Of a DNA stretch of 39,678 nucleotides, positions 1-39,678 are shown one piece after another. The stretch covers positions 1-39,678 of the forward strand of contig CAINDR010000020.1 in assembly GCA_903847415.1 (NCBI GenBank), in the 5' to 3' direction. Each line of letters begins with the position of its first letter. Position 1 is the stretch's first letter. The notes beneath the pieces were generated by a model. The model did no database searches. It was not told where the DNA came from and saw only the letters and a list, made by a program, of their open reading frames with translations. The stretch is from Candidatus Falkowiibacteriota bacterium. Lineage in GTDB: Bacteria > Patescibacteriota > Patescibacteriia > Patescibacteriales > UBA12465. Made by a program: the position numbers and the translations under genes.

Positions 1-56
1 TTATTATATTATCCAATTTTTCTCGTTGTAATTGCATATATCTGGTGTCATGGCAA

Positions 57-109
57 TTCATAGGGTTTATATAATAAATAATAACTATTTATTATATAAA
101 CCCTATGAA
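57..109. repeat. Perfect inverted repeat: 24-bp arms (57-80 / 86-109), 5-nt loop (81-85)
   Basis: ttcatagggtttatataataaata-ataac-tatttattatataaaccctatgaa; arms are exact reverse complements; no adjacent U-tract on either strand. Confidence 0.95.
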
Positions 110-176
110 AAGTGTAAACCATTATGCTGCAGTGTTAACAAGAAAAATTTGACCACCACCTCCCAAGAGCTCTTTT

Positions 177-3100
177 CTAAGGAAAAGCTCGATAGAAACC
201 CCAATTATCGGTAATTTTAATCTTAATCTTTCTGGAAGTGGCTTGAGCGCCAGCACTATAACTATAGTTATGAGAAATCGCGTGAGGACTTTCTAGGTTT
301 GGATGATTATCCTGAGTATTAATTAGATCAATTTGGCCATCACCCCAATTAATTTCAATATCGCCCAAGGGTTGTTGGTTTTTGTCCACAATAGTATTAA
401 ATTTAAGAGTATAATAACCAGGAGTAACTAACCATTCACCAGGAGCAACTGCCGGCAAAACCGCAGAGCTGCCATTCCCTCGAGACAAACTAACATTTTT
501 AATCTCTGGCAAGATTGCACAGAAATCCGAATCACTACTAGGACTAAGCCCAAAATTATCATTATCTGCTGGTCGAGAAGAATTGTTGCAAAGCTTAATT
601 TGGTAGACATCCTTATACTTATCAGTAGATGTGGAAAAATAAGCGTCATATGAATAACGATCATCCAAATTATAACCTAAAGCTCCCCAAAGCCAAGCAT
701 TTTTCGTGCTTAAAAAGATATTTTTCAAAATATTCTTTTGTGGAGCATTTTTAAAATCAGTGTTCTCTGAGGCATAATTATAAGAAATACAAGGTCCATC
801 AGCACTGCAAGAAGCATTTGTGCCATCACCACTAACAGTTAAACAATTAACTGCGGGGGCTTTTTCACAATAACCAAGATACTTGCAGGACCCCAAAGAA
901 TCGCCATCAACAGTTTTGTCAAAACAACTATATGGACGACCAGCGAGCGGGCTTTTTTCCGTGCCAGAATTATTATTGTTATAATAATTTGTTCCAAACT
1001 TCACTGCAGTATTGCTTAGACTATTTAGAAAAGAAGCAGCACCATAAGGAGCAGTTGCCGAAATAACCGTTTGACCAAACTTTTTAGCGAATAAACTAAA
1101 TGAACTCGAAGCGTTGTAACCAAACTCTTTAATTACTGGAAAGAAACTTGGTGAAGTGGAGGTGGCATAATCTGGATTAAAGATTCGGTCCATCCAAGGT
1201 TGCCCCTTGCCATCTTGATCCACAACTTGAACAAATTTATTGCAATGAGGGGTGAAGATTTCTTCGTCAGTAATACTTCCTACTCTGTTTGGATATTTTA
1301 ACCCTGCCTCAGTGGTTGGAACTGGGGATTGATTATGGTCAAAGACACGGATAGAGGTTTCTGAATATGGATATTTACAACCAGGAGCTTGACATCCAGG
1401 ATTTGAACTAGTGTCAGAGCCCCACAAATGTGGATCACGAACAACTAAATTGCCATCATATGGGTACCACCCATTAGTTCCAAAATTTGCACCATTTCCA
1501 AAAGAATCGCCACCAGCAGTTGTTAGTGTCACAGGAATAACTGTTATATCAACTAATTTCCCATTCAATGGAAGAGGAATACACATCACATCATATCCAT
1601 GCCATCCCCAAACAACTGCGGCAAAATAAGAAAGCGGTAGATCAGTTGGTTTATTTGGTTCACAGTATTGCCTAACAAAATTTTTATTAATATCCATTGG
1701 ATAATAACCATAGTTAGATCCAGAAGTATTCACATTAAAAAAAGCTCCGTTAAAAGGCCGACCAGAGTCATACCCTAAAAAGAAATGATTGTAATCACAA
1801 AGATTTTTACCCAAAGAAATAGATTCTTGTGTATCAAAATAACAATAAACTCCATCACTATAATTTTCAACTCCAGGTGATAGCTGTGTCGCACTACCTG
1901 AACCTGTATACCAGAAGTCTTGCCAATATCTTCTTGAAAACTCCCTCTTCTCCACTAAATCAAACTGGGCATTGGCCTCGGCACAATAATACAAAGGATA
2001 AACTCCACCTCTGCCAGCATAGCTTGTGCTCTTAATGTTTAGATTGGAAGAAACAATATTTTCTAATGGCAACCATTGCAAGCAAACTCCTGGATTCAAA
2101 GGATCATGTTGCAAACAATATCCCTCCCAACCATTCTTCACTACATTGGAATCACGACTAGTGCAAGTCAAACTAGCACTATCCTCGGTCGGATACATCC
2201 GACATTCTTTGGCTAGATAATTTCCTTGATCATTAGTATTTTGAAAATCGTTAATCTTCAAAACTGGCTCAATCTTAATATCATCATAATAAACAACCCC
2301 ACTACCATTACCAGTTGCCGTCTTTGTTGTGCCGAAAGTGATCGCTACTACTGGCTTACTGACTTTAATTCGATGAACAATTCTCTGCCACCCCCGACTT
2401 GTATCTTTAAAAGACTGCAAAACATTAGAAATATTACTGTCATCTAGCACTTTAACCATTGATTGCAAGCCAGACAAATTATCGGTATTAACCAAATAAC
2501 TCAAATAATATTCTTTATTTGGTGTGAGATTAACGCCTTTTTTTCCTAACATTTTTCCGTTAGCACTATCAATCCCTACAAAAGCTTTGCCTTCAGCTGG
2601 ATAAGAGACTCCGCTTTTCTTACCAGCGACTATTGGCGTTGGCTCATCAATCAAAACATAATCCCCAGCTGGCGCTGATGGGTTTGTATAATCTGGTGCC
2701 GTTACACTAGATGTAGAAGTTGGAGCGTTATTAGCAAACCACGTCTTAAAATCAAAAGGAGTAAGATTATTTTCAAAGTTAATTGCGAAATCAATCTTTT
2801 CACCAACTTCCTTCATGTTGGCAATATTATAAGCGTTCAGCAAACTATAGCCGGTGGCATTTTTATCTTGAGCATAATTAAAGACATGGGTCGAAGTGGC
2901 ACTACCCACAAAATTTCCACAACCACCACCCTCAGTGAGCTTGTCGCATTCATTCAAGGCATAACAGGTTTCCATTCCTGTTTTGTCATCTTTCACTGCT
3001 GTGGTGCAAGCCAACCAACGACTACAAACTCGATTCGGTGTCACCTTCACAACAACGTTAGCATTACAATTAATGGAATTTGCCGAACAAGCCACTGGCG

Positions 3101-6100
3101 AAGTGACTGAATTTAAACTGGCAAAAGCATTATAGGATAAAGGAGAGATTTGTCCTTTTGATCCATTGTTGGCACGATTATTAAATAGAACACAACCATT
3201 ATCAAAATCGACCTTCGAGTTACAAGATTTCAAATCAACATTGCCCTCTTTCTGGTATTCCACTACCGCTTCACGAACTTCGATTAATTTAGCTGGCTTG
3301 AATACTCCGCCGGTAGGCGTGGAATAGACATGACAAATTGAATTATATTTTGGAATAAAATAAACACCAATTCCATCGGGCAACTTGATTGTGGAAGTTG
3401 CTGTGCTAGAAATCTGGTTATCGGCTTGCAAAATATTAATTACCGAAGAACTAGCAAAATTATCACAAACAATTCTTTCCGCCCCCGATTGAGGCCCCGA
3501 TTGATCAGGTCGAACACTGCGAGCAAGATAAAGTTTGTGAGCATTTAAATAAATATCTTGTGAATAACCAGTTATCGTTGACGTTGCCCAGTTATCACCA
3601 ATTGTCCCATTATTATCAAGATCGTCAAAAGTTGGGTTCAAGACTAAATTTGGCGAAACCGCACTCGTAGAATCAATGTATTCCGAACAACCAGAAGCCG
3701 CAATTTCGCAGACACCAGCATCTTGTGAGGGTTGAGGAGCGCCTGCTCCAGTGTTTCCGATTGTCTTGGAATAAGAAACATCGCAAGGATGATCAGTGGT
3801 ATCAAGAACACAAGTTGAACCACTAAGACAATCACTATCAGAAGCACAAAGCGCTTCAGTGCCACTTACTACCCCATTTGGACCACATCTTTTCACTGGT
3901 TCTTTAAACCAACTCATCGACTGACTAGTACTACCACTTCCCGCTCGATAGCGACAAGCATTTCCATCTGGATTTCTAAAGAAAGATTTTCCTGCCTTCG
4001 AGTCGAAAAAGGTTTCACAACCAACAGCGCTTGCTTCACAAAGAGTTCCGCTTACACCTTCATAGTTGTCTGGATTATTTTTCAAGAAAACATCCGAGAA
4101 GAAAAGGTTGGTGCCAACTTTTTTCCCCTCACCAAGACGACTACAACCAAGATTATCAACAGAACATTCTTTCTCTGGATTAAAAATGGCATAAATCATC
4201 CGATCACCCAAAACATTCACAGTACTACTAGCAAAAGATTGTACAAATGGTGATTTTGAATTTCTTGTATCAATCATCGCCTCACAACCAGCTGAAGATT
4301 CATCGCATAAACTACTAAACTGACGAAGATTGTGAGAAACACCAAGCGGATCCTGATAAGCACTACAACCAAGATTATATTCTGCACCCCGATATTCATC
4401 ATTCAAATCATAATAACAAACATCATCAGTCAACCAAGAATCTTTAATCAAATAATAACGATCGGTTACCTCCGTTAAGACGATTGAATCTAGATAAATT
4501 GTGTCTTCAGAGCTGAGAACAAATTTTTCCCCTGCTTCAACCCGATGATTTAAGACTGGCAAACTTACCTGATAAACCTTCCACTCCACATCATCGATTT
4601 CAATTGAAGTGTTGGTATCAATACCGCTATTAAAGACGGCCTGGGTACCGCTAGCGTTTTCAAAATAAACCGAAAGATTTGCTCCCTGGTTACTTGCTTT
4701 GGCCAAAAATTTCAAATAATAAGCGGAACCATAACTAACATCCATCCTCATGTTTGCAGTCAAAGTGGCAGCAGTGGTGGCGTCTAACTTTAAGGAATGA
4801 CCATTTTTATTAGTTGAAATAGTGCTAGTCGCTCCGCCAACAAAAGGATTCACTGGATTTTCAAAATCATAAGTCGCAACATTGTTAACGTTGTTACCAT
4901 TATTGCCATTATATTCACGGCAACCTCTTTCTGCTTCCGAGCAAGAAGCACTTTGACTAGGCAAAGCTTTAAAGATACAAGTTGAGCTAGCAAAAGAACC
5001 GCCATTATTTGAACATTCGCTAGCAGTAACTGTTTCGTCTAAGCGTAATTTTCGACATTCCGAAGAGCAAGAAATAGTTTTGGAATAAAGATGATAAGAA
5101 ACTCCACCCGCTTTGTTGTAGAATTGACGACAATCTGGATTCGCATCTGGATCACCAACTGGCAACTTGAAAATTGCTTCGTTACATTCACTGCTATCGT
5201 CAGCAAAAACTTTTGGTGACATCGTTTGACCAGTGCTGGAAGCAACCAAATTAAAAGACTTCAACTGATAACCATTTTCCCCTTCTCCACTCCAAGAATA
5301 GAAAACTCCACAAGAGTTATCCGGTTGGACACAACGACGAAGAGCTGAATAATATTCATTATTTTCCCCTCCCTGAGCGACCTCATCAAGATTGGTGAAG
5401 CGAGAGCAACCAGCAGAAGCAGCTGAACATTTTGTGGCTGAATTTGGAATAAAATAATTTACTGAAACATCTTGGAAATTAGTCTTTCTTTGAACATAAG
5501 AATCATAACCAACGCAAACATCTGGACAATACTCATCAAAATTAACTTTTGCGGTCAAAGAGAAACCATCTCGATCAGAAAAAGTCTGGCAACCAACCTC
5601 ATCTTTATTACAAAGACGAGCAAAGTTATTGCAAATATCAGGTGCATTATCTTTCAGGCGATAATCCTTAACACCACTAGCAAAAGGATTTTTATAACAT
5701 AAACTTGCTAAATAATCCGGGATTAACTTTTCATTGGTTACTACTGGTTTGTCATTCACTAAACTATCACCATAATTTGACCAAGCAAACCCAGCGCTTC
5801 CTGCTCCGCGGTTATTAGCCTCTAGCTTAATTTTTCGGAGGGAGAAATTATTAGTGCCAGTCACTGAAAAATTAAGAGAACCAATTTCATCACTTGGGCG
5901 AGCAGTTAAGGAAATGGATTGCCATTCACCAGTACCATCAAACGTCTTACTGACTGAATCTGGTGCTCCTAAAGTTAAAGTGATACTTTGACTAGTTCCT
6001 AAATAAACTTCAGCACTCAAAGTATAATAATAACCACTAATGACAGTGCTGTTTTCCGGAATTACTGAGAAAGTGCCATCAGAAACTAAGCTCACATTGC

Positions 6101-8480
6101 TACCAGTAGTAGTGAGAGATAAAGCTTTCCCTGATCCTGAACCACTTACCACGCTATCACTAGTCACAACCTTCACAGATCCGCCATTAACCTGCCAGTG
6201 ATTATTCAAAATTCCACTAGCAGTAGAGGTTGAGCCCATTGGGTCTGCAGAAAAATCACTATTAAAAACAAGATTATCGCCCCAAGTTGGCTTCACTCTC
6301 ACCAAAGAACGACAACCTTCACTACTAGCGTCACAAGTTGCCGCTTTATCGTTCAAGAAGATGCTATAAGCATTATTTCCTGACCAAGAGATAGTGTTTG
6401 TTGTTGAGGTATAAGAACCGAAAGTTGAATATTGACGACAACCGGAGTTGCTATCATCACAAGAGCCGTAATCAAGGGTGTTTTTTAAATAGGAAATACT
6501 ATTCCCTTTTTGATCAGAAAAAGTTTCACAACTATTGTAGACTGCTTCGCAAGAATCACCATTAAAATTCCAAGTACGACGATCAGCGGTGCAATACCCC
6601 CAAGCATCACAAACCCCGTTAACTTCATTGATACAAGTTCTTTCGTCAGCACAATAATCATCAGCCCGAGAGATTGTGAGATCAGAAGCGGGACTGGTTG
6701 TGCCAGTTTGAAAAGGAATCATTGATAAAATTTGATTGCCAAAACCAGACTTTGCGCAACGAGTTTGAGGCGCCTTCAAAACCCAATTTGGATCAATCAA
6801 ACCGCGACACCAAGCCTGATTTCCCTCAATAGCTGGATTTTTGAAAGTCGCATATTGATCACTATCACTGAAACAAGAAATCATATCGCCTAAAGTGGCG
6901 ACTTTATTTTCCTGTGCTGCTTTTCTAATTGCTTCCTCCCAACCAACTGGAATAATTCTAAATTTTCTTAAAATCATTGCGTTGCGCAAGGAATATTTTT
7001 CATTGTAATCAAAAACTTTGCTATCAGCACTCAAAACACCAGACTTATTCAAAGATCCATCTTGAAGAGCTTGTCCAACTGTCTTCTGAGAAGAAATCGC
7101 TTCCATGAATTTACCATCAATAACACATTCATTCGGAGCAGGATTTTTTTGATCAGTGCAAACTGCTAATTGTCCAAGAATATCGTAATCAACTTGTTCT
7201 TTAAAATTTGGCGCAAAAGTCTCCATTAAAGCTTGTTGATTAGCAAGATAATCGTAAGAACCAGATCTATTACCATCAACGACAAAATTAGTGCCACCAC
7301 CAGTAGATGAGCCCCCTTCTAACTTGTTCATCCAGCGGTCAAAGGCGGTTTTTGCCATTTGATTTAAAAATATACCAGCAGCGTCCATAAAAACATCGCC
7401 AGTAAAAGTCCCCATGTTACTGATATATCCTTGTTTGGCAATTTCAGCGTCCGTCTTAGCTTTATCTGGAAGACCCTTAATTTTTCCACCAATGTTTGTT
7501 GGATCAATCCAACCACCCTTACCAAGTAATTGCACCCTCCCTTTATCCGCACTAAGACCAACCACCTCCATCATGCTAGTATTAATTTCTAAAGCTGCGC
7601 TAAGATCGGAAGATTGGACATCAAACATGTTTCGCAAAGCGCTATAAAAATTTTTATTTTTTTCTTCTTTTGTGAGTCCCGCGCCAGTTAAATCTTCATA
7701 AGCGCCCTTCACATCCCAAGCTTTTCTCATGTCTGACCAAGCACAATTTGGTCGAGATGGTCTATTTTGATTTACTAGGCCAAGAGAGATTTTCATTCTC
7801 ACGTTCAATGAAGGGGCGCAAAGATTCAAACTTGTTTTTTGCTTACCGCTAGCTGCCGCTCTATTGTTATTGGTGAGAGTATTTGTATAATTTGATTTAA
7901 CAGTGGTTATGCAATCAGTCATGTCCTTAAAGCAAGAATTTGAACATTTTTCTTTCGCAGCATTCATTTCATCAATAACGTTTGGAGAAAGTGGTCCGGT
8001 TGGATTATTATTACAAGTTTTATAACAACTATCGTAAAGATTCTCGCAATTCTTATCACCTCGTTCCCTTGCCTGCTCAGCTTTAATATCCCCCTCAAAA
8101 CTTGCCGCAAAACCTTCAATAAACTGCCCAGCAGCTTCATCACTAATTTCTGAAATATAATCACCTGGATTGGTGATAAAAAGAGGTTTTTGTCCTTGCC
8201 CCCCAGAACCAGCCCAGGTTGCAGCATCATAGGCAACTTTATTCAAAGCGGTACGAAGAGTTGATTGAAAAGCGCGAGAACCTGCTTTTTGAAGTAAAGT
8301 CTTGTTAGCATTCCAAGTTTTTTGTAAAAAAGTCCAAACCTGTCCAGGAATATCAGTGATAACCTCGGTAGGAATTGCTTTGGCTGGTGGCGCAAAAACA
8401 AAAAAAGAAAACAAAACAATCACTATTGAAATCAAAGAATTCTTAACGCGACCCTTTGGACGGGAAAAATTAAAACGCAT
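177..8480 (-). CDS. Giant (2767 aa) secreted Cys-rich repeat protein with jelly-roll/CBM-like segments and a PKD-like C-terminus; putative surface adhesin
   Basis: Uninterrupted ORF; N-terminal signal/TM segment (NSLISIVIVLFSFFVFAPPAKA); repeated C-x5-GC-x2-[FYLM] motifs; segments such as NLVFNSDFS...GEWQSISLTA...FSLRKIKLE typical of carbohydrate-binding jelly rolls; end GDIEINWGDGQ...HNYSYSAG is PKD-like. Confidence 0.85.
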   Translation of the reverse strand: MRFNFSRPKGRVKNSLISIVIVLFSFFVFAPPAKAIPTEVITDIPGQVWTFLQKTWNANKTLLQKAGSRAFQSTLRTALNKVAYDAATWAGSGGQGQKPLFITNPGDYISEISDEAAGQFIEGFAASFEGDIKAEQARERGDKNCENLYDSCYKTCNNNPTGPLSPNVIDEMNAAKEKCSNSCFKDMTDCITTVKSNYTNTLTNNNRAAASGKQKTSLNLCAPSLNVRMKISLGLVNQNRPSRPNCAWSDMRKAWDVKGAYEDLTGAGLTKEEKNKNFYSALRNMFDVQSSDLSAALEINTSMMEVVGLSADKGRVQLLGKGGWIDPTNIGGKIKGLPDKAKTDAEIAKQGYISNMGTFTGDVFMDAAGIFLNQMAKTAFDRWMNKLEGGSSTGGGTNFVVDGNRSGSYDYLANQQALMETFAPNFKEQVDYDILGQLAVCTDQKNPAPNECVIDGKFMEAISSQKTVGQALQDGSLNKSGVLSADSKVFDYNEKYSLRNAMILRKFRIIPVGWEEAIRKAAQENKVATLGDMISCFSDSDQYATFKNPAIEGNQAWCRGLIDPNWVLKAPQTRCAKSGFGNQILSMIPFQTGTTSPASDLTISRADDYCADERTCINEVNGVCDAWGYCTADRRTWNFNGDSCEAVYNSCETFSDQKGNSISYLKNTLDYGSCDDSNSGCRQYSTFGSYTSTTNTISWSGNNAYSIFLNDKAATCDASSEGCRSLVRVKPTWGDNLVFNSDFSADPMGSTSTASGILNNHWQVNGGSVKVVTSDSVVSGSGSGKALSLTTTGSNVSLVSDGTFSVIPENSTVISGYYYTLSAEVYLGTSQSITLTLGAPDSVSKTFDGTGEWQSISLTARPSDEIGSLNFSVTGTNNFSLRKIKLEANNRGAGSAGFAWSNYGDSLVNDKPVVTNEKLIPDYLASLCYKNPFASGVKDYRLKDNAPDICNNFARLCNKDEVGCQTFSDRDGFSLTAKVNFDEYCPDVCVGYDSYVQRKTNFQDVSVNYFIPNSATKCSAASAGCSRFTNLDEVAQGGENNEYYSALRRCVQPDNSCGVFYSWSGEGENGYQLKSFNLVASSTGQTMSPKVFADDSSECNEAIFKLPVGDPDANPDCRQFYNKAGGVSYHLYSKTISCSSECRKLRLDETVTASECSNNGGSFASSTCIFKALPSQSASCSEAERGCREYNGNNGNNVNNVATYDFENPVNPFVGGATSTISTNKNGHSLKLDATTAATLTANMRMDVSYGSAYYLKFLAKASNQGANLSVYFENASGTQAVFNSGIDTNTSIEIDDVEWKVYQVSLPVLNHRVEAGEKFVLSSEDTIYLDSIVLTEVTDRYYLIKDSWLTDDVCYYDLNDEYRGAEYNLGCSAYQDPLGVSHNLRQFSSLCDESSAGCEAMIDTRNSKSPFVQSFASSTVNVLGDRMIYAIFNPEKECSVDNLGCSRLGEGKKVGTNLFFSDVFLKNNPDNYEGVSGTLCEASAVGCETFFDSKAGKSFFRNPDGNACRYRAGSGSTSQSMSWFKEPVKRCGPNGVVSGTEALCASDSDCLSGSTCVLDTTDHPCDVSYSKTIGNTGAGAPQPSQDAGVCEIAASGCSEYIDSTSAVSPNLVLNPTFDDLDNNGTIGDNWATSTITGYSQDIYLNAHKLYLARSVRPDQSGPQSGAERIVCDNFASSSVINILQADNQISSTATSTIKLPDGIGVYFIPKYNSICHVYSTPTGGVFKPAKLIEVREAVVEYQKEGNVDLKSCNSKVDFDNGCVLFNNRANNGSKGQISPLSYNAFASLNSVTSPVACSANSINCNANVVVKVTPNRVCSRWLACTTAVKDDKTGMETCYALNECDKLTEGGGCGNFVGSATSTHVFNYAQDKNATGYSLLNAYNIANMKEVGEKIDFAINFENNLTPFDFKTWFANNAPTSTSSVTAPDYTNPSAPAGDYVLIDEPTPIVAGKKSGVSYPAEGKAFVGIDSANGKMLGKKGVNLTPNKEYYLSYLVNTDNLSGLQSMVKVLDDSNISNVLQSFKDTSRGWQRIVHRIKVSKPVVAITFGTTKTATGNGSGVVYYDDIKIEPVLKINDFQNTNDQGNYLAKECRMYPTEDSASLTCTSRDSNVVKNGWEGYCLQHDPLNPGVCLQWLPLENIVSSNLNIKSTSYAGRGGVYPLYYCAEANAQFDLVEKREFSRRYWQDFWYTGSGSATQLSPGVENYSDGVYCYFDTQESISLGKNLCDYNHFFLGYDSGRPFNGAFFNVNTSGSNYGYYPMDINKNFVRQYCEPNKPTDLPLSYFAAVVWGWHGYDVMCIPLPLNGKLVDITVIPVTLTTAGGDSFGNGANFGTNGWYPYDGNLVVRDPHLWGSDTSSNPGCQAPGCKYPYSETSIRVFDHNQSPVPTTEAGLKYPNRVGSITDEEIFTPHCNKFVQVVDQDGKGQPWMDRIFNPDYATSTSPSFFPVIKEFGYNASSSFSLFAKKFGQTVISATAPYGAASFLNSLSNTAVKFGTNYYNNNNSGTEKSPLAGRPYSCFDKTVDGDSLGSCKYLGYCEKAPAVNCLTVSGDGTNASCSADGPCISYNYASENTDFKNAPQKNILKNIFLSTKNAWLWGALGYNLDDRYSYDAYFSTSTDKYKDVYQIKLCNNSSRPADNDNFGLSPSSDSDFCAILPEIKNVSLSRGNGSSAVLPAVAPGEWLVTPGYYTLKFNTIVDKNQQPLGDIEINWGDGQIDLINTQDNHPNLESPHAISHNYSYSAGAQATSRKIKIKITDNWGFYRAFP
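3180..6560 (-). repeat. Protein-level Cys repeat array (C-x5-GC-x2-[FYLM], often followed by x-D-x-x-G-x-S)
   Basis: CDDSNSGCRQY, CDASSEGCRSL, CNKDEVGCQTF, CSAASAGCSRF, CSEAERGCREY, CDESSAGCEAM, CSVDNLGCSRL, CEASAVGCETF, CEIAASGCSEY in the translated ORF; degenerate copies SCEAVYNSCETF and CNSKVDFDNGCVLF. Confidence 0.85.
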
Positions 8481-8503
8481 AAATATTTATGAATAGTAAA
8501 AAA

Positions 8504-9067
8504 TTATTTTACAGTCGAACTAGTAATTGGTTCACTCGCTGACGGCAAATTACCACTTGCTTCGGAATTCGCCTGATTTTGCAAAGATTCTTGATAAACT
8601 TTCAAAAGATCTTCATCACTAATTTGTTCAAGCATTTTCTGATCAGCACCACTCTGGAGCATTAATGAACGCAAAGAAGTTGCGCTCACTCCACCAGTTA
8701 ACAATTTTTCCAGCTCTGCTTGTTTAGAATCACCAGTCATCACTGAAGGGTCTTGTTCGAAGTTAAGAGAGGGGTCGATGGTGTCACTTGAAGTAGCTAA
8801 TAAATAACCAGGAACCTCTAAATTTTCACTAGCCACTGGAGTGCCGGTAGCTGTGGCAGGATTCTCGGTCATTAAACTAGAAATATCATTTGCGCAATCT
8901 CCCGTCTGACAACCAAAAGTAACTTTCTGATTCTTCTTAGTTTGTCCGGTATCAAATGGCTTGTTCAATCGGGTTTTGAATTGCCAAGCAGCACCAAAAA
9001 ATATAAAAATCGCCACAAAACCCAAGGCAATAATGGCGACTTTTTGGTTTTTATCAAATTCTCGCAT
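8504..9067 (-). CDS. Hypothetical single-TM membrane protein (ORF opens at 9100; MREFDKNQK start preferred)
   Basis: TM helix VAIIALGFVAIFIFFGAAW, then a Ser/Thr/Glu-rich extracytoplasmic region with FGCQTGDCAND; lies between rsmA and the giant ORF, same strand, 23-bp gap. Confidence 0.65.
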   Translation of the reverse strand: MREFDKNQKVAIIALGFVAIFIFFGAAWQFKTRLNKPFDTGQTKKNQKVTFGCQTGDCANDISSLMTENPATATGTPVASENLEVPGYLLATSSDTIDPSLNFEQDPSVMTGDSKQAELEKLLTGGVSATSLRSLMLQSGADQKMLEQISDEDLLKVYQESLQNQANSEASGNLPSASEPITSSTVK

Positions 9068-9100
9068 AAGTAATAAATAAGGAAAAAATATTTGCCTCAA

Positions 9101-9940
9101 TTATACCATAATTCTTTTTAGTTCAGCAAATAATTCTTCCCAATTTTCCAAGCTTAAATCTTCAGCTCGTAATTTAAAATCAAAGTTGAGTTTACTAAAA
9201 ATTTCATCAATCTTTTTGCGCTCATCTCCTTTTAATTTAAGGCCTCCGCAAAGATTATTTTTCAACATTTTTCTTTTAGCGGCAAAACCAATTTTGGCTA
9301 AACGAAAAAATATTTTTTCCTCTTCGCGAGTATATTTAGTTTCTTTAATTTTAATTTTAAGAATTGCGCTATCCACTTTTGGTTCTGGCCAAAAGTTCCC
9401 TGCTTTTACTTCCTTAATAATTTCTGGATGACCATAAAATTGTACTGATAAAGCCAACATGCTCATCTCTGGAGCCTGAGCAACAATTCGTTCAACAACT
9501 TCTTTTTGCATCATCAGAACCATCATCTCCGGTTTGTTATTTGCTCCCAAAAAAGTTCTGAGCAAAATCGAGCTGATGTTATAAGGAATATTGGCAACAA
9601 TTTTGTATTTTCCCAAATCCTCCGGATTAAATTTCAAAACATCTTGATTCACAATTTCCACATTTTCAACTCCTTGAGAATCAATGCCAATTTTTAAAAC
9701 TTCTGCCAAGCGATCATCGAGTTCAACGGCAATCACTTTCTTGGCCTGTTTTGCTAATTTGGCAGTCAAAAAACCAAGACCAGGGCCAACTTCAACGATT
9801 GTGTCTTCGGGAGTAATTTCAGCGCTACTCACAATTTTGTCATAAATACTTTCAGTCACCAAAAAATTTTGCCCTTTTGACCTTTTGGGGCTAATTTCAT
9901 AAATACGACATATTTCTTTCATTTGCTTAAGAAGATCCAT
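9101..9940 (-). CDS. rsmA: 16S rRNA (adenine-N6,N6)-dimethyltransferase RsmA/KsgA
   Basis: SKRSKGQNFLV, VEVGPGLGFLTAKLA, VANIPYNISS motifs. Confidence 0.95.
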   Translation of the reverse strand: MDLLKQMKEICRIYEISPKRSKGQNFLVTESIYDKIVSSAEITPEDTIVEVGPGLGFLTAKLAKQAKKVIAVELDDRLAEVLKIGIDSQGVENVEIVNQDVLKFNPEDLGKYKIVANIPYNISSILLRTFLGANNKPEMMVLMMQKEVVERIVAQAPEMSMLALSVQFYGHPEIIKEVKAGNFWPEPKVDSAILKIKIKETKYTREEEKIFFRLAKIGFAAKRKMLKNNLCGGLKLKGDERKKIDEIFSKLNFDFKLRAEDLSLENWEELFAELKRIMV

Positions 9941-10010
9941 ATAAATTTAATATTACTGCTTTTCGTGTTTAAAGATTATCATACCCCGATTCCCAGGAAA
10001 CAACTAATAA

Positions 10011-10967
10011 TCAGATAATCTTGGTAATAATTGCAAACCAAGCCAGGGCAATCCATTGAATAACATAGATAACTGTGACATTTTTACTACAAAAAGTCAA
10101 AATAGAAAGGAATTTATCAGATAATCGATAATAATTAAAGTTGATAATTCCTAACCAAAAAACCACAAACGATCCCATCATCAAGACGGATCCCAAGTTA
10201 TGCCGCCAAAAAGATAGTGATGATAAATTTGGATCAACTAGTAATAAAATAAAACCTAAATAAAAAATAGGAATCATCTTCAGAAGAGCATTTTGATAAA
10301 ATCTTTTTTTATCGTTTACTTTAATCAAAATAGTGCCAAAATAAAAACCAATGAGCGAATAAACAAACCAAGGAAAAAATGGAAATAAAACATATTCAGC
10401 TACACCAAAAAAAGGTTCAACTAAATAAACCAAAACTGGATTAACAAAATTTAGTTGAAATAACATTGGTGATATCAGGGCAACAATCAACGCAATGACT
10501 AAATAATAAACAGGTCTAATTTTTTGCCACCTTAACAATGAAATACCAACTAGACTTAATCCCGCCACCTGAAAAATATCTATTTCCAATAAATAATCAA
10601 GGGGGCGCAAGTGATAAATAATCCTTTCAGGATTTTCAATAATACCAAAATATTGTAACAAAATTAGTGGTAGATAAAAACGAAAAAAAGATAGAGCGTA
10701 ACCAAAAATAATCAATTTCAATCCCCTAAAAAATAGTGACCGAGGATCACTATTATGTGAACTAACAATATTTGCCCCCATTAAAAACAAAAAGACTGGC
10801 GCTCCAAATATAATTGCCACAAATAACACAGCGCTATCTAGAGTTGAACTATGAAAAAAACCACTGAAAATTAACTGCCAAGTGTGCTGAATAATCATTA
10901 AAAAAATTGCTATTCCTCGCGCAACGTCAAATTCTATATTTCTTTTTTTTAATAATTCCGTCTGCAT
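10011..10967 (-). CDS. Multi-TM protein, DUF1624/HGSNAT-like (heparan-alpha-glucosaminide N-acetyltransferase-like) acyltransferase
   Basis: RNIEFDVARGIAIFLMIIQHTWQ N-terminal motif, GAPVFLFLMGANI, many TM helices. Confidence 0.65.
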   Translation of the reverse strand: MQTELLKKRNIEFDVARGIAIFLMIIQHTWQLIFSGFFHSSTLDSAVLFVAIIFGAPVFLFLMGANIVSSHNSDPRSLFFRGLKLIIFGYALSFFRFYLPLILLQYFGIIENPERIIYHLRPLDYLLEIDIFQVAGLSLVGISLLRWQKIRPVYYLVIALIVALISPMLFQLNFVNPVLVYLVEPFFGVAEYVLFPFFPWFVYSLIGFYFGTILIKVNDKKRFYQNALLKMIPIFYLGFILLLVDPNLSSLSFWRHNLGSVLMMGSFVVFWLGIINFNYYRLSDKFLSILTFCSKNVTVIYVIQWIALAWFAIITKII

Positions 10968-10971
10968 TAAT

Positions 10972-11751
10972 TTAGCCTTTCAAGTTCTCCACCTCAATTC
11001 CCACCGGAGCATGATCTGAGCCAGTTGTTTGATCAAGAATAAAAGCTCTTTTGAGGTGTTTTTTTATTTTTTCTGAAACACAAAAATAATCAATCCGCCA
11101 GCCAACATTTCTCACTCGAGCCATCGCTCGATAACTCCACCAAGAGTATTGAATTTTATTATCATTTAAAAAACGGAAAGAATCAACAAAGCCTTGATCA
11201 ATAAAAGAAGTCATCCAAGATCTTTCTTCATTGGTGAATCCGGGGTTACCAATATTTTCCTTTGGTCTTGCTAAATCAATTTCTTGATGAGCAACATTAA
11301 AGTCGCCACAAATAATTACTGGCTTCTTTTTTTCTAGTTTTTTTAAATTAAGAACCAAATAGTTATTGTAGGATATTTTGTAATCTAGTCGCGAAAGCTC
11401 GTGATTGGCATTAGGAAAATAACAATTTACTAAATAAAAATCAGCAAATTCCAGAATTTGGGTTCTCCCTTCGTTATCAAAACTTTCCTCTCCAAAACCA
11501 TTTTTAACACTAATCGGTTGAACCACCTGATCACGAACTAAAACAGCAGTACCACTATATCCTGGCCTGGAAGCGCTATTCCAATATTCGAGGTAACCAG
11601 GGAAATCGAAAGTAGTCTCCTCTTGCGTGCTTTGAGAAATCTTAATTTCCTGCAAACACAAAACATCGGGCAATTCTGCCCGAAGAAAATCAGTGAATCC
11701 TTTTTTGAGTACCGCACGGATACCATTAACGTTCCAAGAAATTAACTTCAT
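10972..11751 (-). CDS. xthA: Exodeoxyribonuclease III family (ExoIII/XthA, AP endonuclease); ORF opens at 11805, MKLISWNVNG start preferred
   Basis: MKLISWNVNGIRA, LCLQEIK, CGDFNVAH, DYFCVS, GSDHAPV motifs. Confidence 0.93.
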   Translation of the reverse strand: MKLISWNVNGIRAVLKKGFTDFLRAELPDVLCLQEIKISQSTQEETTFDFPGYLEYWNSASRPGYSGTAVLVRDQVVQPISVKNGFGEESFDNEGRTQILEFADFYLVNCYFPNANHELSRLDYKISYNNYLVLNLKKLEKKKPVIICGDFNVAHQEIDLARPKENIGNPGFTNEERSWMTSFIDQGFVDSFRFLNDNKIQYSWWSYRAMARVRNVGWRIDYFCVSEKIKKHLKRAFILDQTTGSDHAPVGIEVENLKG

Positions 11752-11810
11752 AGAGAAATAATTATGTGATATAATAATGATACTAAAAATTAGACATTCT
11801 TTCAATCAAT

Positions 11811-12602
11811 ATGGATAACGAATTACAAGATCGAATTCGCTTAGCGGACATCAAGGCTCGACATAAAAACAAACTAAAGCCCTGGTATAAAAAATGGTGG
11901 GGGGTAACCACCATTATCCTCGCCATGATTATTCTTTCTTTAGTAACAATGGCCGTGCTCTATGTTTACCAAAGCGCCAAAAGAATTAATGCTGATCGAG
12001 AAGCGCTTTATTCCGGCAAAAGACCAGATTTGATTAAACTGTTAGTTGAAGGGCAAAACCGTCCTTTTCTTGGCAACCCCGAAGCTAAAATTGTGATTGT
12101 CGAATACTCAGATTTTGCTTGCCCTTACTGCAAAGACAATCAAGCTGCCATCAAATCCATCTTGAAAAAATATGGAGCTCAAGTCAAGCTAGTTTTTCGC
12201 AACCTCATTCTTCATGAAGATTCTGAATCATTATCACTAGCTGCTCTCTGTGCTGGCGAACAACAAAAAAATGGCAATAGTCTTTTTTGGCCAATGCATG
12301 ATCAACTATTTAATTTGCAAGGAAAAATCACTGCTGCCGATTTACCAAAAATTGCTACCGGACTTGGCGCAAATGAAGAAACTTTTAACACTTGTTTAAA
12401 GAGTGGAAAATATTTGGGAATTTTAAATATCGACATGGAAAATGCGAATGCTCTTGAAATTACTGGTTCCCCAACTTGGTTTATCAACAACTACAAAATT
12501 GATGGCCTCGTCACCGAAGAAGAATTAGAAAGTATGATTAAGGAATTGATTACTAATGGTCCAGGAGTTGACGAAACAAGTGTCACTCCAGAAACAAAAT
12601 AA
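11811..12602 (+). CDS. Membrane-anchored DsbA-like thiol:disulfide oxidoreductase (thioredoxin_4 type)
   Basis: N-terminal TM (VTTIILAMIILSLVTMAVLYVY), VEYSDFACPYCKDNQ (CPYC active site), ITGSPTWFINNYKI (cis-Pro region). Confidence 0.9.
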   Translation: MDNELQDRIRLADIKARHKNKLKPWYKKWWGVTTIILAMIILSLVTMAVLYVYQSAKRINADREALYSGKRPDLIKLLVEGQNRPFLGNPEAKIVIVEYSDFACPYCKDNQAAIKSILKKYGAQVKLVFRNLILHEDSESLSLAALCAGEQQKNGNSLFWPMHDQLFNLQGKITAADLPKIATGLGANEETFNTCLKSGKYLGILNIDMENANALEITGSPTWFINNYKIDGLVTEEELESMIKELITNGPGVDETSVTPETK

Positions 12603-12606
12603 AAAC

Positions 12607-13179
12607 ATGCAAGAAATTAGAATTCATGGACGAGGAGGACAAGGGGTGGTCACAGCGGCTGAATTAATTGCGACTGCTGGTTTTTTTGCTGGCCTTCAAA
12701 CTCAAGCCTTCCCTCTTTTTGGCGTTGAAAGAAGTGGCGCTCCAATTTCTGCTTTCGCCAGAATTTCCAAGGAAAAAATTATCACTAGAGATCAAGTCTA
12801 TCGACCAGATTTTTTAATTGTTCAAGACTCAAGTTTATTAAGCCAAAAAAATATTTTTTCTGGTTATTCTGAACATACTTTAATTATTATCAATAGCGAA
12901 AAAAGCTCAAAAGAACTAGCCAGCTACATCAAAAAAGAGGTGGGCATAAAAATTAAAGAAAAAAATATTTATAGCGCACCAGCTACCGAAATTGCTATTA
13001 GAATTATCGGAAAAAATATTATCAATACTGTTATTCTTGGTATTTTTGCAAAAGCCAGTCAATTACTTACTTTAAGCGACTTAGAAAAAGCAATTACCAA
13101 AAAATTCCAAAACAAGGACCAAGAAATTATTAAGAAAAATTTAGAAGCAATCAAAGAAGCTTATGACTACCAAAAATAA
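12607..13179 (+). CDS. porG: 2-oxoacid:ferredoxin oxidoreductase gamma subunit (ORF opens at 12556; ATG 12607 preferred)
   Basis: MQEIRIHGRGGQGVVTAAELIA, FGVERSGAPISAFARIS. Confidence 0.93.
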   Translation: MQEIRIHGRGGQGVVTAAELIATAGFFAGLQTQAFPLFGVERSGAPISAFARISKEKIITRDQVYRPDFLIVQDSSLLSQKNIFSGYSEHTLIIINSEKSSKELASYIKKEVGIKIKEKNIYSAPATEIAIRIIGKNIINTVILGIFAKASQLLTLSDLEKAITKKFQNKDQEIIKKNLEAIKEAYDYQK

Positions 13180-13396
13180 TTCACTTAGTAATAAAACTGG
13201 CAATTGGCGAACTCATCGGCCAGAAATTAATCACCAAAAATGCATCGGCTGTTCTTTGTGTGCAAAAATTTGTCCAGAAGCTTGCATTGAAATGAAAAAC
13301 CACAAAGCCTTTGTGGATGACGATTATTGCAAAGGATGCGCTCTCTGCGCTCATGAATGCCCAGTGAAAGCGATTGAAATGAAAGAAGATTTTTAA
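13163..13396 (+). CDS. porD: 2-oxoacid:ferredoxin oxidoreductase delta subunit (2x[4Fe-4S] ferredoxin)
   Basis: CIGCSLCAKICPEAC and CKGCALCAHECPVKA. Confidence 0.93.
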   Translation: MTTKNNSLSNKTGNWRTHRPEINHQKCIGCSLCAKICPEACIEMKNHKAFVDDDYCKGCALCAHECPVKAIEMKEDF

Positions 13397-13397
13397 T

Positions 13398-14564
13398 ATG
13401 AAAAAAAATCAAAAACAACTATTAGAGGGATCAAGGGCAATTGCCCTAACGATTGCCAATATTCAACCAGAGGTGGTGAGTGCTTATCCAATTACTCCGC
13501 AAACTCATATCGTTGAAGACTTAGCAACTCTTTACGCTAGCGGAAAATCAAGTTTTGAATATGTGCGCGCTGAAAGTGAATTTTCCGCTGCCTCAATCGT
13601 AATGGGGGCAAGTGCTGCTGGCGCTAGAACTTATAGTGCCACTAGTGGACAAGGACTACTCCTTATGAATGAGGTGGTCTATTGTATTGCCGGTTTGCGT
13701 CTTCCGGTTGTCATGACTGATGCCAATCGAGCGATCTCGGCACCAATCAATATTTGGAATGATCATAGTGATGTAATGACAATTCGCGATGCTGGTTGGT
13801 TTCAGTTTTTCGCTGAAAATCACCAAGAAGCTGTTGATCAACATGTCTTGGCTTATAAACTAGCTGAAAAGCATCGTTTACCAGCAATGATTAATGTGGA
13901 TGGCTTTCTTGTCACTCATTTATTTGAACCCGTAGAAATCCCCAGCACGACTTTAATTAAAAAATTTCTTCCCAAAAGACCGGTTAAAAAAGGAGAGGTG
14001 CTTGATCCAAAACATCCAAGTACTCTTGGCGAATTCTATGGACCAGAATATTACTTCGAATCCAGACAAAAACTTCACGAAGATTTAATGACGAGCATTA
14101 AAGATATTAATAGTGAATACAAAAAACTACAAAGAATATTTGGACGAAAAAATAAAGAAGCAAGAATTGATAATGGATTACTTGAATATTGTGGACCAAA
14201 AAAACCAAAGAAAATTATTGTCGCTATGGGTTCAGTAATTGGCACTATTAAAGAAACCTTGAAAGACAAAAACCACCAAGATGTTGGCGTTTTAAAAATA
14301 AAATGTTTTCGTCCCTTTCCATATCAAGAAGTAAAAGAGATTCTTAGGAACAGCGAGCAAGTAGCAGTTCTAGAAAAGATTTCCAGTAATGGCAGTTTTT
14401 CACCATTATACTTAGAATTAACTGCCGCTTTGCAAAATGAAAAAATCATTATCAATAATTTCATCGCTGGCTTAGGTGGAAGAGATATTAGTCGAGCAAT
14501 TATTAAAAAAATGCTCAATTCAATTAGCGCTAAAAACATTAAACCGATTTTTCTTGGTAAATAA
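13398..14564 (+). CDS. porA: 2-oxoacid:ferredoxin oxidoreductase alpha subunit
   Basis: SAYPITPQTHIVE, YVRAESEFSAASIVMGASAAGARTYSATSGQGL. Confidence 0.94.
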   Translation: MKKNQKQLLEGSRAIALTIANIQPEVVSAYPITPQTHIVEDLATLYASGKSSFEYVRAESEFSAASIVMGASAAGARTYSATSGQGLLLMNEVVYCIAGLRLPVVMTDANRAISAPINIWNDHSDVMTIRDAGWFQFFAENHQEAVDQHVLAYKLAEKHRLPAMINVDGFLVTHLFEPVEIPSTTLIKKFLPKRPVKKGEVLDPKHPSTLGEFYGPEYYFESRQKLHEDLMTSIKDINSEYKKLQRIFGRKNKEARIDNGLLEYCGPKKPKKIIVAMGSVIGTIKETLKDKNHQDVGVLKIKCFRPFPYQEVKEILRNSEQVAVLEKISSNGSFSPLYLELTAALQNEKIIINNFIAGLGGRDISRAIIKKMLNSISAKNIKPIFLGK

Positions 14565-14575
14565 TTATCAAAAAT

Positions 14576-15838
14576 ATGAGAAAACACAAAAAAAACCTTT
14601 CTAAAAAAGTTTTTACTTATTTTATTGGCGTTTATTTTGTGCTTTCTGGGATTTTAATAAGTAGAAATGATATTTTAGCTGCTGGTGGAATTGGCACGGC
14701 CTGCACAAACAACGCTGAATGCACTTATGGCTTGTATTGCTCAACTGCTCCAATCTCAAACTATCCAGCCAATACTTGTATTCCACAAGCTACTGCTGGA
14801 GCAACGCCAGTGACCACCGCTGATATGACCGAAGTCTTGGCCCCCAAGAAAAAGATGGTTGAGACAATAAAATTTACACCCCAAATCGGAATACCGGGGT
14901 CTTTTGAAAAAGGAACTGCTTATGACGCAGGGGAACAAAAAATAAATTCTACTACCGGAAAAACGGAGATGGCCACTAATCTCTTTTCCAAATATCTTGG
15001 GGCATTTTACCGCTACGGCTTATCCATTGTTGGTCTTATCGCAACTGTTACTTTAATGGGTGGTGGAATTCTCTGGTTAACTTCGATGGGGAATGATAGT
15101 AAAATTACTAAAGCCAAGGAAATGATTTTTGGTAGCCTAGTTGGAGTTGCCCTCCTTTATGGATCATACTTAATTCTCAACACAGTTAACCCAGCAATGG
15201 TCCAATTAAAAAGTATTAATACCCCAATTATCGCGCCAGTTGAACTAATCTGCTGTCAATTCTCTAATGACGCCAAAATGATTACTGATGAAAAGTGCGT
15301 TAGTGAGAAGGGGAAAAGAAAATATGGTTATAGCAAAGAAGGTAGTTTGTGTGTCAAAAATGGTTGTTGTGTTGTCACAATCAAAACTACAAAAAACGAA
15401 TATACTCAATGCCTAGAAACCAGTAGTGGTCTTTGCAAAATGAAATTTTGGAATCCTACTTCCTTTAAATTCCATGATGCTCAGTGCTCAGATCCAAAAT
15501 CTGGTGTCTCCGCTATCTGTGCTAATAACATGTTTAATTGTGAGGGAATAGAAGACGGCGAAGACTGCCAATATAACGTGGGAACTACAAAAACAAACAA
15601 AATCACCAAAGAACTCCCTGGCGCAACCTGTTATGGTGGAACTTGTTATCTTAGCGGTGATCAAATGGGCCTAGGAATGCCATGCGGAAATCGTCCTGGA
15701 AGTTTATGCTATCGAAATAATTGCAGTGGTAAAAGTAGCGATGGAAAAGAATTGTATACGGACAAAAAGGATGTTGATTTTAAGGATAATTGCGCAAAGG
15801 GATTAAGTTGTTGTAATACTAAAACCGCTTCTGAATAA
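14576..15838 (+). CDS. Cys-rich secreted/membrane protein with TrbC/VirB2-like two-TM core (paralog 1)
   Basis: Signal peptide; RYGLSIVGLIATVTLMGGGILWLTSMGNDSKITKAKEMIFGSLVGVALLYGSYLILNTVNP; Cys-rich N- and C-terminal ectodomains. Confidence 0.82.
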   Translation: MRKHKKNLSKKVFTYFIGVYFVLSGILISRNDILAAGGIGTACTNNAECTYGLYCSTAPISNYPANTCIPQATAGATPVTTADMTEVLAPKKKMVETIKFTPQIGIPGSFEKGTAYDAGEQKINSTTGKTEMATNLFSKYLGAFYRYGLSIVGLIATVTLMGGGILWLTSMGNDSKITKAKEMIFGSLVGVALLYGSYLILNTVNPAMVQLKSINTPIIAPVELICCQFSNDAKMITDEKCVSEKGKRKYGYSKEGSLCVKNGCCVVTIKTTKNEYTQCLETSSGLCKMKFWNPTSFKFHDAQCSDPKSGVSAICANNMFNCEGIEDGEDCQYNVGTTKTNKITKELPGATCYGGTCYLSGDQMGLGMPCGNRPGSLCYRNNCSGKSSDGKELYTDKKDVDFKDNCAKGLSCCNTKTASE

Positions 15839-15858
15839 CAAAAATAATAGTTAACGTT

Positions 15859-17142
15859 ATGAAAATAAAAAATAATAAACAAATAATAATAAGGATATTT
15901 GGATATTTTTTTGTTACCTATTTTTTATTAACCGGAATTCTTGTTAGTCGCACAGATGTTTTTGCTTATGGACTCGGAACCGGGGAATCTTGCGCCAAGG
16001 ATGAAGAGTGTGATGGTGCAAATAATCTTGCCTGCATTATTCCTCCAGGTGTTTGTGCTCCACCAGGATCAGGGACTCTTTGTAATTCTAATAGCTATTG
16101 CGAAAATCAAATCGAGCCAAAAGGAACAATGTCTTGCCAAAAAGTTTGGGGACAAGGATATTGTTTGCCAAAAACAAAAATTCCCACCAATCTCGATTTA
16201 AATGCAATTGAGGAAAATTACAAACCAAAAACAGCAACCAAGCCAGTTGAATCCTTAAAATTTACCCCCCAGGTTTCAATTCCTAATTCTTACATCCAAG
16301 GAACGGTTAAAGTTGGCTATTCTACTGGCACAAAAATGGCAAGTGATTTATTGCCACAATATGTTGGCAGCTTCTATCGCTATGGGTTAATGATCGTTGG
16401 GCTAATTGCGACTGTCACTTTGATGGGTGGTGGAATTCTCTGGCTAACCTCAATGGGAAATGATAGTAAAATTACTAAAGCTAAAGAAATGATTTTTGGT
16501 AGCTTGACCGGAGTGGCCTTGCTTTATGGATCTTATTTAATTTTAAATACCATTAACCCGGAGCTGATCCAGCTAAAAACAATTGAAAGCCAAAGTATTT
16601 CCAAAGTGGAACTGGACAATGTCTGTTGTCTCACTGCCAGCAAATCTTTTATGACCAACTCCACTCAGTGCTTAAAAGAAAATGGGAAAAGATTTTCTGG
16701 CGCTTATGCTAAAAATGGCCGATGCGAACAAGGTGGTTGTTGTGTAAGAAGTGTGCATTTCAAAAATAACACAAAAGATCCCCAAGTTTTAAAATGCACC
16801 AAAAAAACAGATAAAAAAAATGGATGTGAGCCAGATGTTCTCTCAAGTAACGGCAATAACCTTGTTTCTGAATACAAAGATTTTTCCTGTGAATCATTAG
16901 TGGAGTGCAAGGGAACGAATTTTGATGTTTGTGAGGGCGTAGAAAATGGAAAAGGAGTATTTGGTGGTTATTGTTTTGATGGTTTCCTTTTAGACGATGA
17001 GGGAAAAGTTGGAGAAAAATGTGGAAGAAGTGGCGGAATATGCACAAAATTAAAGGCATCAGAATCTTGCGATGACTGGGACGCTAATGGAAGAAGTTGT
17101 GCTGAAAACGGAGTTTGGTGTTGTGTTGGTGGCCGATATTAA
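15859..17142 (+). CDS. Cys-rich secreted/membrane protein with TrbC/VirB2-like two-TM core (paralog 2)
   Basis: Same core RYGLMIVGLIATVTLMGGGILWLTSMGNDSKITKAKEMIFGSLTGVALLYGSYLILNTINP; different Cys-rich ectodomains. Confidence 0.82.
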   Translation: MKIKNNKQIIIRIFGYFFVTYFLLTGILVSRTDVFAYGLGTGESCAKDEECDGANNLACIIPPGVCAPPGSGTLCNSNSYCENQIEPKGTMSCQKVWGQGYCLPKTKIPTNLDLNAIEENYKPKTATKPVESLKFTPQVSIPNSYIQGTVKVGYSTGTKMASDLLPQYVGSFYRYGLMIVGLIATVTLMGGGILWLTSMGNDSKITKAKEMIFGSLTGVALLYGSYLILNTINPELIQLKTIESQSISKVELDNVCCLTASKSFMTNSTQCLKENGKRFSGAYAKNGRCEQGGCCVRSVHFKNNTKDPQVLKCTKKTDKKNGCEPDVLSSNGNNLVSEYKDFSCESLVECKGTNFDVCEGVENGKGVFGGYCFDGFLLDDEGKVGEKCGRSGGICTKLKASESCDDWDANGRSCAENGVWCCVGGRY

Positions 17143-17166
17143 AAAGATTTAATTATAAAAAGCGAA

Positions 17167-18039
17167 ATGAATACCTCAAAAAAACTCCTCCTCCCCGGAC
17201 ATAATGCTTGCGCTGGTTGCGGACAACTCGTTGCGGTGCAGGCTGTCATGAGAGGACTAAATGAAAATACAATTATTTCCAACGCTACTGGTTGTCTTGA
17301 AGTGACTTCATCTTCACATAACCAAAGCGCCTGGAACATTCCTTGGATCCACACGCTATTTGAAAGCGCTGCTCCAGTAGCTTCTGGTATCTTAGCCGCT
17401 TTAAAAAATAAAAAAATAAAAAACCCACCAACAATTGTTGTTCAAGCAGGAGATGGTGGAACTTTTGATATCGGTTTTGGCCAAGTAAGTGGGATGTGGG
17501 AAAGAAATGAAAAAGTTTTATATATCTGTTACGACACCGAGGCTTATTCCAACACTGGGATTCAAGCTTCTGGCGCAACTCCTTATGGCGCTTCAACAAC
17601 AACCACTCCAAATAGTGAATATTCAATTGGTTCAAGTCAAAAAAAGAAAGACATGATTGGGGTTGCTTTGTCTCATGGGTTGCAATACATTGCTCAAAGT
17701 ACTGCCGGCTTTCCTGATGACATTACTAAAAAAGTCAAAGCAGCATTGGAGTTTGATGGACCAACTTATATTCAAATTCTCTCTCCTTGTATTCCTGGCT
17801 GGAAAATAAAAAATGATGAAGCGGTAATAATGGGAAAACTAGCTGTTGAAACAGGACTCTACCCACTCCTAGAATACCGAAATGGGAAATTAAGCTCTTC
17901 CAGCGTTAATGATAACTTCTCAAAAAAACCAGTCACAAAATATTTAAATAGCCAAGGACGATTTAAACATTTAAAAGAATTAGATCTGGCTACTATCCAA
18001 GAAATTGCTAATAAAAATATTGAAAAGTATAAAATATGA
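17167..18039 (+). CDS. porB: 2-oxoacid:ferredoxin oxidoreductase beta subunit (TPP-binding)
   Basis: GHNACAGCGQ, GDGGTFDIGFGQVSG, YDTEAYSNTGIQASGATPYGA, SPCIPGW. Confidence 0.95.
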   Translation: MNTSKKLLLPGHNACAGCGQLVAVQAVMRGLNENTIISNATGCLEVTSSSHNQSAWNIPWIHTLFESAAPVASGILAALKNKKIKNPPTIVVQAGDGGTFDIGFGQVSGMWERNEKVLYICYDTEAYSNTGIQASGATPYGASTTTTPNSEYSIGSSQKKKDMIGVALSHGLQYIAQSTAGFPDDITKKVKAALEFDGPTYIQILSPCIPGWKIKNDEAVIMGKLAVETGLYPLLEYRNGKLSSSSVNDNFSKKPVTKYLNSQGRFKHLKELDLATIQEIANKNIEKYKI

Positions 18040-19415
18040 GATATCTTAGAAGGCCATTTCTTTTGCTTTTTCCTTTGTTGCTATTAACATTTTTTTTAAT
18101 TGCGCCAACTGCTAAGGCTGCTTGCGCCTGGCTAAATACCTGCAACCAAATCTACCACCTTGAAACTATAAGTGGTGGCTGTAGCGCTCCAGGAATAGCA
18201 CCAAATGCGAGTTCAAAATGTTGTTGTGATGGTGCTAATGTTACTGCCGCTCTAGTTAATGCCACCAACATGAGCTCCTGCAGTTGGCAACCCGCTTTAC
18301 TGGGAAAACCTTGTGGCTCTCTACCAACTTCTGCTGTTACCCAAGCAGATAGTTTTTGCTCTGGCAGCCAAAAAACTGACGTCAATGCTAGTTGTTGCTG
18401 TCTCCCAAAAGATGCTTTGATTGTTGTCAAACCAGCTGCTGTTTTAAATAATCCTTTTGATAACCTAAATATTGAAATCCCTGGATTATACAAATCACTT
18501 GGCTGTATCTACAATAAAGAAACCAAAAAATATGAATGCCCAAAAGTAAATTGCGAGGAAGGTGATAACGGCGCCGCTGCTTGCAACGTTCCTTGGATTG
18601 GCCAATATATTATTGCTATCTATAACTATGCTCTGATTGTAATCGGCTCAATTGCTGCGGTCACAATCATGATGGGTGGTTTATTATGGTTAATCTCTGG
18701 TAGTAATGCCTCTCGAATGAAAGTTGCTAAAGAAATGATTATTGGTAGTATTAGTGGTTTAGTAATTATGTTTTCTTCCTACATGATTATCTCCGTCGTA
18801 AACCCCAGGCTCTTAATCTTTAAGCCTATTAGTATTGGCTATATTGAACCTTATCCGCCAGATGAACCAAGCTCTGCCAGTGAAGTCAACGAACCTAGTA
18901 TTTTTAATGATGCTTGCAAGGCATTTAGAGCAACAAAGGGTACAAAATCTTGTGAAAATTTAGTCGGAAAAGAACCGGCAAATTTATCTAACGTTTTTGG
19001 TGGTGGCAAAAAAAGACTAAACGCTGACTTTGCTCAAAAATTAAAAGTCGCTCTAAAATGTGTGAAAGATAAAAATGGCGGTAAAGATATGTTTGTTGTT
19101 TCAGCTGGTGTTCGTACCGCCCAAGTATCTATGGATTTATATAACACTTACATAAACAATCCAAAAAATGCCAATAAAGCAGCTGATCCTTGCTGCTCAA
19201 GACATATGACGGGAAATGCTGTTGACCTTCAAAGAACCTCTTACACAGTGAACTGGTTTAACCCCGGTTTAACTGGAGAGAAAAAGAAAAAATTTATTGA
19301 CGAACAATGGGCTTATGTGAAATCAGTGGGCTTGGTTGATTGTATGAAACAAGCTGGAATACCAGGTGGGTTTGTGGATAGTGAGCCTTGGCATTGGTCA
19401 ACAAGTGGTCGTTAA
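18036..19415 (+). CDS. VirB2-like two-TM protein with Cys-rich N-domain fused to a C-terminal M15 (VanY/D-Ala-D-Ala carboxypeptidase-like) domain
   Basis: Signal peptide (APTAKAACAW); TM pair YALIVIGSIAAVTIMMGGLLWLISGSNASRMKVAKEMIIGSISGLVIMFSSYMIISVVNPR; M15 motifs SRHMTGNAVDL and SEPWHWS; overlaps porB stop by ATGA. Confidence 0.85.
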   Translation: MRYLRRPFLLLFPLLLLTFFLIAPTAKAACAWLNTCNQIYHLETISGGCSAPGIAPNASSKCCCDGANVTAALVNATNMSSCSWQPALLGKPCGSLPTSAVTQADSFCSGSQKTDVNASCCCLPKDALIVVKPAAVLNNPFDNLNIEIPGLYKSLGCIYNKETKKYECPKVNCEEGDNGAAACNVPWIGQYIIAIYNYALIVIGSIAAVTIMMGGLLWLISGSNASRMKVAKEMIIGSISGLVIMFSSYMIISVVNPRLLIFKPISIGYIEPYPPDEPSSASEVNEPSIFNDACKAFRATKGTKSCENLVGKEPANLSNVFGGGKKRLNADFAQKLKVALKCVKDKNGGKDMFVVSAGVRTAQVSMDLYNTYINNPKNANKAADPCCSRHMTGNAVDLQRTSYTVNWFNPGLTGEKKKKFIDEQWAYVKSVGLVDCMKQAGIPGGFVDSEPWHWSTSGR

Positions 19416-19426
19416 TTTTATATTTC

Positions 19427-19462
19427 AAAAAGACTGGCTCTTATCGGAGTCAGTCTTTTTTT
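19427..19462. terminator. Bidirectional intrinsic terminator between convergent genes
   Basis: aaaaagactggctc-ttatcg-gagtcagtcttttttt; 14-bp arms with one non-Watson-Crick pair. Confidence 0.9.
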
Positions 19463-19472
19463 AGTAACAAAA

Positions 19473-19877
19473 TTAATTACTCATCCGGTCCATCGCTTCA
19501 TTGGCGAGAGCATCAGCCTCCTTGTTTTTCTCTCGGGGGATATGAGTAAAAGTTAATTTTTTAAAATCTAAAGAAATATTATGAATCTTTAAAAATAATG
19601 GTGCTAGCTCTTGATTCTTTACTTTATATTCTCTTTTTAGTTGTTTTACTACTAACTCACTATCTAAAAAACAAGAAACTTCTTCCGCCCCTAGCTCTTT
19701 AGCCTTTTCAAGAGCCATAATCAAAGCTCGATATTCTGCTTGATTATTTGTGGTTTCACCAAGATAATGAGAAAGTCTCTCAATAATTTCATTTTTTTCA
19801 TTATACAAGACCGCCCCAATTCCGGCTGGACCAGGATTTCCTCTTGCACCGCCATCGGAGAAAGAAATTAATTTCAT
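19473..19877 (-). CDS. rnhA: Ribonuclease HI family protein
   Basis: FSDGGARGNPGPAGIGAVLY, NNQAEYRALIMALEKA, DSELVVKQL, HIPREKNKEADALANEA. Confidence 0.9.
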   Translation of the reverse strand: MKLISFSDGGARGNPGPAGIGAVLYNEKNEIIERLSHYLGETTNNQAEYRALIMALEKAKELGAEEVSCFLDSELVVKQLKREYKVKNQELAPLFLKIHNISLDFKKLTFTHIPREKNKEADALANEAMDRMSN

Positions 19878-21613
19878 ATTTTTTGTAAATCAATTATTTT
19901 TAATTGAATTTCTCGACGACCATTAAACTCATTCCACTCTGCAAAATAAGCGAGATCAACAAAATCACCAACCTCACATTGCTTGTAATCACTAGAGCCA
20001 CCAAAAGAAATTGCCCACAAATTAAAACCAGAATCATCCGCTAAACGAAATTTTACATGCTGACTATCAACACCCATATAAAATACTTCCAAAATTTTTA
20101 AACCACGACTCACAAATTTTGGCTGAGGATTGTGTTGACCAAAGGGAGAAAAAAGAGAAATTTCTGCCAATAGATCTTCTTTGACCGAAGAAAAAGGGAT
20201 TTCTTGTTCAATTTTAATTTTCGGCACTAAATTAAGATTACTTAATTTGCGACTAGCAATTTTTTCTAACTCCACCACAAAACGATCTAGTTTTTCCCGG
20301 CTATCCACACTAAATCCACAAGCCATCGGATGTCCACCATATTTTCCTACTAAACCATCTACATTTTGGGCAACCTCCTCAATCGCCTCAATTAAATTAA
20401 ACTCCTCAATCGAGCGACCAGAGCCCTTGAAACCATCCTCTGTTGAAGTGACCACAATTGTTGGACGATAATATCTTTCGCAAATTTTTCCCGCAACCAA
20501 ACCAATAATTCCCTCGCTCCAAATTTTTTCTTGATTTGAAATTGCCGCTAAAAAATATTTCTGACCAGCAGCAAATTGTTGATCAATTTGTGCCCTGGCC
20601 TCCCCAACTGCTTCTTCGGTAATTTTTTGACGATCACTGTTTCTTGTATTTAAATCCTTGGCAATTACTTCCGCCTTTGTTTTGTCATCGCAAACTAATA
20701 ATGCAAAAGCATTGTTAGCGTGATCCATTCGACTAGCAGCATTCAAGCGTGGTCCAATTTGAAAACCAATATTCCAAGATTCCAAACGACGAAGGTTGTC
20801 TAACTTAGAAACTTTTATTAATTCCAGCAACCCTGGTCTTTTTGTGCTATTTAAAACATCCAAACCACGACTAACTAAAGCCCGATTTTCACCCATCAAA
20901 GTGACCATATCCGCAACCGTTCCAATTGCTACCAAATCTAAAAGTCTTTCCAGTAAATAATGTTTTTGCTCATCTGATAATTTTGAACGAGAAACCAGCG
21001 CACTCGCTAATTTAAAAGAAACCCCAACTCCCGCCAGAAAACGAAAAGGATATTGATTACGACGATCAGCTGGATTAATAATCAGACAATCAGGTAAATC
21101 ATCCTCACTGTCTGGTAGGGTGTGATGATCGGTGATAATAATCTCCAAGCCACGCTCTTTGGCGTAAGCAACTTCTTGTTTATTTCTAATACCGGTATCA
21201 ACAGTGACTGCTAGTTTCACGCCTGAGGAAATCAGCTGATCAATTGCTTCTCGGTTCAAGCCATAGCCTTCACTTACTCGATCGGGTAAATAAACTTCAA
21301 CCCTAGCCTTTAAAATTTTGAGGGTTTCAAATAAAACAGCAGAGGCAGTAACACCGTCCGCGTCATAGTCACCATAAACCACAATTTTTTCACCAGCCTT
21401 AATCTTTGCAATCAAAAGATTAACCGCCCCATCCATGTCACGAAATAAAAAGGGATCATGAAAAGTTGATCCTGGGTCCAAAAAAGCCTCAATCTCATCT
21501 TCCGTCTTGAGATCACGATTATATAGTAATTGAGCCATTACTGGAGAAAAACCGGAATTTTCTGAAAAAAAACTTTCCGGTGCTAACGGATATACTTGCC
21601 AAATTTTTGACAT
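19874..21613 (-). CDS. recJ: Single-stranded-DNA-specific exonuclease RecJ (ORF opens at 21655; MSKIWQVYPL start preferred)
   Basis: VVYGDYDADGVTASAVL, VTVDTGI, ITDHHTLP, GPRLNAASRM, KYGGHPMACGFS; 4-bp overlap with rnhA. Confidence 0.95.
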   Translation of the reverse strand: MSKIWQVYPLAPESFFSENSGFSPVMAQLLYNRDLKTEDEIEAFLDPGSTFHDPFLFRDMDGAVNLLIAKIKAGEKIVVYGDYDADGVTASAVLFETLKILKARVEVYLPDRVSEGYGLNREAIDQLISSGVKLAVTVDTGIRNKQEVAYAKERGLEIIITDHHTLPDSEDDLPDCLIINPADRRNQYPFRFLAGVGVSFKLASALVSRSKLSDEQKHYLLERLLDLVAIGTVADMVTLMGENRALVSRGLDVLNSTKRPGLLELIKVSKLDNLRRLESWNIGFQIGPRLNAASRMDHANNAFALLVCDDKTKAEVIAKDLNTRNSDRQKITEEAVGEARAQIDQQFAAGQKYFLAAISNQEKIWSEGIIGLVAGKICERYYRPTIVVTSTEDGFKGSGRSIEEFNLIEAIEEVAQNVDGLVGKYGGHPMACGFSVDSREKLDRFVVELEKIASRKLSNLNLVPKIKIEQEIPFSSVKEDLLAEISLFSPFGQHNPQPKFVSRGLKILEVFYMGVDSQHVKFRLADDSGFNLWAISFGGSSDYKQCEVGDFVDLAYFAEWNEFNGRREIQLKIIDLQKI

Positions 21614-21733
21614 AAGAATTAAATCAATAGAAAATTGAGCCAAAAGTCCAAGCAAGCATGGAAATCATTACCATCAAGGAAATTAAAACCGTTATCGCTT
21701 TAAAAATTTTTCTTCTTTTAATTTTCATAGATA

Positions 21734-23557
21734 TTATTGTCTTTTTAAAATTTTTACAAAGGTGTCTGGTGGAATTTCAACACTTCCTTTTCCGGCCGCC
21801 ATCATCTTTTTTTTGCCTTTTTTTTGCTTTTCTAGTAATTTTCTTTTTCGAGAAACATCTCCGCCATAAAGCTTGGCGGTTACATCTTTGCGCATCGCAC
21901 TAATTCTTTCGGCAGCAATCACCTTTGCACCAACCGAAGCTTGCAGCTTCAAAACAAACATCTGCTTTGGTAGAGTGTCTTTTAGAATTTTAACAATTTC
22001 TTTCCCTTCCCGAAAAGCATCATCACGATAAACAATTGTCGACAAAGATTCCACCATTTCCTCGGCAACCATAATATCCATCTTCACCACATCTGCTTCT
22101 CGGTAATCAAAAAATTCATAGTTTAAAGAAGCATAACCAGATGAACCACTTTTTATTTTATCATAAAAATCAGTTAAAATGGCCGACATTGGGATTTCAT
22201 AATGAAGCATCACGCGAGCGTCATCACCTTCTGCTGAAAGATATTCCGTATTTTTATAGACACCTCTTTTTTCCTGAGCAACTTTCATGATGTTTCCTAA
22301 ATATATCTTAGGGGTAATCACGTCTAATTTCACCCAAGGCTCTCGAATTAGATCAATTTCCGTGGGATCTGGTAACCTTTGCGGGGTACGAACAACAATC
22401 TCCTCACCATCACTTTTTAGAACTTGGTAAGCAACACTTGGCACTGTGATAATTAAATCTAAATCATATTCTCGACGCAATCTTTCCTGAAAAACTTCCA
22501 AGTGAAGCAAGCCTAAAAACCCACAACGAAAACCGAGTCCAAGAGCATCTGAGCGTTCTGGTTCATAAGCAAGAGCAGCGTCATTCAACTTTAATCTTTC
22601 CATTGCCTCCCTAAGCTCCTTAAAATCACTGCCTTCGCGAGGAAACACTCCCGCAAAAACCATTGGCTTCACTTCTTGATACCCATGAAGGGCTTCTAGT
22701 TCTTTTTGGTCTGCCTGACTAATTGCAGTGCTGATGGTGTCACCAACACGACAATCACCAACTTGCTTGAAGCCAGTAATAATATAACCAATTTCACCTT
22801 CTTTTAATTCGCCAGTGGAAAAATAATCCGGCTTAAAAATACCAATATCCAAAACTTCACTTTCAGCTTCAGCGATGATTAAGCGAATCTTGTCACCCTT
22901 CTTGATGCTGCCATTAAAAACTCGCACATAAGCAACTACACCTTTATATTCATCGTATTTCGAATCAAAAATTAAGGCACGAGAAAGTGCTGGATTTTTG
23001 GTTGCTGAGCTTTTTGGACTTGGACCATTTTTAATTACTGATTGCAAAATTTCCACAACTCCTTCACCGGTTTTTCCAGAAGCACACAAAATTTCATCTT
23101 CCCGACAGCCAATTAATTTAATAATTTCTGCTTTTGTTTTTGGGACATCAGCCGCTGGTAAATCAATTTTATTGACCACTGGGATAATGTTCAAATCTTG
23201 TTCAAGAGCTAAATATAGATTTGCTAAAGTTTGTGCTTGAATTCCTTGTGTGCAATCCACTAACAAAACTGCTGTTTCTACTGCTGCTAAGGAGCGCGAA
23301 ACTTCATAAGAAAAGTCAACGTGACCCGGGGTGTCAATTAAATTCAACTGATAACCCTCAAAATTCATGGTGACTGGTTGTAGTTTGATTGTAATTCCTC
23401 GCTCACGTTCAATGTCCATGCCATCAAGAATTTGATCTTTCATCTTTCGTTTATCGACTGTGCCAGTGACCTCTAGCATTCGATCGGCAAGGGTGGACTT
23501 GCCGTGATCAATGTGAGCAATAATACAAAAATTTCTGATTTTTTCACTTCTATTCAT
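21734..23557 (-). CDS. lepA: Elongation factor 4 (LepA)
   Basis: FCIIAHIDHGKSTLADRMLE, DTPGHVDFSYEVSRSL, NKIDLP; typical LepA C-terminus LYGGDVSRKRKLLEKQKKGKKKM. Confidence 0.97.
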   Translation of the reverse strand: MNRSEKIRNFCIIAHIDHGKSTLADRMLEVTGTVDKRKMKDQILDGMDIERERGITIKLQPVTMNFEGYQLNLIDTPGHVDFSYEVSRSLAAVETAVLLVDCTQGIQAQTLANLYLALEQDLNIIPVVNKIDLPAADVPKTKAEIIKLIGCREDEILCASGKTGEGVVEILQSVIKNGPSPKSSATKNPALSRALIFDSKYDEYKGVVAYVRVFNGSIKKGDKIRLIIAEAESEVLDIGIFKPDYFSTGELKEGEIGYIITGFKQVGDCRVGDTISTAISQADQKELEALHGYQEVKPMVFAGVFPREGSDFKELREAMERLKLNDAALAYEPERSDALGLGFRCGFLGLLHLEVFQERLRREYDLDLIITVPSVAYQVLKSDGEEIVVRTPQRLPDPTEIDLIREPWVKLDVITPKIYLGNIMKVAQEKRGVYKNTEYLSAEGDDARVMLHYEIPMSAILTDFYDKIKSGSSGYASLNYEFFDYREADVVKMDIMVAEEMVESLSTIVYRDDAFREGKEIVKILKDTLPKQMFVLKLQASVGAKVIAAERISAMRKDVTAKLYGGDVSRKRKLLEKQKKGKKKMMAAGKGSVEIPPDTFVKILKRQ

Positions 23558-23563
23558 AAATTC

Positions 23564-23592
23564 ATCTTACTTGATTTGCCAAAAGCGGTCAA
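23564..23592 (-). promoter_or_regulatory. Predicted sigma70-like promoter of lepA, placing +1 at or next to the ATG
   Basis: TTGACC-17 bp-TAAGAT-6 bp-ATG (minus strand). Confidence 0.6.
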
Positions 23593-23781
23593 TGGATGTC
23601 GCTAATATTTGACGAATTTTGCTTATAGTTTTAGATTAATTATTAACAAATTTTTATTAATATTATTAATGATGATTAACAATATAAGTCCTTTAAAAAA
23701 ATTTGGCTAGCAAGCCTCTAATGAGATAATCCGCAAAAAGACAGGTATTGTACTAAAAGTTTGAATGTACTAATCTTTCTC

Positions 23782-23810
23782 TTGACAAAATATAATAACT
23801 GTGATATAAT
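23782..23810 (+). promoter_or_regulatory. Consensus sigma70-type promoter (TTGACA-17-TATAAT, extended -10 TGa)
   Basis: cTTGACAaaatataataactgTGaTATAAT. Confidence 0.85.
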
Positions 23811-23880
23811 TTATTTTGTTAGTTTTTGATCATTAATAATCAATTACCCCATTTTTCTAACAAACTCCTCTAGTCAATTC

Positions 23881-23936
23881 TTATCTGAATTATTTTTAAA
23901 TTAATTACTCTATTGATTTCAAAATAATTCAGATAA
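23881..23936 (+). promoter_or_regulatory. Inverted repeat in predicted 5' leader of the 114-aa gene (16-bp perfect arms 23881-23896 / 23921-23936)
   Basis: ttatctgaattatttt ... aaaataattcagataa. Confidence 0.85.
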
Positions 23937-23964
23937 TGTCATCTGGAGGAAAAAAAATAAAAAA

Positions 23965-24309
23965 ATGGAAACAAAAAATTATATTTTGATAGCAATAACA
24001 ATAATCGCTATCATCGCTTTTGTAATCAACTATTTCGAAAAAAGAAATAGATTGATCAGAAAATTTAAAGCAAATAAATCATTCCCCAAGTGGAGTGAGT
24101 ATAACAAAAGAGAAAGCATGCTTTCTATAAACTGGTTCGTGGGCCACAGAAATAGCCCAGAGTACGTAAATATCTATGAGTTTGATTTTAAGAATCAAAC
24201 CTCTACCCATTATCAGAATACTGATAACGGAAGAAAGGAGATATTCTCTGGAACACTTTCTGAGGGTATCGAAAAATATATCTCAAAAAACAAAAAGGCT
24301 ATTTCATAG
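23965..24309 (+). CDS. Hypothetical small membrane protein (114 aa)
   Basis: N-terminal TM (YILIAITIIAIIAFVINYF); SD-like ggagg at 23944-23950; upstream consensus promoter; downstream terminator. Confidence 0.75.
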   Translation: METKNYILIAITIIAIIAFVINYFEKRNRLIRKFKANKSFPKWSEYNKRESMLSINWFVGHRNSPEYVNIYEFDFKNQTSTHYQNTDNGRKEIFSGTLSEGIEKYISKNKKAIS

Positions 24310-24319
24310 TCTTTTTTTA
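24292..24319. terminator. Intrinsic terminator overlapping the stop of the 114-aa ORF
   Basis: aaaaaggctat-ttc-atagtctttttttat. Confidence 0.8.
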
Positions 24320-24334
24320 TTTTTCCTAAAGAAT

Positions 24335-25948
24335 TTAATTCCCTCTCGCCTCACCCTGATCATCAACAGAAACTGATTTAAAGCGCCAACGACTTTTTAA
24401 GGCAGAAATAAAGCTATCCATTTCTTCACTTCCTAACATTTTACAGATAAAAGCATAAATCAAAGTGCCGGCCACAAAAGACACTGATAACTGAACAAAA
24501 ACACCATAAAATCTAGTCATATCAATATAGGGCCAAACAGCAACTTTGGAAATTTGAATCGCAACTCCAGCCAAAAGTGCGGCAGCAGAATATTTCAAAG
24601 CACTAATAAAAATTGGAAAAGCATTAAAAATGGGAATTTCCACATACAAGAAAAGCCAAAGTAAAACGAAATTTAAAGCACTAGAAATTGAAGCGGCAAT
24701 TGCCAAGCCAGTTACTCCCATTTTCTTTCCTAAAAACCAAGAAAGAATAAGATTAACCAACACACTAAGAGCTCCAATATACAGAGGGGTTTTTGAATTA
24801 TGACGAGCATAAAAAACTCTCACCAACAAAGGTGCAGCTGCTTGAGCAACTAAGCTAGCTGAAAAAAGACCCAGGGCATTCATCGTTTGAACGGTGTCGT
24901 TCCAGTCGAAAGCTCCAGTTCCCAGAACTACTCTAATAATCTGAGCTCGAAGAGTAATAATAAAAACCGTTGCCGGAATCACAAAGAACATAATCTGCCT
25001 CATGGTAGTGCTAAATTTTTTTAACAAAACTTCCGAATTAAAAGCATTTTCCGAAAAAGAAGGAAAAGCCGCAATTGCAAAAGACACCCCAAAGATTCCG
25101 ACTGGGAAAGAAGCTAAATTATTGGCAAAATTAAAAATTGCTAAAGAACCACTCGGCAACATCGAAGCGATAACAGTCGTAAAAAGCAAGCCAACCTGAG
25201 ATACGGCCAAACTCAAAGTTCTCGGAATCATCATTTTGCCAATTTTTCTAGTATTCAAGTCTCGATAATCGAGAATCAACGACCACCTAAAGCCCAAACT
25301 AAAGACAGCTGGTAGTTGAATTGCTGCGTGTAAAAAAGCACCAATCACCACCCCCCAGGCCAAGCCATAGATCCCAAACCATCGAGAAAGATACAAAGCA
25401 CCAAAAATAATACCTAAATTATAAGCCATTGGCGCGATTGAATAGACCAAAAATCTTTTAGTAGATTGCAAAATACCACCCAAAACACCAGAAATTCCTA
25501 AAAATAAAGGTGACAAAAACATCACTCGAGTCAATTTGGCAGTCAGTAATTGTGCTTCGCTACTAAAACCAGGGGCAATAATTTTCACTAGCGGATTAGC
25601 AAAAATAATTCCCAATATCGAAAGTCCGAGAATCGACAAAGAAAGAAAATTTAAAACATTACTGGCTAACTTCCAGGCCTCCTTTTTTTCTTCTTCATCT
25701 TTTTTGAGCAGTGTTGTAAAAACTGGAATAAATCCCGCCGATAAAGCCCCTAGAACTACTAAGTTAAAAATTAAATCAGGCACGCGAAAAGCAGCATAAT
25801 AAATATCTAAAGCCTCACCAGCACCAAACTGTCCAGCCAAAATACGATCACGAATCACCCCAAGAAATCTGGATAACAAAGAAGACAATGCCACAAGAGC
25901 TGCTGCTAAAGTAATGCTATTTATTTGTCCGCTTCGCTTCTTTTTCAT
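24335..25948 (-). CDS. murJ: Lipid II flippase MurJ/MviN family (ORF opens at 25969; MKKKRSGQ start preferred)
   Basis: ALVALSSLLSRFLGVIRDRILAGQFGAGEALDIYYAAFRVPDLIFNLV; about 14 TM helices. Confidence 0.93.
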   Translation of the reverse strand: MKKKRSGQINSITLAAALVALSSLLSRFLGVIRDRILAGQFGAGEALDIYYAAFRVPDLIFNLVVLGALSAGFIPVFTTLLKKDEEEKKEAWKLASNVLNFLSLSILGLSILGIIFANPLVKIIAPGFSSEAQLLTAKLTRVMFLSPLFLGISGVLGGILQSTKRFLVYSIAPMAYNLGIIFGALYLSRWFGIYGLAWGVVIGAFLHAAIQLPAVFSLGFRWSLILDYRDLNTRKIGKMMIPRTLSLAVSQVGLLFTTVIASMLPSGSLAIFNFANNLASFPVGIFGVSFAIAAFPSFSENAFNSEVLLKKFSTTMRQIMFFVIPATVFIITLRAQIIRVVLGTGAFDWNDTVQTMNALGLFSASLVAQAAAPLLVRVFYARHNSKTPLYIGALSVLVNLILSWFLGKKMGVTGLAIAASISSALNFVLLWLFLYVEIPIFNAFPIFISALKYSAAALLAGVAIQISKVAVWPYIDMTRFYGVFVQLSVSFVAGTLIYAFICKMLGSEEMDSFISALKSRWRFKSVSVDDQGEARGN

Positions 25949-25957
25949 AATAAATAA

Positions 25958-25966
25958 ATTATAGCA
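25958..25966 (-). promoter_or_regulatory. Extended -10 element (TGCTATAAT) 9 bp upstream of the murJ ATG
   Basis: TGCTATAAT-ttatttatt-ATG on minus strand; no good -35. Confidence 0.55.
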
Positions 25967-25975
25967 CAAACTCTC

Positions 25976-26011
25976 AAAAAAAATCCGCCCCTAATGAGAG
26001 GACGGATTTTT
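25976..26011 (-). terminator. Intrinsic terminator of rpoBC
   Basis: minus strand: aaaaatccgtcc-tctcatta-ggggcggatttttttt. Confidence 0.9.
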
Positions 26012-26025
26012 AAAATAACTAATAA

Positions 26026-29000
26026 TTATTTGTATTCTTCACGAGTTTGTTTTCCTTTATATCCAGTTCCAGCTGGAATCAAGCAACCAATAATCACATT
26101 TTCTTTTAAACCTTCAAGATAATCAATCTTGCCGTTAACTGCTGCTTCAATTAAAACTCTTGGAGTTTCTTGGAAGGAAGCGGCAGAAAGAAAACTATCG
26201 GTGGTCAAGGAAGCTTTGGTAATTCCAAGTAACAAGCGGTCAGCGGAAGCAGGAAATTTGGTTTCTCGATTTGCTTTATCCAATACCTCTTCCTCAATAG
26301 TTTCACCAGGTAGAAGGATGGTATCGCCAGCGTCTTTAACTAGATAACGAGAGAACATTTGACGAGCAATGATTTCAATGTGCTTGTCATTCAAAGGTTG
26401 CCCCTGTGAAGAATAAACATATTGAATTTCCCGAATAATATATTTCTGAGTTTCAAGCTGTCCTTTTAATTTATATAATTCTCGCAAATCAAGACTACCT
26501 TCAGTCAATTGAACACCTCTCTCAATGACATCGCCATCTTTGACCATGATCATTGTCCCGCGAGGAATTGAGAATTCTTTTACTTTTTCAATGTCTTTAG
26601 AAATAGCAACAAATTTATCTTTTACCTCGGCATTACCAGAATCTTTTGCCTTCACAATTTCTTCGCCAATTGAGAATAAAGGTGTCCCCTTGCTAATTTT
26701 GGCGCCATCTTCCACTAAAACCTTAACTGCTAATTTCTTTTTATCCTTTGAGGTGACACCAGCGGACAATTTAATTTCATTCTGTTTTTCTGAGAAATAA
26801 TATTTATCCTGCTCTTTTCCTTTATATGTGATACTAAGCACTTTTGACTGCGGATTAGCAACTGAAATTTCGTTGCCATCTTTATCACGAATAATTTTTT
26901 GAGCAAATTCAATTTTTACACTTCCAGAAACATCGGTAATAATTGCTTTTTTCTTTGGAGAGCGAGCTTCAAAAATTTCTTCTACTCGAGGCAAACCTTG
27001 GGTAATATCGTCTTGACCGGCAACACCACCAGTATGGAAGGTTCTCATTGTTAACTGAGTTCCTGGTTCACCAATTGATTGAGCAGCAATAACCCCAACG
27101 GTTGCTCCCAGTTTTACTGGCTTGTTATAGGCAAGATCATAACCATAACATTTTGCACAAATTCCTTTATGCATCTTACAGGTTAGAACTGAACGAACAC
27201 AAACTTCAGCAATATCTTTAGTTCTTAAATCACGAACAACCTCTTCGGTAAGCAATTCTCCAGCAGCTAAAAGTGTTTTGCCAGCGGCATCTTTCAAGTC
27301 TTTGGCTAAATAACGGCCCAACATTCTTCTGAATAAATCTTCACCAACTTTTTCGCTCTCTGCTTTAGTGATAATTAAACCTTCTTCGTCACCACAATCA
27401 TCTTGTGAAACGATAATATCCTGAGAAACATCAACCAAACGACGAGTCAAATAACCAGCATTTGCAGTACGAAGAGCGGTATCAGACAAACCTTTACGCA
27501 CACCATGGGTAGAAATAAAGTATTCCAAAACACCAAAACCTTTTTTGAAGTTTCCTTTTACTGGCAACTCAATAATTGCGCCAGATGGTGAAGTTACCAA
27601 ACCTTTCATACCAAGAATCTGCACTGGTTGAGCCCAAGAACCTCTAGCTCCTGATTCAATCATCGAGAACACTGGTAAAATTTTTGTTAAACCTTTTTTA
27701 CAAATATCGGCAATCTTATCCTTAGTTTTAGTCCACTCTTCAACCACCTTTGCATATCTTTCACTTTCCGTAAGCAGACCTTCTTCGTATTGTTCTTGGA
27801 TTAATTCAACTTGATTATTTGCGGCATCAATTAATTGATCTTTCTCAGGCAAAGTTGGTAGATCACCAAATCCCCAAGACAAACCAGATTTTGTAATAAA
27901 GGCAAAACTGCGATTTTTTAAATCATCAATAAAATTAACAGTTTCATCTTCTCCATATAGACGAAGAGCTTCGCGAATTAAATCTTTTAATTTTCCTTTA
28001 CCAACGACGTCGTTAATAAAACGGAGTTTATCAGGAAGAACTTGGTTGAAGATAACGCGACCAACGGTTGTTCTAATTCTAGTTCCTTCTGGCAAACGAA
28101 CGATAATTGGTTGATGCAGATTAATAAAGCTATTTTGATAAGCTAAATCGGCCTCATCTTCATTAGAGAAGAACTTGAGATCCTGATCCTTCATCTCTTT
28201 CGTGTCTGAATCTTCAAGGGTCATATAATAAGCACCCCAAACGATATCCTGAGAAGGAGCAACGATTGGATCACCAGTCGCTGGCTTCAATAAATTGTGA
28301 GTTGAAAGCATTAACTCGGAAGCTTCTTGACGAGCTTCTTTGGTTAAAGGAACGTGCACCGCCATTTGGTCACCATCAAAGTCAGCGTTAAAAGCTGTAC
28401 AAACCAAAGGATGAATTTGAATCGCTTTTCCTTCAATCAAAATTGGTCTAAAAGCCTGAATACCCAAACGATGCAAAGTAGGAGCACGGTTTAAAAGCAC
28501 AAAGGCCTCGCGAACTGTTTCTTCTAAAATATCAAAAACTTCATCATGTCCAGCCTCAATATAACGAGAAGCGCTGCGAACATTATGAACAATTTCTCTT
28601 TTAATTAATTGACTAATAATAAAAGGCTTGAACAATTCAATCGCCATGATTTTTGGCAAACCGCATTGATCCAAATTCAACTTTGGATTAACAACGATTA
28701 CCGAACGACCAGAGTAATCAACCCGTTTACCGAGCAAGTTTTGACGGAAACGACCTTGTTTTCCCTTCAAAGAATCAGCCAAAGACTTCAACTGTCTCTT
28801 TTGACCAGTGGAAGCAGTTACGGTTTTGCTGTGACGAGCAGAATTATCAATTAAAGCATCAACCGCTTCTTGTAACATTCTCTTTTCGTTACGACAAATA
28901 ACTTCTGGAGCATTAAGATCAACTAATTGCTTTAAGCGATTGTTACGGTTAATCACTCGACGATAAAGATCATTGAGATCTGATGCCGCAAAACGACCAC

Positions 29001-29886
29001 CATCAAGAGCAACCATTGGACGCAAATCTGGTGGGACAACTGGCAAAACATTTAAAATCATCCATTCTGGACGAATATTGTTATTGCGAAAACTCTTAAG
29101 AAGCTTTAAACGTTTGATTAATTTATCTTTTTTTGATTCAACAGCATCGACTAATTTCTCTTCTAATCTGGAAACACTTTTTGCTAAATCAATTTTTTCT
29201 AACAACTTGCGAATTGCACCAGCGCCAATTCCGGCTTCAAAAATATGACCAAATTTTAAACTCAAAATTTGATAATTTTGTTCAGAAATTACTAATAATG
29301 GTTTTAAATCTTTTAATTCCTTAAGAGTGGTATTAAATTCTTCATCCAATTGTTTAGTTTTTTCTTCTTTAAGCTCCCCGCCTTCCTTATCGATACTTTT
29401 CTTTTTGGATTTGTATTCGTTTTTGATTTGTTCAATGGTGGCTTCTTTTAAATCTTCATCAACTTCAGTGACGATGAAACTGGCATAATAAATAACTTTT
29501 TCCAAAGACTGAATGCCGAGATTGAGCAATAAACCAATTTTTGAAGAAACACCACGTAAAAACCAAATATGAGTAGCTGGTACCTGAAGAGTGATGTGAC
29601 CCATTCTTTCACGACGAACAACACTCCGAGTCACTTCAACGCCACATTTGTCGCAAATAATCCCTTTATAACGAATTTTTTTATATTTACCACAGGCACA
29701 TTCCCAATCCTTAGTTGGACCAAAAATCTTTTCGCAAAATAAACCATCTTTTTCTGGTTTTTGAGTACGATAATTAATCGTTTCCGGACGAATAACTTCG
29801 CCAAAAGACCAAGATAGAATATTTTCCGGGCTAGCCAGCTTCAAGCGGATAGCGTCAAAATCACTTGTTTTGATTGGATTTAACAT
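26026..29886 (-). CDS. rpoC: DNA-directed RNA polymerase subunit beta'
   Basis: [52 protein letters not shown]. Confidence 0.99.
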
Positions 29887-29927
29887 ATTTTTAGATGAAG
29901 CACTAAATTAGTAAGATGAGAATATTT

Positions 29928-32900
29928 TTATTCTTCAAGTTTTTCTGGCTCTTCGATATTTTCAAGTTCGGTTAATTTTTCTAAACCTTCGGCGTCAATA
30001 ATAATCTCTGGAGCATCAATGACAAATTTATCATCTTTTATTTTTCCTTTTTCTTCGGCAGCAAAAACTTCAGCTGGAGTTTCCCTGGGAACTTCCAGGA
30101 CTTCATTATTTCCAAGTAATTCAACATCCAAGCAGAGACCTTTGAGCTCACGAATTAAAACATTGAAGGATTCTGGAACATTGAGTTTTTCAATTTCTTC
30201 ACCCTTAATAATCGCTTCATAAGCCTTGCTTCGGCCAGGAACGTCATCAGATTTAATTGTCAAAATTTCTTGCAAAGTATGAGCAGCACCATAACCTTCC
30301 AAAGCCCAAACTTCCATTTCTCCAAAACGCTGACCACCAAACTGCGCTTTTCCTCCCAAAGGTTGTTGGGTAATTAAAGAATAAGGACCAATGGATCGTT
30401 GGTGAATCTTGTCTTCAACCATATGGTTGAGTTTTAAGACATATTTATAACCAACGGTAATCTTGTGATCATAAGGATCGCCAGTCTTTCCGTCATATAA
30501 CATTACTTTTCCATCTTCTGGTAAGCCAGCTTTCTTTAACTCTTCTTTAATCTGTTCTTCAGTAACTCCATTCAAGGCTGGTGTTGCAACTCGATAACCA
30601 AGTTTCTTGGCAGCAAAACCTAAGTGAGTTTCAAGTAACTGACCAAGGTTCATACGAGAAATAATACCGAGAGGAGAAAGAATGATATCAATTGGTGTTC
30701 CATCTGCCAAATAAGGCATATCTTCTACTGGAACAATCTTTGAAATAACCCCCTTGTTACCATGACGACCAGACATCTTATCACCAACTTGAACCTTTCT
30801 TAAATTAGCAACTGAAATCTGAATTGATTTCAAAACACCAGCTGATAACTTATCGCCATCTTCACGAGAAAATAATTTGATATCAACAACTTTTCCGTGT
30901 TCACCATGTTCAAGATAAAGTGAAGAGTCACGAACATCTTTAGCTTTGTCTCCAAAAATTGCCCGCAATAATTTTTCTTCAGCGGATAAAGTTGTTTCTC
31001 CTTTTGGGGTAATTTTACCAACTAAAATATCACCAGAAGAAACTTCAGCGCCAATACGAATAATTCCTTCCTCATCAAGATTCTTCAATTTTTCTTCACT
31101 AATATTTGGAATATCATTGGTGATCATTTCTGGACCAAGTTTGGTATCACGAACATCAATTGTGTAATTTTCAATATGAATCGAGGAATAAGTGTCTTTG
31201 CGAACTAAATTTTCAGAAATAATCACTGCATCTTCATAGTTATAACCTTCCCAGGTCATAAAAGCGACCAATACGTTGCGACCCAAGGATAACTCGCCAT
31301 TATCAATACAAGGACCATCGGAAAGAACGTCTCCTTTTTTAATTTTATCACCAACGCTAATGGTTGGGTGTTGGTTGATACAAGTGGAAGAGTTGGAGCG
31401 TAAAAATTTGTTCAAATTGTAACGAGTGACCATTCCTTTTTTATCAACGGTTTCAATACAAGCCGAATCAACTCGAACGGCTTCACCATCTTCAATTGCA
31501 ATAATCACATGACCACTATCTCGAGCTGCTCGAGCTTCAACCCCGGTTCCAACAACTGGAGCCTCTGCTTTCACCAAAGGAACAGCTTGACGTTGCATGT
31601 TTGTACCCATCAAAGATCTCTGTCCATCGTTGTGTTCCATGAACGGAATTAAACTGGTAGCAATTGAGATAATTTGATTAGCAGCCACACCAACAAAATT
31701 TATTTTAGCAGTTTCTTCAGTTGCTGGTTGACCAAATTTTCGAACTTGAAATTTATTTACTAAAATTTTTCCAGTTTCATCCATTGGAATTGTGGCATCT
31801 GCTGTCACAAACTTCTCTTCCTCAAAAGCATCAATATACAAAATTTCATTTGTCACTCGGCTACCTGTTTTTTCGTGAACAACTTTACGATATGGAGTTT
31901 CTAAAAATCCATAACTGTTCAAACGAGCAAAACTAGAAAGATGACCAACTAAACCAATATTTGGACCTTCTGGAGTGGCAATTGGACAAATTCTGCCGTA
32001 GTGAGTTGTGTGCACATCACGAACATCAAAACCAGCTCGTTCACGAGTCAAACCACCTGGACCCATCGCACTTAAACGACGTTTGTGTTCCAATTCAGCA
32101 AGAGGATTTGTCTGATCCATGAATTGAGAAAGCTGAGAAGACATAAAGAATTCTTTCACCACCCCAATCACTGGACGAGCGTTAATTAATTTTGTTGGAG
32201 TGATACTGGCAATATCAGAAGTGGACATTCGATCTTTAACAATTCTTTCCATTCTGGCCAAACCAACTCGAAAACGATTCTGAATCAAACCGCCAATTGC
32301 TCTAACACGACGATTCCCCAAATGATCAATATCATCTTCTAATTCTTTTGTGATATTGAGACGAATAACCTCTTTGATAATCAAAACGAGATCTTCTTTT
32401 CTCAAAACTCGATTTTCTTTTTTGTTTGGTAAATCTAATTCAAAGCGACGGTTTAATTTGTAGCGACCAACACGACCAAAATCATAACGATCAAAACGAC
32501 AGAACATCGATTGAATTAATTGACGAGCATTTTCAGTGGAAGCGAGATCACCTGGACGAATTCTTTTGTAAACTTCTTGTAAACCTTCTTCTTCGTTTTT
32601 AGCGGCATCTTTTTCAATGGTTGCCTCCAAGAAACCAATTTCATCAGGAGTCTTTTTCAAGTCAACATCTTTAAAAAGATTAATTAATTCTTCGTCGGTT
32701 ACATAACCAAAAGCCCGCAACAAGGAAGTCACGGCTACCTTTCTTTTTCGGTCAATTCTTACCCAAAGAACTTTATTTTGATCACTTTCAATTTCTAACC
32801 AAGCACCACGATTTGGAATAATTTTTGCACCATAACACTTCTTTCCTTTTACAAACTCAGCGGTAAACATTACCCCGGCACTACGGATTAACTGAGAAAC

Positions 32901-33308
32901 GATTACTCTTTCAATTCCATTAATAATAAAAGTTCCTTTATCAGTCATGATTGGAAAATCTCCAAGAAAAACTTCCTGAGCAACTGCTTGATTGGTTTTT
33001 TTGTTTAATAACCTAGTTTTCACCCGAAGAGGAGCCTCATAGGTGATATTTTTTTCTCGACTCTCAATTTCATTAAACTTTGGTTCATCGAGATAATAAT
33101 CTTCAAGATATAATTCCAAATCACGACCAATAAAATCGGCAATTGGATTAATTTCATCAAAAAGCTCCGCCAAACCTTCTTCCAGAAACCAGCGATAGGA
33201 GTCTTTCTGAATTTCAATTAAATCGGGCATCGCCATCACCTCTTGATGATCAGCAAAAAACTTCCGACCTTCCTGTTTTTTTTCAGTTTTCGTGTTGGCC
33301 TGAGACAT
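29928..33308 (-). CDS. rpoB: DNA-directed RNA polymerase subunit beta
   Basis: [77 protein letters not shown]. Confidence 0.99.
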
Positions 33309-33379
33309 AAATTTATTTAAAAAAATTTATAAACTATTAAAATATGGTTCTTGATGGTGGCGCTAACCCCTAATCAACA

Positions 33380-33407
33380 AAAAAATCTCAAAGCCGATCG
33401 GTTTGAG
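33380..33407 (-). terminator. Terminator-like hairpin plus U7 in the rpoBC 5' leader (candidate attenuator)
   Basis: minus strand: CTCAAACC-GATC-GG(c)TTTGAG-ATTTTTTTG. Confidence 0.65.
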
Positions 33408-33548
33408 TTATCGATATCCTAAATTATGATTTTTTTTGATTAATCACGGAGCGAAAGCCACCCAAAAAAGATAAAAAACCTGTGCACACATGGGATTTTA
33501 TTTTTTACAGAGTGAAAATATATTCTTTCCTATATTATCTTGATTCTT

Positions 33549-33577
33549 ATAATATAAAATAATTTATATTTTGTCAA
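33549..33577 (-). promoter_or_regulatory. Predicted rpoBC promoter
   Basis: minus strand: TTGACA-17 bp (aaatataaattatttta)-TATTAT; implies a leader of about 230 nt. Confidence 0.75.
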
Positions 33578-33599
33578 TATTAACTTTATCCACAAATTA

Positions 33600-35063
33600 T
33601 CAACCGCCAAGAGAAACTAATTCCTCCCGGGCAACCAAGCGATCATCCCAGGGAATTTTCTCTCCATTTTTGGAACAAATAAATTGCTCTCCGCCTTTCC
33701 CAGTAATCAAGACTAAGTCACCTGCTCGAGCTTCTTCAAAAGCGCGACGAATAGCCTCTCTTCTGTCTAATATTTTTAGCAAATTTTCGCCAAAAATCTT
33801 TCCAGCTGTCTCCGCCCCAGAAGCAACTGCATCAATGATTTCTTGAGGATCATCATCATAAGGATCTTCATTGGTCACAATTACTAGATCGGCTTTCTGA
33901 CCGGCAATTTGACCAAGAATTGGTCGGCGCAAAATATCCCTCCCTCCACCAGTGGAACCAAGAACGTGGATTGTTCTTTGGTGGATAACTAAATCCATGG
34001 TTTCGTAGAGTTTTTCCAAGGCTCGTGGCTCAAAAGCATAATCAACAATAACCGTAAAATTTTGACCAGTATCGATTCTCTCCATTTTGCCAACCAAGCC
34101 AGACACTTCCTCAAGACCAATTTGAGCCTTCTCAAGAGACAAACCAAGCCCCGAACAAACTGTGAGCACTGCGGCTGCATTTTGAGCATTAAAAGTTCCT
34201 AATAATTTTAAACTGACTTTTTCAGCTGAATCCTTGTTAATCTCCGTGTCCTTTTGATCACTAACTCGAACAACTGGGAAAAACGAAAAAGAAGTCCCAG
34301 TGATTGTCGACTCAACATCTCCAAAACGAAGCACTTCCAAGTCCTTAAGAATCACCTCTGAGAAATTAGCTAGCTTATTGTTATCAAATGAATCACCGAA
34401 AAAAGCTAATTTTTTTTCACTCCAAAAATTTAAAAAATAGGGAGCATTTTCATTATCACCATTAACAACAATGGTTTTTTTAACACGATTTAATCTTAAT
34501 TTTTCTAAACCACTCTTTGGCTTCACAACTTTCTGCTGATCATTAACGTATTTGGTGTTACAAAAGGAAAGGTGACCAAAAAGACGGCCTTTTGCTGCTT
34601 TGTAATTCTCAAAACTACCATGTGACTCGAGATGTTCTGGATATAAACCAGTGAAAAGAAGAATGTCGAAATTAATAAATCGATGACGAAACTGACGAAT
34701 TCCTTCGGAAGTGCTTTCAATAATTGCAAATTCACAGCCATTTTGAAACATTTTTCGAATCATCCGTTGAGTAAAAAAACGGCCAACCATCGTCATTTTC
34801 TTGTCATTCAGCCATTCCTTATCTCCATCCGAAAACATCGCTGTTGAAGTATAACCAACTTTATAGCCCATCGCTTTCAAAGCGCGAGCTAAAAGATAGA
34901 CGGTGGAAGTTTTTCCAGTGGTTCCCGTAACACCAATAACCACTAAACGATCAGAAGGAAAACCATGCACCATGACCGCAGCAAAACTAAGGACAAAGTG
35001 ATAAATTGGCTGAATTGCCTTAAACAGGCGATGAGGAATTAATTTTTTGATTTTATTTAACAT
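33600..35063 (-). CDS. murE: Mur ligase family protein, MurE-like (UDP-N-acetylmuramyl-tripeptide synthetase)
   Basis: VIGVTGTTGKTSTVYLLARAL, ESTSEGI, NAQNAAAVLTVCSGLG, VIVDYAFEPRALEKLYE, TNEDPYDDDPQEI. Confidence 0.85.
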   Translation of the reverse strand: MLNKIKKLIPHRLFKAIQPIYHFVLSFAAVMVHGFPSDRLVVIGVTGTTGKTSTVYLLARALKAMGYKVGYTSTAMFSDGDKEWLNDKKMTMVGRFFTQRMIRKMFQNGCEFAIIESTSEGIRQFRHRFINFDILLFTGLYPEHLESHGSFENYKAAKGRLFGHLSFCNTKYVNDQQKVVKPKSGLEKLRLNRVKKTIVVNGDNENAPYFLNFWSEKKLAFFGDSFDNNKLANFSEVILKDLEVLRFGDVESTITGTSFSFFPVVRVSDQKDTEINKDSAEKVSLKLLGTFNAQNAAAVLTVCSGLGLSLEKAQIGLEEVSGLVGKMERIDTGQNFTVIVDYAFEPRALEKLYETMDLVIHQRTIHVLGSTGGGRDILRRPILGQIAGQKADLVIVTNEDPYDDDPQEIIDAVASGAETAGKIFGENLLKILDRREAIRRAFEEARAGDLVLITGKGGEQFICSKNGEKIPWDDRLVAREELVSLGG

Positions 35064-35071
35064 ACTGAATA

Positions 35072-35100
35072 ATTTTAGCGCGAAAAATTGAAAAAAGCAA
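35072..35100 (-). promoter_or_regulatory. Predicted promoter of the murE-like gene, near-leaderless
   Basis: TTGCTT-17 bp-TAAAAT-8 bp-ATG on minus strand. Confidence 0.5.
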
Positions 35101-35126
35101 AAAATTAGAATAAAAACCGCTTACAA

Positions 35127-35158
35127 ACAAAAAAGGAAGTCATAACCCTGACCTCCTT
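35127..35158 (-). terminator. Intrinsic terminator of the 138-aa gene
   Basis: minus strand: aaggaggtca-gggtta-tgacttccttttttg. Confidence 0.85.
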
Positions 35159-35200
35159 ATTAAAATATATACATTTTGTTAATAATGAATATATTTTTTA

Positions 35201-35617
35201 TTATTTTAAAATAGCTACTAACCAGTCTTTTGAATACCCTCGGTTAATCGGAAAACAATTAAATTGCCATTTATCCTGAAACCAAACCAGGTAAAGAATC
35301 ACCGCGTCAGTACCAAAATAACGATATACAGTTCCAAAAAAACAAATTTGCAACCCCTTCCATTTATCAGGAATTAATTCCTGATTACTTAGAAGATAAA
35401 AAAGAACATTAGCATTTAGATGCTTCCCCCTTAAACCATTAAGCAATCTATTACCATTAACAGAGCCAATTCTTTCTTGTTCTGTTGACAAGCACAAGAC
35501 AATCTTATTTATATCAAAATCAAATATACCGCCCTTAGCGTGTTCAATTAATTCCATATGTTCCGGAATAATTGGGTCAGCATCGCAATCAATTCTTATC
35601 AGTTCCATAGATATCAT
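35201..35617 (-). CDS. Hypothetical protein (138 aa; start may be 35608)
   Basis: ORF with its own predicted promoter and terminator; no family recognised. Confidence 0.7.
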   Translation of the reverse strand: MISMELIRIDCDADPIIPEHMELIEHAKGGIFDFDINKIVLCLSTEQERIGSVNGNRLLNGLRGKHLNANVLFYLLSNQELIPDKWKGLQICFFGTVYRYFGTDAVILYLVWFQDKWQFNCFPINRGYSKDWLVAILK

Positions 35618-35631
35618 TTTTAAAATTAAAC

Positions 35632-35687
35632 ATTGGATTAATTATTAAAAACACCTACCCAAAGATGATTTTAACAATTAACCCAAT
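35632..35687 (-). promoter_or_regulatory. Inverted repeat in predicted leader of the 138-aa gene (12-bp arms 35632-35643 / 35676-35687, one mismatched/wobble pair)
   Basis: attggattaatt ... aattaacccaat. Confidence 0.75.
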
Positions 35688-35721
35688 ATAATTTTGCTTT
35701 TTAAAGTACTACTAACCGAAA

Positions 35722-35751
35722 AATATATCACTAATTATCTATTTTTGTCAA
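35722..35751 (-). promoter_or_regulatory. Predicted promoter of the 138-aa gene
   Basis: minus strand: TTGACA-18 bp-TATATT with TGa extended -10. Confidence 0.7.
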
Positions 35752-35824
35752 CGTAGTTTGGTGTAAGTTCAACAAGTAAACACAACTCCCATTATGGGCT
35801 CAAACCTTATTTACTAGACCTTTC

Positions 35825-35854
35825 AAAAAAGCATTTCTTGCGAAATGCTTTTTT
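35825..35854. terminator. Intrinsic terminator downstream of ftsK
   Basis: Perfect arms aaaaaagcatttc-ttgc-gaaatgctttttt. Confidence 0.93.
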
Positions 35855-35867
35855 GCTTTATTTTAGA

Positions 35868-38405
35868 TTAATGAGAAAAATAATCTTCTTCATCATCCAG
35901 AACTGGCTTCTTCTCTTTTTTTTCAGATGTCGGTTTTTTGGCAAAGTCTTCTTCCGATTGATGAATGTCTTCTAAGATTTCTGCTTCATATTCCTCAGCT
36001 GTTTCTGGCTCATTTTCAAGAATATCTTCTTCAACTTCGGCTGAGAATAACTCGTTTTCAGGTTCTTCGCCTAAGTCATTCTCAACTTCTTCAATCTTGT
36101 TGCCAAAATCCAAAACACCGTCATCACCCTCATCTTCACCAAGGTAATTATCTGGAGCAACGGAGTTTAAGCGACTATGAACTGGGGAAACTGGAATCCC
36201 TGCCTCATAATCATCTTTACTAATTAAAATTTCTCTCGGCTTAGAGCCATTTGAGGGGCCAATCATGCCCGCCTCCTCCATCATATCTAAAATCTTAGCA
36301 GCCCGACCATAGCCAATACTCAAACGACGCTGAAGCAAAGAGGTGGAAGCTTTTCCGGCCTTAATTACAATTTCTTTAGCCTCATCCATCAAATCATCTT
36401 CATCGCCACAGCTACCATCCATCCCGACACCTGCAACACCACTAACTTTTTGTCTTTCGGTAACTCCGTCTAAATAATCAACTTGTCCACTCTTTTCTTT
36501 GATGTAATTAATAACATCTTTAATTTCTTCATCACTAACATAAGCGCCCTGAATTCGTTTTGGCTTGGACAACTCTGGTGTTGTTAAAAGCATATCTCCC
36601 TGTCCTAATAATTTTTCGGCACCAGAGATATCTAAAATAGTTTTTGAATCAACTAGTGAGGTTACCGCAAAAGCGATTCTAGCCGGAATATTGGCTTTAA
36701 TTAGACCTGTAATAACATCAACGCTCGGACGCTGAGTTGCGAGAATCAAATGAATACCAACTGCGCGAGACATTTGAGCAAGACGAATAATTGCTGCCTC
36801 CATGTCTTTGCCAGCTGTCATCATGAAATCAGCTAATTCATCAATCACAAAAACGATATAAGGCATTTTTTCTTTAGTTTCGTTGTTGTAACTAGCAATA
36901 TTTTTTTTACCAGAAGCGTTCAAAGTATCATAACGACGGTTCATTTCATTCAAGCACCATTTTAAAGCATTGATTGTTTTACCAACTTCAGTAATAACTG
37001 GCACTAAAAGATGAGGAATTCCATTATAAATTGGCAATTCTACCCGTTTAGGGTCAACCATAATAAACCGCAAATCTTCAGGGTTGTTTTGATAGAGCAA
37101 GGAAACAATAATCGTATTCAAACAAACAGATTTTCCGGAATTAGTAGCACCAGCAACCAACAAGTGAGGCATCCTAGTGATGTCATAGCTCCAAGAAGTT
37201 CCTGAAACATCTTTTCCCAAAGCAATCATGAGGTTATTTTTCCGGTTCCTAAAAGAGTCATCATCTAGAATTTCTCTCAAACCAACCAACGCCTTTGCTT
37301 TGTTTGGAACCTCAACGCCAATTAAAGATTGCCCAGGAATAGGAGCTTCAATTCGAATTGGATGAGCGGCTAAAGCTAAAGACAAATCATTGTTCAGGGT
37401 GGTAATTCTGGCAACTTTCACTCCTTCAGCTGGCTTAAAAGTATATTGAGTGACTGTTGGGCCAACTTTAGTTTCCCCCATTTCAACCATGATGCCAAAA
37501 TTTTCTAAAGTGTGTTTAATTTTTAAAGCGCCAGCTGCTGTATCGCCACCAATGGCTTTGGTCACTTTGTTGTTTAATAATTCCAGAGGGATATCAATCT
37601 TGATTGTTTTCTTTGGCCAAACAATTTTATCTTGAATTTTCTTTTCTGCTTCTTTGAATTTTGCCGGCACAATTTCTTGATTATCTTCGGCGTCATCTTC
37701 GAAATCTTCCTCGTGATGAGAAACTGGTTTTTGTTGCCAAGCAGAAATAATTTTACTGCTCAAAGCACTCGCTTTTCCCTGAGCAGAGTGCTCAAGAGAT
37801 TCTAATTCCTCTTGATCTTCAAGGGATTCTTTTCCAGAAAAAGCTCTCAAAATTTTTGCCCAAATACTTTCTCGGCCAATAATCTTTGCTAAAGAAGTAT
37901 TAAACACGATTACAATTGATAACAACAATAAGCAAGCTAAAATTAAGACACCACCCCAAAAACCAAAAAGATAGGAAAATAATTTAGCTAACTGCCAACC
38001 AAGATAACCACCGCCAGAGCCGGCTAAAGCTTTTGCTTCCCAAGTTAAGCTATTGTATAAAAAATGAAAAAAAGTTTGGATGGAAATAAATAACAAAAAA
38101 AGACCGAGATAATCATTAAATCTAATTTGATATTTTTTCGCTAAAGATAATAAGCCGCCCCAAGCCAGAAAAAATATTGGCACCAGCCATTTTCCAAAAC
38201 CAAAACCAAGTCCCAGCCAGTGAGAAAAAAATTGACCAAATTTACCAGATAAATCAAAAAGGCCAAGAAGACTCAATAAGCCAAAAGCAAAGATTGCTAA
38301 AATCAAAATACTTTTTCGAGCTCGCTCACCTAATTCCAATCCAGGGGAAGACGAGCGCTCTAAAAGTTCTTTTTCTTGGGATTTTTTTAAATTTTTCTTA
38401 CTCAT
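35868..38405 (-). CDS. ftsK: DNA translocase FtsK/SpoIIIE family (ORF opens at 38411; MSKKNLKK start preferred)
   Basis: N-terminal TMs; PHLLVAGATNSGKSVCLNTIIVSLL (Walker A); FVIDELADFMM; HLILATQRPSVDVITGLIKANIPARIAFAV; gamma winged helix LLQRRLSIGYGRAAKILDMMEEAGMIGP. Confidence 0.97.
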   Translation of the reverse strand: MSKKNLKKSQEKELLERSSSPGLELGERARKSILILAIFAFGLLSLLGLFDLSGKFGQFFSHWLGLGFGFGKWLVPIFFLAWGGLLSLAKKYQIRFNDYLGLFLLFISIQTFFHFLYNSLTWEAKALAGSGGGYLGWQLAKLFSYLFGFWGGVLILACLLLLSIVIVFNTSLAKIIGRESIWAKILRAFSGKESLEDQEELESLEHSAQGKASALSSKIISAWQQKPVSHHEEDFEDDAEDNQEIVPAKFKEAEKKIQDKIVWPKKTIKIDIPLELLNNKVTKAIGGDTAAGALKIKHTLENFGIMVEMGETKVGPTVTQYTFKPAEGVKVARITTLNNDLSLALAAHPIRIEAPIPGQSLIGVEVPNKAKALVGLREILDDDSFRNRKNNLMIALGKDVSGTSWSYDITRMPHLLVAGATNSGKSVCLNTIIVSLLYQNNPEDLRFIMVDPKRVELPIYNGIPHLLVPVITEVGKTINALKWCLNEMNRRYDTLNASGKKNIASYNNETKEKMPYIVFVIDELADFMMTAGKDMEAAIIRLAQMSRAVGIHLILATQRPSVDVITGLIKANIPARIAFAVTSLVDSKTILDISGAEKLLGQGDMLLTTPELSKPKRIQGAYVSDEEIKDVINYIKEKSGQVDYLDGVTERQKVSGVAGVGMDGSCGDEDDLMDEAKEIVIKAGKASTSLLQRRLSIGYGRAAKILDMMEEAGMIGPSNGSKPREILISKDDYEAGIPVSPVHSRLNSVAPDNYLGEDEGDDGVLDFGNKIEEVENDLGEEPENELFSAEVEEDILENEPETAEEYEAEILEDIHQSEEDFAKKPTSEKKEKKPVLDDEEDYFSH

Positions 38406-38411
38406 ATCCAA

Positions 38412-38420
38412 ATTATAGCA
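38412..38420 (-). promoter_or_regulatory. Extended -10 (TGCTATAAT) 6 bp upstream of the ftsK ATG
   Basis: TGCTATAAT-ttggat-ATG on minus strand. Confidence 0.6.
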
Positions 38421-38590
38421 GTTAGCTCAGAATAAAAAAAGATGAACAAAAAAACACACTTTAAGTTTAATTAATTAACTCTCTTTTTTTATAGAGAGTT
38501 TTGAACCGCAATCACAATTACGTGATACCCTTTATTGTCTTAACCCCAAACATGGATATGGACAATTTTTATTTTTTTATAACAATCAAG

Positions 38591-39652
38591 CTAGCTCTTA
38601 TAATTAACCATCAAATCTTGAGCCTGGCGACCAGTTTTTTGACGCTCACGAATGGCTGACAACAATTCCCTTCCATTAACCGGCGAAGGATGGTGATTCA
38701 AAAACCAATACACCGCTGTCCGAAGAGCTGTCCAATCATAATAAAGATTAATTCTCTCTTGTAAATCAGAATCTAAAACTCGACCAGAAGCCTTCAAATA
38801 CTCGGCTAAAAAAAGTTTTTTCATTTCTCTGGCAAACGCCAAATCTTCCACTTTTCGAACAATTTTATATTCTATCTGTTGAATAAATGCCCCCAAATCA
38901 CGAGCAAAGTCTGCTGGAGAAAAATCCGTAAAATCAATTAAGCCGACTTTATTTTCTCCAACTTTAATAATATTTTCCGGATGAGCATCGCCATGGATTA
39001 AAAATCTTTTTTCTAGAACAGGAAATGTTTTGTTTTCTTGTTCAATGCATTTGGCATAAAAAGCTGGTAAATCTTCATATTCACCATTTTTAAAGCGTGA
39101 TGCTAATTCTTGATAAATAAATTTTTCACCCGGCACAACGGTGGCGATTTTTTGATTATCGAGATGAAATTGAAAATCGGAATCAACTGGCAACTGATGA
39201 AGGCGCGCAAACATCCGCGCTGAAGCAGAAATTAGTGAGCTAATTTTTTCTTTGTTACCTTCTTTAATATAATGAAGTAAGGTTTTTCCAGATAAAGCAC
39301 GATAGAAGGTGGCTTCAAATTCTGAAAGATAAAATAAAGGGCGAGGTAATTTTAATTCTGCACTTGGTAATTTTTTTTTCCACAAATAATTCAAGGTATC
39401 CAAAACATTTTTGCGAGGCTCATTGCTATGGGCAGAGCAAACAATTTCCATTTTTTTCTCCTCACCTGTAGCGTTTTCCCAGAAGAGATGATAGGAAAAA
39501 ACAACATGATAAGTTGTTTCCCAAATCATTTTTTTGTAAGGAATGATTTCTATTTTATTAATTTTCTTAATTTGTGGATATTTTGGCAAGACTTTTTGAT
39601 TAAACAAATCAAAAATAAAATTCTGATCTAGCAACTGATATATTTTATTCAT
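38591..39652 (-). CDS. Aminoglycoside phosphotransferase (APH)/choline kinase-like family protein
   Basis: FLIHGDAHPENIIKVGENKVGLIDFTDFSPADFARDLGAF (HGDxHxxN ... IDF). Confidence 0.85.
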   Translation of the reverse strand: MNKIYQLLDQNFIFDLFNQKVLPKYPQIKKINKIEIIPYKKMIWETTYHVVFSYHLFWENATGEEKKMEIVCSAHSNEPRKNVLDTLNYLWKKKLPSAELKLPRPLFYLSEFEATFYRALSGKTLLHYIKEGNKEKISSLISASARMFARLHQLPVDSDFQFHLDNQKIATVVPGEKFIYQELASRFKNGEYEDLPAFYAKCIEQENKTFPVLEKRFLIHGDAHPENIIKVGENKVGLIDFTDFSPADFARDLGAFIQQIEYKIVRKVEDLAFAREMKKLFLAEYLKASGRVLDSDLQERINLYYDWTALRTAVYWFLNHHPSPVNGRELLSAIRERQKTGRQAQDLMVNYKS

Positions 39653-39678
39653 ATTATATTTAAAAATATTTTTTCCAA

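Follow-up and report, generated by a model that had tools for sequence, protein, structure and literature searches.

A conserved operon-like cluster in ABY1/Falkowbacteria that encodes a ferredoxin oxidoreductase, a DsbA-like protein and cysteine-rich pilin-like proteins

The window (the whole stretch of 39,678 nucleotides that we analysed) contains a gene cluster which encodes a pyruvate/2-oxoacid:ferredoxin oxidoreductase (POR), a DsbA-like protein and three pilin-like proteins, hereafter PILs. The initial annotation described DsbA, POR and cysteine-rich pilin-like proteins with two transmembrane (TM) segments as one cluster, and the comparison with relatives bears this out: the cluster is conserved and operon-like. 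Starting from its gene content and order, its conservation, the protein domains and the cysteine parity, we find it somewhat probable that it is a vertically inherited operon of ABY1/Falkowbacteria, a large lineage of tiny uncultured Patescibacteria, and that it co-produces POR, DsbA and disulfide-rich, wall-active PILs in the service of an envelope apparatus. We found no description in the literature of a link of this kind between metabolism and the cell surface.

Gene content and organization of the cluster

The cluster consists of eight genes on the + strand, in the order dsbA, porG, porD, porA, pil1, pil2, porB and pilM15. All the genes named in the initial annotation are present on that strand and where it placed them, but it counted nine. 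The intergenic distances range from -17 to +24 bases, porB and pilM15 overlap by 4 bases, and the genes are presumably co-transcribed. A consensus scan detected a candidate extended -10 promoter on the + strand (TTCATA-N17-TATAAT, 11747..11775, 10/12 matches), with a TG before the second hexamer and the ATG of dsbA 36 bases downstream; the scan gave 46 promoter-like sites overall, when 37.7 were expected, which is near chance. The strong terminator said to close the cluster is indeed an intrinsic terminator (19427..19461, fold of -19.7 kcal/mol, z = -8.6), which is probably shared with a converging RNase H gene. The latter and an exonuclease III-like gene flank the locus in the window.

Searches with Pfam and NCBIfam profiles show that all four subunits of a PorGDAB enzyme are encoded on the + strand: the gamma subunit PorG (12556..13179; TIGR02175, 183 bits, over its cut-off; PF01558, 131 bits), whose true start is probably 12607, since homology begins at residue 18; the delta subunit PorD, which resembles a 2x[4Fe-4S] ferredoxin (13163..13396; TIGR02179, 93 bits, over its cut-off); the alpha subunit PorA (13398..14564; POR_N 9e-69, PFOR_II 4e-22; best NCBIfam model PorA_Arch, 407 bits) and the TPP-binding beta subunit PorB (17167..18039; TPP_enzyme_C 7e-18; best NCBIfam model PorB, 339 bits). 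The top-scoring NCBIfam models are of the pyruvate type, yet the scores are under the equivalog cut-offs. The set resembles the PorGDAB enzymes of the archaeal/Thermotoga type, with all four subunits and the usual G-D-A order, but differs from them in that pilin-like genes part porA from porB and dsbA stands in front.

Conservation in relatives

Within the order, 43 POR loci (window included) have adequate upstream DNA and were compared. A DsbA gene is present in 43/43, and a pilin-like gene lies between porA and porB in 43/43, so the association of the two with POR is not due to chance. The initial annotation had considered that this gene order might be unique to the assembly; on the contrary, all 43 loci are syntenic. 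The layout is kept across the families fetched, and elsewhere in the class it recurs in five more families, at seven loci (L154, L157-L162). In three further families of the class (L148-L153, L155), DsbA accompanies POR and PIL is absent, which argues that DsbA does not serve the PILs alone. Neither DsbA nor PIL occurs at the POR loci of the other lineages fetched, which include most other Patescibacteria and many other phyla. On the PorB tree, the distribution of DsbA requires 2 changes and that of PIL requires 4, and every DsbA/PIL cluster lies within one clade.

A chance clustering or an assembly artefact is ruled out by the same layout in named Falkowbacteria MAGs of other studies (L107-L109). 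A mobile-element origin was set aside, as within the family of this genome the locus is flanked on both sides by genes of matching sizes and strands.

Another possibility is that PIL and DsbA joined the POR operon once and were kept because operons break up slowly, with no functional link to POR. POR clusters devoid of PIL do exist, and the site between porA and porB tolerates insertions, since toxin-antitoxin-like genes occupy it in other families. However, the order is retained across many families, with PorB identities down to 49-60%, and the porA-PIL-porB core stays intact in a genus whose operon is inverted or split (L078), which makes such hitch-hiking distinctly unlikely.

The DsbA-like protein

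The first gene (11811..12602, + strand) encodes a protein with an N-terminal membrane anchor and a thioredoxin fold that bears a CPYC motif. Its assignment as DsbA-like is upheld by the Pfam matches (Thioredoxin_4, 5.2e-27; DSBA, 3.9e-18), and the protein has the features that define a DsbA: CxxC, the fold, and predicted export via the N-terminal TM segment. In an alignment of 61 operon DsbAs, the CPYC site is CxxC in 53/61 and CxxS in 8/61. This genome encodes four DsbA-like proteins, and only the operon copy has CxxC. The protein shares with the DsbA/Thioredoxin_4 oxidoreductases the membrane-anchored fold, the CPYC motif and two further conserved cysteines; it differs from them by its location in a metabolic operon and by the lack of a partner, since profile searches of this genome gave no match to VKOR or DsbB (PF07884, PF02600). 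The weak VKOR matches in relatives, where inspected, are tandem small pilins.

The lack of DsbB and VKOR, and the fact that the association of DsbA with POR is wider than that of PIL with POR, would fit a direct coupling, in which electrons from POR and ferredoxin, or the redox state, govern DsbA and the disulfides of the PILs across the membrane. However, the operon has no transmembrane electron carrier, DsbD_TM was not found in this genome, and the hairpin of the PILs has no conserved cysteine (its core has 0 Cys, rarely 1). We consider this coupling very improbable. The tie between POR and PIL would be one of co-expression rather than direct chemistry, with porB and pilM15 translationally coupled: the spacing between porB and PIL is -4 in 13/27 loci and no more than 6 bases either way in 24/27, and one more locus has a 29-base overlap.

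The pilin-like proteins

Pil1 (14576..15838, + strand) has a signal peptide, a cysteine-rich segment, a TM hairpin of the T4SS_pilin type (aa 141-204) and a cysteine-rich tail (20 Cys). Pil2 (15859..17142, + strand) is a paralogue of Pil1 (43% identical), with the hairpin at aa 169-232 and 8 + 18 Cys outside it. PilM15 (18036..19415, + strand) has a cysteine-rich N-terminus (16 Cys), the hairpin at aa 192-255 and a C-terminal metallopeptidase domain of the VanY/M15 type. The scores with PF18895 (T4SS_pilin) are 18.5, 18.3 and 20.6 bits for Pil1, Pil2 and PilM15, respectively, under the cut-off of 26.6, while relatives at the same operon position reach up to 39.5 bits. Among the 75 PILs tested, 73 match PF18895 at E<=0.01 (40/41 first PILs and 33/34 second PILs). 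Of the two families, PF18895 describes these proteins better than PF04956, which the initial annotation had suggested.

Most PILs have three hydrophobic segments, which fits a signal peptide followed by a pair of TM helices joined by a short polar loop. The AlphaFold predictions, which had few homologues to draw on, are too poor for use (pLDDT 54 for Pil1 and 40 for PilM15); the low-confidence model of Pil1 has helices at 136-169 and 174-204. In profile searches against solved structures, first PILs matched nothing, and a second PIL gave only a weak match to a D-Ala-D-Ala dipeptidase (E 0.15).

First-type PILs have between 2 and 46 outer (extracytoplasmic) cysteines. The count is even in 72/75 of these proteins, and in 31/33 when one protein per genus is kept, versus 56 even and 33 odd counts in control proteins. 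This is the pattern predicted by paired disulfides, and it backs the proposal that the PILs are disulfide-stabilised. In second PILs, the count is odd in 8/24.

The PILs may instead be genuine VirB2-like subunits that form the pilin or the tip of a surface filament of the T4SS type for host attachment. Many Patescibacteria carry VirB2-like proteins near virB4, and Ca. S. epibionticum requires a pilin array (PMC12102498). These VirB2-like pilins share with the PILs the signal peptide, the two-helix hairpin and, probably, the Pfam family PF18895. The genome does encode VirB4, PrgI and a VirB6-like protein. The initial annotation saw no VirB4/VirB6 in the window; the T4SS genes lie on a different contig (G000:C15), where the locus adjoins radA and recG, as likewise reported for ABY1 (PMC12102498). 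However, the PILs are not co-encoded with VirB4, VirB6 or VirB3, as would be expected of VirB2 pilins; they lie inside the POR operon, away from virB4. They are about 230-830 aa long, with large tails that are cysteine-rich or bear enzyme domains, unlike the tandem pilins of the same genome, which have 106-142 aa and are nearly Cys-free. Giant fusions of TIG domains to the pilin hairpin were also seen, and these and the wall-active fusions described below suggest that the hairpin doubles as a general anchor. We therefore consider the filament unlikely.

Wall-active domains of the second PIL

The second PIL often bears a wall-active domain that is swapped between relatives: M15, SLT, 3D or C39-like. 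The best E-values among relatives are 1.8e-24 for SLT, 1.3e-14 for VanY/M15, 2.4e-12 for C39_2 and 2e-6 for 3D; profile searches found no recognised enzyme domain in several second PILs. The peptidoglycan-active domain that characterises VirB1-type proteins is thus recognised in relatives, and in the window the M15 motif is sub-threshold (VanY/M15, 21.2 bits for a cut-off of 25), with an intact catalytic pattern, HMTGNAVD...EPWHW. No SLT gene is found elsewhere in this genome. PilM15 belongs to a series of fusions of the pilin hairpin to swappable wall-active domains, which favours wall remodelling or anchoring over a simple pilus.

These proteins resemble the wall hydrolases VirB1, TrsG and CD419 of T4SS (SLT plus CHAP in monoderms) in that SLT, peptidase or C39-like domains are exported in a T4SS-bearing lineage. 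They differ from them in that the domain is fused to a pilin hairpin, is interchangeable between genera and is encoded with POR.

Proposed function

We propose that the operon makes together POR, a membrane-tethered thiol oxidoreductase of the DsbA type and exported hairpin proteins with disulfide-rich outer domains. The PILs would be exported by Sec, with the hairpin in the cytoplasmic membrane and both ends outside, and their disulfides would be formed or repaired by the operon DsbA, whose substrates they probably are. The wall-active domain displayed on the second PIL (M15 here; SLT, 3D or C39-like in relatives) would cut peptidoglycan locally, making possible the assembly or anchoring of an envelope-spanning apparatus. 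Most plausibly, the PILs would partner the VirB4-type T4SS of the lineage, encoded elsewhere.

A 2025 survey reports that VirB1 is missing from most VirB2-bearing Patescibacteria, and its text mentions neither pyruvate nor thioredoxin (PMC12102498). In ABY1, the VirB1 role might be filled by PILs with interchangeable wall-cutting heads, which a dedicated DsbA would fold and which would be produced solely while POR-based energy metabolism runs, an idea that we offer as speculative and fairly unlikely. If it is true, the assembly of a surface machine, and perhaps attack on the wall of a host cell, would be tied to the metabolic state.

Significance

In a huge group of uncultured bacteria, the operon ties central metabolism to the machinery of the cell surface by a genetic link that is clear and open to test. 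It is a rare example of a pilin-type membrane hairpin that carries swappable enzyme heads, and the second PILs are specific candidates for the enzymes that open the wall, which according to the T4SS survey most Patescibacteria lack (PMC12102498).

Organization of the directon

The directon (11811–19415, + strand) comprises dsbA, porG, porD, porA, pil1, pil2, porB and pilM15; the order read in the initial annotation is borne out, while its count of nine genes is wrong, as eight were listed and eight are called. The genes are tightly packed: taking 12607 as the probable start of porG, the successive gaps measure 4, -17, 1, 11, 20, 24 and -4 bases. The strong terminator claimed at its end is confirmed (fold of -19.7 kcal/mol, z -8.6); it looks bidirectional, and probably also serves the RNase H gene that converges on it. 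Upstream of dsbA, at a distance of 36 bases, is a candidate extended -10 promoter, but such promoter-like matches occur near chance level in this A+T-rich region.

Upstream, an exported 2767-aa protein (177–8480, - strand) contains 88 cysteines, arranged in repeated Cys motifs, and weakly matches the carbohydrate-binding domain CBM_4_9; its gene is preceded by one encoding a small 198-aa protein whose N-terminus has a membrane segment (8504–9100).

The genome (0.93 Mb, 96% complete) contains the window as its contig C20. The nearest named relatives by PorB identity (85% and 83%) are Candidatus Falkowbacteria MAGs; we use the label ABY1 on the basis of this match and of the T4SS neighbourhood, not of a taxonomic assignment of the window itself. 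The data are MAG contigs, with simple ORF calling and hydropathy-based prediction of TM segments; the structure models were unusable.

Protein families

In profile searches, the operon DsbA scores well above the cut-offs of Thioredoxin_4 and DSBA, and PorG and PorD exceed those of the PorC_KorC and PorD_KorD subfamily models, respectively. The best scores of PorA and PorB are with pyruvate-type models, yet they fall below the equivalog cut-offs, so that pyruvate is only the likely substrate.

Pil1, Pil2 and PilM15 match T4SS_pilin (PF18895) below its cut-off. Scans of relatives that occupy this position in the operon favour the assignment of these pilin-like proteins (PILs) to the family: PF18895 is found at E<=0.01 in 40/41 first-type (Pil1/Pil2-like) and 33/34 second-type (PilM15-like) PILs, several of them over the cut-off. 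The genome encodes 15 hairpin cores of this kind. Six are in tandem VirB2-like small pilins of 106–142 aa, almost devoid of cysteine, on contig C43 (L199:1-2515). Another begins a 1976-aa protein with TIG and Big_5 domains and 113 cysteines on contig C15 (L200:1839-7769), from which it seems that the hairpin is used as the anchor of very large surface proteins.

Conservation of the association

PorB was found in 83 of the 111 genomes of the order searched. About 130 POR neighbourhoods were retrieved, their ORFs called and scored by phmmer/HMM; family counts go by group codes without names. The association noticed in the window extends to the order: all 43 order-level loci with >6 kb upstream of porB (window counted) have both dsbA and, between porA and porB, a pilin-like gene. 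With a shorter flank, L080 has a PIL only downstream of porB. In one genus (L078) the operon is split, dsbA-porG-porD being inverted away, and porA-PIL-porB is kept. Other families of the class have either the order of the window with longer PILs of 452–833 aa (L154, L157-L162) or, in three families, dsbA-porGDA-porB without PIL (L148-L153, L155). Neither DsbA nor PIL was found in POR clusters with the more distant type of PorB, from many phyla and other Patescibacteria (L111-L144, L163-L171, L175-L184).

A quick PorB tree, which has SH-aLRT support only and does not distinguish gain from loss, calls for two changes in the DsbA state and four in the PIL state. The simplest reading is one old POR-DsbA-PIL association, with a few later losses. 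In family f48 of the phylum (L173, L174), a same-clade PorB, possibly acquired by horizontal transfer, occurs in a cluster that lacks DsbA and has different genes separating porA from porB. In five genomes the PorB match is in two pieces inside one open frame, with ~55–110 extra bases between them; the break is at query residue 152 in G045-G047 and near residue 82–90 in G008 and G015.

In other families, small toxin-antitoxin-like genes lie between PIL and porB (L081, L085, L086, L089, L095, L099 and others), sometimes HigB/HTH pairs or 23S_rRNA_IVP; a 70–73 aa protein (MLYFTKYAEKKFDILNKHKV...) is recurrent there, often followed by a DUF2283-like protein. Because such genes also collect at the porA-porB site, we regard as a serious rival the idea that the PIL and dsbA genes are hitch-hikers, without function in the POR operon. 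The most likely reading is that the directon is a co-expressed module of POR, DsbA and envelope proteins.

Cysteines and DsbA

First-type PILs have 2 to 46 cysteines outside the hairpin and signal peptide, and the count is even in 72/75 (31/33 with one per genus), against 56 even and 33 odd among the remaining proteins of these loci that have at least six cysteines; these are related proteins, hence not independent draws. Parity is weaker when signal peptide and hairpin are counted too (21 even vs 12 odd genera), which places the effect in the outer domains. Parity held over such a range of counts is as expected from fully paired disulfides. The pattern is looser in second-type PILs, with 16 even counts and 8 odd. 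Matches to the disulfide-rich domain Dickkopf_N occur in two first-type PILs.

The operon DsbA of the window has the motif CPYC; CxxC is retained in 53/61 operon DsbAs, and 8/61 have CxxS. The other three DsbA-like proteins of the genome have SQDS, QSFS and CPYG at this position. The search for VKOR found none; DsbB was not found in the genome or in 38 of the 39 relatives searched, and DsbD_TM is absent from the genome and present in some relatives. The initial annotation had tied the expression of the apparatus to central redox metabolism; a direct redox coupling of POR to DsbA or the PILs finds little support.

Wall-active heads and the T4SS

The C-terminal head of the second PIL is swappable between loci: VanY/M15 (window, L047, L051, L101 and others), SLT lytic transglycosylase (L082, L099, L102, L105; weak in L069), 3D (L097; weak in L056, L100) or C39-like peptidase (L070, L074, L079, L106). 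Family f1 has both M15 and C39 heads, and several second PILs lack any recognised head. In the window, PilM15 keeps the M15 pattern H-x2-G-x-A-x-D ... E-x-W-H with a score under the Pfam cut-off. In L105, an additional membrane-anchored SLT protein is encoded by a gene of its own, located between the PILs and porB. That the PILs form a filament, as initially proposed, is possible, but long tails and enzyme heads fit anchors or tip-like parts more than a simple pilus.

Contig C15 encodes a PrgI homologue, a VirB4-type ATPase (P-loop_TraG, 1.7e-27) and an 883-aa 8-TM protein without Pfam match, named VirB6 by its position only. This locus adjoins radA- and recG-like genes and matches the description of the ABY1 T4SS in PMC12102498. 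It includes the DsbA-fold protein with SQDS replacing CxxC (L198:12079-13068), whose gene immediately follows that of VirB4 and precedes radA. According to the same survey, VirB2-like PF18895 proteins are widespread in Patescibacteria and VirB1 is mostly absent; which glycosidases replace VirB1 is left open there. Its text mentions neither pyruvate nor thioredoxin, and searches of open-licence papers found no description of the POR/DsbA/pilin combination.

From their family and the missing VirB1, we infer that the PILs may help the T4SS. In the proposed co-expressed module, POR would supply energy and acetyl-CoA, DsbA would assist folding, and the hairpin-anchored, disulfide-rich and wall-active proteins would serve the envelope.
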